Positions 1 to 64,000 of a stretch of DNA of 64,000 nt are shown here, piece after piece. Below the pieces are notes generated by a model. That model was not told the origin of the DNA, searched no databases, and saw only the letters and a program-made list of their open reading frames with translations. The translations under genes and the position numbers were made by a program. The DNA is from Flavobacterium sp. KS-LB2 (GTDB lineage: Bacteria > Bacteroidota > Bacteroidia > Flavobacteriales > Flavobacteriaceae). Every line of letters begins with the position of its first letter. Position 1 is the first letter of the stretch. The DNA lies in assembly GCF_036895565.1 (NCBI RefSeq), contig NZ_CP145904.1:434001-498000 (forward strand), given 5' to 3'.

Positions 1-1886
1 ACCCTTTGTATCGAAGAAATTTTGCATTCAATTACCAATATGGATTTAATTTTAATTTGACAAAATCTTTGAAATTAAACTACACGGCATCTTCGAGTAA
101 TATTGTGAAAAATTATTTGAACGAAGATAATGAACCTATTGAAACGTTTACTATTTGGGATAGTTATTGGGATATGGGAGATCCAAATCAACACATGCAG
201 CAGTTGGTTGTGAATTATGAAATTCCAATCAATAAAATCCCATTATTTAGCTTTGTCAAAGCTAATTATTCATATACTGGCGATTATAGCTGGCAACGTA
301 CTTCTAACGCATTATCTCAAATAGAAATTGAAGGAAACAGTTATAATTTAGGGAACACTGTTCAAAATGCAAGCTCTAATAATTTGAATGCAACGTTAAA
401 TATGGACATGTTGTATAAATATTTAGGACTGACAAAAAACGCAAATAAAGCAGTCCCAAAGCCTAAAACAACTGCCCCGAAACCTGGCGAAAAAATAGTA
501 AATACAAATCCGAATCAAGTACAAAAAAACAATGAATTTGTAGATGGTTTTATAGGTGTTTTGACCAGTATTAAAAACATTCAAATGAATTACACCTATA
601 ACAGTGGGACAGTTTTACCAGGTTATACACCTAGTGTAGGATTTCTTGGATCGTCAAGACCATCGTTAGGATTTATTTTTGGAAGTCAAGCCGATGTGCG
701 ATATGAAGCAGCCAAAAATGGTTGGTTAACAAACTATCCTGATTTTAATCAAAATTTTTCTCAAGTAACCAATAAATTATTCAAAGCTACAGCAAATGTA
801 GATTTGTTACCAGATTTGAAAATTGACTTGACATTAGACCGTGCTTACTCTGAAAACTCTTCAGAACAGTATGATATAATTGACGGTGTTTATAATCCAA
901 GATCGCCTTATGATACTGGTATTTTTTCAATTTCTACGGTGTTAATAAGAACTTCGTTTTTGGCTAGTGATGAAAATTCATCGGTTGCATTTGATGATTT
1001 TAGAACGAACCGACTTACGGTTGCGAATCGATTGGCTACGCAAAGAGGAATTGATATTAATAATCCAGTTAATTTAGATCCTGATGGATTTCCAATAGGG
1101 TTTGGAAAAAACAATCAAGCCGTATTATTACCTGCGTTTTTAGCAGCATACTCCGGTGGGAATGCTTCAGATGTTTCTCTTGGAATTTTTAGAAGTTTCC
1201 CAATCCCAAACTGGTCCATTAAATATAACGGTTTGATGCGTTATGGACTTTTTAAAAAGAATTTCAAACGTTTCTCTTTGCAACATAATTACAGGGCTTC
1301 CTATACTATAAATGCGTTTAGATCAAATTTTGAATACGACAAAGATCCAAGTGGAGTAGACGCTAGTGGTAATTTTTTTAATAGAACCATAATGTCAAAT
1401 ATTAACTTGGTAGAACAGTTTAATCCTTTGCTACGAATGGATTTTGAATTGAAAAGTTCATTAAAAGTCCTAGCTGAAATCAAAAAAGACAGAGCGCTAT
1501 CAATGAGTTTTGATAATAATTTATTGACAGAAGTGAAAGGGATTGAATATGTTGTAGGATTGGGGTATCGTTTTAAAGATGTAATTTTCTCTTCTAGATT
1601 GGCTGATAATCCAACAGGGATAATAAAAAGTGATATCAATTTGAAAGCGGATGTAACCTATAGAAACAATCAGACGATTGTTAGATATTTAGATTACGAC
1701 AACAATCAATTAGCGGGTGGACAAAATATATGGTCTTTGACTATCAAAGCAGATTATGCATTTAGTAAGAATCTAACGGCTATTTTCTATTATGATCACT
1801 CTTTTTCGAAAGCTGTAATTTCTACTTCTTTTCCATTGACAAATGTTCGCTCTGGAATCACACTTCGTTATAATTTTGGGAATTAA
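1..1886 (+). CDS. sprA: SprA, C-terminal part (T9SS translocon / gliding motility)
   Basis: The reading frame is open from the window edge, so this is the last ~627 residues of a much larger protein. It has no signal peptide here and reads as alternating hydrophobic/polar beta-strands ending in an aromatic-rich strand (RYNFGN), as expected for an outer-membrane barrel. SprA is known as the very large outer-membrane translocon of the type IX secretion system, needed for export of gliding adhesins and enzymes. The identification rests on recognisable SprA C-terminal sequence and on the gcvH neighbour, which follows sprA in Flavobacterium johnsoniae. The start lies outside the window. Confidence 0.85.
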   Translation, partial: PLYRRNFAFNYQYGFNFNLTKSLKLNYTASSSNIVKNYLNEDNEPIETFTIWDSYWDMGDPNQHMQQLVVNYEIPINKIPLFSFVKANYSYTGDYSWQRTSNALSQIEIEGNSYNLGNTVQNASSNNLNATLNMDMLYKYLGLTKNANKAVPKPKTTAPKPGEKIVNTNPNQVQKNNEFVDGFIGVLTSIKNIQMNYTYNSGTVLPGYTPSVGFLGSSRPSLGFIFGSQADVRYEAAKNGWLTNYPDFNQNFSQVTNKLFKATANVDLLPDLKIDLTLDRAYSENSSEQYDIIDGVYNPRSPYDTGIFSISTVLIRTSFLASDENSSVAFDDFRTNRLTVANRLATQRGIDINNPVNLDPDGFPIGFGKNNQAVLLPAFLAAYSGGNASDVSLGIFRSFPIPNWSIKYNGLMRYGLFKKNFKRFSLQHNYRASYTINAFRSNFEYDKDPSGVDASGNFFNRTIMSNINLVEQFNPLLRMDFELKSSLKVLAEIKKDRALSMSFDNNLLTEVKGIEYVVGLGYRFKDVIFSSRLADNPTGIIKSDINLKADVTYRNNQTIVRYLDYDNNQLAGGQNIWSLTIKADYAFSKNLTAIFYYDHSFSKAVISTSFPLTNVRSGITLRYNFGN

Positions 1887-1923
1887 TTTTTCTAAAAGGC
1901 AACAATTTTGAATAGAAGATTAT

Positions 1924-1931
1924 TACATTTG
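1924..1931 (+). promoter_or_regulatory. Bacteroidota -7 element before gcvH
   Basis: TACATTTG matches the TANNTTTG -7 consensus and sits 48 bases before the gcvH ATG. No TTG or TTTG lies at the usual 18-21 base spacing; the nearest TTTG (1907-1910) is only 13 bases upstream, so the -33 half is weak. Confidence 0.45.
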
Positions 1932-1979
1932 TGGCATAAAATTTAAATTATCAATAAATAATTATCAATTACAATTAAT

Positions 1980-2360
1980 ATGAACATACCAGTAAATTTA
2001 AAGTACACTAAAGATCACGAATGGGTTAGTATTGATGGCGATACTGCAACTGTAGGAATCACTGATTTTGCACAAAAAGAATTAGGAGATATCGTTTATG
2101 TTGAAGTTGAAACTTTAGATCAGACTTTAGAAAAAGATGCCGTTTTTGGTACAGTAGAAGCGGTGAAAACTGTTTCTGATTTGTTCTTACCACTAACAGG
2201 TGAAATTATAGCATTCAATGATGCTCTTGAAAGTTCTCCTGAAAGCGTTAATTCAGATCCTTATGGAGCTGGATGGATGATTAAAATAAAAATTGCAAAT
2301 ATGGCAGAAGTAGATGATTTATTATCTAGTGACTCATACAAAGAACTTATTGGTGCCTAA
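1980..2360 (+). CDS. gcvH: Glycine cleavage system H protein
   Basis: This is the lipoyl carrier of the glycine cleavage complex; it shuttles the aminomethyl group between the P, T and L proteins in the cytoplasm. The 126-residue length is normal. The N-terminal KYTKDHEWV signature is present, and the lipoylated lysine is Lys63 in the EAVKTVSD motif. The ATG at 1980 begins the conserved N-terminus. It follows sprA by 93 bases with its own -7 element, and its last codons overlap the next gene. Confidence 0.97.
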
Positions 2361-2730
2361 ACAAATTTATTTTTTTACGGCTTTATTTTGGGCTGGAGTT
2401 ATTGCTTTTTTTTGTTTGGTTCAACTGAATAATGTTCCCTTAGAAGAGGTTTCAAATCTGGATAAATTAGTGCATGTCTTTTTTCATTTTGTTTTAACGG
2501 TACTTTGTTTTTTGTTTTTTCAAAAAAATACAAATGCTGTAAACAGTTTAAAACCCATTATGATTTCTTTTTTGTTTTCTGTTTTTTTTGGAATAGGGAT
2601 AGAAATAGCTCAAGAATTATTTACCACTACCAGGCATGCAGATGTATTTGATGTTTTAGCAAATTTTTCTGGTGCAGTTTTAGGAGTAGTCACAATTATT
2701 TTATTGGATTTAAAAACAAAAATCAGATAA
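2353..2730 (+). CDS. VanZ-like family membrane protein
   Basis: This is a small integral membrane protein of about 125 residues with four predicted hydrophobic segments. It has the VanZ-type features: a [10 protein letters not shown] motif after the first segment and a [23 protein letters not shown] motif (split here: GIEIAQELF, then [11 protein letters not shown]) before the last. The frame is open from 2314, but that start would overlap gcvH by 47 bases. A GTG at 2353 (or TTG at 2350) overlaps the gcvH stop by only a few bases and fits translational coupling better. The biochemical role of this family outside VanZ is not established. Confidence 0.75.
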
Positions 2731-2744
2731 AATTTAACATAATT

Positions 2745-2772
2745 AAAGTCTCACTTTTGGTGAGACTTTTTT
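2745..2772 (+). terminator. Rho-independent terminator after gcvH-vanZ
   Basis: A perfect 10-bp stem (2745-2754 with 2760-2769) around a TTTTG loop is followed directly by T residues. It lies 15 bases after the VanZ-like stop. Confidence 0.9.
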
Positions 2773-2953
2773 GTTTTATAGCCTTTAAAAGCATAAATAT
2801 TCATTTGGCTTGGGTGCTTTTTTTTTAAAAGCAGTTAAAAACTTCATTTCTACCGTAAAAAAATGAAATAGTGAAATTTTATAGTAAACTTATGTTTATA
2901 TAAAATGTATTTTTGTGTGTCATTATCTGCTATAATTAAGAAATCAAAGAGCA

Positions 2954-3697
2954 ATGAATATCAAGCAATATTTAGATTCTACCTATTTAAAAACGGCAGA
3001 ACAAGCGGGACTCAGTGAACAAGAAAATACTTTGGTAGTCAAAGGGTTTGTCCAAGAAGCAATAGAGCAGCATTTCAAGCTTATTATGGTCCGTCCTAAT
3101 ATGGTTTCTTTGGCAAAAAAAATGATTGTTGAATCGAATTCAATTGTGTTAATAGGTACTGTAATTGATTTTCCGGAAGGTAAATCTTCTGTAGAAGATA
3201 AACTTAATGAAGCTCATCAAGCAATACACGATGGTGCTGATGATTTAGATTTTGTATGCAACTATGAAGCTTTTAAAAGAGGAGAAATAGCCTTGGTAAA
3301 AGAAGAAATTTTGAAATGTACCCAATTAGGTTTAGAGAACAACAAGGTAGTCAAGTGGATTATCGAAGTGGCGGCTCTAAGTGATAAGGAGATTATTCAG
3401 TTGTCAAGTTTGATAAAAAATGTAATAGTTTCTAATTTTAAGCAAGAGCTTTTTGCTTCGGTTTTTGTTAAGTCGTCTACGGGTTTTTTTAAAACAGAAA
3501 ATAATTTGCCAAACGGAGCTACTATTTCTTCTATAATGATGATGCTCGAAAATGCATCGCCCCTTCCGGTGAAAGCAGCAGGAGGTGTAAGGACTTATGA
3601 AGAAGCAGTTGAGATGATTCGATTAGGAGTGAAAAGAATAGGTACATCAGGCGCAAAAAGTATTGCTAACGGACAAAATTCACATAATGAATATTAA
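2954..3697 (+). CDS. deoC: Deoxyribose-phosphate aldolase
   Basis: This enzyme cleaves 2-deoxyribose 5-phosphate to acetaldehyde and glyceraldehyde 3-phosphate in deoxynucleoside salvage. The 247-residue TIM barrel has the class I aldolase marks: DDLDFV near residue 100, the Schiff-base lysine Lys173 in FVKSSTGF, and the second lysine Lys207 in VKAAGGVRT. A possible -7 element (TATTTTTG near 2908) lies about 40 bases upstream. The next gene starts 19 bases downstream, which suggests co-transcription. Confidence 0.95.
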   Translation: MNIKQYLDSTYLKTAEQAGLSEQENTLVVKGFVQEAIEQHFKLIMVRPNMVSLAKKMIVESNSIVLIGTVIDFPEGKSSVEDKLNEAHQAIHDGADDLDFVCNYEAFKRGEIALVKEEILKCTQLGLENNKVVKWIIEVAALSDKEIIQLSSLIKNVIVSNFKQELFASVFVKSSTGFFKTENNLPNGATISSIMMMLENASPLPVKAAGGVRTYEEAVEMIRLGVKRIGTSGAKSIANGQNSHNEY

Positions 3698-3716
3698 ATT
3701 CACTAAAAATATAAAC

Positions 3717-5840
3717 ATGAAAAAGGGTTTGCTGACTTTATTTTTACTTTCGTTTTCCCTTTTTGCATATTCTCAAAATTCAAATACTACTTCGGTGCAA
3801 ACGGGCAATTCGGCAACGCGTTTTCCTATTTTTCCTGATTGCGTAAATTTGCAATCTAAAGTCTTAGAGAATTGTTTCTACAATCAAGTTCAGGATTTTG
3901 TTTTTCAAAATTTTCAAGTTCCGGATAATTTAAAGCAAAATAATTTTAAGGGGGATGTAAAAGTTCTTTTTGAAGTAGATAGTAATGGTAACTTTAAAGT
4001 GATTTATGTGGACGCTATCGATGAGGCTTTGATTAAAGAGACAAAAAGGGTTTTCGGTACATTTCTAAAAATAGAACCGTCAACCTATAATGGAAAACCT
4101 ACCTATTCTAAGTTTACCATTACTATTGCCATACCTTTAAAAAGTAGAGCGGAACTCGAAGCAGAAGCTTTGGCGAAAGCCGAAATAGTTTCAAATAATA
4201 AACCGAAGCTTACTGAATTGGACAGTATTGTGTATAAAAAGTTTGCTAATCCGGAGTTTGAAAGTCATTTGAATGTTCCTTTTTCACATAGTTATTACGC
4301 ACAGTTTGATGGCGCTTTAAACCAAGTGGGGAGTAATAATCATACTGCTTCAAAGCCATATACGTATGCTGAGGTTTCAAAATATTACGATCTGAAGGCA
4401 GTAAATGAAAAGATAAAAAAGAAAGTTTCAGGTTGGTGGGCAAGGAAATTATGGAATGAGAGTACAGTTGAAATTCAGGGAGAAGGGTATTGGTTTACAT
4501 TAAATCCTATATTTGATTTACAGGTGGGTAAAGCTTCAAAAAGTGAGGCCTCTTATACATATGTAAATACACGCGGAATCAATTTTAGAGGAGGTTTAGG
4601 TAAGCAACTTAACTTTTCTACCACAGTTTTTGAAAGCCAAGGACGTTTTGCAGATTACTTCAATCGTTATGCAGAATCTATTAAGCCTGCGGGAGGAAAT
4701 CCTGCTATTATTCCAGGGATAGGAATTGCAAAAGATTTTAAAACGGATGCATATGATTTTCCTTTGGCGGAAGCCAATTTGACTTTTACACCTAGTAAAT
4801 TTTATGATTTGCAATTGGGTTACGGCAGAAATTTTATTGGAGATGGATACCGTTCTTTGTTAGAAAGCGATGGTGCTAGTCCGTATCCTTATTTTAAATT
4901 GAATACTAATTTTTGGAAAATTAAATATACAAATACCTACATGTGGCTTAAGGACGTTCGTCCTGAGGTGACATTAGAAAGAACGTACGCCACAAAATTT
5001 ATGGCAAATCATTATTTGAGTTGGAATGTTTCGAATAAATTAAATCTTGGTTTCTTCGAATCGGTGATTTGGACTAATTCAAATGATAGGGGATTTGATG
5101 TGAATTTTGTAAATCCAATAATATTTTATCGTTCGGTTGAATTTGCATCTTCTGCTCGAAGTGGGAATGCCTTTTTAGGATTGACTTTTAAGTATAAATG
5201 GAGTAACCAAATTAATTTTTATGGGCAGTTTATTTTGGATGAGTTTTCTCTTGGTGACATAAAAGAAAGAAATAATAGTTGGAAAAATAAGTATGGTTAT
5301 CAATTAGGTGTTAAATATTATAATGCCTTCAAAGTAGATAATTTACTATTGCAATTAGAGTACAATCATGTGCGTCCGTATGTATATTCTCATAGTATGC
5401 CAATCACGAATTATGCGCATAACAATCAGAGTATAGGGCATCAATGGGGAGGAAATTTCAAGGAATTTATTGCGATTGCTCGTTATCATAAAGGAAGACT
5501 TTTTGCTGATGCAAAAGTTACTGTGGGTACTCGAGGGTTAGATTTTGATACGGCCGAAGACGGTTTTAACTATGGAGGAAATATCTATAAAGATTACGAC
5601 GAAAATAGGGCTTTTGATAGTGATGTAAAGGTAGGTCAAGGGAATAAAACGGCTGTTTTTATTGCTGATTTTCAAGGAGGTTATTTGGTGAATCCCGCTA
5701 CGAACCTGAAGCTTTTTGGAAGTTATATTTATAGAAGTTTTGATCCTGCAAAAAATACTGTAACAACTTTTACTGAAAGTACTAATTGGTTTACTTTAGG
5801 TTTGAGAGCTGATATTTTTAATTGGTATTTTGATTATTAA
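3717..5840 (+). CDS. Outer-membrane protein, probable gliding motility protein RemB
   Basis: The chosen ATG at 3717 gives a clear signal peptide (MKKGLLTLFLLSFSLFAYSQ); an in-frame ATG at 3663 would overlap deoC and precede it. After cleavage comes a region of about 90 residues resembling a TonB C-terminal-like fold (VLFEVDSNGNFKVIYVD, then repeated beta strands), followed by about 500 residues of barrel-like strands ending in aromatic residues (FNWYFDY). In F. johnsoniae a protein of this kind, RemB, is encoded a few genes from sprA and is linked to gliding. That name is inferred from recollection and position, not from a search. Other outer-membrane capsule-assembly-type barrels are possible. 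Confidence 0.6.
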   Translation: MKKGLLTLFLLSFSLFAYSQNSNTTSVQTGNSATRFPIFPDCVNLQSKVLENCFYNQVQDFVFQNFQVPDNLKQNNFKGDVKVLFEVDSNGNFKVIYVDAIDEALIKETKRVFGTFLKIEPSTYNGKPTYSKFTITIAIPLKSRAELEAEALAKAEIVSNNKPKLTELDSIVYKKFANPEFESHLNVPFSHSYYAQFDGALNQVGSNNHTASKPYTYAEVSKYYDLKAVNEKIKKKVSGWWARKLWNESTVEIQGEGYWFTLNPIFDLQVGKASKSEASYTYVNTRGINFRGGLGKQLNFSTTVFESQGRFADYFNRYAESIKPAGGNPAIIPGIGIAKDFKTDAYDFPLAEANLTFTPSKFYDLQLGYGRNFIGDGYRSLLESDGASPYPYFKLNTNFWKIKYTNTYMWLKDVRPEVTLERTYATKFMANHYLSWNVSNKLNLGFFESVIWTNSNDRGFDVNFVNPIIFYRSVEFASSARSGNAFLGLTFKYKWSNQINFYGQFILDEFSLGDIKERNNSWKNKYGYQLGVKYYNAFKVDNLLLQLEYNHVRPYVYSHSMPITNYAHNNQSIGHQWGGNFKEFIAIARYHKGRLFADAKVTVGTRGLDFDTAEDGFNYGGNIYKDYDENRAFDSDVKVGQGNKTAVFIADFQGGYLVNPATNLKLFGSYIYRSFDPAKNTVTTFTESTNWFTLGLRADIFNWYFDY

Positions 5841-5858
5841 TCTTTTGTGAATTGTTTT

Positions 5859-5889
5859 TTGTCAAATCCCTTTTGATGCACTACTTTTG
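5859..5889 (+). promoter_or_regulatory. Promoter of the ctaB-cox run
   Basis: A TTG (5859-5861, in a T-run) is separated by 20 bases from TACTTTTG (5882-5889). This matches the Bacteroidota -33/-7 consensus closely. It lies 33 bases before the ctaB start. Confidence 0.75.
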
Positions 5890-5922
5890 CAAAAGTTTTT
5901 AGAAACAAACAAACTCTAAGTA

Positions 5923-6825
5923 TTGAACGCAACACAAAATACATTTTCACTAAAATCCATTTATATTGATTTCCGAGAGATCACTAAAGCGCGTTTAGCG
6001 ATCAGTGTGGTGTTTTCGTCTATTGCAGGATTCATGCTTGGGATTTATGATTTGCATTCGTTAGACTGGATGATTTTATTGAAGTTAGCAGTTGGGGGCT
6101 ATTGTATGGTAGGTGCATCAAATGCATTTAACCAGGTTATTGAAAAAGATTTGGATGCTTTAATGGATAGAACGAAAAATCGTCCCGTTCCAGCAGGCAG
6201 GATGTCTCAACCTATCGCTTTGATTATTGCGAGTTTTTTAACAATTGTTGGAATAGCGTTGCTTTATACCATCAACCCAAAAACCGCTATGTTTGGCGCC
6301 ATTTCAATATTTTTATATACAAGCGTTTATACTCCTTTGAAAACGATGACTTCATTGTCTGTTTTTGTCGGAGCTTTTCCAGGAGCAATTCCTTTCATGT
6401 TGGGTTGGGTTGCAGCTACGGGAGAATTTGGAATAGAAGCTGGGACCTTGTTTTTAATTCAGTTTTTTTGGCAATTCCCACATTTTTGGGCTATTGGATG
6501 GTTTTTGTATGAAGATTATGAGAAAGCTGGTTTTTTTATGTTGCCTACAGGTAAAAAAGACAAAGGAACTGCATTGCAGATTATTCTATATACGGTTTGG
6601 TTGATTTTAGCATCACTTTTGCCAGTTTTGGGATATACTGGGCGTTTATTCATGACTCCAATCGCTGCTATTGTTGTATTTTTACTGGGATTATGGATGC
6701 TTTTTTATGCTGTTCGATTGTATAAATTAAGAACTGCAAAAGCGGCCAGAACTTTAATGCTAGTTAGCGTTTCTTATATTACATTATTACAATTGGTTTA
6801 TATATTTGATAAATTTTTAAGATAG
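5923..6825 (+). CDS. ctaB: Protoheme IX farnesyltransferase (heme O synthase)
   Basis: This UbiA-superfamily membrane enzyme adds a farnesyl group to heme B to make heme O for heme-copper oxidases. The 300-residue protein has about nine hydrophobic segments and the first Asp-rich prenyl-diphosphate motif, NQVIEKDLDALMDRTKNRP, around residue 70. The start is TTG at 5923; no ATG is available at the conserved N-terminus. The next gene begins two bases after its stop. It opens a run of cytochrome-oxidase genes and fits that pathway. Confidence 0.95.
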   Translation: MNATQNTFSLKSIYIDFREITKARLAISVVFSSIAGFMLGIYDLHSLDWMILLKLAVGGYCMVGASNAFNQVIEKDLDALMDRTKNRPVPAGRMSQPIALIIASFLTIVGIALLYTINPKTAMFGAISIFLYTSVYTPLKTMTSLSVFVGAFPGAIPFMLGWVAATGEFGIEAGTLFLIQFFWQFPHFWAIGWFLYEDYEKAGFFMLPTGKKDKGTALQIILYTVWLILASLLPVLGYTGRLFMTPIAAIVVFLLGLWMLFYAVRLYKLRTAKAARTLMLVSVSYITLLQLVYIFDKFLR

Positions 6826-6827
6826 TT

Positions 6828-7415
6828 ATGGAGATGATAATGACAACAGAGGAGAAAAAATCCAGAACAGACAGATCATACAAGTTGATTTTATTGTTTG
6901 CAATGGTAAGTATGACGATGATGTTTGCTGGTCTTACCAGTGCTTTTGTAGTGAGTAAATCTAGAGCAGACTGGTTGAAGGATTTTCAATTGCCAATAGC
7001 ATTTTATTATAGCACTGCTGCAATTATAGGTTGTAGTGTTGCTTTCCATTTGGCTAAAAAAGCAATTAAGAAAGACGATCAAAGTAAAACGACAATTTTT
7101 CTTTTGACAACATTAGTTCTAGGAATATTGTTTGTAATTTTACAGTTCGTAGGATTTGGACAAATAGTGGATAATGGGTATTATTTCACTGGAAGTGGAA
7201 GCTCAATAACCACTACTTTTTTATACGTTGTTACGGTTGTGCACTTGATTCACCTTGCTGGTGGCGTGATTTCACTTCTAATTATAATTTATAATCATTT
7301 TAAACAAAAATACAATTCATCTCAAACCCTTGGAATTGAACTAGGTGCAATGTACTGGCACTTTCTTGACTTATTGTGGGTTTATTTGTTTTTGTTTTTA
7401 TATTTCTTTAAATAA
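6828..7415 (+). CDS. Cytochrome c oxidase subunit III-like protein (short form)
   Basis: This 195-residue protein has five hydrophobic segments and belongs to the heme-copper oxidase subunit III family. The last segment carries the family signature GAMYWHFLDLLWVYLFLFLY (Trp-His-Phe-x-Asp). The first two helices of classical subunit III are missing, as in quinol-oxidase-type and caa3-type subunits. It is followed by a second, larger subunit III. Subunits I and II are not in the window and are probably elsewhere. Confidence 0.88.
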   Translation: MEMIMTTEEKKSRTDRSYKLILLFAMVSMTMMFAGLTSAFVVSKSRADWLKDFQLPIAFYYSTAAIIGCSVAFHLAKKAIKKDDQSKTTIFLLTTLVLGILFVILQFVGFGQIVDNGYYFTGSGSSITTTFLYVVTVVHLIHLAGGVISLLIIIYNHFKQKYNSSQTLGIELGAMYWHFLDLLWVYLFLFLYFFK

Positions 7416-7457
7416 GAAAAAAACGTAAATTTGGGAACTTTTTAACGAATAACTTTT

Positions 7458-8435
7458 ATGGAAGCGACAGTTACTACTGCAAATAGTGAAGAAAAAACTT
7501 GGGGAGGCGGCAATGAGCCAATGGGAGCAAGTTATGGCAAATTGATGATGTGGTTCTTTATCGTATCAGATGCTTTAACGTTCTCTGGATTTCTAGCCGC
7601 GTATGGTTTTTCTCGATTTAAATTTATTGAAACTTGGCCATTGGCTGATGAAGTGTTTACTCACTTCCCATTTATGCACGGCGTATCTGCTCCGATGTAC
7701 TATGTGGCATTAATGACTTTTATTTTGATTTTTTCATCTGTAACAATGGTTTTGGCTGTTGATGCAGGTCATCAAATGAAAAAGAACAAAGTAGTTCTTT
7801 ACATGTTCTTAACCATTATCGGTGGTTTGATTTTCGTAGGATCTCAAGCATGGGAATGGAAAAACTTCATCAAAGGGGAATACGGAGCTATTGAAACAAA
7901 AGGAGGAAGTTTACTTCAGTTTGTGGATAAAGACGGAAAACGAGTTGCTTTAGCTGAATTTGCTGCTACTTTACCTGAAGAAAGAGAACAATTGACAAGA
8001 AGTAAAGCAAAATGGTTCATGGATGAGCCTAGCTTACCTTCTTATTCAGTTGCCGAAGTTCAAGCGGGTTTCAAAGCACATCCTGAACTTTTAATTAGAA
8101 CTGAGGTTATTACCAAAGAGAAAACAAAAACAATTCTTTCTAGAGAAGAGTCTGAGTTGAGATTGAGTCAAGCACATTACGTAGTGGAAGGTGCAAACCT
8201 TACAAGAAACGAATACGGAAGTAAATTATTTGCTGATTTCTTTTTCTTTATTACAGGATTTCACGGATTTCACGTTTTTTCTGGAGTAATTATCAATATT
8301 ATTATATTCTTTAATGTGCTATTAGGTACCTACGAGAAAAGAAAAAGTTATGAAATGGTAGAAAAAGTTGGGCTTTATTGGCACTTTGTCGATTTAGTAT
8401 GGGTATTTGTATTTACAGTTTTCTATCTAGTTTAA
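7458..8435 (+). CDS. Cytochrome c oxidase subunit III (long form)
   Basis: This 325-residue subunit III has the same C-terminal WHFVDLVWVFVF signature as its neighbour, so the two are paralogues. It differs by a hydrophilic insertion of about 90 residues (roughly 140-235) between helices, rich in charged residues. Subunit III stabilises the core oxidase and proton uptake. Tandem long and short subunit III genes followed by subunit IV are seen in Bacteroidota oxidase clusters. Confidence 0.9.
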   Translation: MEATVTTANSEEKTWGGGNEPMGASYGKLMMWFFIVSDALTFSGFLAAYGFSRFKFIETWPLADEVFTHFPFMHGVSAPMYYVALMTFILIFSSVTMVLAVDAGHQMKKNKVVLYMFLTIIGGLIFVGSQAWEWKNFIKGEYGAIETKGGSLLQFVDKDGKRVALAEFAATLPEEREQLTRSKAKWFMDEPSLPSYSVAEVQAGFKAHPELLIRTEVITKEKTKTILSREESELRLSQAHYVVEGANLTRNEYGSKLFADFFFFITGFHGFHVFSGVIINIIIFFNVLLGTYEKRKSYEMVEKVGLYWHFVDLVWVFVFTVFYLV

Positions 8436-8453
8436 TTTTCAAAAGTAATTATC

Positions 8454-8804
8454 ATGTCACACGAACACGTATCAAACATAGGTAGAATCTGGAAAGTTTT
8501 CGGAATATTATCTGCCGTTACAGTAGTAGAAGTTTATTTGGGTATATTAAAACCGGATTTTCTTTTTATGAATGATTTTTTAAGTATGAACTTACTTAAT
8601 TGGATATTCTATGCTCTTACTATTTTTAAAGCCTATTATATTGTATATGCATTTATGCACATGGAAGGTGAAAAAAGTTCTTTAAGAAGTGCAGTTGTTT
8701 TTCCAGTAATCTTTCTGATATTATATTTACTCTTCATTCTTTTGACAGAAGGGGATTATATTTATGAGGTTTTTAAAAATTCTACTATAAAATGGAATTT
8801 TTAA
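8454..8804 (+). CDS. Cytochrome c oxidase subunit IV family protein
   Basis: This 116-residue membrane protein has three hydrophobic segments and the prokaryotic subunit IV pattern, including KAYYIVYAFMHMEGE between helices two and three. It follows subunit III by 18 bases and is the last gene before a strong terminator, so it closes the ctaB-coxIII-coxIII-coxIV transcript. Its likely role is assembly or stability of the oxidase. Confidence 0.88.
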   Translation: MSHEHVSNIGRIWKVFGILSAVTVVEVYLGILKPDFLFMNDFLSMNLLNWIFYALTIFKAYYIVYAFMHMEGEKSSLRSAVVFPVIFLILYLLFILLTEGDYIYEVFKNSTIKWNF

Positions 8805-8826
8805 CAAGATATTAATTCAAAAAGAG

Positions 8827-8850
8827 GGTACGCATTGCGTACCTTTTTTT
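8827..8850 (+). terminator. Terminator after cytochrome oxidase subunit IV
   Basis: A 7-bp GC-containing stem GGTACGC/GCGTACC (8827-8833 with 8837-8843) with an ATT loop is followed by seven T residues. A TATTTTTG -7-like element (8850-8857) begins at its last base, so the next gene may restart here. Confidence 0.9.
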
Positions 8851-8879
8851 ATTTTTGTACTTTAATAAGTATCATTACA

Positions 8880-9521
8880 ATGAAAAAAAATAGTGTCCTT
8901 TTCGTTCTTTTTATTTTACCTATTGTTGCATATCTTTTCTTTGCTTCAGGTGTAAACGGTTTTACTAAACTACCAACAATAACTCCAAATACTGCTGATT
9001 TAGGAAATTGGCAATCTTTAGATGGTCAAAAAGTTAGTTTGAATGGTAAAGTAACGATTCTTGGTTTTATGGGTACTGAGCTTTTAAAAAATAGAGGGAA
9101 TCTTTTTAACTTAAATCAAAAGATTTATCAAAGGTACCATGAGTTCAAAGATGTTCAGTTTGTGATGATTTGTCCAAAAGGGACTGAAAATGATGCCAAA
9201 AAAGTGCTTGATGCTTTAGGTGCTTTTACTGATGTGGCTCAATGGCGCTTTGTGTTTGCATCAACGGAAGAGATTAATGTGTATTATAATCAATTAAAAT
9301 TGGTGGAAAAATTAGATGAGAATTCTGGTACACCAAAAGTTTACATCATTGATAAAAAACGAAATCTTCGTGGTCGAAAACTTGTGAAAGATGCTAAAGA
9401 GGGTTATAGTACATTTCACCCAGCGGAATTGAGTAATGAAATGTTAGATGATTTTAAAGTAATACTTTATGAATATCGTGCAGCCCTTAAAAAGAACAAT
9501 AATGCAACTAGAAAAATTTAA
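8880..9521 (+). CDS. Membrane-anchored thioredoxin-fold protein, SCO-like without copper ligands
   Basis: This 213-residue protein has one N-terminal hydrophobic anchor and then a soluble domain whose strands (VTILGFMGTELL, VQFVMICPKG, PKVYIIDKKRNLRG) follow the layout of SCO/thioredoxin folds. The CxxxC copper motif and the conserved SCO histidine are absent; only one cysteine is visible, in the CPKG strand. An upstream in-frame TTG at 8835 lies within the terminator, so the ATG at 8880 is preferred. It sits between oxidase subunits and a true SCO gene, suggesting a role in oxidase assembly, which is inference. The family is not firmly recognised. Confidence 0.7.
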   Translation: MKKNSVLFVLFILPIVAYLFFASGVNGFTKLPTITPNTADLGNWQSLDGQKVSLNGKVTILGFMGTELLKNRGNLFNLNQKIYQRYHEFKDVQFVMICPKGTENDAKKVLDALGAFTDVAQWRFVFASTEEINVYYNQLKLVEKLDENSGTPKVYIIDKKRNLRGRKLVKDAKEGYSTFHPAELSNEMLDDFKVILYEYRAALKKNNNATRKI

Positions 9522-9527
9522 TATCTT

Positions 9528-10214
9528 ATGTTCAAGAATAAATCATATATAGGAATCTCATTTGTCATTTTGATTTTTGGGATATACGCTATTCCAAAAA
9601 TAGTAGAAAGAATTAAAAATGATAAAGTCATTCAAGGAGATCGACTTGATAGCGTTAATCAGGCTGTTGCAAAAGAAGGACAATTGATTAAAATAGGTCC
9701 TGCACCTAAATTCGAATTAGTTAATCAAGACAATAAAAAAATTACTGATGAAACATACAAAGGTAAAGTTTATGTTTTAGAGTTTTTCTTTTCTACCTGT
9801 CCTACCATTTGTCCCAAAATGAATGAAAGTATGTTGGTTTTAGAAAAGAATTTTTTTGGAAATCCTAATTTCGGGATAGTCTCCATCACTATTGACCCAG
9901 AACACGATACTGCGAAAGTTTTGAAAGAACACGCTAGCCTTTTAGGAGTAAAATCTTCAAATTGGAATTTTTTAACGGGGGACAAAGCCTATATTTTTAA
10001 TTTAGCCAATAAAGGTTTTAATCTTTATGCAGGTGAAAATAAAAAAGTTGCCGGTGGTTTCGAGCATTCAGGATTGTTTGCATTGATTGATAAAAACGGG
10101 AATATCCGTTGTAGAAATGATGATTTTGGAAATCCAATTTTATATTATGATGGTTTGGATAAAAAGGGAGTGCGAAACATTCAACAAGATATTAATATTT
10201 TATTAGAAGAATAA
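9528..10214 (+). CDS. SCO1/SenC family copper chaperone
   Basis: SCO proteins deliver copper to the CuA centre of cytochrome oxidase. This 228-residue protein has an N-terminal membrane anchor, the CPTICPKM copper motif (CxxxC, near residue 91) and a conserved histidine in GGFEHSGLF further on, which together form the expected Cu ligand set. It begins six bases after the SCO-like protein and ends two bases before the DUF420 gene, so these genes are probably one transcript. Confidence 0.93.
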   Translation: MFKNKSYIGISFVILIFGIYAIPKIVERIKNDKVIQGDRLDSVNQAVAKEGQLIKIGPAPKFELVNQDNKKITDETYKGKVYVLEFFFSTCPTICPKMNESMLVLEKNFFGNPNFGIVSITIDPEHDTAKVLKEHASLLGVKSSNWNFLTGDKAYIFNLANKGFNLYAGENKKVAGGFEHSGLFALIDKNGNIRCRNDDFGNPILYYDGLDKKGVRNIQQDINILLEE

Positions 10215-10216
10215 GA

Positions 10217-10801
10217 ATGGAAAATAATTCGTTAGAGCAGAGATTCAGTAAGTTCATTATAGCAGTTTCAATTTTAATACCCGTTGTGGTTGCCATACTG
10301 TTTGGAGTTAAACTAAAAGATTTTGGATATAATGTAGCCCCACTTTCCTTTTTACCGCCAATCTATGCGACTACCAATGGACTCACAGCTGTTATTTTGA
10401 TTGCAGCCGTAGTGGCTATTAAAAACGGAAAAAGGAAACTTCATGAGTTGTTGATGACCTCGGCGATTGCTTTGTCAGTTGCTTTTTTAGTGATGTATGT
10501 AGCCTATCATATGACTTCAGTTTCTGCTGTTTTTGGGGATTCAAATCATAATCTTATTTTAGAGGATGCCGAAAAGTTGAGCGTAGGATCCTTAAGGGTT
10601 TTTTATTTAGTAATTTTAATTACTCATATTATTTTATCAATTGTCATCATTCCTATGGTTTTAATAACCTATGTTAGAGCTTTGGCACAAAATTTTGACA
10701 AGCATAAAAAAATCTCCAAAATAACTTTTCCAATCTGGTTGTATGTGGCAGTAACAGGAGTAATTGTTTATCTAATGATTTCCCCGTATTATGTTTACTA
10801 A
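10217..10801 (+). CDS. DUF420 family membrane protein
   Basis: This 194-residue protein has five hydrophobic segments. It has DUF420 features, including a KRKLHELLMTSA segment and a YVAYHMTS helix with histidines, and a final IVYLMISPYYVY helix. DUF420 (CtaM/YozB type) proteins are associated with oxidase assembly in Bacillota. The location beside SCO and oxidase subunits agrees. Its 3' end overlaps the next gene by 11 bases. Confidence 0.85.
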   Translation: MENNSLEQRFSKFIIAVSILIPVVVAILFGVKLKDFGYNVAPLSFLPPIYATTNGLTAVILIAAVVAIKNGKRKLHELLMTSAIALSVAFLVMYVAYHMTSVSAVFGDSNHNLILEDAEKLSVGSLRVFYLVILITHIILSIVIIPMVLITYVRALAQNFDKHKKISKITFPIWLYVAVTGVIVYLMISPYYVY

Positions 10802-11084
10802 TAATTTAAGAAACGAATTTAAAGTGGTTAAAGCTGCTGGAGAACTAAAAAGCAATAGGAAAGGATATCTTTTTTCTTTATTGCTAATACTTGTTTTTAA
10901 TCTTTTTCCGCTATCTATTAATGCACAATGTGCAATGTGTCGTGCTGCTTTAACGAGCAATGAAAATTCAACACAAGCGGCTGCGGTAAATGACGGAATC
11001 GTTTATTTAATGATTATTCCCTATCTACTTGTTGCAGGAATTGGGTATGCAATTTATAGAATGAAAAAGAAAAAATCAAGTTAA
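10791..11084 (+). CDS. Small membrane protein with a CAMC motif, oxidase-cluster associated
   Basis: This 97-residue protein has two hydrophobic segments. The first looks like a signal or anchor ending in INAQ, and is followed at once by CAMCRAAL, a CxxC pair facing the periplasm. The second segment is followed by a Lys-rich tail (RMKKKKSS). It overlaps the DUF420 gene by 11 bases, so the two are probably translationally coupled. I do not recognise a named family. A periplasmic CxxC next to SCO and DUF420 suggests a redox or copper step in oxidase assembly, but this is inference. Confidence 0.75.
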   Translation: MFTNNLRNEFKVVKAAGELKSNRKGYLFSLLLILVFNLFPLSINAQCAMCRAALTSNENSTQAAAVNDGIVYLMIIPYLLVAGIGYAIYRMKKKKSS

Positions 11085-11103
11085 TTTTTTTACAAAAATA
11101 AAT

Positions 11104-12513
11104 TTATTTCAATCCATCAACGGACACGTTTACAGTTCCTTTTACTTTTATAAAGGCTATGATTGCTTGATTTGTCAATTGGATTTTTTGAAATTGAATA
11201 GCTTCCATTTTTCCATTTACGAAAACACCTGGCATTGGGGAATAATTTTTTAAATAAGCCATCATGCTTTTTTGACCTTCTTCAAGATTTGGTTTGATAG
11301 AGTAGCGACAACTTTGTTCTATTTTTCTTAAAATTAATCCTTGTGCTAGCCAATTTGCGGTGCGCATTAATTTATTTTTTGTGTCTAAGGCATAATCCAA
11401 TTGATCAAAAAATACTTCTTTGGTTTTGTCATTATACTGAGGGTAACCAGCTAAATAGATGGTTCCGTTTACCGAACCTAAAACATCTAAAGCGATAATC
11501 ATTTTTCCGTTTTTGTGCCAAATAGCTACGTTTTGAACTTTTATTTTCTTAGAACCAGAGCCAAACTCTTGTCCAGTGAAATTCTTAGTCATGAGTTTTG
11601 AAGCTTCCTGATAAGTAGAAATAGCAACAATGTTTGCGGTTATTTCGTCAGGTATTTTAGATACAGGTTTTAAAATAATTTTACTGGCATTAAATTTAGA
11701 TTCGGGTTGCTTTCCTATTAATGTCTCCATTGTACATTTCATCCCCATATCTAGAACAAAAGTGTCGTTTTTCAGTTTAGCATTAGTTGAATAAATTTCG
11801 ATAGGAACAATTCGGAGCCAACTTTCGTAAGCATCACTCATTTGAAAAGGCGCACAGATTTTCTCTAAAGCAGACAAAACATTCGGTTTGAAATCCATTG
11901 ATTTTGCAATGGCATCATCAATTTTCTTTTCTATTGTAGACTTGAAAAGTTTTATTCCCGGATTGATAAGATAAGTAACAGGTAAGTTTTTGCCAAAAAC
12001 AGTCATCGTAGGACTTTCATTCCAGTCCAATGATTTTAATTCCGTTTTGGTGTTCATTTTCCAATTGGTTAAGCCTACATCACTTAGTAAAGTTACTATG
12101 CCGTCAAGATTAAATTCTTTGGTGTTGTACAATTCGATGCCCATTTTCTTTGTCCCAATTCGGTATTTCACAACAGCTTTCAAAGGCAAGACTGTTATGA
12201 TTTTTTGGCCATTCGCTCCGTGATCATTTTTGATTGTGATAGGAGCTAGTTTCCAAATTTTCATTTCTATATCATCATCTTCAATGTTACTGTCTTCGTA
12301 AATGAGTCCATTTAGGAGTGTGTTTGTTTGGTTTTCAATATCTTTTAGTTTTACACTAATTGGTAGATTAATAAAGGAAGGTGTGTTTTCATAAACCAAT
12401 GGGGTAGCGTCATCTGGTTCGGGTTTTAAAGTGGCTATTTTATCTGTTGTAGAACAACTTGTAATCAAGGCTGTAAGTAGAAGTATAAGTAAAGCTGGGG
12501 AATATTTATGCAT
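11104..12513 (-). CDS. DUF4403 family lipoprotein
   Basis: This 469-residue protein begins with a lipoprotein signal peptide whose lipobox is ITSC (Cys at about residue 20), so it is probably anchored to a membrane facing the periplasm or surface. The segment LNGLIYEDSNIEDDDIEMKIW (read as LNGLIYEDSN then DDDIEMKIW) is typical of DUF4403. The protein appears to contain repeated beta-rich halves. It is convergent with the oxidase run and has no obvious partner. Function unknown. Confidence 0.75.
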   Translation of the reverse strand: MHKYSPALLILLLTALITSCSTTDKIATLKPEPDDATPLVYENTPSFINLPISVKLKDIENQTNTLLNGLIYEDSNIEDDDIEMKIWKLAPITIKNDHGANGQKIITVLPLKAVVKYRIGTKKMGIELYNTKEFNLDGIVTLLSDVGLTNWKMNTKTELKSLDWNESPTMTVFGKNLPVTYLINPGIKLFKSTIEKKIDDAIAKSMDFKPNVLSALEKICAPFQMSDAYESWLRIVPIEIYSTNAKLKNDTFVLDMGMKCTMETLIGKQPESKFNASKIILKPVSKIPDEITANIVAISTYQEASKLMTKNFTGQEFGSGSKKIKVQNVAIWHKNGKMIIALDVLGSVNGTIYLAGYPQYNDKTKEVFFDQLDYALDTKNKLMRTANWLAQGLILRKIEQSCRYSIKPNLEEGQKSMMAYLKNYSPMPGVFVNGKMEAIQFQKIQLTNQAIIAFIKVKGTVNVSVDGLK

Positions 12514-12666
12514 TTTTATTTTAGTTTGGTGAGGTAAAATTAGTAAAACAATTCTTTTTTTATGAATTTTTGTAACAAATGCTGATTACTAATGTCTAAT
12601 TGTTTTATAACTGATTTGTGAATTAAATATTTTAATTTTATTTCATAGATTTTTATAAGAAAAAGT

Positions 12667-12674
12667 TAAATTTG
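12667..12674 (+). promoter_or_regulatory. -7 element before the TolC gene
   Basis: TAAATTTG matches TANNTTTG and lies 36 bases before the ATG at 12710. A good TTG at -33 is not visible. Confidence 0.4.
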
Positions 12675-12709
12675 TTTTGCAGCTATACTGCGCTTTTATT
12701 CAAAAATAT

Positions 12710-14080
12710 ATGAAAAAAAGAAGTTTTCTTAGTTTAATTAGTATCCTAATTTGGGGCGTTACAATTCAAGCGCAATCTAAAAAATGGACCTTAGAAGAAT
12801 GTGTGAAGTACGCCATACAAAATAACATCTCCATCAAACAATCCGAGTTAGATACAAAAACCGCGGCCATTGATAAAAAAGGAGCGATTGGTAATTTCCT
12901 ACCGTCATTGAACGCAAGCGCCAGTCATTCTTGGAATATAGGTTTGAATCAGGATATTACAACAGGGCTTTTGCGTAATCAAACTACTCAATTTACTTCT
13001 GCTGGAGCAAATGTGGGAGTGGATATTTACAAAGGTTTACAAAACCAAAACAATTTGCGTAAAGCGAATCTTTCAATTGTTGCGGCTAAATACCAATTAT
13101 TAAAGATGCAGGAAGATGTAGCCTTGAATGTTGCAAATGCTTTTTTGCAAGTGCTTTTTAATAAAGAGAATTTAAAAGTACAGAGAGAACAATTGGGAAT
13201 TAATGAAAAGCAATATGCGCGCTCTGAAGAATTAGTGAAAGCGGGATCTATTCCGCGTGGAGATTTATTAGACATAAAAGCGACTGTGGCATCAAACAAT
13301 CAAAATGTGATAACTGCCGAAAATGCATTGTTAATTTCAAAATTAAGCTTAGCTCAGTTACTACAATTAAAAGATTTTGAAGACTTTGATGTTGTAGATG
13401 ACACTGATATTAAGGATGAGAATAATATTATGGCGCAATCACCTTCAGTTATTTATGACAAAGCAAAAGAAGGTAGAACAGAATTGAAAATTGCACGAAC
13501 CAATTTAGAAATTTCACAGAAAAATTTGGAAATCGCCAAAGGAGCTTTTCAACCTACTTTACAAGGATTTTATAGTTTTAACAGTCGTGTTTCTTATGCA
13601 GATGTTCCTGCATTTGATAGCATGGGTAATTTGATAGGTACAAAAAGTCCAGCGCCATTTTTTAATCAGTTTAGTGATAATAAAGGACAGTCCTTTGGTG
13701 CTCAACTATCAGTTCCTGTATTCAATGGATTTTCTGCTAGAAATAATGTAGAGCGTTCAAAAGTAAGTTTGGAACGATCAAAAATTGCAGTAGAACAACA
13801 AGATTTAGATTTACAAAGAAATGTTTTTACAGCGTTTGCAGATGCAAAAGGCGCACTCAATGCTTATGAATCTTCGGTTATAGCCCTTGAATCTCGTCAA
13901 GGAGCGTATGACTATGCCAAAGAAAAGTATACTGTAGGTTTGATGAATTCTTTTGATTTTAATCAATCGCAAACCTTATTAACTAATGCACAATCAGATG
14001 TTCTTAGAACAAAATACGATTATATATTTAAAATTAAAATACTAGAATTCTATTTTGGAATTCCACTTATCAAAAACTAA
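12710..14080 (+). CDS. TolC family outer-membrane efflux protein
   Basis: This is the outer-membrane channel part of a tripartite exporter, about 456 residues from the ATG at 12710. That start gives a signal peptide ending in IQAQ; the upstream TTG at 12677 only adds residues before it. The mature protein starts with the typical WTLEECVKYAIQNN helix, and has two long heptad-like helical repeats of the OEP type (around 30-230 and 250-450). The partner adaptor gene follows after six bases. No inner-membrane transporter is encoded next to the pair. Confidence 0.92.
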   Translation: MKKRSFLSLISILIWGVTIQAQSKKWTLEECVKYAIQNNISIKQSELDTKTAAIDKKGAIGNFLPSLNASASHSWNIGLNQDITTGLLRNQTTQFTSAGANVGVDIYKGLQNQNNLRKANLSIVAAKYQLLKMQEDVALNVANAFLQVLFNKENLKVQREQLGINEKQYARSEELVKAGSIPRGDLLDIKATVASNNQNVITAENALLISKLSLAQLLQLKDFEDFDVVDDTDIKDENNIMAQSPSVIYDKAKEGRTELKIARTNLEISQKNLEIAKGAFQPTLQGFYSFNSRVSYADVPAFDSMGNLIGTKSPAPFFNQFSDNKGQSFGAQLSVPVFNGFSARNNVERSKVSLERSKIAVEQQDLDLQRNVFTAFADAKGALNAYESSVIALESRQGAYDYAKEKYTVGLMNSFDFNQSQTLLTNAQSDVLRTKYDYIFKIKILEFYFGIPLIKN

Positions 14081-14086
14081 TTTATT

Positions 14087-15394
14087 ATGTCAAAAAAAAC
14101 AATTTATATCCTAGTAGGTGGAGCAATAGTACTTATTGTTGCGTTAATAGCACTTTCTAAATCTGGAGTTATCGGGAACAAGGACAAGGGAACTGAAGTT
14201 GAGATTGCTCAAGTTAATCCAGTAACCATTGTTGAAACAGTATCGGCCACCGGAAAAATTCAACCAGAAATTGAAGTTAAAATATCATCTGAGGTATCAG
14301 GAGAGATTATTTCATTAAATGTAAAAGAAGGTCAAGTAGTAAAAAAAGGAGATTTATTGGTTAAAATAAATCCGGATTTATATACATCAGGTTACAACCG
14401 TTCTGTTTCAAATTTATCAGGTACTAAAGCGAATTTGAGTCAAGCAGATGCTTCATTCAAAGAATCTAAGTCAAATTATGACCGAAATAAAACATTATTC
14501 GAAAAAGGAATTATTTCAAAGTCAGATTGGGATAAAGCGATTGCTTCGTATGAAGTTGCAAAGGCAGCTAAGCAAACCGCTTATTTTAATGTTCAAAGTG
14601 CATCGGCAACTGTAAATGAGGCCAAAGACAATCTGGGTCGTACTACAATTTATGCACCTGCAGATGGAACAATTTCAATGTTGAACGTAGAGCTAGGAGA
14701 ACGTGTTTTAGGAACGCAACAAATGACTGGTACGGAAATTTTGAGAGTGGCTAACTTGAATAATATGGAGGTTGAAGTTGATGTCAATGAAAATGATATT
14801 GTGAAAATAAAAGTAGGTGACGATGCTAATGTTGAAGTTGATGCTTATCTTAAAAAACAATTTAAAGGAATAGTAACTAGCATTTCTAACTCCGCTAGTT
14901 CTGCCTTGACAGCAGATCAGGTAACTAATTTTAAAGTTAAAGTGAGAATTCTTAAAGAATCGTATCAAGATTTATTAGAAGGAAAACCAGATACTTATTC
15001 TCCTTTTAGACCTGGAATGACTGCAACAGTAGATATCATTACAGAAACAAAAACAAATGTGTTATCAGTGCCAATTAGTTCTGTTGTTGTCAAATCAGAT
15101 ACGGCAAGTGTCAAAGAAATTAAAGTAGAAGATCTTAATGAAGATCAAAAAGGAGCTGCGCCTAAAAGTGACAAGAAATTTGAATGCGTATTTGTGAAAG
15201 TGGGAGATAAAGCTAAAATTAGAATTATCAAAACTGGAATTCAAGACGATACAAATATAGAGGTTTTAACGGGTCTTAAAAAAGGAGATGTTGTTATAGC
15301 TGGTCCTTACAGTACTGTTTCGAAGGACTTGAATTCTGGTGATAAAGTATCTTTAATTACTGATAAAGACAAAAAAGGAGAGAATAAAAAGTAA
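14087..15394 (+). CDS. Periplasmic adaptor (membrane-fusion) subunit, HlyD/MacA type
   Basis: This 435-residue protein has one N-terminal membrane anchor, then the usual adaptor layout: beta-barrel strand VVKKGDLLVKINPDLY in the lipoyl half-motif, a coiled-coil hairpin (about 100-190), the second lipoyl half (TIYAPADGTISMLNVELGERV) and a beta-barrel/MP domain with FRPGMTATVDI. It bridges TolC and an inner-membrane pump; the MacA-like features favour an ABC transporter partner. It probably forms an operon with the preceding TolC gene and ends at a hairpin before tsaB. Confidence 0.92.
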   Translation: MSKKTIYILVGGAIVLIVALIALSKSGVIGNKDKGTEVEIAQVNPVTIVETVSATGKIQPEIEVKISSEVSGEIISLNVKEGQVVKKGDLLVKINPDLYTSGYNRSVSNLSGTKANLSQADASFKESKSNYDRNKTLFEKGIISKSDWDKAIASYEVAKAAKQTAYFNVQSASATVNEAKDNLGRTTIYAPADGTISMLNVELGERVLGTQQMTGTEILRVANLNNMEVEVDVNENDIVKIKVGDDANVEVDAYLKKQFKGIVTSISNSASSALTADQVTNFKVKVRILKESYQDLLEGKPDTYSPFRPGMTATVDIITETKTNVLSVPISSVVVKSDTASVKEIKVEDLNEDQKGAAPKSDKKFECVFVKVGDKAKIRIIKTGIQDDTNIEVLTGLKKGDVVIAGPYSTVSKDLNSGDKVSLITDKDKKGENKK

Positions 15395-15415
15395 TTGTCT
15401 GTACTAACAGTTTTG

Positions 15416-15456
15416 AAATCACAATCATAAAATATAATTTTGTGGTTGTGATTTTT
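15416..15456 (+). terminator. Terminator hairpin between adaptor gene and tsaB
   Basis: An 18-base arm (15416-15433) pairs with 15437-15454 around a three-base ATA loop, with two G-U pairs and no mismatches. The 3' arm ends in TTT followed by TT. It is AT-rich but long. Confidence 0.75.
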
Positions 15457-15478
15457 AATTTAAAATAAAACCTGAAAA

Positions 15479-16147
15479 TTGAGCTATATACTAAACATAG
15501 AAACTGCAACCAAGAACTGTTCTATTGCTCTTGCAAAAGAAGGGAAAACAATTTGTTGTAAAGAAATTGCAGAAGAAGGATATTCTCATGCAGAACGACT
15601 TCATGTTTTTATAGAAGAAATTATAAAGGAAGCGGGAATAAAATGGAATGATTTATCTGCTATTGCGGTGAGTCAAGGTCCAGGTTCTTATACCGGGTTG
15701 CGAATAGGTGTTTCTGCTGCCAAAGGCTTGTGTTATGCACTGGATGTTCCATTAATAGCAGTAGATACTTTGCAAGCTTTGGCATCACAAGTTGTCCTTT
15801 CAGATGGGTTAATTATTCCCATGATTGATGCGCGAAGAATGGAAGTGTATAGTGCTATTTTTGCGCCAAATTACGAACGGAAAAGAGCAGTTCTAGCCGA
15901 AATAATAACAGAAAATTCATTTGAGGATTTAGAGGGAACACTTTATTTTATTGGCGATTGTTCCGAAAAATGCAAGTCGGTTTTGAATAAAGAAAATTAT
16001 ATATTCCTGGATGAAATTGTATACCCTTCTGCCAAAGAAATGAGTGCGATAAGTTTTGAAAAATTCAAAATAAACGACACCGTAGATGTCGCTTATTTTG
16101 AACCGTATTATTTGAAAGACTTTATGATTACAACTTCAAAGAAATAA
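15479..16147 (+). CDS. tsaB: tRNA threonylcarbamoyladenosine biosynthesis protein TsaB
   Basis: TsaB is the inactive paralogue partner of TsaD in making the t6A modification at tRNA position 37. The 222-residue ASKHA-fold protein starts ILNIETATKNCSIAL and has the QGPGSYTGLRIGVSAAKGL signature around residue 70. The start codon is TTG at 15479; it gives exactly the conserved N-terminus. It is preceded by a terminator hairpin, so a promoter must lie in the short gap or transcription reads through. Confidence 0.95.
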   Translation: MSYILNIETATKNCSIALAKEGKTICCKEIAEEGYSHAERLHVFIEEIIKEAGIKWNDLSAIAVSQGPGSYTGLRIGVSAAKGLCYALDVPLIAVDTLQALASQVVLSDGLIIPMIDARRMEVYSAIFAPNYERKRAVLAEIITENSFEDLEGTLYFIGDCSEKCKSVLNKENYIFLDEIVYPSAKEMSAISFEKFKINDTVDVAYFEPYYLKDFMITTSKK

Positions 16148-16161
16148 GGTGCTATTTTAAA

Positions 16162-16989
16162 TTAAGAATTTTCTTTGACTGCTTCTCTTACATAAGGCTG
16201 GACTACAATTCCAGCGCTGTCAAATGCTTCTTTGCAGCTCTGCAGTGTATCAGCATAAACACCCCAGAAATCTTCATTTGTTGCCCATGGTCTAACTGCT
16301 AATTGTATAGCGCTATCGGTTAAGTTTTTTACAGAAACTTCGGCAGCAGGAGTTTGAAGTACTTTTGGATTGTTTTTTAGAATTGCAGTAATTAGTTCCT
16401 TTACTTTTTTAATATCTGTATCATAGGATATAGCGATGGTCAAATCAGCCCTTCTGATTTTTTGCAACGAATAATTGATAATGTTTCCATTTGATAAGGC
16501 GCCATTAGGCACAAAAATAGTTTGATTATTAGATGTGATTAACTTCGTTACAAATATTTGTATTTCGCTAACAGTGCCTATTACTCCTTGCGCTTCAATA
16601 GTGTCATTTACTTTAAATGGCTTGAAGAGGATAATCAACATACCGCCTGCGAAATTTGATAAGGAACCTTGAAGGGATAACCCCACTGCAAGTCCCATCG
16701 CACCCAAAATGGCCACAAAAGATGACGTTTCTATTCCTAGTTTTGAAATGAAAGTAACAAATAAGAGTACTCTCAAAACCCAAAGTAAAATATCAGCAAG
16801 AAACTTTGTCAAAGTAGGGTCTAAATCTCTTTTTATCATTAATTTCCGGATGAATCTATTGATAAGCCGAATGGTGTAAAGGCCAACAAATAAAATGAGA
16901 AAGGCAGAAATAAATTTTGGTGAATAATCAATCAATACCGTTATAAATGTATTGGCATAATCTGTTAACTGATTTGGATTTAAATTCAT
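16162..16989 (-). CDS. Small-conductance mechanosensitive channel (MscS family)
   Basis: This 275-residue inner-membrane channel releases solutes on osmotic downshock. It has three N-terminal hydrophobic segments; the third carries the Gly/Ala-rich pore pattern AILGAMGLAVGLSLQGSLSNFAGG. The MscS beta domain follows (FKVNDTIEAQGVIGTVSEIQIF). The frame is open to 17052, but those codons run back through a hairpin, and the ATG at 16989 gives a normal N-terminus (MNLNPNQLTDY). Confidence 0.94.
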   Translation of the reverse strand: MNLNPNQLTDYANTFITVLIDYSPKFISAFLILFVGLYTIRLINRFIRKLMIKRDLDPTLTKFLADILLWVLRVLLFVTFISKLGIETSSFVAILGAMGLAVGLSLQGSLSNFAGGMLIILFKPFKVNDTIEAQGVIGTVSEIQIFVTKLITSNNQTIFVPNGALSNGNIINYSLQKIRRADLTIAISYDTDIKKVKELITAILKNNPKVLQTPAAEVSVKNLTDSAIQLAVRPWATNEDFWGVYADTLQSCKEAFDSAGIVVQPYVREAVKENS

Positions 16990-17003
16990 TGTTTTTATGT
17001 AAT

Positions 17004-17029
17004 AAAAAACCTTCCCAAAAGAGAAGGTT
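17004..17029 (-). terminator. Minus-strand terminator between repeat protein and MscS genes
   Basis: The 7-bp stem AACCTTC/GAAGGTT (17008-17014 with 17023-17029) is followed, on the minus strand, by a T-run (17004-17009). It ends the transcript of the 22-residue-repeat protein and lies 15 bases before the mscS start codon. Confidence 0.8.
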
Positions 17030-17041
17030 AAGTTTGAAGTA

Positions 17042-17049
17042 CAAAAATA
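17042..17049 (-). promoter_or_regulatory. Possible -7 element upstream of the mscS leader hairpin
   Basis: Read on the minus strand this is TATTTTTG, a match to TANNTTTG. If used for mscS, the hairpin at 17008-17029 would form at the very 5' end of its mRNA. Confidence 0.35.
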
Positions 17050-17072
17050 CAAATAAATTATTTTTTTATAAA

Positions 17073-17582
17073 TTAATCTGCGTCTTCTTCTATTTTATTT
17101 ATAGTTTCTTTAGCTTTTTCAATGGTGTCTGCATCACCGTCATTTGCTAATTCACTTGTTTTTTCAGAAACAGTTTCAACAGCATCAGTAGCTATTGTTT
17201 TAGTTTCATTTGCTATTTCTTCCACTTTTTCTGTGGCTTCGGCAGTTTTTTCTTTTACGGATTCTACTGCTTTCTCAGAATGTTCTATAACAGTTTCTTT
17301 TGTATGACCAGCAAAATCTTCTACTTTATCTATAATTGGAGCTGCAGTTTCTTTTACTTTTTCAAATGTTTCTTCTACAAAAGTTTCTGCTTTTTCAAGA
17401 TAAGGAGTAGCGGTTTCTTTTGCTTTTTCAAATGTTTTTTCTGCAAATGTTTCTGCTTTTTCAAGATAAGGAGCAGCATTCTCTTTTGCGTGTTCAAAAG
17501 TAGTTTCAGCTTTGTCAGCTAATTCGCTGGCAGTTTCTTTGGCTGAGCCAAATAAATTTTTAAAAAATGAAGATAGTCCCAT
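17073..17582 (-). CDS. Amphipathic repeat protein (LEA/apolipoprotein-like), 22-residue repeats
   Basis: This 169-residue protein is made almost entirely of Ala, Glu, Lys and Thr and should be one long amphipathic helix or coiled coil. Residues 32-97 hold three 22-residue repeats, each an AKETA-x-PY/II-x-x-K-A/V-E-x-F pattern, with prolines at fixed positions (38, 60, 82). The first 13 residues (MGLSSFFKNLFGS) could form a short membrane-surface helix. There is no signal peptide. Such proteins resemble LEA or YtxH-like stress proteins, but no specific family is recognised. The mscS neighbour hints at osmotic stress, which is inference. Confidence 0.7.
   Translation of the reverse strand: MGLSSFFKNLFGSAKETASELADKAETTFEHAKENAAPYLEKAETFAEKTFEKAKETATPYLEKAETFVEETFEKVKETAAPIIDKVEDFAGHTKETVIEHSEKAVESVKEKTAEATEKVEEIANETKTIATDAVETVSEKTSELANDGDADTIEKAKETINKIEEDAD
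17292..17489 (-). repeat. Three 66-bp tandem units inside the amphipathic protein gene
   Basis: These are the coding repeats for residues 32-53, 54-75 and 76-97 of the preceding gene. The first two units are nearly identical in protein sequence, the third is diverged. Confidence 0.8.
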
Positions 17583-17842
17583 GGTATTTTTATTTGATTA
17601 GTCTTACAATATTAAACAATTTTTTCTTGGATTGCTTTATTAAATGATTAATAATTTACTGAAAATCAGCATTTAGTATCAAGTGCTTCTAGTTTTGATA
17701 AACATAAAAGATTGTTTTCTTATTTTTGAAGCATCAAGATAAAAGTAATACTGGAGGTTTTTGGTTCTGTTCAAAATCATCCTTTGGGAATACATTGATC
17801 ACTAATGCCAGAACGTCTTGTTACAAAAAGTTTTAGTTCTAA
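17583..17842. other. Intergenic region with no recognised gene
   Basis: The 311-base gap between the repeat protein start and the dodecin stop holds only the dodecin terminator (17843-17872) and AT-rich sequence. A TATTTTTG match on the plus strand (17721-17728) has no gene behind it. Confidence 0.5.
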
Positions 17843-17872
17843 AATAAAAAAAGCGTTTCAATAGAAACGCTT
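17843..17872 (-). terminator. Terminator of the dodecin gene
   Basis: The stem AAGCGTTTC/GAAACGCTT (17851-17859 with 17864-17872) has a four-base loop. On the minus strand it is followed by an almost uninterrupted T-run (17843-17850). Confidence 0.88.
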
Positions 17873-17893
17873 AAATTAATGGGTCAAATTAAT

Positions 17894-18094
17894 CTATTCG
17901 AGTTCGAAAGTTAATTTTAGGTTTACTCTGTATTCTGTGACTTCACCTCCACTTACAGCTGCACTGTGGTCTTTGACATATACAGAGCGTATGTGATTTA
18001 TGGTTTTAGCTGCCTTTGCTACTCCTTTTCGAGTGGCATCTTCCCAACTTATATCTGAACTGGAAAGCACTTCAATTACTTTTAATACTGACAT
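17894..18094 (-). CDS. Dodecin family flavin-binding protein
   Basis: Dodecins are small proteins that assemble into hollow dodecamers and store or buffer riboflavin/FMN. This one is 66 residues, the usual length, with the typical order: strand VLKVIEVLSSS, the flavin-stacking Trp17 in ISWEDA, an Ala-rich helix, and two final strands (EYRVNLKLTFELE). It stands alone with its own terminator. Confidence 0.93.
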   Translation of the reverse strand: MSVLKVIEVLSSSDISWEDATRKGVAKAAKTINHIRSVYVKDHSAAVSGGEVTEYRVNLKLTFELE

Positions 18095-18206
18095 AATTTC
18101 TAGTTGTTAAATTAAAGATTAAATATACCTATTTTATTTAAAATTTCAATTTAAAACAGTCATTATTTTTTTTGTAAATAAAAGATAATCAGTTAATTAT
18201 ATTTAA

Positions 18207-19106
18207 TTATGCGTTTACGGCTTCCACTTTAATCCCTTCGTCATTCAGCATGCTTTTTAACATGTTTTCGATACCGCTTTTTAAAGTGAAAGTCGATGAT
18301 GGGCAACCGCTACATGCTCCTTGAAGGATTACTTTTACGGTCTTGTCAGTTTCGTTATAGGAATCAAATGCAATATTTCCACCGTCAGCTTGTACTGCAG
18401 GTTTTACATATTCCTCTAAGATGTTGATGATTTGTTGTGAAGTCACATCCAGATTATCAAACTCTTTTGCTTTGGTATCTTCTTCTGCTGTAACTGCCTG
18501 AATGAAATTTTCATCTAGAACTGTTCCGCCATTCTCAATATATTGCTTGATGAAACTTCTTAATTCTAATGTTATTTCTTGCCATTCATTTATTTCATAT
18601 TTAGTTACCGAGATGTAGTTTTCATCAATGAAAATTTCTTTCACATAAGGAAACTTGAAAAGTTCTTTTGCTAATGGTGATGCACCTGTTTGATCAATGT
18701 TTTTGAATTCGATAGCATTTTTAGTCAACATTTTACTCACTACAAATTTCAATGCAGCTGGATTTGGAGTGGTTTCTCCATAAACGGTAACAGGCTGTTT
18801 TTTAGTTTTATTTTCATCAATAGTGATGATTGTTCCGCCATTATTTACAAATGTTTCCATTTGTTCTGCTACGGCATCTTTGACATCGTCCCATTCAACA
18901 ATACTATATTTTTCGATTGCAATAAAATTTCCAGAGATATAGATTGTTTTTACAAATGGAAGGTAAAATAATTGTTGCGCTAGTGGAGACGTTTTGGCCT
19001 CGTCAATGTTTTTGAATTCAAAACTTTCATTTTGGGTTATAAAATCTTGAAATTCAAACTTTAATATAGTTGGGTTTTGTGTTTCTTTTATGCTAACTTT
19101 GTTCAT
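18207..19106 (-). CDS. NifU-like Fe-S scaffold with two Nfu N-terminal domains
   Basis: The 299-residue protein carries two tandem copies of the Nfu N-terminal domain (about residues 10-95 and 108-195; each has F-K-N-I-D-x-x-x-x-S-P-L-A and an NGGT end). The NifU C-terminal domain follows (about 220-295) with the cluster-binding CSGC motif in GACSGCPSST. It probably carries Fe-S clusters to apo-proteins in the cytoplasm. A -7 match (TAAATTTG, minus strand 19130-19123) lies about 20 bases upstream. The N-terminal duplication is clear by eye. Confidence 0.93.
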   Translation of the reverse strand: MNKVSIKETQNPTILKFEFQDFITQNESFEFKNIDEAKTSPLAQQLFYLPFVKTIYISGNFIAIEKYSIVEWDDVKDAVAEQMETFVNNGGTIITIDENKTKKQPVTVYGETTPNPAALKFVVSKMLTKNAIEFKNIDQTGASPLAKELFKFPYVKEIFIDENYISVTKYEINEWQEITLELRSFIKQYIENGGTVLDENFIQAVTAEEDTKAKEFDNLDVTSQQIINILEEYVKPAVQADGGNIAFDSYNETDKTVKVILQGACSGCPSSTFTLKSGIENMLKSMLNDEGIKVEAVNA

Positions 19107-19273
19107 GACTTTTAAATTTTTACAAATTTACTAAAGTTATTTTCTACGAATAACTATATTTGAGTTTTTAATGAATAAATTAACTTTAGTTTAATTTTTA
19201 AATAAGCTTTTGCCTTGTTTCCCTATAACTTTTATTGATTTAGAATTATTCATTCTTATTAAAAAGTAATTAA

Positions 19274-20272
19274 ATGTATAATAAAATTAAATTTTTATCT
19301 GCTCTTTTTTTTATATCCTTTTATTCCTTTTCGCAGGAAGGAATCCCTGTTTACTCTGATTATCTTTCTGATAATTATTACTTAATTCATCCTTCAATGG
19401 CAGGTGCATCAAATTGTGCCAAAATTAGATTGACAGGTCGCAAACAATGGTTTGATCAAGAGGATGCTCCAGAGCTTCAAACATTAAGTTTTAATGGAAG
19501 AGTAGGGGAAAAAGCAGGTGCAGGAATCATCCTTTTTAATGATAAAAACGGATATCATTCCCAAAAAGGAGTCAAATTTAGTTATGCTTATCATTTAATG
19601 TTTTCAAGAAATGAAATTGATTTAAATCAATTGTCTTTTGGAATCAGCGCTGGATTAATTCAAAGCCAATTAGACGAAACAGAATTCCTGCAGTCTGGTG
19701 ATTTTGATCCAATTATTGATGGGACAGTAGTCCAGAAAGATTCTTATTTTAATGTTGATATCGGAGCATCCTATAACTTCTTGGATTTTTATGCTCATGC
19801 TACAGTAAAAAATGCCATAGAGACTAGACGAGATATTTACACCGAATATGAAAGTGATAATTTAAGGAAATATTTATTGAGTGCCGGTTATATCTTTGGA
19901 GACAGAGACAAAATATTATGGGAGCCTTCTATTTTATTTCAAATGGTGGATCAGACCAAAGAAAAATCTATTGATATTAATCTAAAAGCCTACAAGACGT
20001 TAGATTTTGGAAAGCTTTGGGGTGGATTATCTTATAGAAGAAGTTTTGATGGTGCAGAGTACCTGGATGGAAATTCTGTTTCTAAACAAAAACTGCAATA
20101 CATAACTCCGATAGTAGGCTTTAACTTTGATAAATTTATGTTTGCCTATACGTATTCTCAGTTATCAGGAGCTGTAAAATTTGATAATGGTGGCTATCAC
20201 CAAATTACTTTAGGTATCGATTTGTTTTGTAAACCTGTAAAATACGATTGCAACTGCCCCGCAATTAATTAA
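19274..20272 (+). CDS. PorP/SprF family type IX secretion system membrane protein
   Basis: The 332-residue protein has a signal peptide ending in SFSQ and then the family pattern: an early YSDYLSDNYYLIHPSMAGAS segment (read as YSDYLSDNYY then LIHPSMAG), LTGRKQWFDQ, and a beta-barrel of about 14 strands. SprF/PorP proteins are outer-membrane partners that help secrete or attach T9SS type B substrates; they are often next to an SprB-like adhesin, but here no adhesin gene is adjacent. The C-terminus ends in a Cys pair (KYDCNCPAIN). Confidence 0.92.
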   Translation: MYNKIKFLSALFFISFYSFSQEGIPVYSDYLSDNYYLIHPSMAGASNCAKIRLTGRKQWFDQEDAPELQTLSFNGRVGEKAGAGIILFNDKNGYHSQKGVKFSYAYHLMFSRNEIDLNQLSFGISAGLIQSQLDETEFLQSGDFDPIIDGTVVQKDSYFNVDIGASYNFLDFYAHATVKNAIETRRDIYTEYESDNLRKYLLSAGYIFGDRDKILWEPSILFQMVDQTKEKSIDINLKAYKTLDFGKLWGGLSYRRSFDGAEYLDGNSVSKQKLQYITPIVGFNFDKFMFAYTYSQLSGAVKFDNGGYHQITLGIDLFCKPVKYDCNCPAIN

Positions 20273-20289
20273 TTTTTTATTCTTTTTCC

Positions 20290-20808
20290 ATGCTAATTAA
20301 ATCTGTTAATGGTAAGTCCCCTTCAATTCCTGAGGATTGTTATGTAGCTGAAAATGCAACTATTGTAGGCGATGTTTCTTTTGGAGAAAATTGTAGCGTT
20401 TGGTTTAACGCCGTAATCCGAGGTGATGTAAATTTTATTACAATTGGTAATAAAGTCAACATACAAGATGGGGCAATAATTCATTGTACGTATAAAAAGC
20501 ACCCAACAATTATAGGTAATAATGTTTCTATTGGACATAACGCTATTGTTCATGGTTGTGTCGTACATGATAATGTATTAATAGGAATGGGGGCAATTGT
20601 AATGGATAATTGTGTTATCGAAAGCAATTCTATTGTGGCTGCCGGTGCTGTCATTACGCAAAATACAGTTGTAGCATCTGGTACAATCTGGGCGGGAGTT
20701 CCTGCTAAAAAAGTGAAAGATATTGATCAATCTGATTTTGCGGGTGAAATAGAACGCATTTCGAATAATTATGTGATGTATTTGAGTTGGTTTAAAGAGG
20801 AAGATTAG
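20290..20808 (+). CDS. Gamma carbonic anhydrase family protein
   Basis: A 172-residue left-handed beta-helix protein with hexapeptide repeats. The three zinc histidines of the family are present in IIHCTYKKH and IGHNAIVHGC. Gamma carbonic anhydrases interconvert CO2 and bicarbonate, although many YrdA-like members have not been shown to be active. It follows the PorP/SprF gene by 17 bases and may be co-transcribed. Confidence 0.92.
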   Translation: MLIKSVNGKSPSIPEDCYVAENATIVGDVSFGENCSVWFNAVIRGDVNFITIGNKVNIQDGAIIHCTYKKHPTIIGNNVSIGHNAIVHGCVVHDNVLIGMGAIVMDNCVIESNSIVAAGAVITQNTVVASGTIWAGVPAKKVKDIDQSDFAGEIERISNNYVMYLSWFKEED

Positions 20809-20813
20809 TTTTT

Positions 20814-21593
20814 TTAAAATTCTATTTCTTTAACGATATATTTATTTTCTAAAATTTCAGTCAAAACTTTGGGGTTTGTATTCGTGTAAAAAACAGGTTT
20901 GCTTTTTTCTTCCGATGAAAAACCTACTTTGTCTCGTAATATATTTTGTGTTTGTTTCGCAACAGCTTCACCAGAATCTATAATTTGAATGTGTTCTGGA
21001 AGAATTTTTTTTATTTGAGGAATCAAATAGGGATAATGACTGCAACCTAGTACTAAATAGTCAATATTGGCTTCAATCATTGGAGTCAGGTAGGAGTGAA
21101 GGAGTTTCGTCATTTCTGGGGAATTGATGTCGCCGTTTTCAATCAGTTGGACTAATCCGTGACCTACTTGCTCAATTATTTTGGTGTCCTGGTACTTTTC
21201 TGTAGTCTTGTTGAAAAGTTCACTGTTTAATGTGCCTTGTGTCGCCAGGATTCCTATTGTTTGTGTTTTAGAATGTGTAGCAGCAGGTTTAATAGCAGGT
21301 TCAATACCTATAAACGGAATGTCATATTTTGCTCTTAATTCTTGAATTGCATTGGTGGTTGCTGTATTGCATGCTACTACAATTAATTTACAATTCATTT
21401 CAAGAAGAAAATCAGTATTTTTCATGCTCAATGCAACAATCTCCTTTTTTGATTTTTGACCATAAGGGGCATTTTTACTATCTGCCAGATATATGGTTTT
21501 CTCATTGGGTAGCAATTGATGGATTGCTTTCCAAATGGAAGTTCCGCCAATGCCTGAGTCAAAAATTCCTATAGGTTGATTATTGCTGTTCAT
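20814..21593 (-). CDS. murI: Glutamate racemase
   Basis: MurI makes D-glutamate for peptidoglycan. The 259-residue protein has the IGIFDSGIGG start and both catalytic cysteines, in VVACNTATT and LGCSHYP. It is at the 3' end of the minus-strand envelope block (bamA, ompH, ompH, murI), separated from ompH by a terminator-like hairpin. Confidence 0.97.
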   Translation of the reverse strand: MNSNNQPIGIFDSGIGGTSIWKAIHQLLPNEKTIYLADSKNAPYGQKSKKEIVALSMKNTDFLLEMNCKLIVVACNTATTNAIQELRAKYDIPFIGIEPAIKPAATHSKTQTIGILATQGTLNSELFNKTTEKYQDTKIIEQVGHGLVQLIENGDINSPEMTKLLHSYLTPMIEANIDYLVLGCSHYPYLIPQIKKILPEHIQIIDSGEAVAKQTQNILRDKVGFSSEEKSKPVFYTNTNPKVLTEILENKYIVKEIEF

Positions 21594-21645
21594 AAAAACA
21601 AAGTTACATGCTGGAATTTGAATTTCCTACAGTTTATTTTAAACA

Positions 21646-21684
21646 AAAAACTGCTCAAGCCTAAGATAAGGATGAGCAGTTTTT
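21646..21684 (-). terminator. Terminator between ompH and murI
   Basis: The arms ACTGCTCA (21650-21657) and TGAGCAGT (21673-21680) pair, with flanking A and T runs on both sides extending the stem. On the minus strand it ends with a T-run. The loop of 15 bases contains a small inner CCT/AGG pairing. Confidence 0.82.
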
Positions 21685-21701
21685 GCGATTGTTTATTTTT
21701 T

Positions 21702-22202
21702 TTAGAAACCTAAATCTTTTTTTACATCCATAGTCAAGTTTGGACCATCAGCAAGTAAAAGGCTAGAACCATCAAGAACATATTGGAATCCTTTAGCTTT
21801 ACCTACTTTTTGAATAGAAGCTCTTACTTTTTCCATTAATGGTTTTACGATATCAGATTCTTTTTGTTGTAATTCTTTTTGAGCATTGTCTCTAAAGTCA
21901 ACAATTCTTTTTTGCATGTCTTGAACTTCTTTTGAACGCTCACCATTTACGGCTTCAGTAACTGTAGCAGCTTCAGCTTCGTATTTTTTTAATTTTCCTT
22001 GGTATTCTTCAACCATTTTTTTATAGTCAGCATCATACGTAGTACTCAATTTATCCAATTGTTTTTGAGCATCTAACATTGCTGGCATTTTTGTCATAAT
22101 CTCACTTACATCAACATGAGCAGTTTTTGCTTGTGCATTAATGGTTTGGTTTGCTCCTAAAATAAAAATTGCAGCAATAAATAGAGTTTTAATTTGTTTC
22201 AT
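21702..22202 (-). CDS. OmpH/Skp family periplasmic chaperone
   Basis: A 166-residue protein with a signal peptide ending in NAQA and a long central coiled coil typical of Skp/OmpH jellyfish-type chaperones, which hold unfolded outer-membrane proteins on the way to BamA. It is the second of two tandem ompH genes downstream of bamA; a 21-base gap separates them. Confidence 0.93.
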   Translation of the reverse strand: MKQIKTLFIAAIFILGANQTINAQAKTAHVDVSEIMTKMPAMLDAQKQLDKLSTTYDADYKKMVEEYQGKLKKYEAEAATVTEAVNGERSKEVQDMQKRIVDFRDNAQKELQQKESDIVKPLMEKVRASIQKVGKAKGFQYVLDGSSLLLADGPNLTMDVKKDLGF

Positions 22203-22223
22203 CGTTTTTAAAATATTTAATAA

Positions 22224-23243
22224 TTAATTTTTGTTTGTATTTTCTTTTAATTTTTCTTCTTTAGCTTTTCTAATAGCTTCTCTTTCTTCTAGTATTTTTT
22301 TTCTTTTCTCGTCTAATGCTTTCTTGCGATCCTCTAAAACTTTCTTGCGATCTTCTAAGGTTTTAGCTCTTGCATCAGCTTGTTTTTGTTTGGCATCTTC
22401 AACGGCTAGTTTAGCAATCTCTTTAGCGGGATCATTGCTTGCTGCTGTATCCGTCCCATCTTTTTTAACATTTGCAGAAACCGTGCCATTTTTTTTAGCT
22501 TCTCTGTCGGCTATAACTTGTTTCCTTTTATCATCAAACTCCTTTTTCTTTTGCTCCTGAAGCAATTTTCTATCTTCAAGGATTTTATCTCTTGTTGCCT
22601 TTTTATCATCTAAGAGTTTTTGTCTCTCTGCTAACTCTGGATTTTCATCCAATGCATCTTCTTTAGTCTCCCGATCCTCTGCTTCTTTTTGTTGTTTTTT
22701 AGTCAACTGTTCTCTTTTTTCGGTCCTGTTCAGTGTGCGTAAAATTTGATCACTTATATCAAATCTTTTTGCCGCAAATAACATGGTCAAGTCAGAAGTT
22801 TTGTCAAAGATAAAATCATATTTTAATTTTTCTGCAATATCTTGAACTGCAGTAAATACTTGATCTTGTATTGGTTTTACTAAAATCGATTTTTGTATCA
22901 TCAAATCTCCGTTGGCACCAAATCTTTTTTGTTGATAGTCCAGATTTTCAGTTTCAAGAAAATTAATTTCTGTTTCTCTTTCGTCAATTAGCTCTTTTGT
23001 CAATAAAGCTCTTTCTGCTTTTAAGGCTTCCTTTAATTTATTGATTTCAATTTTCTTAGTGTCAATCTCTAGTTTCCATTTTTCAGCCTTTTGTTCTAAT
23101 TGAGCTTTTGCTTCAGTGTAATCAGGGACATTTTGCAAAATGTATTCCATATCAATGAATCCAAGCTTTGTTCCTCTGGTTTGCGCGTCAATTGTTTGTA
23201 CAAGGACTAACGCTAAAAATAGATATAAAAATTGTTTTCTCAT
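22224..23243 (-). CDS. OmpH/Skp family protein with a long charged C-terminal extension
   Basis: The first ~190 residues are an OmpH domain with signal peptide (IDAQ) and GFIDMEYILQNVPDY. The remaining ~150 residues are an extremely charged coiled coil of repeated D/E-R-K-K-x-L units, interrupted by a Ser/Thr/Asp linker (about 255-275). At 339 residues it is about twice the usual Skp length. It lies between bamA and a normal ompH, so a chaperone role in outer-membrane assembly is expected; the tail's job is not known. Confidence 0.9.
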   Translation of the reverse strand: MRKQFLYLFLALVLVQTIDAQTRGTKLGFIDMEYILQNVPDYTEAKAQLEQKAEKWKLEIDTKKIEINKLKEALKAERALLTKELIDERETEINFLETENLDYQQKRFGANGDLMIQKSILVKPIQDQVFTAVQDIAEKLKYDFIFDKTSDLTMLFAAKRFDISDQILRTLNRTEKREQLTKKQQKEAEDRETKEDALDENPELAERQKLLDDKKATRDKILEDRKLLQEQKKKEFDDKRKQVIADREAKKNGTVSANVKKDGTDTAASNDPAKEIAKLAVEDAKQKQADARAKTLEDRKKVLEDRKKALDEKRKKILEEREAIRKAKEEKLKENTNKN

Positions 23244-23280
23244 AACGGTACTGTATTAGAAAATTTAAAATCAATTTTTT

Positions 23281-25959
23281 TTAGAATTGTTGTCCAATGA
23301 TAAAATGGGTTTCCCATCCATTAGCTTTTGCTTGTCCTGGCAAGTTGTCAAAACCATGACCAAAATCAATTCCTAATAAACCAAATGCAGGCATAAATAC
23401 ACGTAATCCAATTCCAGCAGAACGATTTAGTGCAAAAGGATTATAGCTTTTAAAATCCTTAAACGATGATCCTGCTTCCATAAAAGCCAATGCATAAATT
23501 GATGCCGATGATTTTAACGTTATTGGATAACGCAATTCCATGGAGAATTTATTGAACACTGTTGCTCCAATTTGATCTCCTACCTCATTTACCGGAGTTA
23601 ACGAGTTGTTAGGGTATCCTCTTAATTGAATGGTTTCTCTACCATCCATAGAAAAATTAGCTAATCCATCACCACCAAGATAGAAACGTTCAAATGGAAC
23701 TACGCCTCGGTCTTGATTGTATGCCCCAAGGAAACCAAACTCAGTTAACGTTCTTAGTACTAATTTACCATAAATTTTTGTATACCAGTCTGCTTTAAAC
23801 TTTATTTTATAATATTCCAATAATTTAAAACGCTCTTGATCTACTTTGCTGACGTCTGCTGCTGCTAAACTAAAGTCATTTACTTTGTTGCCATTAGCGT
23901 CAATATAATCACCTATTTGAACGATATTGCCGTTTGCATCAGGTACATTTTGTCTGTCAACTGTGTTTTTTAATTTATATTCTTCTTGATCTCCTAATGT
24001 TGCATAATTAACTCCATTTAGTAACGAATATGGAGGTGTTAATTTAGCTGAAATACTAAACTCTGATCCGTACATTGGGAAGATTGGATTGACACCTTTA
24101 TTACTTCTAGTTAATCCTACCGTGTAAGCAAAGTTTCTAGACGTTCCATCTCCAAAAGTAAATAGACCAGTATTGTAGTTATTTAAATCATAATGTTGGT
24201 AACTTAACGATTGTGACAATACAAAGAAATCATCTGGAACGGTTAATCTTTTTGCTAATCCAACAGAAAGTGTCAGGATATTAAAACTTTTGGTTTTATC
24301 AGCTCTTTGTGTAACAAAATTATTCAAAAATTGTTTACTGTATGATATTGAACTGCTAAATTGTACCGGTTTTTTTCCACCAAACCAAGGTTCCGAAAAT
24401 GAAACACTATAAGTTTGAAAGAAGGTACTAGCTTGTAAACGTAACGATACTTTTTGGCCATCTCCCATTGGTAATGGTTTGTAAGCATCTTTGTTGAACA
24501 TATTTCGTGCAGAAAAGTTGTTGAAAGATAGTCCAAGAGTACCAATGAATCCACCGCCACCATAACCTCCTTGAAGTTCTATTTGACTAGAACCTTTTTC
24601 TACAAGATTGTATTCAATATCAACGGTTCCAGCTCCTGAATCTACATTCTTGAACTTTGGATCAATCGCTTCAGGATCAAAAAATCCTAGTTGCCCTATT
24701 TCGCGAATGGTTCTTACCAACTCTTCTTTACTGTATTTTTCTCCAGGTTTTGTTCTTAATTCACGATAAATTACACGGTCATTGGTTTTGTCATTACCTA
24801 CAACTGTAATTTTGTTAAAATACGCAATAGGACCTTCAGTGATTCTAATTTCAAAATCAATAGTGTCATTTGCTGTTTTTACTTCTACAGCATTTACATT
24901 AGAGAATAAATAACCATTGTTTTTATATAAATTATCAATGTCTTCTCCATCAGGTTTTGAGGCGTCAGCAATTCTTTTTTGCAATAGGACACCATTGTAG
25001 GTCTCTCCTTTTTTTATCCCTAATACTCTACTTAACCCTTGGTCAGTATATACAGTATTTCCTAAAAATTTAATGTTTCCAAAGTAATACTTGTTTCCTT
25101 CTTCTACATTAATTTTTATGGATAAAGCATTTTTTTCTTTGTCAAAAGTAACGGAATCCGAAAGTATTCTAGCATCTCTATATCCTTTCTCTTTATAAGA
25201 TGAAATTACTTTTTCTAAATCGGTTTTATACTTGTCTTTTATAAATTTTGAGGCTTTTAGAATTCTGATAGGATTCTTTTGTTTGGTATCTTTCATTGCT
25301 TTTCGCAAAGCTTTGTCCGATATTTTCGTGTTTCCTACAAAATCAATTTTTTGAATTTTCACCTTTTCACCTTTGTCAATACTGACAAGCATATTCACTG
25401 AATTCACTGTTGATGTATCCTTAACAGTGTTTATGTTTACTTTGGTGTTGTAAAAACCGTCTTTTTTATATTTGTTTTCGATGTAATTTCTTGTAGTAGT
25501 AATTAAGTTTTCATTAACTACTTTGCCTTTGTTTAAACTATTGTCTTTTATTAAAGCTTCAGTTTTTGTCTTCTTAACACCTACAAATTTTACTTGATTC
25601 AATTTTGGTAACTCTACAATATTCAAATCAAGATAAATACTATCATTTTGCACTTTATTTATATAAAATGAAATTTCATCAAAGAGTCCTAGTTTACCAA
25701 GTTTTTTGATAGCAGCACTTATTTCTTCACCAGGAACGGTTATTTCTTGTCCTTTTTGTAAACCTGAGAAAGTAACTACGGTTTGTGAGTTGAAACTGAT
25801 GTCTCCAACAACAGCTACATCGGCTAGGATGTATTTTTTTCCTTGATCAAAAGGAACTCTCTCTTGAGCTTTAATTTGAGTAAAACTTCCAAAAATTAAT
25901 ACGGTAAGGACTATTTTTATGTTTTTATGTAACACTAAAAAATTATTTAATTTGTTCAC
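23281..25959 (-). CDS. bamA: Outer membrane protein assembly factor BamA
   Basis: BamA folds and inserts outer-membrane barrels. The protein has a signal sequence (ending TQIKAQ), five POTRA domains (about residues 50-450) and an Omp85 barrel with the conserved FYLGGDGLANF and IRGYPN-like loop (LRGYPNNSLTP). The frame is open to 26073, which would overlap uppS by 131 bases. A GTG at 25959 overlaps uppS by only 17 bases and begins just before the signal sequence; a second GTG at 25935 is also possible. The start is therefore uncertain, the gene is not. It forms an operon with uppS and the two ompH genes. Confidence 0.95.
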   Translation of the reverse strand: MNKLNNFLVLHKNIKIVLTVLIFGSFTQIKAQERVPFDQGKKYILADVAVVGDISFNSQTVVTFSGLQKGQEITVPGEEISAAIKKLGKLGLFDEISFYINKVQNDSIYLDLNIVELPKLNQVKFVGVKKTKTEALIKDNSLNKGKVVNENLITTTRNYIENKYKKDGFYNTKVNINTVKDTSTVNSVNMLVSIDKGEKVKIQKIDFVGNTKISDKALRKAMKDTKQKNPIRILKASKFIKDKYKTDLEKVISSYKEKGYRDARILSDSVTFDKEKNALSIKINVEEGNKYYFGNIKFLGNTVYTDQGLSRVLGIKKGETYNGVLLQKRIADASKPDGEDIDNLYKNNGYLFSNVNAVEVKTANDTIDFEIRITEGPIAYFNKITVVGNDKTNDRVIYRELRTKPGEKYSKEELVRTIREIGQLGFFDPEAIDPKFKNVDSGAGTVDIEYNLVEKGSSQIELQGGYGGGGFIGTLGLSFNNFSARNMFNKDAYKPLPMGDGQKVSLRLQASTFFQTYSVSFSEPWFGGKKPVQFSSSISYSKQFLNNFVTQRADKTKSFNILTLSVGLAKRLTVPDDFFVLSQSLSYQHYDLNNYNTGLFTFGDGTSRNFAYTVGLTRSNKGVNPIFPMYGSEFSISAKLTPPYSLLNGVNYATLGDQEEYKLKNTVDRQNVPDANGNIVQIGDYIDANGNKVNDFSLAAADVSKVDQERFKLLEYYKIKFKADWYTKIYGKLVLRTLTEFGFLGAYNQDRGVVPFERFYLGGDGLANFSMDGRETIQLRGYPNNSLTPVNEVGDQIGATVFNKFSMELRYPITLKSSASIYALAFMEAGSSFKDFKSYNPFALNRSAGIGLRVFMPAFGLLGIDFGHGFDNLPGQAKANGWETHFIIGQQF

Positions 25960-26683
25960 TTGTTTTTCCAAATCTACGTTCTCTTTTTTGATAACTAATG
26001 ATAGCCTCATATAAATCTTCTTCTTTAAAGTCTGGCCACAATATGTCAGTAAAATATAATTCTGAATAGGCAATCTGCCACAACAAAAAGTTACTTATCC
26101 TATGTTCTCCGCTTGTTCGTATTAATAAATCTACGTCTGGTAAATTTTGCGTGTAAAGATGCTCATTAATAATGGAATCGTCAATAGTGTCTATTGAAAT
26201 TATATTATTTTTAACTTTACTACATATATTTCTTACTGCATTGACAAGTTCTTCTCTTGATCCGTAGCTTAACGCCAAGGTTAGAGTCATTTGAGTATTG
26301 TCCTTTGTTTTATCAATAACATCAAGCAGTTCTCTTTGTGCTGACTTTGGTAATTTTTCTAAATTACCGATAGCATTCAGTTTGATGTTGTTTTTTTGGA
26401 GTGTTACAAGTTCTTTTTTCAAGGAGTTGATAAGCACTTTCATTAAAGTTTCAACTTCTAGTTTTGGTCTGTTCCAGTTTTCAGTAGAAAAAGCATATAA
26501 AGTAAGGAATTCAATACCGAGTTTTGCACTGGCTTCGATTATTACTTTAACTGATTTTGTTCCGCTTTCATGGCCTAAAGCTCTTAAAAGGCCTTGCTGT
26601 TTTGCCCAACGACCATTACCATCCATGATGATGGCTAGATGTTTTGGCAAGTTATTCTTGTTGATAGTTTCTAGTAAATTCAT
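25943..26683 (-). CDS. uppS: Isoprenyl transferase (undecaprenyl diphosphate synthase)
   Basis: This cis-prenyltransferase makes the C55 lipid carrier for peptidoglycan and surface polysaccharide. The 246-residue protein has the signature IMDGNGRWAKQQGLLRALGH (substrate P-loop Asp near residue 20) and the RTSGEHRISNFLLWQIAYSE motif (split: RTSGEHRISNF, LLWQIAYSE). It lies four bases after the DUF6089 gene and overlaps the start of bamA. Confidence 0.97.
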   Translation of the reverse strand: MNLLETINKNNLPKHLAIIMDGNGRWAKQQGLLRALGHESGTKSVKVIIEASAKLGIEFLTLYAFSTENWNRPKLEVETLMKVLINSLKKELVTLQKNNIKLNAIGNLEKLPKSAQRELLDVIDKTKDNTQMTLTLALSYGSREELVNAVRNICSKVKNNIISIDTIDDSIINEHLYTQNLPDVDLLIRTSGEHRISNFLLWQIAYSELYFTDILWPDFKEEDLYEAIISYQKRERRFGKTSEQIK

Positions 26684-26687
26684 TTTT

Positions 26688-27371
26688 TTATTCTACACAA
26701 TAACAGGGTTTGTTTCCAAAGGTATAAGTTAATGTAACTCCCGAAAAAACATACCAATCATTATTATTTATATTTCCAAATCGGAGCGATTCCAAATTTT
26801 TATTTTTTGGATTACTCCCGTCTATGTTATCCGTTAAAGTATATCTTGCGCCCACTTCTGCTGCCAATATTATAGTAGGGCTAATGTTTGATTTTACTCC
26901 AATTGTCATTGGTATTGCAAAGGAACCTGTGTTTTTATCTTTTCTAGTTTCTCCATCCAATACATATAATTCGTCATGTCTAAAATAACTTATACCAGAA
27001 TGTACATACGGAGTGATTTTAGTACTAGCTTCATGAAGATTAAAATCAAAAAAGTTGAATTCAAGACCTAAAGATACTTCTTTTATACCGTTTTCAAAAC
27101 GATAGCCTCTTTGGTTTCTACCAGCTTCTTTTGAATCTAAATCATTTGAAACAATTTTTGATTGTGTATAAGAAAATCGATACGCATGTCTGGCGCTTTT
27201 GTTCCACTTATACAGCAATCCAATAGCTGGCTCGTTTGGCGAAACATAAGTAGTAGGACCAACATCTCCTATATAGTTGCTCCCACCAATAAATACACCA
27301 ACTTCATGTATCTGAGCATGTGTTGCCATCACTGGGAAAAAGCATAAAAATAAATAGAAAAATTTGTTCAT
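26688..27371 (-). CDS. DUF6089 family outer-membrane beta-barrel protein
   Basis: A 227-residue protein with signal peptide (THAQ) followed by IHEVGVFIGGSNYIGDVG, and about ten beta strands, so probably a small outer-membrane barrel. It ends in an unusual Cys pair (KPCYCVE). A gene of this kind regularly opens the uppS-bamA-ompH block in Flavobacteria. Function unknown; a role in the outer-membrane assembly block is inferred from position. Confidence 0.82.
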   Translation of the reverse strand: MNKFFYLFLCFFPVMATHAQIHEVGVFIGGSNYIGDVGPTTYVSPNEPAIGLLYKWNKSARHAYRFSYTQSKIVSNDLDSKEAGRNQRGYRFENGIKEVSLGLEFNFFDFNLHEASTKITPYVHSGISYFRHDELYVLDGETRKDKNTGSFAIPMTIGVKSNISPTIILAAEVGARYTLTDNIDGSNPKNKNLESLRFGNINNNDWYVFSGVTLTYTFGNKPCYCVE

Positions 27372-27389
27372 TTAATCAAAAATTGCGTG

Positions 27390-27418
27390 CAAATATAATA
27401 ATTATCAATTCGATTCAA
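27390..27418 (-). promoter_or_regulatory. Promoter of the DUF6089-uppS-bamA-ompH block
   Basis: On the minus strand a TTG (27418-27416) is separated by 18 bases from TATATTTG (27397-27390). The -7 element is 19 bases before the DUF6089 ATG. Since nadK ends at 27540 with its own gap, this likely starts the envelope operon. Confidence 0.65.
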
Positions 27419-27539
27419 TACCCATTCAGTTAAATGTGCGTTTTTTTAATAATTTACTATTAAACTCGCACTAAATGTCTATTTGTTTTACTAAAACGAG
27501 AAAAATTGATAAAATCGTATAGCGTTTGATTAAAATGAT

Positions 27540-28424
27540 TTAATTCCTTTTGTCCTCTCCCCAAAGTAGTTTGTTGCGAAGTGTTTTTAAAAATGTTTCT
27601 CCTGGGATTTCGACCATATTAATTTGAAAAGGAGTTTTCTTTAATGTCAGAATTGATTCGTTTTTTATCGAGGTTACTCTGGAATCTAAGGAAACTAAGT
27701 AGTATTCCTCCCTTCCTGAGACTTTTAGTCTAATTTCAGTTTCATCTGGAACTACCAGGGGCCTTGCGGTAAGATTGTGCGGAGCAATGGGAGTAATAAC
27801 CAAACTTTTTACATCAGGAGTCAAAATTGGACCGCCACAACTTAGGGAGTATCCTGTGGATCCTGTAGGTGTTGAAATAATTAAACCATCTGCCCAATAC
27901 GAATTCAAGTATTCATCGTTTAAGTGCGTTTCAATCGTAATCATGGAGGTGGTGTCTTTTCGGCTAACCGTAATTTCATTCATTGCAAAATTTATTGCGT
28001 CAACGGATTCATTTGGTGGTGAACAGGTCAAACTCAGTAGAGCACGTTTAGAAATCGTATATTTTTTATCAATAATAAATTGCATGAAAGAGGCAATATT
28101 CTCCTTTTGTACAGATGCTAAGAAGCCCAATCGACCTGCATTTATACCTAAGATGGGGATGCCGGAATCTCTTACTAGTGTAGCTGCTCTTAATATTGTT
28201 CCGTCTCCGCCGATGCTTATCAACATGTCAAAACTATCGTCAAGTTCGGTGTGAGATGTAAAAGTTTTGTATTTTTTTTCTACAATCTTCCTTTCGTTAA
28301 GCATCAATAAAAAATGAGACTCAATAATCATCTCTACATTATTTTTGTTAAAAAAAACAAAGATGTCGTTTATGATGGGTTCTGTACTGTTTTGATAATA
28401 TTGACCGTAGATAGCTACTTTCAT
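27540..28424 (-). CDS. nadK: NAD kinase
   Basis: This enzyme phosphorylates NAD to NADP. The 294-residue protein has GGDGTILRAATL (the GGDGT motif, around residue 75), NEITVSRKD, and the Gly-rich region STPTGSTGYSLSCGGP (the conserved Pro-Thr-Gly-Ser-Thr loop). It lies between the CBS-domain gene and the envelope operon, all on the minus strand. Confidence 0.97.
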   Translation of the reverse strand: MKVAIYGQYYQNSTEPIINDIFVFFNKNNVEMIIESHFLLMLNERKIVEKKYKTFTSHTELDDSFDMLISIGGDGTILRAATLVRDSGIPILGINAGRLGFLASVQKENIASFMQFIIDKKYTISKRALLSLTCSPPNESVDAINFAMNEITVSRKDTTSMITIETHLNDEYLNSYWADGLIISTPTGSTGYSLSCGGPILTPDVKSLVITPIAPHNLTARPLVVPDETEIRLKVSGREEYYLVSLDSRVTSIKNESILTLKKTPFQINMVEIPGETFLKTLRNKLLWGEDKRN

Positions 28425-28500
28425 ATTTTGTTTACTCGTTTAATGTTGATGGCTTATTTTGTCATTTAATCGATTAAACAAATAATCGGTAAAGTGACAA

Positions 28501-29160
28501 CTATATATTAAGGTATTTGTCTAAATAATCAGAACGCTCCTTTAAATTATTGATGTAATTGTCTTCTTGATGTTCTGATATGATTTCATAATTGTATCTT
28601 CTAAAAGTTTGTATGATTTCATTCATAGTTCCTAATGTTATTTTCAATGTAACTTCTACGCTATCCACATCAGCTTCAGAGATGAACAGTCCTAAAAGTT
28701 TTCCGTTATTGCTTTCTATAATTTGAGTAATTTGACTCATAGAATAATCCAAAACTCCTTTTTTAACAACAATGATTCCGCCAGGTTCTTTTAAAAAAGG
28801 GGTTTCATGAAAAAATTTCATAATGTCCTCTATTTCATAATAGCCAACATAAGTATTATTTTCGTCCAAAACGGGAACTAAATTGGTGTGGTTTTTTGCA
28901 AAAACTTCTAAAACATCCAGCCACATCGTATTGGTTCTGGTGAAAAATCCTTCAAGAGTAAAACGATAATCCGCTACTTTTTTATCACTGTCAAAAGTCT
29001 CGATGTCTTCGGATGCTATACTGCCAATATAAACGCCCTCTTCAACAATTGGAAAATGTGAAAAGTGTAATTCACTAAAAAAGTCCTGAACAGCAGCAAT
29101 AGAATCTAGGCTGTCAATTGCTTTAAAGTCATTGGTAATATATTCTGTAATTTCTGTCAT
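28501..29160 (-). CDS. CBS domain-containing protein
   Basis: The 219-residue protein has two CBS motifs in the first ~125 residues (FSELHFSHFPIVEEGVYIGS and NHTNLVPVLDENNTYVGYYE) that usually bind adenine nucleotides, followed by about 90 residues of an ACT-like alternating fold (IIVVKKG...VTLKITL). It has no catalytic domain, so it is likely a sensor or regulator. It is divergent from pdxJ. Confidence 0.88.
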   Translation of the reverse strand: MTEITEYITNDFKAIDSLDSIAAVQDFFSELHFSHFPIVEEGVYIGSIASEDIETFDSDKKVADYRFTLEGFFTRTNTMWLDVLEVFAKNHTNLVPVLDENNTYVGYYEIEDIMKFFHETPFLKEPGGIIVVKKGVLDYSMSQITQIIESNNGKLLGLFISEADVDSVEVTLKITLGTMNEIIQTFRRYNYEIISEHQEDNYINNLKERSDYLDKYLNI

Positions 29161-29226
29161 AAATCAATCGGCGATATTTCATGCAAAATAATCAAAAATA
29201 AGCAAAATCTCCTAAGTTTTACTTTG

Positions 29227-29234
29227 TATTTTTG
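29227..29234 (+). promoter_or_regulatory. -7 element before pdxJ
   Basis: TATTTTTG matches TANNTTTG and lies 41 bases before the pdxJ ATG. No TTG is seen at the expected -33 spacing. Confidence 0.4.
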
Positions 29235-29274
29235 CTCCAAGTAAATACTAGTATCAAAATCAAAAAGTGTTCTA

Positions 29275-29988
29275 ATGACAAAGTTAAGTGTAAACATCAA
29301 TAAAATAGCTACTTTGCGAAATGCTCGCGGAGGAAATGTTCCTGATTTATTAAAAGTAGCCGCCGATATTCAAAAGTTTGGTGCCGAAGGAATAACGATA
29401 CATCCTCGTCCAGATGAGCGCCACATTCGCTATCAAGATGCCAGAGATTTAAAGTCTGTCGTTTACACCGAATATAATATTGAAGGAAATCCAGAGCAAA
29501 CATTCATTGATCTCGTCCTGGAAATAAAACCGACTCAAGTAACTCTAGTTCCAGATGCAATTGATGCGATAACGTCTAATGCGGGTTGGGATACCATAAA
29601 ACACACTTCTTATTTAACTGAAATCGTTCAGGAGTTTCAACGTAACGGAATCAGAACTTCCATTTTTGTAGATCCTGTTCTCGAAATGATCGAAGGGGCT
29701 AAAAAAATTGGAACCGAAAGAATCGAATTGTACACCGAAGCATTTGCACATCAATACAATTTAGGGAATCAAGACGGAATTTTACCTTACACAGAATCAG
29801 CCATTTTGGCGAATGAACTTGGATTAGGAATCAATGCAGGTCATGATTTGAGTTTGGACAACATTCAGTTTTTCAAACAAAACATTCCCGGATTGCTTGA
29901 GGTTTCCATCGGTCACGCATTAATTTCTGAAGCCATTTATCTGGGATTAGATAATGTGGTGAACATGTATCTTCAAAAATTAAAATAG
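29275..29988 (+). CDS. pdxJ: Pyridoxine 5'-phosphate synthase
   Basis: PdxJ condenses 3-amino-1-hydroxyacetone phosphate with deoxyxylulose 5-phosphate in vitamin B6 synthesis. The 237-residue TIM barrel has LSVNINKIATLRNARGG at its start, EGITIHPRPDERHI, and the GHDLSLDNIQFF phosphate-binding end, with active-site His and Glu residues in ERIELYTE. The ATG at 29275 is the expected start. Confidence 0.97.
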   Translation: MTKLSVNINKIATLRNARGGNVPDLLKVAADIQKFGAEGITIHPRPDERHIRYQDARDLKSVVYTEYNIEGNPEQTFIDLVLEIKPTQVTLVPDAIDAITSNAGWDTIKHTSYLTEIVQEFQRNGIRTSIFVDPVLEMIEGAKKIGTERIELYTEAFAHQYNLGNQDGILPYTESAILANELGLGINAGHDLSLDNIQFFKQNIPGLLEVSIGHALISEAIYLGLDNVVNMYLQKLK

Positions 29989-29997
29989 TTTTTCAAA

Positions 29998-30053
29998 CAT
30001 TAAGAAATTAAAATGGATAAAGTGTAAAACTTAACAACCTTGGTTTCTTAATG
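29998..30053. repeat. Inverted repeat between pdxJ and hydrolase
   Basis: CATTAAGAAA (29998-30007) and TTTCTTAATG (30044-30053) are perfect inverted copies 36 bases apart. They occupy most of the gap. It may be a weak hairpin or a degenerate copy of an AT-rich Flavobacterium intergenic repeat; this is unconfirmed. Confidence 0.4.
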
Positions 30054-30092
30054 GTTTGTAATTTAAATTATAACGTTAAAATCTAAAATTAT

Positions 30093-30860
30093 ATGCTTTT
30101 TTCAAAAATAGAAGGTTCAGGCAAGCCACTTTTAATTCTTCACGGATTTCTGGGAATGTCTGATAATTGGAAAACACTCGGAACGCAATTTGCGACTGAT
30201 TTTCAAGTTCATATTCTCGATTTACGCAACCACGGTCGAAGCTTGCATTCAGAAGAGTTCAGTTATGAAATCATGGCGCAGGATGTTTACGAGTATTGCC
30301 AAGCTCATAATTTAGCAAACATCAACATCATAGGACATTCTATGGGCGGAAAAGTAGCCATGCTTTTAGCAACGACACATCCGGAATTAGTAGATAAATT
30401 GATTGTGGCTGATATTGGTCCAAAATTTTATCCGCAACACCATCAGGATATTTTGGCGGGATTGAATGCCGTTGATTTTTCAAAAAAACCAAGCCGAGGC
30501 GATGTCGAAGAAATTATGGAACAGTTTGTTCCTGATTTTGGAACTAGACAATTCTTAATGAAAAATTTATATTGGCAAGAACCGGGGCAATTGGCGTTCC
30601 GATTCAATTTGGCAGTTTTCAATAATAAAATAGAGGAAATAGGTGTGCCATTACCCGAAAATTCCGTTTTTGAGAAACCAACATTATTTATTCGTGGTGG
30701 AAATTCCAGATATATTTTGGACAGTGATTTTGAAAACATAAAAAAACATTTTCCAGATTCAAGCATCGAAACGATTCCTAATGTAGGGCATTGGCTTCAT
30801 GCCGAAAACCCAGCTGAGTTTTATCAAAAAGTGACTTCTTTTTTGAAAGAAACGAGATAA
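30093..30860 (+). CDS. Alpha/beta-fold hydrolase (YbfF-like)
   Basis: A 255-residue hydrolase with the oxyanion segment LHGFLGMSDNW, the nucleophile elbow GHSMGGK (Ser near residue 89), and a final histidine in VGHWLHAENP. The layout matches the YbfF/esterase-type single-domain hydrolases. The substrate is not deducible. It stands between pdxJ and a holin-like gene on the same strand. Confidence 0.9.
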   Translation: MLFSKIEGSGKPLLILHGFLGMSDNWKTLGTQFATDFQVHILDLRNHGRSLHSEEFSYEIMAQDVYEYCQAHNLANINIIGHSMGGKVAMLLATTHPELVDKLIVADIGPKFYPQHHQDILAGLNAVDFSKKPSRGDVEEIMEQFVPDFGTRQFLMKNLYWQEPGQLAFRFNLAVFNNKIEEIGVPLPENSVFEKPTLFIRGGNSRYILDSDFENIKKHFPDSSIETIPNVGHWLHAENPAEFYQKVTSFLKETR

Positions 30861-30904
30861 TTTAAATTTTCACTACATTTATTAAAAATTTAAAACAAAA
30901 TTCT

Positions 30905-31249
30905 ATGAATTTACTGATCAAAATTCTTATCACTTCGGGATTAGTGTTGCTAATTGCAAACTTTATGCCCGGAGTTCATGTTAATGGATTTACTACAGCA
31001 TTAATTGTAGCCATTGTTCTAGGGTTACTTAATATATTTATCAAACCAATATTGGTAGTACTCACTTTGCCAGTTACCATTATTACTTTAGGATTGTTTT
31101 TACTAGTCATCAATGCATTAATGATTTTGTTGTGTACAAAAATTGTGGGCGGATTTAGTGTAGATACCTTTTGGACCGCCTTATTCTTTAGTATCATTTT
31201 GTCATTATTACAGTCCATAATGAATGGAATATTAGGAGAAGGAAAATAA
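30905..31249 (+). CDS. Phage-holin family-like four-helix membrane protein
   Basis: A 114-residue protein consisting of four hydrophobic helices with the pattern VLGLLNIFIKPILVVLTLPVTI and a final SIILSLLQSIMNG segment. It belongs to the PF04020-type family annotated as phage holin. These genes are common in bacterial chromosomes without any phage, so a lysis role is not implied. There are no phage genes nearby. Confidence 0.85.
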   Translation: MNLLIKILITSGLVLLIANFMPGVHVNGFTTALIVAIVLGLLNIFIKPILVVLTLPVTIITLGLFLLVINALMILLCTKIVGGFSVDTFWTALFFSIILSLLQSIMNGILGEGK

Positions 31250-31307
31250 GGAGTTCTTTTTAACACGTATTTGTGAATGAATTAATTTACAGTATTTGTT
31301 AATTTTA

Positions 31308-31315
31308 TACCTTTG
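31308..31315 (+). promoter_or_regulatory. -7 element before the copper cluster
   Basis: TACCTTTG matches TANNTTTG and lies 21 bases before the first cluster gene. No TTG or TTTG lies at the usual spacing, which would fit an activator-dependent promoter. The identical octamer occurs before the HMBD gene (36014). Confidence 0.45.
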
Positions 31316-31336
31316 TGCTTGTATATAAGATAAACA

Positions 31337-31708
31337 ATGTCTAAAAAGTTTTACATAGTGTTATTGCTTATGCTTGGTTTCTTTATGATACCAAGCGTGG
31401 CTTTTGCATGTGGAATAAAAACAGAGAAGGCATGTTGCAAAAAAGAATCTTCTTCAGAAAAAAATAAAAAAGACTGTTGTAAGAAAGAAAAAAAATCTAA
31501 TGAAAGTTCTCATGACGGCTGCAAAGGGGCTTGTAAAAATGTTACATGCAGCAGTTCAGCATTTCAATTGGGTTTAACTTCGGTTTTTTATACCGAATTA
31601 AACAACCAAGTTTTTAGTTTTTCTACTGAAAAACAAAATTACTATTACTCGGAAATATTCATTTCTTCCCATTTTCGCTCTATTTGGCTTCCTCCTAAAA
31701 TAAGCTAA
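31337..31708 (+). CDS. Small exported Cys-rich protein, probably metal-binding
   Basis: The 123-residue protein starts with a signal peptide ending at Ala24. It then has eight cysteines (25, 33, 34, 47, 48, 62, 66, 71) in CC pairs and Lys/Ser-rich spacers, then an uncharged stretch and a WLPPKIS tail. CC pairs next to lysines are typical of metal-binding. It opens the copper cluster. I recognise no named family; similar short proteins ending SIWLPP are seen in Bacteroidota metal clusters. Confidence 0.7.
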   Translation: MSKKFYIVLLLMLGFFMIPSVAFACGIKTEKACCKKESSSEKNKKDCCKKEKKSNESSHDGCKGACKNVTCSSSAFQLGLTSVFYTELNNQVFSFSTEKQNYYYSEIFISSHFRSIWLPPKIS

Positions 31709-31861
31709 ATTACTTTTATGACAGCCAAAAGACTGTCTTTTTCAAAGCATTATATGCTTTACAATCATTATTTTTTTAGTCCATTACAATTTGAAACATA
31801 GTTAATACACTATAGTTTTTAATCTTTTTTGTGGCTAATTCACATCAAAATTATACATACA

Positions 31862-32737
31862 ATGAATTCAATACGAAAAATATTGATGGCAATAATTCTA
31901 TTGCTTTCAGTTACAAGTGCAAGCGCGCAAATTAAAAACAGCAAAACAGAAACCGTTAAAATATACGGAAACTGTGACATGTGTAAGAGCAAGATAGAAA
32001 CCGCCGGAAACCTTAAAAAAGTGTCTAAGATAGAGTGGAATAAAGATTCCAAAATGGCAACACTTACGTATGATTCGACTAAAACGAGTCAGGACGAAAT
32101 CTTGAAACGCATTGCTTTAGCCGGTTATGATAGTGATAAATTTCTTGCTCCAGATGCTACTTATGACGCTTTACACGGATGTTGTCAATATGAAAGAGAG
32201 GCAAAAGTAGCCGTTTCTACCGAAATGAAAATGGAAAGCACCACTACAGAAAATCATTCAAACCACGCCACTCATTCTGATGCGACAGTTGTAAAACAGC
32301 AAGTGGATACTAAACTAAAAGTTGTTTTTGATACCTATTTTCTTCTGAAAGATGCTTTGGTGAAAACAGATGGAAAAGCGGCTGCTACTGTGGCGAAAGA
32401 AGTTCTAATAGCATTAAATGCAGTAAAAATGGACGAGCTTGCTATGGATGTGCACATGGTTTGGATGAAAGAAATGAAATCTTTAATGGCTGGTGCTAAA
32501 GAAATTGCTGAAACACAAGACATCAAACGCCAAAGAGAAATTTTCATCCCTTTTTCAAAATCAATCTATGAATTGATAAAAGTGGCCAAATACGAAACTC
32601 CGGTTTATCTTCAGTTTTGCCCTATGGCAAATGACGGAAAAGGAGCTAACTGGTTGAGCAAAGAGAGTGCGGTTAAGAATCCATATTACGGTTCTCAAAT
32701 GATGACGTGCGGAAAAACGGTTGAAACGATTCAATAA
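31862..32737 (+). CDS. Periplasmic HMA plus DUF3347 copper-binding protein
   Basis: The ATG at 31862 starts a signal peptide (ASAQ); an upstream TTG adds nothing. Residues ~35-100 form an HMA-like domain with the Cys motif GNCDMCKSKIE. A His-rich linker follows (NHSNHATHS), then a DUF3347 domain (about 150-290) with FCPMAN near the C-terminus and MMTCGK at the end, as in CusB-associated DUF3347 proteins. It probably chelates copper in the periplasm. It belongs to the co-directional copper block, and a second DUF3347 protein lies at 34661. Confidence 0.85.
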   Translation: MNSIRKILMAIILLLSVTSASAQIKNSKTETVKIYGNCDMCKSKIETAGNLKKVSKIEWNKDSKMATLTYDSTKTSQDEILKRIALAGYDSDKFLAPDATYDALHGCCQYEREAKVAVSTEMKMESTTTENHSNHATHSDATVVKQQVDTKLKVVFDTYFLLKDALVKTDGKAAATVAKEVLIALNAVKMDELAMDVHMVWMKEMKSLMAGAKEIAETQDIKRQREIFIPFSKSIYELIKVAKYETPVYLQFCPMANDGKGANWLSKESAVKNPYYGSQMMTCGKTVETIQ

Positions 32738-32755
32738 TTACACTAAGACCTTAGT

Positions 32756-33226
32756 ATGAAAAAAATAATCTTGTTGTGTAGTTTGATATTCACCATTTCA
32801 GTGGCCAGCGCTCAAATGAAAATTGGCGATAGTTTGCCTGATTTTCAATTGACAAACAGCAAGGCGGTATCAATAAATTTGGCTTCGCTAAAAGGGAAAA
32901 CAGTCTTAATAGACTTTTGGGCATCTTGGTGCGCACCTTGCAGAATTGCTAATAAAAAGTTAGTTCCGTTTTACAATCAAAATAAAAAGGAAAACTTCGA
33001 AATTGTTGGAATTTCTTTGGATACAGATAAAACAAAATGGATGAATGCCATTCAAAAAGATAAATTAGCGTACGAGCAGCTGATTGATTCGAAAGGATTT
33101 GATGCAAAATCAGCACTACTTTTTGGAGTAGAGCAGTTACCAAGCGCTTATCTTTTTGATGCATCAGGAAAACTGGTTATTATCAATCCTACAGAAGAGC
33201 AAATTTTAATGCAGATAAAAAAATAA
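32756..33226 (+). CDS. TlpA-like thioredoxin-family protein
   Basis: A 156-residue periplasmic thiol-disulphide protein with a signal peptide (ASAQ) and the active-site motif FWASWCAPCR (WCxxC, near residues 58-62), followed by the TlpA/ResA-type GISLDTDKTKW. It may reduce cysteines of copper-binding partners in the cluster. It is 18 bases after the DUF3347 gene and 6 bases before the next. Confidence 0.93.
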   Translation: MKKIILLCSLIFTISVASAQMKIGDSLPDFQLTNSKAVSINLASLKGKTVLIDFWASWCAPCRIANKKLVPFYNQNKKENFEIVGISLDTDKTKWMNAIQKDKLAYEQLIDSKGFDAKSALLFGVEQLPSAYLFDASGKLVIINPTEEQILMQIKK

Positions 33227-33232
33227 AACAAA

Positions 33233-33763
33233 ATGAAAAATATACATTTAAAACTCATTCTAATCGCTTGTTTGGTTTTAATTACAAGTGCAAAATCCTA
33301 TTCTCAAATCTCAAAAGCTGAGATAATGGCAACAGGTTTAACGTGTTCTATGTGTTCCAATGCAATAAACAAACAACTGAAAGCAACCGTTGGTGTAGAT
33401 AGTGTGAGTACGGATTTGAATACGAATACATTTACCGTTTATTTTAAAAAAGAAAGTAAAATAATGCCAAAAGTATTGAAAGCAGGTGTTGAAAAAGCCG
33501 GTTTTTTTATCGGTTCATTAGTAATTACAGTGCCAACAGAAAGCTTAAAAATGGCTGAGGATAAAACCATTTTACTAAACGGTTCTACTTTCGTTTTATT
33601 GGATGAAAAACTTAAAAATAGTAACGGAGAAACAAAAGTTAGAGTTTATGACAAAGGATATGTAACGCAAAAAGAACATAAAAAACTACTCAAAACGTTA
33701 TCAAAAACAGCGTCATATTCCGCAGACAACGAAGACGATTACCATATTAAATCAGCAATTTAA
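33233..33763 (+). CDS. Exported HMA-domain protein
   Basis: This 176-residue protein has a signal peptide (KSYSQ) and an HMA fold with the metal motif GLTCSMCSNAIN (Cys pair near residues 38 and 41). The C-terminal ~70 residues are charged and unassigned. It probably binds Cu(I) in the periplasm. Its stop overlaps the next ATG by one base (TAATG), so translation is coupled. Confidence 0.87.
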   Translation: MKNIHLKLILIACLVLITSAKSYSQISKAEIMATGLTCSMCSNAINKQLKATVGVDSVSTDLNTNTFTVYFKKESKIMPKVLKAGVEKAGFFIGSLVITVPTESLKMAEDKTILLNGSTFVLLDEKLKNSNGETKVRVYDKGYVTQKEHKKLLKTLSKTASYSADNEDDYHIKSAI

Positions 33764-34572
33764 TGAGAAGATTTTTAATCGTATTTACACTATTTCTTAT
33801 TCAAGGAATATCGGCTCAGGAGCTTTTTGTAGTTACTGATCCGGCAAGTAATGTTCCTTCAGGCTCATTAGGAATTCGTTTGGGACAATCTATTTTCAAA
33901 GAACAAATGAAGTCAGGTTATAGTTATCATATCATGCCTGAAGTCACTTGGGGTATCAATAAAAATTTGATGGTGAGAACCTCCATGTTTGTCAGCAATA
34001 GAAGCAATCAATTGGTTACTGAAGGCGCCAGTTTTTATACTAAATATCGTTTCCTGTCTACCGATGATTTGCAGAGTCATTTTAGGATGGCAGCTTTCGG
34101 TCGATATAGTTTCAATAATGCCGATATTCATCAGGAACAGTTAGAGATTATGGGACATAATACTGGTTTTGAAACAGGAATTGTAGCCACGCAACTTATC
34201 AAGAAAGTAGCGATTAGTACTTCGGTAAGTTTTGAAAAGGCTTTCGATAATAAGCCTGATTATAGTTTTCCAGTGGCGCAAAGTGATAACGCTACCAATT
34301 ATACACTATCGTTTGGAAGATTGATGTATCCAAAAAAATACACTAACTTCAAGCAAACAAACATCAATACAATGGTTGAGTTTGTTGGACAGACATTAAA
34401 CGAAAATGGAAAATCATATCTAGATATTGTGCCTTCTATTCAGTTTATTATCAATAGTCAAGCGCGAATTGATGTTGCTTATAGACAAGAACTATACAGT
34501 TCTATGTTGCGGTCTGCGCCAAATGGATTTTATCTAAACTTGGAATATAACTTTTTTAATGTTTCAAAATAA
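33763..34572 (+). CDS. Predicted outer-membrane barrel protein of the copper cluster
   Basis: The 269-residue protein has a signal peptide (GISAQ), then ELFVVTDPASNVPSGSLGIRLGQ and about ten alternating beta strands, ending in an aromatic strand (FYLNLEYNFFN). This looks like a small outer-membrane barrel or transporter-like family. It is translationally coupled to the HMA gene by a TAATG overlap. No named family is recognised with confidence. Confidence 0.7.
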   Translation: MRRFLIVFTLFLIQGISAQELFVVTDPASNVPSGSLGIRLGQSIFKEQMKSGYSYHIMPEVTWGINKNLMVRTSMFVSNRSNQLVTEGASFYTKYRFLSTDDLQSHFRMAAFGRYSFNNADIHQEQLEIMGHNTGFETGIVATQLIKKVAISTSVSFEKAFDNKPDYSFPVAQSDNATNYTLSFGRLMYPKKYTNFKQTNINTMVEFVGQTLNENGKSYLDIVPSIQFIINSQARIDVAYRQELYSSMLRSAPNGFYLNLEYNFFNVSK

Positions 34573-34660
34573 AATAAGTAAAAAACCTTACCAAACGAAT
34601 TTTCAAAAAATAGCCATCAAATAGTCAAGCAATTTGCTACAATAATTAAATATATATTAA

Positions 34661-35398
34661 ATGAAAAAAATAATCTTATCAATAGTCACATTAGCAGTAA
34701 TGTGTGTTTCTTGTAACCAAAATAATAAAGAAACAAAAACCGATACAGCAGTAACGAACCAAGCAGGTGCTGAATTGTATTCATGTCCAATGCATCCTGA
34801 AATTACAGGCGAAAAAGGGAGTGAATGCTCTGAATGTGGAATGGAATTAACCGAGAAGGTGGCGCAAACAACCACGACTAAAAAAGAAGAAACAGTAGTT
34901 CCTGCGGGCCAAACTGTTGTGGAGACTCGCGGAATAATTAAAATTAGAAATACTAACAAAACAGCTTTTCCAACCGACGCAATAGTTCTGAATTATCTCA
35001 AAATTAAAAACACACTGACCAAAGACGATTCAAAAGGAACGGCAACTGCTGCAAAAACATTGATTACTACTTTAAATAGTACTAGTTCAACCTCTTTGGA
35101 TAGCGATTCAAAAAATAGATATAATGCTATTTTGGCTGATGCCAAAGCGCATGTCAAACACATAGGTGATAATGCTGGAAAAATAGACCATCAAAGAGAA
35201 TATTTTTCGTTATTGAGCAAAGATGTCTATGATTTAATAAAGGCTTTTGGAACACAACAAACGGTATATCAGGATTATTGTCCTATGTATGGAGAAGGCA
35301 AAACGGGCTATTGGATAAGTGAGACTAAGGAGGTAATCAATCCTTATTTTGGTTCTGAAATGTTAAATTGTGGTAGAAGAATAGCTATTGTTCAATAA
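34661..35398 (+). CDS. HMBD plus DUF3347 lipoprotein
   Basis: The signal peptide ends in VSCNQ (a lipobox Cys, about residue 19), so it is a lipoprotein. Residues ~40-65 carry one heavy-metal-binding module YSCPMHPEITGEKG...CSECGMEL. The C-terminal half is a DUF3347 domain ending with DYCPMYGEG and MLNCGRR, as in its paralogue at 31862. It likely binds copper at the membrane surface. It is followed directly by the AraC regulator (stop TAA 35396-35398 overlaps ATG 35398). Confidence 0.88.
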   Translation: MKKIILSIVTLAVMCVSCNQNNKETKTDTAVTNQAGAELYSCPMHPEITGEKGSECSECGMELTEKVAQTTTTKKEETVVPAGQTVVETRGIIKIRNTNKTAFPTDAIVLNYLKIKNTLTKDDSKGTATAAKTLITTLNSTSSTSLDSDSKNRYNAILADAKAHVKHIGDNAGKIDHQREYFSLLSKDVYDLIKAFGTQQTVYQDYCPMYGEGKTGYWISETKEVINPYFGSEMLNCGRRIAIVQ

Positions 35399-35961
35399 TG
35401 ATGAAGCTTTACATCAAGAATATGGTGTGCAATCGCTGTAAAATGGTTGTGAAATCCGAGCTCGAGAAAATAGGAATATTTCCTGTTTCAGTTGAATTAG
35501 GAGAAGTCGAACTAGTAGAAAATTTTAAAGAGAATCAAAAGCAGGAGTTAGAGATAAAACTGCAATCGCTAGGATTTGAATTGTTAGAAGACAAAACAAC
35601 GATACTTATAGAGAGAATTAAATGCCTCATTGTTGATTTGGTGCACCATCAAGAGAATGAATTAAAAATTAATTTATCACACTATTTATCGCAACAATTA
35701 GTACAAGATTATAGCACTTTGAGTAATTTATTCTCAGAAGTTCAAGGCATGACTATTGAGCATTATTTTATTGCTCAAAAAATCGAAAAAGTAAAGGAGT
35801 TATTAATGTATAAAGAATTAACTTTAAGTGAAATTGCAATTAAACTGAATTATACCGATGTAGCGCATTTGAGTAATCAGTTTAAAAAAATCACTGGCGT
35901 TACGCCAACTCATTTTAAAAAATTAAAAGAAAATAATAGATTGCAAATTGATGGGTTGTAA
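35398..35961 (+). CDS. AraC-type regulator with a metal-binding-like N-terminus
   Basis: This 187-residue protein has a C-terminal AraC DNA-binding domain (about residues 90-180), with both HTH units and the signature LSEIAIKLNYTDVAHLSNQFKKITGVTPTHFK. It lacks the usual long ligand domain; instead residues 1-70 look like an HMA ferredoxin-like fold with a CNRC pair (YIKNMVCNRCKMVVKSEL). It probably senses Cu(I) and switches the surrounding copper genes. This is a single-pass identification by motif, and the metal-binding role is inferred. Confidence 0.85.
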   Translation: MMKLYIKNMVCNRCKMVVKSELEKIGIFPVSVELGEVELVENFKENQKQELEIKLQSLGFELLEDKTTILIERIKCLIVDLVHHQENELKINLSHYLSQQLVQDYSTLSNLFSEVQGMTIEHYFIAQKIEKVKELLMYKELTLSEIAIKLNYTDVAHLSNQFKKITGVTPTHFKKLKENNRLQIDGL

Positions 35962-36013
35962 AATTTACAAATCATTTCCAAAATTCTACAACAAGTCAAA
36001 ATATCAGGTCGAG

Positions 36014-36021
36014 TACCTTTG
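36014..36021 (+). promoter_or_regulatory. -7 element without a -33 box before the HMBD gene
   Basis: TACCTTTG matches TANNTTTG and lies 47 bases before the HMBD gene ATG. No TTG or TTTG lies 17-23 bases upstream, as expected for a promoter that needs an activator such as the AraC protein just upstream. Confidence 0.5.
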
Positions 36022-36067
36022 AACAGTAGAAATGAATCTTTAGTTTAATATTTTAATAATAGAAAAA

Positions 36068-36517
36068 ATGAAAACATTAATTATCGTACTAAGCGTGTTC
36101 TTAGCAGTAAATTCAATGGCATCAGCTCAAGAAGCTGTGAAATCGTCCCAAAAGGAAACTCAAAAAGAAATGTATTCGTGTCCTATGCACCCAAAAGAGA
36201 TGAGTTCTAAAGAAGGAGAGTGCAGTAAATGTAGAATGAAATTAGTAAAAACATTAAAACACGATACTTCAGGGAAAGGAAAAAAAACAGAAGTTGTTGC
36301 AAAATACGTATGTAAAATGGACGGAACAACTGCTGATAAACCAGGAAAATGTTCTAAATGCGGAATGAAAATGGCTCCTCAAGAAGTTAAAAATCCAATG
36401 TATTCTTGTCCGATGCACGCTAAAGAAATGAGTGATAAATCCGGAAAATGTCCAAAATGTGGAATGCAAATGACTCCAAAAGCAAGTGACAAAAAAGAAC
36501 AGAATCATCAACATTAA
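36068..36517 (+). CDS. Exported protein with three heavy-metal-binding modules
   Basis: The 149-residue protein has a signal peptide (ASAQE) followed by three HMBD (YHS-like) units, each with Cys-Pro-Met-His or Cys-Lys-Met-Asp and CxxCGM/CRMK: about residues 38-62, 80-105 and 117-140. The first unit has CxxCRM, so one residue differs from the CGM consensus. It ends in a His-containing tail (NHQH). It is likely a periplasmic copper buffer. It is followed by a strong terminator. Confidence 0.88.
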   Translation: MKTLIIVLSVFLAVNSMASAQEAVKSSQKETQKEMYSCPMHPKEMSSKEGECSKCRMKLVKTLKHDTSGKGKKTEVVAKYVCKMDGTTADKPGKCSKCGMKMAPQEVKNPMYSCPMHAKEMSDKSGKCPKCGMQMTPKASDKKEQNHQH

Positions 36518-36525
36518 AGTTTTTT

Positions 36526-36564
36526 AAAATCGGTTCTATACTTTTTATAGAACCGATTTTTTTT
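36526..36564 (+). terminator. Strong terminator after the HMBD gene
   Basis: A perfect 15-bp stem (36526-36540 with 36546-36560) around a CTTTT loop is followed by TTTT. It separates the HMBD gene from copA. Confidence 0.93.
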
Positions 36565-36577
36565 ATAACTCAATATT

Positions 36578-39154
36578 ATGAAACATACCTATACAGTCAC
36601 TGGAATGTCTTGCGATGGTTGCCGTTCCAAAGTCGAAAAAACATTGAATGCTATTGAAGGGATTCAAGCGACACTTACTTTGGATCCGCCAATAGCAACG
36701 ATAACAATGGATAAATACATTCCGACTACTAACTTACAAGAAGCTTTAACTGCTGCCGGAAATTATACAATCACAATGAATAATGAGGCTAATTCTCTTG
36801 AAGTAACTGAGAATTCAATCGCGAAATCGTGTTGTAGTTCTGTAAAAAAAGAGGAGCCCATAGCGAAATCGTGTTGCGGTTCAAACAAACAACAAGAGAA
36901 ACCAATTGTAATTTTACCAGAGAATGCGCAAGGTAAATACTATTGTCCGATGCATTGTGAGGGCGAAAAAGTCTATGATAAACCAGGAAGTTGTCCGGTT
37001 TGTGGAATGGATTTGGTAAAAGCCCCCGAATTAACTGGTGCAAAAACAAGCTATACTTGTCCCATGCATCCAGAAGTTATCAAAGACGGACCGGGTTCGT
37101 GTCCCATTTGCGGAATGGATTTAGTACCAATGGAACCCACCGATTCTGAAGAAAACAAGGTGTACGATGACTTGGTTCGTAAAATGAAAATCGCGATAGT
37201 TTTTACAGTTCCTATTTTTATTATTGCCATGTCAGATATGATTCCGAATAATCCGATGATGAAAATCATGGATACTGAAAAGTGGAATTGGGTACAATTA
37301 GTATTGTCGCTTCCGGTAGTTTTTTATGCGTGTTGGATGTTTTTTGAGCGCGCTTGGAAATCTATTGTTACATGGAATCTCAATATGTTTACGTTGATTG
37401 GAATTGGTTCGGGTGTTGCTTTTCTGTTTAGTTTAGTAGGATTGTTTTTTCCAAATATTTTTCCAGATGAATTTAAAACGCATCACGGAACTGTTCACCT
37501 ATATTTTGAAGCGACAACAGTCATATTAACCTTAGTTTTACTAGGCCAATTATTAGAAGCCAAAGCCCACAGCAGAACTAGTGGTGCCATAAAAGAATTA
37601 TTGAAATTAGCGCCGACCGAAGCTATTTTAGTTAGCGATGGAAAAGATATGGTTATCTCGATTCACGACATAAAAAAAGGGGATTTGTTGCGTGTGAAAC
37701 CAGGAGATAAAATTCCGGTTGATGGAAAAATAACCGATGGCGAAAGTACTATTGATGAATCGATGATTTCAGGAGAACCGATTCCAGTTGATAAAAAAAT
37801 GGATGATGCTGTTATTGCAGGAACCATCAACGGAAACAAATCATTTGTGATGATTGCTGAAAAAATCGGTTCAGAAACCCTGCTTTCACAAATTGTACAA
37901 ATGGTAAATGATGCCAGTCGTTCCCGAGCACCAATTCAGAAATTAGCCGATAGAATTGCGAAGTATTTTGTACCTATTGTTGTTATAACTTCCATAATTA
38001 CCTTTTTTGTTTGGGCACAATTTGGTCCTGAACCCGCAATGGTTTATGGATTTATCAATGCCATTGCTGTATTAATAATTGCTTGCCCATGTGCTTTGGG
38101 ATTGGCCACGCCCATGTCGGTGATGGTTGGTGTTGGGAAAGGAGCGCAATCGGGAGTTTTGATAAAAAATGCCGAAGCACTGGAAAATATGAACAAAGTT
38201 AATGTTCTAATTACTGATAAAACAGGAACGATTACGGAAGGTAAACCTTCTGTTGAAAAAGTATTTTCATTGAATAATGACGAAGATTCTTTGTTGCAAA
38301 GCATTGCTTCTTTAAATCAGTACAGCGAACATCCTTTGGCGCAAGCCGTAGTCACTTTTGCGAAAGCGAAAAACATTCCCTTAATCGAAGTCAAGGATTT
38401 TGAAGCGATTTCCGGTAAAGGAGTTATTGGCACAGTTACCAATAAAAAAGTGGCGCTCGGAAATAAAAAATTGATGGAGCAAGTGAATGCCAAAGTTTCG
38501 GCGGAATTAGAAAATCAAATTGTAGCCGAACAGAAATTAGGGAAAACGGTTTCTTACATTTCAGTGGACGGAGTCGTAGTGGGATTTGTATCGATAACTG
38601 ACGCCATAAAAGCAACAAGCGCCGAAGCAATAAAAGAACTGATGCGCCAAGGAGTTGAGGTGATTATGCTAACGGGCGATAATGAAAATACGGCAAAAGC
38701 AGTGGCGACACAATTGAATTTAAGTTCGTTTAAAGCGGGTTGTTTGCCCGAAGACAAGCTCAAAGAGATTCAACGATTGCAATCCGAAGGGAAAATTGTA
38801 GCCATGGCAGGCGACGGAATTAACGATGCTCCGGCTTTGGCTCAAGCCGATATCGGGATTGCGATGGGAACTGGAACAGATGTGGCTATTGAAAGTGCTA
38901 AAATAACGTTAGTGAAAGGCGATTTGCAAGGAATTGTAAAAGCCAAAAATTTAAGTCATGCCGTTATGAAAAATATCAAGCAAAACTTATTCTTTGCCTT
39001 TTTCTATAATGTGTTGGGAATTCCAATCGCCGCAGGCGTTTTATATCCGTTTTTTGGAGTGTTGCTTTCGCCAATGATTGCGGCTTTGGCCATGAGTTTT
39101 AGCTCGGTCTCCGTAATTGCAAATGCGTTGCGATTGCGTAATTTAAAACTGTAA
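36578..39154 (+). CDS. copA: Copper-translocating P-type ATPase (CopA type)
   Basis: The 858-residue P1B-type ATPase pumps Cu(I) out of the cytoplasm. The N-terminus has an HMA domain with GMSCDGC, a linker with two CC pairs (CCSS, CCGS) and two HMBD units (CPMHCEGEKV...CPVCGMDL and CPMHPEVIKD...CPICGMDL). The core has CPC at about 503-505 in the sixth helix, the phosphorylation Asp547 in DKTGT, the SEHPLAQ motif and GDGINDAPAL (about 745). The CPC plus N-terminal Cys modules favour copper over zinc. The name is a family assignment. Confidence 0.95.
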   Translation: MKHTYTVTGMSCDGCRSKVEKTLNAIEGIQATLTLDPPIATITMDKYIPTTNLQEALTAAGNYTITMNNEANSLEVTENSIAKSCCSSVKKEEPIAKSCCGSNKQQEKPIVILPENAQGKYYCPMHCEGEKVYDKPGSCPVCGMDLVKAPELTGAKTSYTCPMHPEVIKDGPGSCPICGMDLVPMEPTDSEENKVYDDLVRKMKIAIVFTVPIFIIAMSDMIPNNPMMKIMDTEKWNWVQLVLSLPVVFYACWMFFERAWKSIVTWNLNMFTLIGIGSGVAFLFSLVGLFFPNIFPDEFKTHHGTVHLYFEATTVILTLVLLGQLLEAKAHSRTSGAIKELLKLAPTEAILVSDGKDMVISIHDIKKGDLLRVKPGDKIPVDGKITDGESTIDESMISGEPIPVDKKMDDAVIAGTINGNKSFVMIAEKIGSETLLSQIVQMVNDASRSRAPIQKLADRIAKYFVPIVVITSIITFFVWAQFGPEPAMVYGFINAIAVLIIACPCALGLATPMSVMVGVGKGAQSGVLIKNAEALENMNKVNVLITDKTGTITEGKPSVEKVFSLNNDEDSLLQSIASLNQYSEHPLAQAVVTFAKAKNIPLIEVKDFEAISGKGVIGTVTNKKVALGNKKLMEQVNAKVSAELENQIVAEQKLGKTVSYISVDGVVVGFVSITDAIKATSAEAIKELMRQGVEVIMLTGDNENTAKAVATQLNLSSFKAGCLPEDKLKEIQRLQSEGKIVAMAGDGINDAPALAQADIGIAMGTGTDVAIESAKITLVKGDLQGIVKAKNLSHAVMKNIKQNLFFAFFYNVLGIPIAAGVLYPFFGVLLSPMIAALAMSFSSVSVIANALRLRNLKL

Positions 39155-39155
39155 G

Positions 39156-41387
39156 ATGAAAAGATATTTTATAATTATAATCGTGCTTTTTGCTTTGAAT
39201 GTTAAAGCACAAAAAGTAGTTCGATATGATTTATATGTTCGGGATACGATTGTCACTTTTGGCGATACACCCAAAAGAGCAATTGCCGTAAACGGACAAA
39301 TTCCAATGCCAACACTAACGTTTACCGAAGGCGATATTGCCGAAATTTATGTGCATAACGAATTAAATGAAGATACTTCACTGCATTGGCATGGATTATT
39401 TTTACCCAATAAAGAAGATGGTGTGCCGAATTTGACTCAAATGCCAATCAAGCCTAAAACGACGCATAAATATACGTTTCCAATTATTCAACACGGAACG
39501 CATTGGTACCACAGTCATACTGGGTTACAGGAACAAATTGGTATGTACGGTTTGTTTATCATGAACAAAAGAAATGAAGACCCAACCTTTAGAAAAGGAA
39601 TAGACGATCTGCCAACAGTTCCAATCATTCTTAGCGAATGGACTGATATGAAACCAGAAAATGTACATCGGTTATTGCACAATGCCACGGACTGGTTTGC
39701 GATTCAAAAAGGTACCACGCAAAGCTATGCTGAAGCTATAAAAGCAGGACATTTCAAAACAAAGGTTACGAATGAATGGAAGCGAATGAACGCCATGGAC
39801 GTAAGTGATGTGTATTACAATAAGTTCCTGATTAACGGGAAAAGTGAAAGTCAGCTTTCGCAATTTAAGGCGGGAGATAAAGTGCGGTTGCGGATTTCCA
39901 ATGGTGGTGCTTCGACTTATTTTTGGTTGAATTATGCCGGCGGAAAAATAACCGTTGTTGCCAGTGACGGAAATGATGTGGAACCTGTTGAAGTCGACCG
40001 ATTAATAGTTGCTGTTTCTGAAACCTATGATGTTGTTGTAACGATTCCTGCCGATAAAACGGCGTATGAGTTTTTAGTCACTTCGGAGGACAGGACCAAA
40101 TCGGCTTCGTTGTATTTAGGAGATGGCATCAAGCAATTAATTTCACCTTTGCCTAAATTAAAGTATTTTGAAGGGATGAAAATGATGAACAGCATGATGA
40201 AAATGAATGGCGATTTAGATGATATGGGCATGCAAATGTCGCTCAACCAAATGGACATGAATGTGGTGATGTATCCTGAAATTACAGGAAGCAGTCAAAA
40301 GTCAAAAGCCGAAAGTCAAAAGGAAGCGGAACATGGTAACCACAATCAGTACGACTCTAATGCACTTTCGGAGATTACAACTTTGAATTATGCCATGCTG
40401 AAATCACCAACCAAGACAACATTGCCAAAAGATGCACCGGTGAAAGAATTGCGTTTTGAATTATCAGGTAACATGAATCGCTATGTGTGGAGTCTGGACA
40501 ATAAAGTAGTTTCGGAAGCGGATAAAATTCTAATTAAAAAAGGCGAGAATGTCCGAATTGTACTCTTCAATGGCTCCATGATGCGCCACCCGATGCATTT
40601 ACACGGACATGATTTTAGAGTGCTAAACGGAAAAGAAGCATACGCACCGCTGAAAAATATTATCGATATTATGCCGATGGAAACCGATACGATTGAGTTT
40701 AATGCAAATGTTAAAGGCGATTGGTTTTTTCATTGTCACATTCTCTATCACATGATGGCGGGAATGGGCAGGGTTTTTAGTTATGAAAATCAAGAGCCAA
40801 ATCCTTTGATTCCAAATCCAAAATTAGCACAACGCAAATTATTCGCTGATGACAGAGCCTTTCATGTGATGGCCGAAAATGATTTTGCCACCAACGGGAA
40901 TGATGGAATGTTGATGATTCAAAACACGCGTTGGAGTATTGGTACCGAATGGCGTTTGGGCTACACCAATCATCACGGGTACGAAACCGAAACGCATATT
41001 GGAAGATACATCGGGAAAATGCAATGGCTGATGCCGTTCATCGGTTTTGATTGGAGGTACCGAAAAATGGAAATGGGAGCAATGGAAGAGAATCTTTTTG
41101 GTCAAACCAATACCAAAGACAATCGCGCTGTTTTCAGTGCCGGAGTCGAATATACGTTGCCAATGCTCATCAAAGCACAAGCCGAAGTGTATACCGACGG
41201 GAATTTCAGACTGCAATTGGAACGCATGGATATTCCGGTTTCCAAAAGATTGCGTATGAATTTAATGTGGAATACGGACAAAGAATACATGGCGGGTTTG
41301 CGGTATATTGTCAAAAGAAATTTTGGGATTACCACGCATTATGACAGTGATATGGGAATGGGTTTTGGATTGAGTTTGAATTATTAA
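39156..41387 (+). CDS. Multicopper oxidase fused to a CopB/PcoB-like barrel domain
   Basis: Residues 1-~560 are a multicopper oxidase: signal peptide (VKAQ), then the four copper motifs HWHG, HWYHSHTG, HPMHLHGHD and HCHILYHM. Residues ~570-743 are a beta-rich domain (WSIGTEWRLGYTNHHGYETE, then eight or so strands to FGLSLNY) resembling the copper-resistance outer-membrane protein CopB. This is a fusion of what are two genes in the cop/pco systems. It probably oxidises Cu(I) to the less toxic Cu(II) at the outer membrane. A Ser/Lys/Gln linker of repeat origin lies near residue 380-395. Confidence 0.88.
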   Translation: MKRYFIIIIVLFALNVKAQKVVRYDLYVRDTIVTFGDTPKRAIAVNGQIPMPTLTFTEGDIAEIYVHNELNEDTSLHWHGLFLPNKEDGVPNLTQMPIKPKTTHKYTFPIIQHGTHWYHSHTGLQEQIGMYGLFIMNKRNEDPTFRKGIDDLPTVPIILSEWTDMKPENVHRLLHNATDWFAIQKGTTQSYAEAIKAGHFKTKVTNEWKRMNAMDVSDVYYNKFLINGKSESQLSQFKAGDKVRLRISNGGASTYFWLNYAGGKITVVASDGNDVEPVEVDRLIVAVSETYDVVVTIPADKTAYEFLVTSEDRTKSASLYLGDGIKQLISPLPKLKYFEGMKMMNSMMKMNGDLDDMGMQMSLNQMDMNVVMYPEITGSSQKSKAESQKEAEHGNHNQYDSNALSEITTLNYAMLKSPTKTTLPKDAPVKELRFELSGNMNRYVWSLDNKVVSEADKILIKKGENVRIVLFNGSMMRHPMHLHGHDFRVLNGKEAYAPLKNIIDIMPMETDTIEFNANVKGDWFFHCHILYHMMAGMGRVFSYENQEPNPLIPNPKLAQRKLFADDRAFHVMAENDFATNGNDGMLMIQNTRWSIGTEWRLGYTNHHGYETETHIGRYIGKMQWLMPFIGFDWRYRKMEMGAMEENLFGQTNTKDNRAVFSAGVEYTLPMLIKAQAEVYTDGNFRLQLERMDIPVSKRLRMNLMWNTDKEYMAGLRYIVKRNFGITTHYDSDMGMGFGLSLNY
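40289..40326 (+). repeat. AGTCAAAAGTCAAAAG-type repeat inside the multicopper oxidase gene
   Basis: GTCAAAAGTCAAAAG and GAAAGTCAAAAG lie in frame and encode SQKSKAESQKEA. The same words form intergenic repeats at 44591-44620 and 45671-45747. Confidence 0.55.
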
Positions 41388-41512
41388 AGGATTTAAAAAA
41401 AATAGTTTGTTGCAAAAGGGATTCTTGTTTTTAGTAGGTTTATGATAATGAAGTGATTGTCTTTTACAGGTATTACAAAAACTATTTTTATTGGAAGGTT
41501 TTTGGGTTTGGC

Positions 41513-41543
41513 TTTGTGCATCTCAAAAATAGTGTTATTTTTG
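41513..41543 (+). promoter_or_regulatory. Promoter of tRNA-Glu
   Basis: TTTG (41513-41516), a spacer of 19 bases and TATTTTTG (41536-41543) form a near-perfect Bacteroidota promoter. The tRNA begins 21 bases after the -7 element. Confidence 0.85.
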
Positions 41544-41563
41544 CACCCGAAACATTGAAAAAT

Positions 41564-41635
41564 GGCCCGTTCGTCTATCGGTTAGGACGCATGGTTTTCA
41601 TCCATGTAAGAGCGGTTCGATTCCGCTACGGGCTA
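41564..41635 (+). tRNA. tRNA-Glu (TTC)
   Basis: The 72-base gene folds with a 7-bp acceptor stem (GGCCCGT/ACGGGCT, G-U at the end), D stem GTCT/GGAC, anticodon stem CATGG/CCATG with loop TTTTCAT (anticodon TTC) and T stem AGCGG/CCGCT. CCA is not encoded; the sequence after the discriminator A is CAACT. Confidence 0.95.
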
Positions 41636-41656
41636 CAACTCATAAACAATTTTCTT

Positions 41657-41691
41657 AAAAGCCTCGAAAACTAATTTTCAAGGCTTTTTTT
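41657..41691 (+). terminator. Terminator after tRNA-Glu
   Basis: The arms AAAAGCCTCGAAAA and TTTTCAAGGCTTTT pair with one mismatch, loop CTAA, and are followed by Ts. Confidence 0.85.
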
Positions 41692-41806
41692 ATTGGTTTT
41701 GGTTGTTGTATTATTTGCTCATTATTGTGGGCGCAAAGTCAGAGACATTTGCGCAGCTTATGCGATAAATTTATTCTTTGAAAGAACACTTTGTGGAGCT
41801 GGCTGG

Positions 41807-42898
41807 CTAGTATAAAGTTATCACTCTTAATTTTTTCTCTTTAGGAATGTATTCAAATACGATTGTTATTTTAATTGTTTTACTAACTTTATTTAAAAGT
41901 TCAATTATTATGACAAATTTTAAAACATTATGTTCTTTTGAAACGGTCATGTTATATATGTAATTGCTGTTGATTTTACTTTGGATAATATCAATTAATT
42001 CTTCTTTTGAATATGTGATTAAGTTTGCTATTTCTAGTTTGCCAGTTTTTTCGGTTTTTAAGTATTCGAGTTTATCTTCATTAATCTCAATTATCTCTAT
42101 TTTTGAAATGAGTGGACTCATTGAATTTAATGAGAAATTTAAATCACATTCAAAACCTTTAATGATTTCTCGTTCGATTTTATAGGAAAGAAAGACTCCA
42201 TAATATGACTCTTGTATGCTTTTGATTATAAAATTTGATTCTTCAAATTTATAACCCAAAATATTTATGTCTTCATTGTTATTTCTATCATCTTCGTGAC
42301 TCATTATGATATTTTTATCTTGTTTTATAAAAATATTTACAAGCATTGTGGATAATAATGATTTAATAGGAGATTGGTTTGTTAAGTTGAAATAACCAAT
42401 GAAAGATTGGACTTCTTTTAGATTTTCAATAAAATGATTAAATCTTTGATTTGATAAATTGTTAATGTAAACAATATAGAATTGAGTTGAATGTTTATAT
42501 TCAATGTCTTTTAATTGACGGATTTCTTTGAAGAAATGATAATATAACATTTTTTGGTTTTCATTGGTACCTATGTAATCACCACAGAGTATACTATGAG
42601 AACTTTTCTCATCAAAAAGAGGAATTATATTATTAAATATTTCTTTACCATACCAATTATTTTTTATTTTAGAAGTGTCAAATATTAGTCCTATTTCTTT
42701 TCTGTCACTTTGAGGTATCAGACATTTTTTTAGTTTTGAATATTCTAAATTCTTGGATTTTAGAATATTATTTAGAGTGTTGAACATTTTAGTGATCTCT
42801 GAATGCATTATTTCATCATTTAGTTGGAAATATTCTTTAGTGATTTCTAATAGCATATTTCCTCTAGCATTCAATGTGTAAATAGTTTTCTCAATCAT
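41807..42898 (-). CDS. Unrecognised orphan protein, AT-rich
   Basis: This 363-residue protein has no signal peptide, no membrane segment and no motif I recognise. It is rich in Asn, Ile and Lys, uses many AT-rich codons, and has a long N-terminal helical region (about 1-60). The sequence shows little of the Ala/Gly content of its neighbours, suggesting horizontal acquisition. It stands alone, between tRNA-Glu and a structured repeat, on the strand opposite its neighbours. I offer no function; a defence or regulatory cargo protein is one untested idea. Confidence 0.6.
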   Translation of the reverse strand: MIEKTIYTLNARGNMLLEITKEYFQLNDEIMHSEITKMFNTLNNILKSKNLEYSKLKKCLIPQSDRKEIGLIFDTSKIKNNWYGKEIFNNIIPLFDEKSSHSILCGDYIGTNENQKMLYYHFFKEIRQLKDIEYKHSTQFYIVYINNLSNQRFNHFIENLKEVQSFIGYFNLTNQSPIKSLLSTMLVNIFIKQDKNIIMSHEDDRNNNEDINILGYKFEESNFIIKSIQESYYGVFLSYKIEREIIKGFECDLNFSLNSMSPLISKIEIIEINEDKLEYLKTEKTGKLEIANLITYSKEELIDIIQSKINSNYIYNMTVSKEHNVLKFVIIIELLNKVSKTIKITIVFEYIPKEKKLRVITLY

Positions 42899-42988
42899 TA
42901 TTTTGCAAGGGTATTTGTTTTTTGATGCTTAAATATATAAATAAATTATTACAAAATATTAAAGCGATTTTATATTCTTGAAAACCAC

Positions 42989-43111
42989 GACCCGCGTGAA
43001 GGATGGCAGTGAAAATCCTTTTATGAAGCGCAGCGCAATAAAAGATTATAACGAACAGCCTGACCCGAAGTTGCTAGGAGGGACGACAGCGCCATCTGGA
43101 GGGACACGCCC
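42989..43111 (-). repeat. Structured intergenic repeat, copy A
   Basis: Read on the minus strand, the blocks GGGCGTGTCCC, CGGGTC, GCTGT, TCTTTTAT, ATAAAAGGAT and CCATCCTTCACGC occur in the same order as copy B. Between TCTTTTAT and ATAAAAGGAT lies an imperfect hairpin with TTTTAT/ATAAAA arms. It lies in the gap between the orphan gene (starting at 42898 on the minus strand) and tig. Confidence 0.8.
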
Positions 43112-43191
43112 AAATTATTTTCCTTTTCTAACCTCTGATTTTGTCAAATAACTGCCTAAAATTCAATCCCGAAGGTTCAGTACTAAAAAGC

Positions 43192-43222
43192 TTGTTTGGG
43201 TTGCAAAAATTTTATAATTTTG
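43192..43222 (+). promoter_or_regulatory. Promoter of tig
   Basis: TTG (43192-43194), 20 bases, TAATTTTG (43215-43222). The -7 element lies 35 bases before the tig start. Confidence 0.65.
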
Positions 43223-43256
43223 CAACCCAATTTTATTATGTAAATTAAAGAAGAAG

Positions 43257-44582
43257 ATGGATATCAAAAGAGTAGCAATAGACGCTGTGAATGAAACAAT
43301 TGTAATGACTGTTGTTCACATGGATTACAAAGGACAAGTTGCAAAAAGAATAAACGAAAAAATGCCTTTGGCAACTGTTAAGGGATTTAGAAAAGGAGCG
43401 GTGCCTAAAGATCTTGTTGAAAAACAATACGGTAAAAAAATCAAAGAAGAAGAAGTTCAGAAAGTGGTTGATTTAGCATTGGAGCGTTTTGTACAATCAG
43501 AAAGATTAAACCTTCTTGGAACGCCACTTCCTAAAGTAAACGAAAATTTTTCTTGGGATGCTGAAGAATTGGTTTTTGAATATGAAATTGGTTTGGTACC
43601 AAACTTCACTTTAGACTTAGAGGCTAAAAACGACATCGTAAAATATGTGGTTACTGCTGACGATAAATTAATCGACGGTCAAGTGGAAAGAATTCAAAAA
43701 CAATTTGGAACTGCAATTCCTCAAGAGGTTGTTGCTGCAGATTCGGATGTGACAGGAACATTCACTAACGAAGAAAAAGGAATTAATAACGCTACCACTA
43801 TTGCTGCTGATCTTTTCAAAGACAAAGCGACTTTTGACTTGTTCATAGGTAAAAAAGTAGGTGATGTAGTGACTGTAAATACGAAAGGTTTATTTGAAGA
43901 CGACCACCAATTGATGGACGTGATGAAAGTAAGTCATGATGATGTTCACGGTTTAGATGTTGATGTAAACTTCACAATCGAAGCAATCAACACTGCTGAA
44001 TTAGCAGAATTAAACCAAGAATTGTTCGATAAATTGTTTGGAGCTGGAGCAGTTTCTTCACTTGAAGAATTGAAAGCAAAAATCAAAGAGGATGCTGAAA
44101 ATCAATTTGCACAACAAGCAGACCAAAAATTATTAGGTGATGTTACTGAGTTCTTAATCGAAAGCACAAAATTTGATTTACCAGCTGAATTCCTTAAAAA
44201 ATGGTTGCAAACTGTTGGTGAGAAAAAATTATCTCCTGAGGAAGCTGAAGTAGAATATGCACGTTCTGAAAAAGGATTGCGTTTTCAATTGATCGAAGGT
44301 AGAGCAATGGCTCAGTCTGACATCAAAATCACTTTTGAAGATTTGAAAACATTCACTACAAAAAATATCCGTCAACAAATGGCGCAATTCGGGCAAACAA
44401 ATCCTACTGACGAAGAAGTTCAAGGAATTGTAGCTAGAGTTTTGTCTAACCAAGACGAAGTGAAAAGACTTTCTGACCAAGTTGTTGCTGAGAAATTATT
44501 GGAATTGTTCAAAGAAAAAGCAAATCCTACAACTAAAGAAGTGACTTACGAAGAATTTATTGCTGCTTCTTACGGAGAATAA
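43257..44582 (+). CDS. tig: Trigger factor
   Basis: The ribosome-associated chaperone that meets nascent chains at the tunnel exit. The 441-residue protein starts with the ribosome-binding domain, whose signature here is VKGFRKGAVPKDLVEKQYG (around 40-60; the GFRKGxxP motif). The PPIase region follows (about 150-250, weakly conserved in this family) and a helical C-terminal domain. It lies upstream of clpP and clpX, the usual tig-clpP-clpX neighbourhood. Confidence 0.96.
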   Translation: MDIKRVAIDAVNETIVMTVVHMDYKGQVAKRINEKMPLATVKGFRKGAVPKDLVEKQYGKKIKEEEVQKVVDLALERFVQSERLNLLGTPLPKVNENFSWDAEELVFEYEIGLVPNFTLDLEAKNDIVKYVVTADDKLIDGQVERIQKQFGTAIPQEVVAADSDVTGTFTNEEKGINNATTIAADLFKDKATFDLFIGKKVGDVVTVNTKGLFEDDHQLMDVMKVSHDDVHGLDVDVNFTIEAINTAELAELNQELFDKLFGAGAVSSLEELKAKIKEDAENQFAQQADQKLLGDVTEFLIESTKFDLPAEFLKKWLQTVGEKKLSPEEAEVEYARSEKGLRFQLIEGRAMAQSDIKITFEDLKTFTTKNIRQQMAQFGQTNPTDEEVQGIVARVLSNQDEVKRLSDQVVAEKLLELFKEKANPTTKEVTYEEFIAASYGE

Positions 44583-44590
44583 AGTATTGT

Positions 44591-44620
44591 CGTAAAGTCA
44601 AAAGTCATAAAGTCAAAAGT
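44591..44620 (+). repeat. AAAGTCAAAAGTC direct repeat after tig
   Basis: TAAAGTCAAAAGTCATAAAGTCAAAAG-type sequence (given in two parts: TAAAGTCAAAAGTCA and TAAAGTCAAAAG) lies just after the tig stop. The same word makes an inverted pair before clpX and appears inside the multicopper oxidase gene. Confidence 0.6.
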
Positions 44621-44705
44621 TGAAAAATGGGAATCAAATTTCGTTAGTTGTTTCAAATTTTAAGATTTTATTACAAAGACAAAACAATAAAAAATAGTTA
44701 TATTT

Positions 44706-44739
44706 GAGCGTCAGAAAAAATATTTTTTGGCGCTCTTTT
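44706..44739 (+). terminator. Hairpin terminator between tig and clpP
   Basis: GAGCG (44706-44710) pairs with CGCTC (44731-44735), extended inward by U-G, C-G and A-U pairs through an A-run and T-run, and followed by TTTT. It lies 124 bases after the tig stop. Confidence 0.7.
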
Positions 44740-44753
44740 GTTTGAATTAATTT

Positions 44754-44898
44754 CAGGAGCTAATCCAGCTGTACGTTTCAAGTTTTTTCTTCCGTTTCTG
44801 TTTTTTAAATTCCTGCAAGAGCTTCTTCCAGTCGCTTTGCAAGAATAAAAAAACTAAAAAACGGAATTCAAAAAGCTTTTTACTTCCATCTGGGCTAA
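44754..44898 (+). repeat. Structured intergenic repeat, copy C (variant ends)
   Basis: The element runs from AGGAGCTAATCC to CCATCTGGGCTAA. It shares the blocks GCTGTACGTTTCAAG and TTTTTACTTCCATC with copy A, and its centre is one long imperfect palindrome (TTCCGTTT at 44791-44798 with AAAACGGAA at 44857-44865, and TGCAAG with TTGCA further in). It lies between tig and clpP. Confidence 0.75.
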
Positions 44899-44911
44899 AA
44901 AATAAGACATA

Positions 44912-44943
44912 TTGACATCATTTATAAAGAGGTATGACCTTTG
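44912..44943 (+). promoter_or_regulatory. Possible promoter of clpP
   Basis: TTG (44912-44914), 21 bases, then GACCTTTG (44936-44943), one base away from TANNTTTG. It lies 48 bases before the clpP start. Confidence 0.4.
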
Positions 44944-44991
44944 CATTAAATGGAATCACAAGATATAACGTAAAACTTAGAACAAAAAAAT

Positions 44992-45666
44992 ATGAACTAC
45001 GGTAAAGAATTTAAAAAATTTGCTACAAAGGACCACGGTGTAAACTCCATGTATTACGATAAAATCGTAGGCGCAATGACTCCTAAAAACATGACTCCAT
45101 ATATCATCGAAGAACGTCAGTTGAATATTTCACAATTAGACGTTTTCTCCAGATTGATGATGGACAGAATTATATTCCTTGGAACAGGAATTGATGACCA
45201 AATCGCAAACATCGTTCAAGCACAGTTATTGTTCCTTGAAAGCGCCGATGCTTCTAAGGATATTCAAATTTATTTGAATTCTCCAGGCGGAAGTGTTTAC
45301 GCAGGATTAGGGATTTATGACACAATGCAATACATCAAGCCAGATGTAGCGACTATTTGTACAGGAATGGCAGCTTCTATGGGAGCGGTGCTGTTATGTG
45401 CAGGAGCTGCAGGAAAACGTTCGGCTTTGCCACATTCAAGAGTAATGATTCATCAACCATCAGGAGGAGCACAAGGAGTTGCTACTGATATGGAAATCAA
45501 CTTACGCGAAATGTTGAAACTGAAAGATGAGTTATACAAAATTATCTCGCACCACTCCGGACAAACTTTCGATAAGGTTCATACTGATAGCGAACGTGAT
45601 TATTGGATGATTGCTGAAGAAGCAAAAGCATACGGAATGATTGATGAGGTTTTAATAAGAGGATAA
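44992..45666 (+). CDS. clpP: ATP-dependent Clp protease proteolytic subunit
   Basis: ClpP forms the tetradecameric serine protease chamber that works with ClpX. The 224-residue protein has the catalytic Ser in GMAASMGAVLL and the catalytic His in MIHQPSGGAQG, with a Pro-Gly-Gly pattern in NSPGGSVYAG. It is a little longer than E. coli ClpP because of an N-terminal extension. It precedes clpX, with a repeat in the 87-base gap. Confidence 0.97.
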   Translation: MNYGKEFKKFATKDHGVNSMYYDKIVGAMTPKNMTPYIIEERQLNISQLDVFSRLMMDRIIFLGTGIDDQIANIVQAQLLFLESADASKDIQIYLNSPGGSVYAGLGIYDTMQYIKPDVATICTGMAASMGAVLLCAGAAGKRSALPHSRVMIHQPSGGAQGVATDMEINLREMLKLKDELYKIISHHSGQTFDKVHTDSERDYWMIAEEAKAYGMIDEVLIRG

Positions 45667-45670
45667 ATTA

Positions 45671-45747
45671 TTAGTCGAAAGTCAAAAGTCAGAAAGTCAA
45701 AAGCATTGCTCAGACTTTACGACTTTTGACTTTATGACATTAGACTA
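45671..45747. repeat. Inverted AAAGTCAAAAGTC repeat between clpP and clpX
   Basis: TTAGTCGAAAGTCAAAAGTC lies at the left end and GACTTTTGACTTT plus GACTAA at the right, imperfect inverted copies able to form a hairpin. It fills the gap between clpP and clpX and could be a transcript processing or pausing site. Confidence 0.6.
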
Positions 45748-45753
45748 AAAGGA

Positions 45754-46986
45754 ATGGCAAAAGTAGTATTAGAGTGTTCGTTTTGTGGAAGAAAGAAGCC
45801 AGAAACCAATTTATTGATTGCTGGAATCAATGCACATATTTGTGATAAATGTATCGAACAAGCTCACGGAATTGTTTTAGAAGAATTAAAATCCAGCGGA
45901 AGTTCAAAACTGGTTGGTGATTTGATTTTGAAAAAACCAAAAGAAATCAGAGCGTTCTTAGATCAATATGTAATTGGACAAGACCAAACTAAAAAAGTAA
46001 TGTCGGTTGCGGTTTACAATCACTACAAACGTTTGATGCAACAGCAATTAGACGATGAGGTTGAGATTGAAAAAAGTAACATCATCATGGTGGGACAAAC
46101 AGGAACAGGAAAAACATTGGTAGCTAAAACCATTGCAAAAATGTTGGATGTGCCTTTAGCTATTGTTGATGCAACAGTTCTTACGGAAGCAGGTTATGTT
46201 GGGGAAGATGTCGAAAGTATTTTGACGCGTCTTTTGCAAGCTGCTGATTATGATGTTGCCAAAGCAGAACGTGGAATTGTATTCATTGACGAAATAGATA
46301 AAATTGCTCGCAAAAGTGACAATCCGTCTATTACGCGTGATGTTTCTGGTGAAGGGGTGCAACAAGCATTATTGAAATTATTGGAAGGAACAGTTGTAAA
46401 TGTGCCACCAAAAGGAGGACGCAAGCACCCGGACCAAAAATTTGTTGAGGTAAATACGCAAAACATTTTGTTTATCGCCGGTGGTGCTTTTGATGGTGTC
46501 GAAAGAATTATTTCAAAACGATTGAACCGTCAAGCTGTTGGTTATTCGACTTCAAAAAATGTGGATAACATTGACAAAGACAATTTGTTGCAATACATTA
46601 TTCCAAAAGACATCAAAGATTTTGGATTGATTCCGGAGATTATTGGTCGTTTGCCAGTTTTGACACACATGGATCCTTTAGACAGAGAAACCTTGCGTGC
46701 AATTTTGACACAGCCTAAAAATGCGTTAATCAAACAATACGAGAAATTGTTTTTGATGGATGAAGTAACGTTTACTATTACAGATGAAGCCTTAGATTTT
46801 ATTGTGGATAAAGCCTTAGAATATAAATTAGGAGCTCGTGGATTGCGTTCATTATGCGAAGCAATTTTAACGGATGCTATGTATGAATTGCCAAGTTCTG
46901 ATGATAAAACATTAGAAATTGATGTGGAGTATGCTAAAGAAACATTGAATAAAAATTTATTGAAACGTTTGGAAATTGCATCATAA
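45754..46986 (+). CDS. clpX: ATP-dependent Clp protease ATP-binding subunit ClpX
   Basis: ClpX unfolds substrates and feeds them to ClpP. The 410-residue protein has the N-terminal zinc finger CSFCGRKK...HICDKC, Walker A GQTGTGKT (about residue 113), Walker [10 protein letters not shown] and the pore and sensor segments typical of ClpX (GARGLRS at about 360). The start is ATG at 45754, 5 bases after the repeat. Confidence 0.97.
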
Positions 46987-47010
46987 AAATTGCGATTTTC
47001 TCAAAAAAAC

Positions 47011-47043
47011 AAACCTGTTCATTCATTTGAACAGGTTTTTTTA
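47011..47043 (+). terminator. Terminator after clpX
   Basis: AAACCTGTTCA (47011-47021) and TGAACAGGTTT (47028-47038) form a perfect 11-bp stem with a 6-base loop, followed by Ts. Confidence 0.92.
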
Positions 47044-47148
47044 TTTGTAAATTACACTATTTGTTATTGTTCATAAAAAGGGGGATTATTTTTTTTTATC
47101 AACGTCAGATTGTCGATTTTTGTCCATTCTAAATCAAATAATTATAAA

Positions 47149-48387
47149 ATGCAAGTAGAAGATATAGAGGTTATTTTACTAAAAGTTTCAGGTCAGGATA
47201 AACCGGGTGTAACTGCAGGTTTGACATCTATTTTGGCGAATTATGATGCTATTATTTTAGATATTGGACAAGCAGATATTCACGATACGCTTTCTTTAGG
47301 TATCTTATTTGAAATAAAAGCGGGTTCTTCTTCCGCTCCTGTTTTAAAAGATTTATTGTTCAAAGCCTATGAATTGGGTGTGAAAGTTAAGTTTATACCA
47401 ATTTCTATTGCGGATTATGAAATATGGGTCAAAGGACAACGCAAACAACGCTATACCATTAATGTTTTGGGTGAAACCTTAACAGCAGTTCAATTGGCAG
47501 CTGTCACTAAAATATTGTCGAACCAAAATTTGAATATTGATGCAATCAAAAGACTAACGGGGCGAGTTTCTATTATTGAAAAGGAAGAATTTCCACGTTC
47601 TTGTATTCAATTGTCAGTGACAGGAACTATCGTTGACAAATCCTTTATGACAGCTAGTTTTATGGAAATTTCTAGAACTTTAGATGTAGATATTTCGTTT
47701 CAAGAAGACAATATGTACCGAAGAAACCGCCGTTTAGTGTGTTTTGATATGGATTCAACCTTAATTCAAACGGAAGTAATTGATGAATTAGCAGAGTTAG
47801 CGGGTGTGGGTGAGCAAGTTCGTGCTATCACAGAATCGGCGATGAATGGTGAAATTGATTTTAGCGAAAGTTTCAAGCAACGTATGGCTTTGCTAGAAGG
47901 GTTGAGTGAAGATGTGTTGCAATCCGTTGCTGAAAATCTGCCTATTACAAAAGGCGCGCATCGCTTGATGAAAGCCTTGAAATATTATGGGTACAAAACG
48001 GCTATTCTGTCCGGAGGTTTTACCTTTTTTGGGAAGTATTTGCAAAAAGAATTAGGTATTGACTATGTTCACGCTAATGAATTAGAAATAAAGAATGGTA
48101 AGTTAACGGGTAACTATCTTGGTGAAATTGTTGATGGTAAAAAGAAAGCGGAATATCTAAAAGCGATTGCGCTAAAAGAAGGGATTCACATCAATCAAAC
48201 TATCGCTGTTGGTGATGGTGCTAATGATTTGCCGATGTTGAATTTGGCAGGTTTAGGAATTGCTTTTCATGCTAAACCTACCGTAAAAGAGAAAGCAGAA
48301 AGTTCGATTTCCAGTTTAGGATTGGATGGTGTTTTGTATTTGTTGGGCTATCATGACAGGCATATCGATATGATGGAGGAGGAGTAA
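47149..48387 (+). CDS. serB: Phosphoserine phosphatase with N-terminal ACT domains
   Basis: SerB makes serine from phosphoserine. The 412-residue protein has two ACT-like regulatory domains (about 1-90 and 95-180) that usually bind amino acids, then a HAD domain with the nucleophile motif FDMDSTLIQTE and GDGANDLPML. The ATG at 47149 starts at the ACT domain; the track's earlier in-frame start adds a short unconserved stretch. It is preceded by the clpX terminator. Confidence 0.95.
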   Translation: MQVEDIEVILLKVSGQDKPGVTAGLTSILANYDAIILDIGQADIHDTLSLGILFEIKAGSSSAPVLKDLLFKAYELGVKVKFIPISIADYEIWVKGQRKQRYTINVLGETLTAVQLAAVTKILSNQNLNIDAIKRLTGRVSIIEKEEFPRSCIQLSVTGTIVDKSFMTASFMEISRTLDVDISFQEDNMYRRNRRLVCFDMDSTLIQTEVIDELAELAGVGEQVRAITESAMNGEIDFSESFKQRMALLEGLSEDVLQSVAENLPITKGAHRLMKALKYYGYKTAILSGGFTFFGKYLQKELGIDYVHANELEIKNGKLTGNYLGEIVDGKKKAEYLKAIALKEGIHINQTIAVGDGANDLPMLNLAGLGIAFHAKPTVKEKAESSISSLGLDGVLYLLGYHDRHIDMMEEE

Positions 48388-48411
48388 AATACTGTAATAA
48401 TCAGATGAAAG

Positions 48412-48447
48412 GCTATCCCTTAAATTACTTTTTGGATAGCTTTTTTT
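48412..48447 (+). terminator. Terminator after serB
   Basis: GCTATCC/GGATAGC (48412-48418 with 48434-48440) is followed by seven Ts. The T-run ends in the stop codon region of the convergent small lipoprotein gene. Confidence 0.8.
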
Positions 48448-48595
48448 ATACTTTAACGGTAAATTTTTTTTCAGGTTTTTCCAATGTTTGTTTTTCGGGA
48501 GATTTGCAAATTCCTCTCGCACCACAACTCATTCTGTGTGGTCCGCAGGAGCTCAGAAAAAGTAGCGTTATCAAGATGTAGAAGGTGTTTTTCAT
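48446..48595 (-). CDS. Small lipoprotein (49 residues), Cys-containing
   Basis: The minus-strand ATG at 48595 gives 49 residues: a hydrophobic signal (MKNTFYILITLLFL), the lipobox LSSC (Cys17), further Cys at 24 and 30 (RMSCGARGICKS) and a Lys/Glu-rich tail. It starts 12 bases after the GH3 stop, so it is probably the second gene of that transcript. I recognise no named family. The short length makes it easy to miss, but lipobox and spacing support it. Confidence 0.7.
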   Translation of the reverse strand: MKNTFYILITLLFLSSCGPHRMSCGARGICKSPEKQTLEKPEKKFTVKV

Positions 48596-48607
48596 CTTTT
48601 CCATTTT

Positions 48608-50131
48608 TTATGCTGTTTGAAACTGCATGCTTTTCAATTGTTCCAAATAATCCCTTTGGTTGGATAATCTTGGAATTTTGTGTTGACCGCCCAGTTTGTC
48701 ACGATCTTTTAACCAATCGTAAAACAAATTTTTCCGTGCTACATTAATTACTAACGGATTCAAAGTCATGTTGTTGTAGCGTTTCGCCTCGTAGTCAGAA
48801 TTTAAGGATTGAATGGCTTCGTCTAATGCTTTTTGAAATTGAGATACATCTGTGGGAGTGTCTTTAAATTCAATCATCCATTCGTGAGCGCCTTTCTCTT
48901 TGCCTTTCATGAAAATAGGAGCAACGGTATAATCGACTACTTCAGTTTGGGTAAGTTTACACGCTTTGGCTATAGCCTGATCCGTATTTTCGACCATCAA
49001 TTCTTCACCAAAAACATTGATATGATGCTTGGTTCTGCCGGTAACCCGAATTCGATACGGATTCAATGAGGTGAAACGAACGGTATCACCAATCATATAA
49101 CGCCATAAGCCAGAGTTTGTCGTGATGACCAATGCGTAATTTTTGAACAATTCTACATCTGCCAATCGGATTGTTTTTTGATCTGGTGTTCCAAAAGTAT
49201 CCATTGGAATAAATTCATAGAAGATGCCGTAATCCAGCATTAGCAATAAGTCGCTCGAATAATTCAAATCCTGAATGGCAAAAAAACCTTCAGAGGCATT
49301 GTATATTTCGTAGTATTTAAAATCTTTTTTAGGGAGTACTTTTTTGTACTGTTCTCGGTACGGTTCGAAATTTACGCCTCCGTGAAAGTATACTTCCAAA
49401 TTGGGCCAAAGTTCGAATAGATTTCCTTGTCCGGTTTCTTCCAGCATTTTATTCATTAAAACTAACATCCAAGAAGGAACCCCTGCGAAACTGGTTACGT
49501 TTTCGTTTTTGGTTTCGTTTATAATCGCTGCAATTTTGGTTTCCCATTCGCTCATCAAAGAGGTTTTATTGCTTGGCGTACTGCTGAATTCCGCCCAAAT
49601 AGGCATGTTTTCGATTAGTATCGCTGATAAATCTCCAAAGAACGTATTGTTATCTTCATAAATTTGGGAACTTCCGCCAAGACGCAAGCTTTTTCCAAGA
49701 AATAGTTCGGAATCTTCATTGTTATTCAAATACAAACACAACAAATCCTTACTTCCTTTATAATGACAATCTTCTAGCGCTTCGTTGCTTACCGGAATAA
49801 ATTTACTTTTGGCATTAGTTGTTCCACTGGATTTGGCAAACCATTTTATAGGTGTTTCCCAAAAAACATTTTGCTCGCCCTTGCGGGTTCTTTCAATCAA
49901 TGGTTGTAATTCTTCGTAGGTTGAAATAGGAATTCTTTCGGCAAAAGTCGCATAAGAATGTATCGAAGCAAAATCATATTCTTTGCCTAAAGCAGTGTTT
50001 TTTGACGACTGTAATAAATTCATAAGCAATTCTTCTTGAACCTCATTTGGATATTTCAAGAAAAGTTCGATCTGATGAATTCTTTGTTTGAGAACCCAAG
50101 AGGCAAACGAATTGATTATGGTTAGTGGCAT
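48608..50131 (-). CDS. GH3 auxin-responsive promoter family protein
   Basis: A 507-residue ANL-type acyl-adenylate enzyme of the GH3 family, which in plants joins amino acids to hormones. The characteristic ATP-binding motif SSGTTNAKSKFIPVS (around residue 108) and YNASEGFFAIQD (about 278) are present. Bacterial GH3 proteins have unclear substrates. The gene is followed by the small lipoprotein. Confidence 0.92.
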   Translation of the reverse strand: MPLTIINSFASWVLKQRIHQIELFLKYPNEVQEELLMNLLQSSKNTALGKEYDFASIHSYATFAERIPISTYEELQPLIERTRKGEQNVFWETPIKWFAKSSGTTNAKSKFIPVSNEALEDCHYKGSKDLLCLYLNNNEDSELFLGKSLRLGGSSQIYEDNNTFFGDLSAILIENMPIWAEFSSTPSNKTSLMSEWETKIAAIINETKNENVTSFAGVPSWMLVLMNKMLEETGQGNLFELWPNLEVYFHGGVNFEPYREQYKKVLPKKDFKYYEIYNASEGFFAIQDLNYSSDLLLMLDYGIFYEFIPMDTFGTPDQKTIRLADVELFKNYALVITTNSGLWRYMIGDTVRFTSLNPYRIRVTGRTKHHINVFGEELMVENTDQAIAKACKLTQTEVVDYTVAPIFMKGKEKGAHEWMIEFKDTPTDVSQFQKALDEAIQSLNSDYEAKRYNNMTLNPLVINVARKNLFYDWLKDRDKLGGQHKIPRLSNQRDYLEQLKSMQFQTA

Positions 50132-50225
50132 TTTTAAATTATGAATTATGAATTGTGAGTTATAACTTTACCAAAAATAACAAAATTTGTTTAACTGTTG
50201 CGTTAAACCTGAAACTTTAATCACA

Positions 50226-51020
50226 ATGACATACGAAGGTGTACTTACAAAAATGCAAACTGAATTTGGAAACCCAATTCAATATTATTTGGTTTTTGAA
50301 AATAGTTTTTTAAATGTAAATCAGTTGCTGAACAAAAATCTAGAAATTAATTTTGTAGGATTCCAATGTTTGAATTGTGGGAAGAAAAAGAAAATATTCC
50401 GTCAGGGATTTTGTTATGATTGCTTCTATTCAAGTGCGGCTGTTGGCGATTGGATTATGAAACCCGAGTTGAGTACCGCCCATCTTGGGATTCAAGATCG
50501 AGATTTAGCTTATGAAGAAAAAGTGCAATTACAACCTCATATCGTGTATTTGGCTTTATCAAGCGAAGTCAAAGTAGGAGTGACTAGAAAAACCCAAATG
50601 CCAACGCGATGGATAGATCAGGGTGCCACCCAAGCCATCTCGATTGTGGAAGTTCCTAACCGATACTTAGCCGGAATTACCGAGGTAGCGTTGAAAAACC
50701 ATTATGCTGATAAAACCAATTGGCGCAAAATGCTGACGAATAATGTGGAGCAAATTGACTTAATCGCAGAACGATTAAAGGTTGAGAATTTGATTCCAAC
50801 GGAAGTTCAGGAATACTTTTATTCGCAAAAGAATGATTTGTATGAGATGCATTATCCCGTTTTACAGTATCCCACTAAAGTAAATAGTTTGAGTTTAGAT
50901 AAAACACCGCAGTTTCAAGGAAAATTGACCGGAATAAAAGGGCAATATTTACTTTTTGAAGACGGAACGGTTTTTAATATTCGCGGTTCTGAAGGATATG
51001 TGGTACAAATTAATGTATAA
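50226..51020 (+). CDS. DUF2797 domain-containing protein
   Basis: The 264-residue protein from ATG 50226 has a Cys cluster (FQCLNCGKKKKIFRQGFCYDCF, CxxC then CxxC, about 60-82) and a following domain with YLALSSEVKVGVTRK and RWIDQGATQAISI that resembles the DUF2797 family and a GIY-YIG-like fold. The metal site may hold zinc. It is divergent from GH3 and ends at structured repeat B. The ORF start at 50187 is less likely than the ATG. Confidence 0.85.
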   Translation: MTYEGVLTKMQTEFGNPIQYYLVFENSFLNVNQLLNKNLEINFVGFQCLNCGKKKKIFRQGFCYDCFYSSAAVGDWIMKPELSTAHLGIQDRDLAYEEKVQLQPHIVYLALSSEVKVGVTRKTQMPTRWIDQGATQAISIVEVPNRYLAGITEVALKNHYADKTNWRKMLTNNVEQIDLIAERLKVENLIPTEVQEYFYSQKNDLYEMHYPVLQYPTKVNSLSLDKTPQFQGKLTGIKGQYLLFEDGTVFNIRGSEGYVVQINV

Positions 51021-51031
51021 GTACATGTATT

Positions 51032-51163
51032 GGGGCGTATCCCATTTGAAAAAATAAGAAAAATATTTTTTCAAATGGGTCGGGTCGTCCGCTGTATCTT
51101 TTATGGCTCTCGCAAAAAAACGAGAGCCATAAAAGGATGCCGCTTCCATCCCTTACGCAAGAC
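51032..51163 (+). repeat. Structured intergenic repeat, copy B
   Basis: The blocks GGGCGTATCCC, CGGGTC, GCTGT, TCTTTTAT, ATAAAAGGAT and CCATCCCTTACGC match copy A in order. The hairpin between TCTTTTAT and ATAAAAGGAT is a perfect GGCTCTCG/CGAGAGCC stem (51105-51112 with 51121-51128), and an additional CATTTGAAAAAA/TTTTTTCAAATG hairpin lies after the first block. It sits between DUF2797 and AsmA (convergent genes). Confidence 0.85.
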
Positions 51164-51254
51164 TCGTAACTGTAGATGATTAGAATTTGTAACAGAAGTA
51201 GTGTTTTTGAACCCTATTTTTCGCGCTTGGCACCATATTGAAATTCATGTATAA

Positions 51255-51291
51255 ACAAAAAAGAGGAATCACAACAGTTGCGATTCCTCTT
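51255..51291 (-). terminator. Terminator of the AsmA gene
   Basis: The arms AAGAGGAATC (51261-51270) and GATTCCTCTT (51282-51291) pair. On the minus strand the hairpin is followed by a T-run (51255-51262). Confidence 0.85.
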
Positions 51292-51313
51292 TCTAGTAAA
51301 TCTAAAAGTCGGA

Positions 51314-53935
51314 TTAATTGACTTTCGTCGTATCGACTACTTTCTTTTTCTTTTTAAACAATCCGTTAAGTAAATCGGTTGCTTTTGCTTTTACGGCTTC
51401 TTTGGTTGCTGGAGTTGCAGGAGTCGCAGTTTTTGTAGTGTCTCCGGGTTTCTTATTTTTATTAATGTAGTCTGTCAACGCGGATGTTCCTTGTTTTACT
51501 AGTCGGTCTTTTTGCTGATTTACCAGCTGTGTCGTCAATTTAGTAACAGCAGTATTAATGTCAGTTGTGATTTTTGGATTGGTAAAATTACCCAATAATA
51601 CAGCATTTATCGGAAAGCTTTCTAATTTTGCAGCGTCAGCAGCAGATAATTTTGCAATTAAAGCATTGGCCTCCGAACCCAGATATTTTGCGGGAACATC
51701 AAATTTTAAATTGTAATTCATACTTTGGTCAAAACCATGTGTTCCTCCAATTGTTGCTTTAATGTCTTTATACTTGATGTCAAAAGGCTTCACATTTACT
51801 TTTCCATCTTTGAATGTTACCGCCGCTTTCAAATCGTTCAAATTGAGTTTACTCACATCAATGAATTTCAAGTTAGAACCCAAAGCCGTCAATAAAGTCG
51901 AATTACTAGAATTTACAGTGGTCGAAAGGAGTTGTCCCAATAAATCTCCGGTTAGTGTTTTCAAGTCAGGAGTAAATTCTGTTGCATCAAGATTTCCGTT
52001 TAATTTGATGCTTGAATTTAATTTTCCATTAATGATTCCAGCTATTGGCGCAATTTTTTTCAACATATCCAGTTGCGTGAACGACTGCGCAATGTCGACT
52101 TGATTTAATTTTAAATCCATATTGAAAACGGGTGTTTCTCCTTTTGTTGAAACCGCTCCATTCACGCCAATTGTTCCTCCAAAAATAGAAGTTTTTACAT
52201 TTTCTAAAGTTACTTTTTCATCTTTCACAATCAGTTTTCCTGATACGTCTTTCAAGGTTAAATTATCATATAAAACCGTAGTCGCTTTTGCGGTAAGCGT
52301 ACAATTTAAGAAAGCAGGAATCTTCATAGCATCTGGTTTTTTAGCCGTTGCTGTTTCTGTTTTCGCAGGTTCCCCAGTTGTCATGAAATCATCAACAGCT
52401 AATTGTTTCGAATTCATGTTGAAGTTTCCTTTCAATTCTTGGTTTCTAAATATAAATCCATAGAAGTTCTCTAAAACTCCCGTTACACTAATGTCGCTTT
52501 TTCCGGTAGTTGCATTCAGTTGTTTCAAATTCACTTGGCTAGGGTTGAATTGAACTATTGCAGTGCTGATATTCATTGTTTTACCGTTCTCATCCGCATA
52601 CTTGAAACCGGATAAACTCATCGTTCCCGCATTATTGATATTTTCATATTGACTTTTCTCAACGGATTGCATGTCGAATTTTGTAGTCACATCAGCCTTT
52701 AAAATCCCAGATAAGGGCTTGTCCAGTTTTATAGGATAGGCCTTAGAAAGATTGGCTAGATTGATAGTTCCTTTTAATGCTGCGTCGACTATTGCGTTTT
52801 CTGTTATGTTTCTAATGTTGGCTTTGGCATTAAAAACATCTTGATCAATTTGGAAAGAAAGTTTGTCCAAATTGACATACGTATCATTTAGAATCCCCGT
52901 TTTGTTGATTATTTTAGTGTCAATAACAATGTTTTGAACTGATTTTGGTAAATTGGGATATTGAAAAGATGCGTTATTGGAAGCGATTTCAATATTAAAT
53001 TTTGGTACCGTTGTGTCAGAATATAAGCCTTTGGCAAAACCGATTACGGTAAAATCTCCAGTTGTTTTCACGTTGTCTAAACTAGCAGCATATGCCGCAG
53101 GAATAATTCCTAAGAAATTTTTGAAAGAGGAAGTTGGCGTTTTAAATTTCAAATCATATTGCTGACCGGATTCCACCATTTGAATAAATCCATCAAATTC
53201 CAGCGGCAATTGATTGATTAACGCTTTGTTTTCTTTGAAGGTGTATTTACTATTGTTTAAATCAATTCCCAAAACGGCGTCCAGAGTCAACGCAACATTA
53301 TTCATATAATTGACTTTGTCCATATCCAGCGATACTTTTGCAGTTGATTTGGTAACCAAATCTAATTTTTGTGCTGCAAAATCTCCAGTTCCTTCATGGT
53401 TCAAGCTGTCGATTACCATTTTTATTTTTGAACTTTCGTCGAAATAACGAAACTTGAAATTCTCAATTTTATAGTCTTGAATTTTTAAGGATAGCGGACT
53501 GCTTTTTCCATCGTCTGCAGTTTTTTCCTCTTTCAAAGCAATGTCATAATTCCCAATTCCGTCTTTGTTGAAAATGATATTGATTAGTCCATTTTTCGAA
53601 GTGATTCCGTCAATTGCTATCGCTTCAGTTTTACCTTTAAAAAGTTCCTTGATAGACATTTTTAAATTTAGTTCTCCTAATGAAATCAATGTATCCCCTT
53701 CAAAAGGTGCTTTGTTGATAATCACTAACTTTTCTAATGTTACATTCGCATTTGGGAAATTTTTGAACAAGCTTAAATCTACTTCTGCAAAGGATACTTT
53801 AGCGTCTACTTTGGCATTGATTGCTTCAGAGATTTTAGCTTTTATTTGGTCTTTAAATAGATAAGGAGCAGCAAATAAAGTTCCTACTAGTAGGATGATG
53901 AGGACTCCAATAATTTTTAAAACTTTCTTTACCAT
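51314..53935 (-). CDS. AsmA family protein
   Basis: The 873-residue protein has one N-terminal membrane segment (VLKIIGVLIILLVGTLFAAPYLF) and then a long beta-rich body with the AsmA C-terminal pattern LNLNDLKAAVTFKDGKVNVKPF near residue 700-720. It has a low-complexity KPG/TATPATP linker near the C-terminus. AsmA-type proteins are thought to carry lipids between membranes. It is divergent in direction from folK but shares a region with sppA on the same strand. Confidence 0.88.
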   Translation of the reverse strand: MVKKVLKIIGVLIILLVGTLFAAPYLFKDQIKAKISEAINAKVDAKVSFAEVDLSLFKNFPNANVTLEKLVIINKAPFEGDTLISLGELNLKMSIKELFKGKTEAIAIDGITSKNGLINIIFNKDGIGNYDIALKEEKTADDGKSSPLSLKIQDYKIENFKFRYFDESSKIKMVIDSLNHEGTGDFAAQKLDLVTKSTAKVSLDMDKVNYMNNVALTLDAVLGIDLNNSKYTFKENKALINQLPLEFDGFIQMVESGQQYDLKFKTPTSSFKNFLGIIPAAYAASLDNVKTTGDFTVIGFAKGLYSDTTVPKFNIEIASNNASFQYPNLPKSVQNIVIDTKIINKTGILNDTYVNLDKLSFQIDQDVFNAKANIRNITENAIVDAALKGTINLANLSKAYPIKLDKPLSGILKADVTTKFDMQSVEKSQYENINNAGTMSLSGFKYADENGKTMNISTAIVQFNPSQVNLKQLNATTGKSDISVTGVLENFYGFIFRNQELKGNFNMNSKQLAVDDFMTTGEPAKTETATAKKPDAMKIPAFLNCTLTAKATTVLYDNLTLKDVSGKLIVKDEKVTLENVKTSIFGGTIGVNGAVSTKGETPVFNMDLKLNQVDIAQSFTQLDMLKKIAPIAGIINGKLNSSIKLNGNLDATEFTPDLKTLTGDLLGQLLSTTVNSSNSTLLTALGSNLKFIDVSKLNLNDLKAAVTFKDGKVNVKPFDIKYKDIKATIGGTHGFDQSMNYNLKFDVPAKYLGSEANALIAKLSAADAAKLESFPINAVLLGNFTNPKITTDINTAVTKLTTQLVNQQKDRLVKQGTSALTDYINKNKKPGDTTKTATPATPATKEAVKAKATDLLNGLFKKKKKVVDTTKVN

Positions 53936-53967
53936 AATTTACTTTCTTTAGATTCTACCAAGTGTAA

Positions 53968-53996
53968 CAAAAATAATGCCTTCTATTTCTTTACAA
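53968..53996 (-). promoter_or_regulatory. Promoter of the AsmA gene
   Basis: On the minus strand TTG (53996-53994), 18 bases, then TATTTTTG (53975-53968). The -7 element lies 33 bases before the AsmA start. Confidence 0.6.
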
Positions 53997-54065
53997 AAAT
54001 AGTATTTTTAGCACAGCATGGTTTTTTTGGTGTTTTTTATAAACAGTAATTTAACACTAAGGCAT

Positions 54066-54100
54066 AAAAAAATCCGTTTAAGCAATTGATTAAACGGATT
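54066..54100 (-). terminator. Terminator of sppA
   Basis: AATCCGTTTAA (54071-54081) and TTAAACGGATT (54090-54100) form a perfect 11-bp stem. On the minus strand it is followed by a T-run (54066-54070). Confidence 0.9.
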
Positions 54101-54120
54101 TTCTGATGGATTATAAGTTC

Positions 54121-55881
54121 TTAATGAATATTAATTTCAAAAGGCATTAAGGCTTGAACTCCTTTTTGCGCTTGCAATTTTTTTATTTCTTGCATTATAC
54201 GATAATTTTCTTCTCCTATTTCTTCTTTTATGAAATCTGCTTTAGATTTTGCAAAAGGGAGATTGGCTAAAAGATCATCAAAATTTTTCTCGTATTCTGG
54301 ATAATTTTGGGTGCTATAGCTTTTTATTTTTGCCAAAGATGCTGCTTTTGCAATGGCGTCATCTAAGCCTCCAATTTTGTCTACCAGTCCTATTTTTAGG
54401 GCCTCTGAACCAGTCCAAACTCTTCCTTGAGCGATAGCATCCACTTGTGCAAATGTCATTTTTCGACCTTGTGCGACATGCGTAACAAAGGTTTTGTAAA
54501 TATGTTCAACACCTTCTAATGTAACCGCTTTGAAATTAGCATCGATTGGTACAAAAGGGCTATAATTTGCTGAGTTTTGATGCGTTTTAACTTGCTCTGT
54601 ATGTATCCCAATTTTAGTGGCTAATGGAGTAAAATTAGGTAATATTCCAAAAACGCCTATCGAACCAGTAATTGTGTTTTCTTCAGCAAAAATAGTATTG
54701 GCATTACAAGCAATATAATACCCGCCAGAAGCGGCATAATTTCCCATAGAAACCACTACTGGTTTTACTTTTTTAGTCAATTCGATTTCTCTCCAAATCA
54801 AATCTGAGGTCAAAGCACTTCCACCTGGACTATCGATACGAAGTACAATCGCCTTTACATTTTTATTTTTTCGAGCTTCTTGTAACGAGCGACGCATAGA
54901 ACCTTCGCCAATAACATTCACATCGCCTTCACCACCCATGATTTCTCCTTGGGCATAGATAATAGCGATTTGATCTGTGCTGTCAAAAGTTTGTGATGTA
55001 GTAGCGATTTTTTGGGCGTAATCTATAACGGATACAGTGTTGTAGTCTTCATTATTGTCTACTTTAAGCGCTTTTCGGATGGCATTATGGTACACATCTT
55101 CATACGCAATAATGTCTACTAATTTTTGGGATTTTGCCATTTCTGGAGTTCGAGCAAGAAGTCCGTTAGCAATTTCATTTAATTTTACTACAGGTATATT
55201 TCTGCTTTTAGAAATATCAGCAGTGATGGAGCTCCAAACAGAATTTAATAAGGCTGTAGTTTGTTCTCTATTGGCATCGCTCATTTCATTTTCTAAAAAC
55301 GGTTCTACGGCACTTTTATATTTTCCGTGACGGATTACTTCCATTTTTAACCCTGATTTTTCCTGAAAATCTTTAAAGAACATAAGTTCAGCAGAAAGAC
55401 CTTTGAAGTCCATTTCTCCAACCGGATTTATATAAATTGGACTGGCCACCGAATTTAAATAATATTCTTTTTGTGAATACGAATTGGCATAAGCCATGAC
55501 GAATTTTCCTGATTTTTTAAAGCTTTCCAGAGCATCTCTCAAGGCTTTACTTTGCGCCATACCCAATGATGAAGCATTGTTTAGAATAGAAATACCTTTA
55601 ATATCATTGTCTGTTTTTGCTTCTTCAATGGCATTGATGATATCAGTAACGCCTACTTTTTTGTTTTCTGAAAAAATTGTAACCCACGGATCTTTGTATT
55701 TTCCAGCATAATCATTTCTGATGTCTTCCAAGTTCAATTCGATAACGGAATTACTTTTTACTGTTACGCCTTCAGATTCTCCTCCAAAAATGGCTCCAAT
55801 AAGGATGATCCCAAAAAAGAACAACATGAAAAAAACAAAAATACCTATAATGGTCGCCAATACATTTCCTAAAAATCTCAT
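54121..55881 (-). CDS. sppA: Signal peptide peptidase SppA, long type
   Basis: SppA cuts signal peptides left in the membrane after secretion. The 586-residue protein has one N-terminal membrane segment, two S49 protease halves, and the catalytic Ser in SPGGSALTSDL/NYAASGGYYIACNA of the second half, with the Lys in the first half (RHGKYKSAVEPF). It ends at its own terminator and is divergent to folK. Confidence 0.95.
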   Translation of the reverse strand: MRFLGNVLATIIGIFVFFMLFFFGIILIGAIFGGESEGVTVKSNSVIELNLEDIRNDYAGKYKDPWVTIFSENKKVGVTDIINAIEEAKTDNDIKGISILNNASSLGMAQSKALRDALESFKKSGKFVMAYANSYSQKEYYLNSVASPIYINPVGEMDFKGLSAELMFFKDFQEKSGLKMEVIRHGKYKSAVEPFLENEMSDANREQTTALLNSVWSSITADISKSRNIPVVKLNEIANGLLARTPEMAKSQKLVDIIAYEDVYHNAIRKALKVDNNEDYNTVSVIDYAQKIATTSQTFDSTDQIAIIYAQGEIMGGEGDVNVIGEGSMRRSLQEARKNKNVKAIVLRIDSPGGSALTSDLIWREIELTKKVKPVVVSMGNYAASGGYYIACNANTIFAEENTITGSIGVFGILPNFTPLATKIGIHTEQVKTHQNSANYSPFVPIDANFKAVTLEGVEHIYKTFVTHVAQGRKMTFAQVDAIAQGRVWTGSEALKIGLVDKIGGLDDAIAKAASLAKIKSYSTQNYPEYEKNFDDLLANLPFAKSKADFIKEEIGEENYRIMQEIKKLQAQKGVQALMPFEINIH

Positions 55882-56017
55882 AATTATATTTTTTTAATAT
55901 GTCGCAAATGAGGTCAATTTGTTACAAATTTAAGGGTTGAAATTCTAAAATTAGTTATTAACACTCTTTGCAAAGATACTTCTATTCTGAAATTCTTTTA
56001 GTTAATTTGCGCTTAAT

Positions 56018-57154
56018 ATGAAATCACAACATCAGGTCATTTTATCCCTAGGCAGTAATCAAGGCAATCGATTGGAAAATATCGAAACTTGCATAGCATT
56101 AATACATCAGGGAATAGGAACAGTAATTAAAGTTTCCAGATTATATGAGAGCCCGTCTTGGGGTTTTGATAGTGATGCTTTTTATAATTGTGCTTTGCTT
56201 ATTCATTCCACTAGCTCTGCTCAGAAAATTTTAGCACAAGTTTTAAAAGTTGAAAAAAAATTAGGAAGAGTTCGTAGTGCTGGTTTAGGATATCAATCCC
56301 GAAACATCGATATTGACTTAATTGCTTTTGATGAGGAAATTATTGAGTCAGAAAAACTACAAATTCCACATCCTTTAATGCAAAACAGGAATTTTGTTTT
56401 GTTGCCCCTTCAGGATTTGAATTTAGATTGGAAACATCCTATTCTTCAAAAAAATATTTCGGAATTATTGGCTTTGTCACCAGATGAAAGCAATTGTACA
56501 ATTGTTCAGGATTTGGTAAATCCATTGCAACATATCGCTCTGGAGCAGTTTAATTATGTTGCTTTTGAAGGGAATATTGGAGCTGGTAAAACAACTTTGG
56601 CTACAAAAATTTCCGAAGATTTTAATGCAAAAACCGTGTTAGAACGTTTTGCGGATAATCCTTTTTTGCCTAAATTTTATAAAGACCAAAACCGATATGC
56701 GTTTCCACTTGAAATGTCATTTCTTGCGGATAGATACCAGCAATTGTCCGATGATTTAGCGCAATTTGATTTGTTTAAAGATTTTTTGGTGGCTGATTAT
56801 CATATTTTTAAATCGTTGATTTTTGCTAAAATAACTTTAGCTGAAGATGAATATCGCTTGTACCGAAATCTTTTTGATATCATTTACAGAGAAATGCCAA
56901 AGCCAGATTTGTACATTTATTTGTATCAAAATTCAGAAAGACTCTTGCAAAATATTAAGAAACGTGGCAGAAGCTACGAACAAAAAATTCCAGCAGAATA
57001 TTTAGATAAAATCAATAGCGGTTATTTGGATTATATTAAATCCCAAACCGATTTGAATGTTCTCATCATTGATGTTTCGGACCGAGATTTTGTAAAAAAT
57101 CAAGAAGATTATCTTTTTATTTTAGAAGAAATACAGAAGAAGATTAATCAATAA
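56018..57154 (+). CDS. Fused HPPK (FolK) and deoxynucleoside kinase
   Basis: Residues 1-~160 are 2-amino-4-hydroxy-6-hydroxymethyldihydropteridine diphosphokinase (SLGSNQGNRLENI; the SRNIDIDLIAFD catalytic motif) of folate synthesis. Residues ~180-378 are a deoxynucleoside kinase: P-loop FEGNIGAGKTT (Gly188 region), the LADRY segment and a C-terminal lid region. Both halves keep their active-site motifs, so the protein joins folate and dNTP salvage steps. Fusions of these two families are seen in Flavobacteria. ATG at 56018 is the start. Confidence 0.93.
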   Translation: MKSQHQVILSLGSNQGNRLENIETCIALIHQGIGTVIKVSRLYESPSWGFDSDAFYNCALLIHSTSSAQKILAQVLKVEKKLGRVRSAGLGYQSRNIDIDLIAFDEEIIESEKLQIPHPLMQNRNFVLLPLQDLNLDWKHPILQKNISELLALSPDESNCTIVQDLVNPLQHIALEQFNYVAFEGNIGAGKTTLATKISEDFNAKTVLERFADNPFLPKFYKDQNRYAFPLEMSFLADRYQQLSDDLAQFDLFKDFLVADYHIFKSLIFAKITLAEDEYRLYRNLFDIIYREMPKPDLYIYLYQNSERLLQNIKKRGRSYEQKIPAEYLDKINSGYLDYIKSQTDLNVLIIDVSDRDFVKNQEDYLFILEEIQKKINQ

Positions 57155-57192
57155 TAGATACTGCTTTTCTGAATTATTATATTAGTTTTCAA

Positions 57193-59388
57193 TTACCTTT
57201 TTAGAGAAAAATGTCCTTTTAATACAGGTTTTGTATTGTCGATTTTCAAGATGTACCAATAATCGTCAGCCGGTAATAAATTTTTATTGAAAGTTCCGTT
57301 CCAAGTTAGATTGGTTGCACTTAGTTTAGTAATTAATTTTCCATAGCGATCAAAAATGGTCACTTCTGCTTCTGGATAATTAATCAATCCTTTTATTTCC
57401 CATACGTCATTATAGGCATCGTTGTTTGGGGTAAAGAATTTTGGAGCAATTAAAACTACAAATGTTTTGCTGTCTGCCCCGCAAGAATTGACTTCTCTTA
57501 CATACGCTGTTTGTAAACCGCTCGATACATTGAAAAATACATTCGAACTTTGATAGTTGATTCCGTCAACAGAATATTCAAAATATTCCTCTGATTTTAT
57601 TAAATAAATTACAACCGTTGTACCGTTTACATCAATAGTGTTTATCACCGGAGTTGTATGCTCAACAACAGTGATTTTTTTTCTGCTGGTACAATTTTCA
57701 GGTGTAAGACTGGTAACGTCTAAGGTATAAATACCAGGAGTTGAAACTGTAATTGTTGATGTTGTTTCGCCGGTAGACCATAAGTAATTCATGTTAGGAA
57801 TTTGTGCATCAAGTGTTAGTGTGCTTGACTTACATAGTGTTACCTCTTGATCCAGAACAGCTGGAGGGGAATAAATAATAACTTCAACGGGAATTCTGTT
57901 TACATTAGTACATTCGTTGTTAATTGCTTCTGCGTAATAGGTTGAATTATTAGTAACATTGGGTACAGTGAGGCTTGTTCCAGTTCCTATGATTGTGCTG
58001 CTGGTTGAACTAGAATGCCAGTTTATATTACCAACATTAGTGGTTGCTTGAAGTGTTACCATTCCTGATCCGCATCTGGAAACAGGAGAGTTGGTAGTTG
58101 TAATGGTGGGAATAGTATTTATGGTGGCTGTAACTGCTGTTCTATTAGAGCATCCGGCATCAACATAATAAGTTGTTGTAGCTGATAAAAATGGTGTTGT
58201 ATAGGTGTTGACTGTTGTTAATAAAGTTCCGCCAGTTGCGGCATCATACCAATTCACCGTACCATTAGAGGAGGTTGCTTGTAGCGTAACTGTGCCGGAA
58301 TCACATCGTGAAGCAGGCATTGTTTCTGTTATTTGTGCAATTGTTAAGGTTGTGCTAGTTGCAATTTCAAGTATTGGATCTCCAGGCATTCCTCCATATT
58401 CAACAATATATCCTTTTGCCTGATAATCGCCACTTGAATCACCATTTAATTGTAAGTCGTTCCATGATCCTGGTGTTCCTGGAACACCAGGGGCTTTAAC
58501 GTGCGCATAATGTTCATTATTATTGCTGTTATTAGGCTCTCCAGAATTCCAATTTGCGTAAGTTGGAGAGGAGCCATTTATTCCTCCGTTCCAAAAAACA
58601 GTTCCATTTTCAGGACCAGTCATCCATTTCCAGACTCCTTCTGATCCAGCATCGCTACCACCAATCCAGCCATTACCAACTGCTTGCTCTCCAGATATTT
58701 TTGCTTCGTCGGCTGCCGTGAGTGTAGCTAGGTAGCCTTGTAATCCGTAATAAGTGCTTGCTTCAGCTGCAGCTTTGGCGGCGGTCCAACTAATTCCTAA
58801 GTTTGGGACGTACAGGTAATAATGTCCATTTCGAGGTAAATAATTGGCTTGCCCTATTGTTATTGAAAAATTCCGAGTCCCTGAAGGAGAAGCGGATGAA
58901 TTGCTATATTCAATGTCTTTTATCGCTTTTACAAAGTCGCTATATAAAACATCTGCTCCAGTTGGGCTGTATAATTTTAATTTTCCTGAGGCAATATCCC
59001 AACTGGAAATAATTGTTGGATGTAATGAGGGATTGGCTAATTGAATTAAATCCTGCCCATTAACGTATCCCGAAGAAATCTGAATGTAAATCGCATCTGA
59101 GCCTGTGTCAGTGATATCTGAGTTTGTTATGCTAACATCGGTTACTATTTTTAATGAGGTTCCAGGACAGTAATTCTGATTTCCAGTTGCTGTAATTCGT
59201 GGAGCATTATCTGCAATTAATAATGGATTTAGATTTTTGATACAATTACGATGTGATTTATTTATAAGGCTTTTTGAGATTTCAGCAGTATTTTTCTTTC
59301 TCGAATAAAAGGAAGTGGCGGAACAATCTGCCATTGGAACAAGCGATAAAAAAACTAACGATAATTTCAAAAAGTTATAAATTCTCAT
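57193..59388 (-). CDS. Exported C-type lectin protein with a T9SS type B sorting domain
   Basis: The 731-residue protein has a signal-like N-terminus (LKLSLVFLSLVPMADC), a C-type lectin-like domain (about 195-330) with a WIGGSDAGSEG segment, the GEPNN (EPN mannose-type) motif and SWNDLQ, then about three immunoglobulin/PKD-like modules with Cys pairs, and a C-terminal gliding-associated sorting domain (FFTPNNDAYNDVWEI, IFDRYGK, GTFNKNLLPADDYWY) ending KGHFSLKR. It should be secreted and cell-surface bound through T9SS, and probably binds sugars. The domain order and motifs are read directly. Confidence 0.92.
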   Translation of the reverse strand: MRIYNFLKLSLVFLSLVPMADCSATSFYSRKKNTAEISKSLINKSHRNCIKNLNPLLIADNAPRITATGNQNYCPGTSLKIVTDVSITNSDITDTGSDAIYIQISSGYVNGQDLIQLANPSLHPTIISSWDIASGKLKLYSPTGADVLYSDFVKAIKDIEYSNSSASPSGTRNFSITIGQANYLPRNGHYYLYVPNLGISWTAAKAAAEASTYYGLQGYLATLTAADEAKISGEQAVGNGWIGGSDAGSEGVWKWMTGPENGTVFWNGGINGSSPTYANWNSGEPNNSNNNEHYAHVKAPGVPGTPGSWNDLQLNGDSSGDYQAKGYIVEYGGMPGDPILEIATSTTLTIAQITETMPASRCDSGTVTLQATSSNGTVNWYDAATGGTLLTTVNTYTTPFLSATTTYYVDAGCSNRTAVTATINTIPTITTTNSPVSRCGSGMVTLQATTNVGNINWHSSSTSSTIIGTGTSLTVPNVTNNSTYYAEAINNECTNVNRIPVEVIIYSPPAVLDQEVTLCKSSTLTLDAQIPNMNYLWSTGETTSTITVSTPGIYTLDVTSLTPENCTSRKKITVVEHTTPVINTIDVNGTTVVIYLIKSEEYFEYSVDGINYQSSNVFFNVSSGLQTAYVREVNSCGADSKTFVVLIAPKFFTPNNDAYNDVWEIKGLINYPEAEVTIFDRYGKLITKLSATNLTWNGTFNKNLLPADDYWYILKIDNTKPVLKGHFSLKR

Positions 59389-59427
59389 GCGATAAAAGTA
59401 TTACCTAATTGGTGTTTTATTAAAAAA

Positions 59428-59964
59428 TCATTTTGGCCAGTTCAGTTTTTGAAATAAGTCCCAAACTACAATTCCTGCACTAACGGATATGTTCAAGGAA
59501 TGTTTGGTGCCTAATTGTGGGATTTCAATACAACCATCGCATAGTGCAACTGCTTCCTGTGAAACACCATATACTTCGTTTCCAAAAACCAAAGCATATT
59601 TCTCTCCTTTTTTAACTTTAAAATCTTGAAGAAAAATGGCGCTTTCTACTTGTTCTATAGCAAGTGTCATTACCTCTTCGGCTTTTAATTTTTCGATAAC
59701 AGCAAGAACACTTTCGTGATGTTCCCAAGTTACCGTATCTGTCGCTCCTAATGCTGTTTTGTGAATTTCTTTGTTTGGAGGTGTGGCAGTAATACCACAT
59801 AAATATATTTTTTCAATTAGAAAAGCGTCGGCAGTTCTAAATACGGAGCCAATATTATGCAAACTGCGGATATCATCTAATACTAAAATCAGAGGTGTTT
59901 TTTCAGATTGTTTAAAGGCTTCAATAGATTTTCGATCCAGTTCGCTGTTTTCTAGCTTTCTCAT
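59428..59964 (-). CDS. TrmH/SpoU family RNA methyltransferase
   Basis: The 178-residue protein from ATG 59964 has the SPOUT features: ILVLDDIRSLHNIGSVFRTADAF (split: ILVLDDIRSLHNIG, SVFRTADAF), VFGNEVYGVSQEA and IPQLGTKHSLNISVSAG near the C-terminus. It methylates a ribose in tRNA or rRNA; the exact target is not deducible. An upstream TTG (59982) is less likely than the ATG. It follows the DUF1573 gene with a hairpin between them. Confidence 0.93.
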   Translation of the reverse strand: MRKLENSELDRKSIEAFKQSEKTPLILVLDDIRSLHNIGSVFRTADAFLIEKIYLCGITATPPNKEIHKTALGATDTVTWEHHESVLAVIEKLKAEEVMTLAIEQVESAIFLQDFKVKKGEKYALVFGNEVYGVSQEAVALCDGCIEIPQLGTKHSLNISVSAGIVVWDLFQKLNWPK

Positions 59965-59984
59965 ATTTTGTAAATTATTCAAAA

Positions 59985-60015
59985 AAAAAGCTTCCGAAGT
60001 TAATGGAAGCTTTTT
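59985..60015 (-). terminator. Terminator between DUF1573 and the methyltransferase gene
   Basis: AAAAAGCTTCC (59985-59995) and GGAAGCTTTTT (60005-60015) form an 11-bp stem. On the minus strand it ends in a T-run, so it probably ends the DUF1573 transcript. Confidence 0.85.
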
Positions 60016-60033
60016 TGTGTATTTAGTTAAAAT

Positions 60034-60483
60034 TTAGCTTTTTGCGGCAGGAGCAGCTAAAACATTTCCTTTTATTGTAAGTGTTTTGGTTGGAACAACA
60101 GCGTTAGTTGTCAATGTTACTGTTTTAGTAAAAGCTTGACCGCCTCTTGAAGTATCATATTTTACTCCAATAACTCCTTTTGCTCCTGGAGCAATTGGTT
60201 CTTTTGGATAAGTAGGAACGGTGCAACCACAAGATCCTTGAGCATTAGTAATGATTAAAGGTTTGTTACCGTTATTTGTGAAAACAAATTCACGTCTACC
60301 ATCTGAGTTATAGGCAACAGTACCATAGTCAATAGTTTCGCTTACAAAAACCATTCCTGCACCATTTACTTTTGCAGTAACTGCCTTAGTTGTTGATGCT
60401 TTTAATTTTTTTGAAGTTTCTTGTGCAGTAGAAGTTGCCACTCCTAAAACAACTAGCATAGCTAGGGTAATTATTTTTTTCAT
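60034..60483 (-). CDS. DUF1573 family exported protein
   Basis: The 149-residue protein has a signal peptide (TAQE) and a single immunoglobulin-like fold with the DUF1573 pattern VSETIDYGTVAYNSDGRREFVFTN (split: VSETIDYGTV, DGRREFVFTN), GSCGCTVPTYPK (CGC metal-like site) and GVIGVKYDTS. Function unknown; these proteins are periplasmic in Bacteroidota. A -7 match (TAGATTTG, minus strand 60515-60508) lies upstream. Confidence 0.9.
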   Translation of the reverse strand: MKKIITLAMLVVLGVATSTAQETSKKLKASTTKAVTAKVNGAGMVFVSETIDYGTVAYNSDGRREFVFTNNGNKPLIITNAQGSCGCTVPTYPKEPIAPGAKGVIGVKYDTSRGGQAFTKTVTLTTNAVVPTKTLTIKGNVLAAPAAKS

Positions 60484-60640
60484 ATCTATTTCAATTTAAA
60501 GTAAGTACAAATCTAAATAAAAAATAGAAATTAAGACTTAAATCTTTCTTAAAATAGTTTAATTTTTTGAACTCCTTATTTATTTGTTTTAAAATATATA
60601 AATTCGCTGATATTTTTTCATTTTTTAAACATAAATACAA

Positions 60641-63247
60641 TTGGCATCTAAAGATAAAGTAGTTAAGGAAACTCCGTTAATGAAGCAGTACAATGAGATC
60701 AAAAGAAAGTATCCTGATGCTTGTCTTTTGTTTCGTGTGGGAGATTTTTATGAGACATTTGGAGAGGACGCAGTTCGTGCTTCAAAAATATTAGGAATTG
60801 TCTTAACGAAGCGCGGAGCGGGTTCAGAGACGGAAACTGCACTAGCTGGTTTTCCGCATCATTCCTTGAATACCTACCTACCAAAATTAGTCAAAGCTGG
60901 ACTTCGTGTGGCAATTTGTGACCAGCTCGAAGATCCTAAAATGACAAAAACCATTGTAAAGCGTGGGGTTACGGAATTAGTGACTCCTGGTGTTTCTATG
61001 AATGATGAGGTTTTGCAATCTAAAACCAATAACTTTTTAGCCTCTGTTTTTTTTACTACTAAATCAATAGGGATTTCTTTTCTGGATGTTTCAACAGGGG
61101 AGTTTTTAACGGCGCAAGGCAATGCAGAATACATTGATAAACTGTTGCAAAACTTTAATCCAAGCGAAGTTTTAATTCCAAAAAATAATAAAAGTGATTT
61201 CCGGGAAATTTTCGGAGAGGACTATCATAGTTTTTATCTGGAAGACTGGATTTATAAAGAAGACTACGCATTCGAAACTTTAACGAAGCATTTTCAGACC
61301 ATCTCTTTGAAAGGATTTGGAATCGAAGAATTAAAAGAAGGAATTATTGCTTCGGGAGCTATTTTGTATTATCTATCCGAAACACAACACAATAAAGTGC
61401 AGCACATTACATCTATTCAGCGTATTGCCGAAGATGCTTATGTTTGGATGGATCGTTTCACGATTCGCAATCTGGAATTGTATCACAGTTATAATCCTAA
61501 TGCGGTTACACTATTGGATGTTATTGATAAAACGCTTTCGCCAATGGGTGGTCGTTTGTTGAAACGTTGGTTGGCGCTTCCTCTGAAGGATAGTGCTAAA
61601 ATAAAAAACCGCCATGAAGTGGTTTCTTATTTAAAAGAGAATCAGTCCGTTTTAAAGAACATTCAAAATCAAATTAAGCAAATTTCTGATCTGGAACGTC
61701 TAATCTCAAAAATTGCTGCGGGAAAAGTATCACCTCGCGAAGTGGTGTATCTTAAAGAATCCTTAGATGCAATTATTCCGATAAAAAACTTAGCTTTAGA
61801 AAGTCCGCAAGAAGCAGTAAAAGTAATTGGAGATAGTTTGCACAGTTGTGAATTGTTACGCGAAAAAATCAAAACTGTTTTGAATCAAGATGCGCCTGTG
61901 GCTATTGCCAAAGGAAACGCGATAGCCAAAGGAATCAATGCTGAATTAGATGAGTTGCGTGCAATATCAACTTCTGGAAAAGAATTCTTGGAAGGAATTG
62001 AAAAACGAGAATCACAACTAACGGGAATCTCTTCGTTGAAAATTTCTTTTAATAACGTTTTTGGCTATTACATTGAAGTTAGAAACATGCATAAGGACAA
62101 AGTTCCTGTGGAATGGATTCGAAAACAAACTTTGGTCAATGCTGAACGCTACATCACCGAGGAATTAAAAGAATACGAAACTAAAATTCTTGGTGCTGAA
62201 GAAAAAATTCATAAAATAGAAGTAGAATTGTTCGAACAATTAGTTGGTTGGATTGCTACGTATATCAAACCGGTTCAAATGAATGCTAATTTGGTGGCAC
62301 AACTAGACTGTTTGTGTTCTTTCACGCAATTGGCCATCGAAAATAAATATGTTTGTCCAGAACTTGACGAAACATTCGAACTAGAAATTAAAAATGGTAG
62401 GCATCCCGTTATCGAAAAACAATTGCCTGTTGGTATGCCTTACATTGCCAATGATGTTTTTTTGGATAGAGAAACACAACAATTGATTATGATTACGGGT
62501 CCAAATATGTCTGGAAAGTCCGCTATTTTGCGTCAAACTGCCTTGATCGTGCTATTAGCTCAAATGGGAAGTTTTGTTCCTGCAGAAAGCGTGAGAATGG
62601 GAGTTGTCGATAAAATATTCACTAGAGTAGGAGCCAGCGATAATATTTCGATGGGTGAATCTACGTTTATGGTCGAAATGAATGAAACGGCTTCTATCTT
62701 AAATAACATTTCGGATCGAAGTTTAGTGCTTTTGGATGAAATTGGGAGAGGTACGAGTACTTATGATGGAATTTCTATTGCTTGGGCGATAGCTGAGTTT
62801 TTACATGAGCATCCTTCAAAACCCAAAACATTATTTGCAACGCATTATCACGAGTTGAATGAAATGAGTGAATCATTGCCAAGAATTCAGAATTTTAATG
62901 TGGCTGTTAAAGAATTGAAAGATACGGTGCTTTTTATTCGAAAATTGGTAAAAGGGGGAAGCGCACACAGTTTTGGAATACATGTAGCAAAGATGGCGGG
63001 AATGCCTCAGATTGTAATTTTGAAAGCACAAAAGCTTTTGAAGAAATTGGAAAAGAATCATTCTAGCGATGCCCTGAACGGAATTAAAGCGGCGCAAGAC
63101 GACATGCAAATGAGCTTTTTTAATCTAGATGATCCTTTATTGGAGGAAATCAAAGATGAGATTATAAGTCTGGATATAAATACGATTACGCCTATGGAGG
63201 CACTGATGAAACTCAATGAGATTAAAAGAATGTTGACTAGAAAATAA
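60641..63247 (+). CDS. mutS: DNA mismatch repair protein MutS
   Basis: MutS detects mismatches and recruits MutL. The 868-residue protein has the N-terminal mismatch-binding segment with [10 protein letters not shown] (Phe near residue 36-42), the lever and clamp domains, and the ABC-type ATPase with Walker [21 protein letters not shown], and Walker [14 protein letters not shown]. The start is TTG at 60641 and gives the conserved N-terminus. It is divergent to DUF1573. Confidence 0.97.
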
Positions 63248-63316
63248 TTTATTTTGGTTTAAAGTTTACGGTATCAGAACATTACCTTTTATCTGTGATT
63301 TTTTTATAAAAAAGGC

Positions 63317-63346
63317 TTGTATAATTCAATAAATGTCCTAAATTTG
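63317..63346 (+). promoter_or_regulatory. Promoter of the tRNA-Gly/tRNA-Leu pair
   Basis: TTG (63317-63319), 19 bases, TAAATTTG (63339-63346). It lies about 50 bases before tRNA-Gly and fits the consensus well. Confidence 0.75.
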
Positions 63347-63395
63347 CATCCGCAATACACAACAAGTATCGCGGTTCTTTCAAAGAATTGAAAAT

Positions 63396-63471
63396 GCGAA
63401 AATAGCTCAGTTGGTAGAGCGCGACCTTGCCAAGGTCGAGGTCGCGGGTTCGAGCCCCGTTTTTCGCTCCA
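63396..63471 (+). tRNA. tRNA-Gly (GCC), CCA encoded
   Basis: The gene folds with acceptor GCGAAAA/TTTTCGC, anticodon stem CGACC/GGTCG with loop TTGCCAA (anticodon GCC) and a T arm with GGTTCGAGCC. The 3' end carries discriminator T and CCA (63469-63471). Confidence 0.95.
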
Positions 63472-63483
63472 ACACCACATAAT

Positions 63484-63569
63484 GCTCGGATGGTGAAATT
63501 GGTAGACACGCTGGACTTAAAATCCAGTGAACAGCAATGTTCGTGCGGGTTCAAGTCCCGCTCTGAGTA
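63484..63569 (+). tRNA. tRNA-Leu (TAA)
   Basis: The 86-base gene has acceptor GCTCGGA with TCTGAGT (two G-U pairs), the anticodon stem CTGGA/TCCAG with loop CTTAAAA (anticodon TAA), a long variable arm (TGAACAGCAATGTTCGT) and a T arm GCGGGTTCAAGTCCCGC. CCA is not encoded. It lies 12 bases after tRNA-Gly. Confidence 0.95.
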
Positions 63570-63575
63570 CTAAAA

Positions 63576-63605
63576 AAGCTTCAAACTATGTTTGGAGCTT
63601 TTTTT
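63576..63605 (+). terminator. Terminator after the tRNA pair
   Basis: AAGCTTCAAAC (63576-63586) and GTTTGGAGCTT (63590-63600) pair with one U-G, loop TAT, followed by five Ts. Confidence 0.85.
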
Positions 63606-63707
63606 ATTTTATAAGAATTTGTAACTCATAAGAAAGAGTTTCTGTAAAAGTAAATTCGAATCATTGTGTCTAGAATTCAAAAACGACAATCTAAAATCTA
63701 AAATTTC

Positions 63708-64000
63708 ATGGGAGCTTTTGTTATTAGTAAAAGATATAACGACGAGTATAAGTTTGTTTTTACTTCCAGGAAAGGAAAAGTTGTTTTTACAAGTTTAAGT
63801 TATGAACTTAAGTTTGAGTGCGAAGAGGACATTGAAAAATTTAAAGCTACAATTGGTTTGGCTGACTTTTTAAAGTTTAAATCTTCTAGTGGGAAATTCT
63901 ATTTTAAGTTAATGCTGGAAGGGAATCATTTTGCAACAAGTAGAAAATATACGACATCGTTGCGTTTGCAGAAAGGAATCGATGAAATCGTGCGATATGG
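63708..64000 (+). CDS. DUF1508 family protein, 5' part
   Basis: The ATG at 63708 opens a frame that continues past the window end; 97 residues are visible. It begins MGAFVISKRYNDEYKFVFTS with a KGKVVFTSLSYELKFECEEDIE continuation (two segments given separately), the YegP/DUF1508 pattern of short beta strands. The family is usually about 110 residues, so only the last few residues are missing. Function unknown. Confidence 0.82.
   Translation, partial: MGAFVISKRYNDEYKFVFTSRKGKVVFTSLSYELKFECEEDIEKFKATIGLADFLKFKSSSGKFYFKLMLEGNHFATSRKYTTSLRLQKGIDEIVRY

Follow-up and report, generated by a model that had tools for sequence, protein, structure and literature searches.

Introduction

The attC sites of integrons keep their structure while their sequence diverges, fold from one strand and carry a variable terminal hairpin. 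According to passages of PMC3733652, REP superfamilies are defined by a GTAG or CGTC tag, and the CGTC REPs lack a dedicated transposase, while a part of PMC6006769 describes subclass 2.6 TnpA-REP genes of Bacteroidetes that are flanked by atypical secondary structures. The Flavo-1 motif was listed for Bacteroidetes in a table of Weinberg et al. 2010 (PMC2864571); it is filed in Rfam as RF01705, under the type sRNA, and its function has not been assigned since 2010.

The copies considered here lie in a stretch of 64,000 nucleotides from Flavobacterium sp. KS-LB2 (the window), in which an initial annotation had described a three-copy structured intergenic repeat. It had escaped this annotation that the family was already catalogued as RF01705, on the opposite strand. 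We regard as about evenly balanced the proposition that Flavo-1 is a dispersed, short insertion element of Bacteroidota, which folds as single-stranded DNA and carries exchangeable hairpins, and not a conventional sRNA. The structure, its compensatory pairing, the T-run borders, an insertion at a gene end, presence and absence between species and the replacement of the apical hairpin (hp2) are documented below.

Copies in the window and forms of the family

All three copies of the window were identified as RF01705, on the strand opposite to that of the initial annotation (hereafter the Rfam strand and the annotated strand, respectively). The three-copy repeat proved to be real, as each copy passed the RF01705 gathering score of 42 with Rfam's own model, which was not built here from the window copies. 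Copy A (42992–43114, annotated strand minus) scored 52.8 bits (E 1.4e-8) on the plus strand, copy B (51030–51160, annotated strand plus) 54.3 bits (E 5.5e-9) on the minus strand, and copy C (44756–44897, annotated strand plus) 50.6 bits (E 5.7e-8) on the minus strand, with the Rfam match at 44758–44900. The blocks listed for copies A and B were recovered from the sequence in the order given. The third copy had been announced without a position; it was found in the tig-clpP gap, downstream of a tig terminator-like hairpin with a T-run (44706–44742, plus strand, recognized by eye), but it represents another form of the family, with a long apical hairpin, and not that of copies A and B.

The analysed set comprised 84 copies, i.e., 81 fetched loci and the three copies of the window. 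The element is non-coding and measures about 80–150 bp. Type I, to which copy C belongs, ends in GGAGC...GGGCTA (60 of 84 copies), and type II, represented by copies A and B, in GGGCGT...ACGC (24 of 84). The additional parts of type II, an outer stem and the hairpin hp1, lie mostly beyond the 76-position Rfam model. For the core, our structure matches the Rfam consensus. A further hairpin was seen by eye in the 3′ arm of a few copies (L071, L074, L079 and L080).

In copy A, on the minus strand, the 5′ arm of the outer stem, GCGTG (43105–43109), pairs with CACGC (42994–42998) and belongs to the covarying outer stem; the variable hairpin 1, with CCC...GGG at its base (43064–43103), was recognized in the sequence and corresponds to helix 2 of the type II covariation structure; and the apical hairpin 2, CTTTTAT...ATAAAAG (43018–43043), is included in both the apical-stem tally and the type II covariation structure. 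In copy B, on the plus strand, GCGTA (51035–51039) pairs with TACGC (51154–51158), so that the outer stem differs between the two copies while its pairing is kept. Hairpin 1 of copy B, CCCATTTGAAAAAA...TTTTTTCAAATGGG (51041–51079), was delimited from sequence and folding, and hairpin 2, CTTTTATGGCTCTCG...CGAGAGCCATAAAAG (51098–51135), from sequence, folding and the apical-stem tally. The intervals between blocks had been said to fold in both copies. Taken as a whole, copy B was more stable than its shuffles on both strands (z −8.6 and −8.7), whereas copy A had no extra stability over shuffles on either strand (z 0.91 and 0.31). Under our own type II model, R1, copies A and B scored 82.6 and 78.2 bits, both circular values, that of copy A because it is part of the model. 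Copy A occupies the gap between two divergent genes, by eye outside both promoters.

A search of this genome with the Rfam model returned at least 83 RF01705 matches that keep the block order at E≤1e-3, 73 of them above the gathering score, from 150 scored of 1015 first-look candidates; this figure is a lower bound because copy C is absent from that list. Our quick motif scanner was unspecific below a score of about 35 (at 26 or more, 420 matches in the sister genome G029 versus 285 in reversed sequence), and thus no counts were taken from it in that range.

Conserved pairing

The core helix contains four variable base pairs that were Watson–Crick far more often than in 2000 shuffles: n-n′ in 55 of 60 copies (shuffles: mean 22.6, maximum 36), x-y in 71 of 84 (mean 29.7, maximum 44), R-Y in 74 of 84 (mean 55.1, maximum 67) and Y-R in 75 of 84 (mean 40.4, maximum 55). 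Four pyrimidine mismatches, which on the Rfam strand are of the G.A type typical of RNA internal loops, were conserved in 74–77 of the 84 copies.

The pairing of whole structures was assessed in alignments of 22 of the 24 type II and 34 of the 60 type I copies. In the structure written out for type II, 93.4% of cells were paired, and 66 cells had changed on both sides, versus 15.3 in shuffled alignments; for type I the corresponding values were 94.5%, 114 and 33.0. In the outer stem of type II (helix 1), both sides had changed in 1, 3, 3 and 6 of the 22 copies at pairs 7–10. Phylum-wide, 94 copies from 80 named contigs gave 94.9% paired cells and 163 double-changed cells versus 29.2, in an alignment fitted to the model and with contigs retrieved by a pattern in which some columns are fixed. 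The main covariation measures exceeded every shuffle and also the slid controls; the measure of further pair types was weaker for type II, being reached by 31 of 500 shuffles. It had been argued that pairing kept while sequence is lost marks selection on structure or a structure-dependent process, and that a lost block order or missing compensation would speak for chance. Compensatory pairs were present in all sets scored, and the family withstood the latter test.

Folding strand, wobble pairs and transcripts

Since RNA stems tolerate G.U pairs, the frequency of wobble pairs was compared with that of RNAs from the same or related genomes. The Flavo-1 stems of this genome contained G.T in 10 and A.C in 19 of 1130 cells, and those of the phylum in 14 and 28 of 1930 cells, respectively, whereas G.U made up 29 of 282 pairs in 13 tRNAs and 31 of 432 in 29 TPP riboswitches (29 of the 30 fetched loci), with 13.1% in a subgroup of 18 riboswitches and 0.6% in a subgroup of 11. 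Among cells that had changed but remained paired, the share of wobble was 0.04–0.06 on the annotated strand and 0.07–0.14 on the Rfam strand of Flavo-1, against 0.34 in TPP riboswitches overall (0.36 in the subgroup of 18 and 0.09 in that of 11). Wobble pairs are therefore scarce in Flavo-1 relative to tRNAs and most TPP riboswitches, and one TPP subgroup is equally low.

The apical stems were nearly perfect and without wobble bias, with 869 Watson–Crick pairs, 10 G.T and 11 A.C in 77 stems (five copies and two weak stems of the 84 were left out), whereas the four variable core pairs, read on the Rfam strand, had 16 G.T versus 5 A.C. In structures chosen by RNAalifold, G.U reached 12.9% (type II) and 5.5% (type I) on the annotated strand and 3.0% and 2.2% on the Rfam strand, a result partly contrary to a DNA reading. 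A class-wide T.G pair, found in 26 of 29 class-2 copies, lies outside the structure used for the wobble tally. Altogether, the wobble evidence for DNA over RNA is not clean.

The two strands also differed in folding, compared in 77 of the 84 copies. With single-stranded DNA parameters, the Rfam strand was the more stable one in 59 of 77 (p 8e-9); it formed the core helix in 35 copies, the other strand in 2. With RNA parameters, the Rfam strand was more stable in 49 of 77, and the core helix formed in 35 versus 17. In passages of a study on the F. psychrophilum transcriptome, Flavo-1 matches are described as overlapping transcribed regions in sense or in antisense without distinction, many as overlapping none, and some copies as lying in 5′ leaders (PMC9723704). 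The low wobble, the strand asymmetry in single-stranded DNA folding and the inconsistent relation to transcripts together favour, without proof, structure at the DNA level.

Borders and neighbouring genes

The elements lie immediately 3′ of short runs of T, in DNA that is not coding. Of 60 type I copies, 47 had at least four T among the five positions −6 to −2 (6.6% at nearby positions), and TTT was found at the border of 19 among the 24 of type II (background 5.7%). The gene on the T-run (left-hand) side lay on the same strand in 45 and on the opposite strand in 38 of 83 cases. Considering these T-run counts and the mixed gene strands, it is the T-run, whether it follows a stop codon or faces an A-rich leader, and not gene direction, that marks the place. 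The gene on the T-run side was also the nearer one (median 53 versus 74 bases on the other side, n = 74, p 0.009), and a gene at 15 bases or less was found 23 times on that side versus 7 times on the other. A strict scan for terminator hairpins at the left border gave 2 of 84 copies (2 of 2940 background positions), so that a location behind terminators is true, by eye, for some copies only.

By hand tally, there was no overall replication-strand bias, with 36 of 60 type I and 11 of 24 type II copies on the leading side; by replichore, the leading-to-other ratio of type I was 16:5 on one and 20:19 on the other. In the comparison of neighbouring genes, no ORF family stood beside more than four of the 84 copies; the members of the largest group shared a response-regulator-like domain. 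In genome G182, four type II copies form a cluster, one of them adjoined by a phage-integrase-family gene, which was discarded as a candidate associate on finding no recurrence at the loci examined.

Insertion, persistence and hairpin replacement

A genome from another class of the phylum (G208) contained a single type II match, which falls within the 3′-terminal part of a restriction gene of the DpnII family. The homologues of this gene end in FLKKELKK or similar, while the G208 gene reads on through the element, and the tail thus encoded was common to one among the 120 homologues listed. The element is thus inserted in the last codons of the gene.

Presence and absence were also followed in the sister genome, for which 22 of the 84 sites had both flanks within the fetched 1.146 Mb. 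The element was present at 18 of these orthologous sites, one of them degenerate, and absent at four (L001, L030, L083 and copy B). At L083 the site seems cleanly empty, with a right-hand match of only 6 nt and no visible duplication other than Ts.

Fifteen of the 18 shared sites could be scored for hp2; L010, L056 and L079 were dropped because their core was not well placed. In these 15 orthologous pairs the core had a median identity of 0.83, versus 0.66 in unrelated copies, whereas the identity of hp2 was 0.54, versus 0.53 in unrelated paralogues. In 10 pairs hp2 was at or below the 95th percentile of paralogues, and five pairs kept their hairpin. Seven replacements were clear by eye (L002, L013, L015, L024, L033, L049 and L061); among the other three low pairs, the placement of L006 and L011 is doubtful, and the hairpin of WC is long and probably related. 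As to the dropped sites, L010 and L079 keep arms or loop and L056 differs, by eye. Thus, hp2 is replaced in place at orthologous sites while the core persists, in line with the earlier suggestion of an element rebuilt by a structure-dependent process. Moreover, the L033 site of G029 bears the CCACGCCAAAAAGCGTGG hairpin, which in the genome of the window occurs unchanged at L052 and slightly changed at L061 and L078; this distribution suggests that copies exchange hairpins.

Some copies are old, given their persistence at the tig-clpP site, where the element was found in 9 of 30 tig loci examined in the genus (two below the gathering score), in the same orientation in all nine and with tig identities of 55–100% among the loci compared. 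Loci without the element still keep the terminator-like hairpin and its T-run. The long persistence of the element suggests that such copies are kept for a function.

Distribution in genomes and phages

Within the genus, Flavo-1 was found in 39 of 41 genomes, in agreement with the impression that relatives occur in other Flavobacterium intergenic regions, with 0 to at least 86 copies each (up to 87 candidates scored per genome); two genomes had no match and two had one. Type II was found in at least 37 of 238 genomes and at least 20 of 118 genera of the phylum, with 15 candidates scored per genome. The carriers include Flavobacterium, Chryseobacterium, Epilithonimonas, Lutibacter, Pedobacter and Chitinophaga, as well as metagenome-assembled genomes (MAGs) of Cyclobacteriaceae and Bacteroidales and one Spirochaetaceae MAG.

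The full element was also present on 11 of 57 viral contigs bearing a 17-base motif (13 matches). One of them is a microvirus (capsid PF02305, replication protein phrog_942), in which the copy lies just upstream of the replication gene, and another is a Mu-like phage with three copies (phrog_310, phrog_296); the remaining carriers are viral by database label only, and some may contain host DNA. Viral scans with longer patterns gave no match, nor did PLSDB and INPHARED in blastn with copy A as the only query.

Proposed mechanism and alternative explanations

According to the insertion-element reading introduced above, the Rfam strand, as single-stranded DNA, would fold into a helix whose internal loops are conserved, G.A-type mismatches flanking two variable Watson–Crick pairs, and would bear the variable apical hairpin hp2, to which type II would add the outer stem and the variable hp1. 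This folded strand would be the target of a putative trans-acting recombinase or transposase, and hairpins could be swapped between dispersed copies by recombination or template switching that uses the conserved core blocks as anchors. The more ambitious version, in which Flavo-1 would constitute a system of mobile single-strand DNA elements in Bacteroidota, with a strand-polarising internal loop as enzyme substrate, insertion 3′ of T-runs, also in phages and even a single-stranded DNA phage, and hairpins as cassettes exchanged in place, is clearly more tentative and, in our judgement, possible rather than probable. Several observations count against an insertion element: no mobilising gene and no link to Y1 were found in this analysis, orientation shows no overall bias relative to replication, some copies are old, the wobble evidence is mixed, the fold of copy A is no better than that of its shuffles, the clean empty site L083 has a right-hand match of 6 nt only, and copy A had no match in PLSDB or INPHARED.

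The strongest competitor, which we nevertheless consider rather unlikely, is the structured RNA of the Rfam entry, in which the Rfam strand would yield a small RNA, or one that binds protein, under selection for RNA structure. The initial annotation had also proposed a family of small RNAs, which matches the published filing but fits the evidence less well. The strong covariation, the G.A-type mismatches and the G.T excess in the variable core pairs speak for an RNA, as does the position of some F. psychrophilum copies in 5′ leaders. However, stem wobble is sparse, with no bias in the apical stems, the copies lie on either side of genes and in either orientation, copy A sits in a divergent gap, by eye outside both promoters, and the consulted part of the transcriptome study reports no consistent relation to transcripts (PMC9723704). 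Slightly less probable still is a DNA site functional for the host, whose folded strands would serve replication or chromosome upkeep, e.g., single-strand priming or protein binding, dispersal being a matter of the past. The long retention at tig-clpP in one orientation, the good folding of only one strand and the copy upstream of the microvirus replication gene would suit such a site, but copy numbers that range from none to at least 86 within one genus, and the lack of an overall replication-strand bias, would not.

The initial annotation had named a REP-like or MITE-like family among its readings and had proposed a search for a Y1/TnpA-REP gene elsewhere in the genome. A REP/BIME element moved by RAYT (Y1 tyrosine transposase) would agree with hairpin repeats between genes, with the two Y1 genes that were indeed found in this genome, and with the subclass 2.6 genes described in part of PMC6006769. 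However, both Y1 genes are flanked, by eye, by a different repeat; the counts of Y1 and Flavo-1 did not correlate over the 41 genomes of the genus (Spearman 0.08, p 0.64); and G004, G029 and G030 had 70–86 Flavo-1 copies but no Y1 match. Mobilisation by RAYT thus found no support in this genome or the genus and is improbable. A chance likeness among palindromes and terminators of the usual AT-rich kind could draw on the many T-runs and simple hairpins of this AT-rich DNA, but Rfam E-values of 5e-9 to 6e-8 and a covariation above shuffles and slid controls refute it to near certainty.

If the insertion-element reading is correct, a family long listed as an RNA of no known function would have to be reinterpreted as DNA that is mobile or exchangeable, which would explain why RNA-seq, as far as the consulted part of that study goes, gave no clue to Flavo-1 (PMC9723704). 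It would also be a warning that covariation alone is no proof of RNA function. With hairpins replaced in place, structure-preserving turnover becomes open to testing, and a search for the enzyme can start from the fixed T-run border and the gene-end insertion.

Comparison with known systems

Flavo-1 resembles attC in its conserved structure over a diverging sequence, its one folding strand and its variable terminal hairpin. It seems to differ from attC in having no integrase array and in not consisting of excised gene cassettes; the AAC/GTT boxes of attC are not present in its consensus, which ends in GCGTNA/TNACGC or AGC/GCT. With the non-autonomous derivatives of IS200/IS605 it shares a folded single strand and a fixed, short, T-rich left border, but no relation to TnpA was found and there is no pair of left and right ends around a cargo. 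With regard to MITEs, the ends of Flavo-1 pair over 3–6 bp only. To our knowledge, in-place turnover of hairpins has not been described for REP, attC or MITE elements.

The Rfam Flavo-1 motif shares with the element described here the core helix with its internal loops and the apical hairpin, and our literature search found no paper treating it as a DNA element. The present description departs from that filing by the outer stem and hp1 of type II, the evidence leaning to DNA, the fixed T-run border and the replacement of hairpins. REP/BIME and RAYT-associated elements, as presented in parts of PMC3733652 and PMC6006769, are likewise intergenic, multicopy, hairpin-forming and devoid of a protein of their own. 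The unpaired GTAG or CGTC tag at the hairpin foot was not present in the consensus ends of either type. In contrast to REP/BIME, Flavo-1 has no link to Y1, is longer, adopts a three-way-junction form and combines conserved cores with replaced hairpins.

Accessory Modules and Genomic Settings of Flavo-1

An additional hairpin module (CGAAGTTCACTGAACTCC...AAGTGAAGTAATCGGGG) was noted by eye within the 3′ arm of the conserved Flavo-1 helix region at L071, L074, L079, and L080, and the same arm also harbored it at the sites of L006 and L079 in the sister genome G029; this module is an insertion into the 3′ arm of the core. The type I tig-clpP copy (window 44756-44897, plus strand) presented a long apical arm, whose sub-motif GAGCTTC...GGTCGCT was common to L085, L086, L091, L095, L100, L102, and L110, and was also present elsewhere in the KS-LB2 genome, at L081.

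Copy A, of type II, is adjoined by a 363-aa ORF (window 41807-42898) without Pfam match at E 0.001. At window 46959-47044, a low-scoring Rfam hit to an sRNA from Streptococcus (28.7 bits versus a gathering threshold of 56) most likely arose by chance.

A type II-like element (L268:3367-3466) was placed directly upstream of the replication gene on a 4.4 kb microvirus contig, and one of the four clustered type II copies of genome G182 adjoined a phage-integrase-family gene (L223:7492-8832).

Y1 Transposase Genes

The KS-LB2 genome carries two Y1_Tnp (PF01797) genes, at L031:1396-1950 (C1 about 2372400) and L032:1396-1950 (C1 about 89900), both flanked, by eye, by a hairpin repeat other than Flavo-1 (GGYGCTCGTTTGCAACGAGYRCC ... 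TAGCGTTTGCAACGCGG); these genes and that repeat may represent a genuine REP-RAYT pair in KS-LB2.
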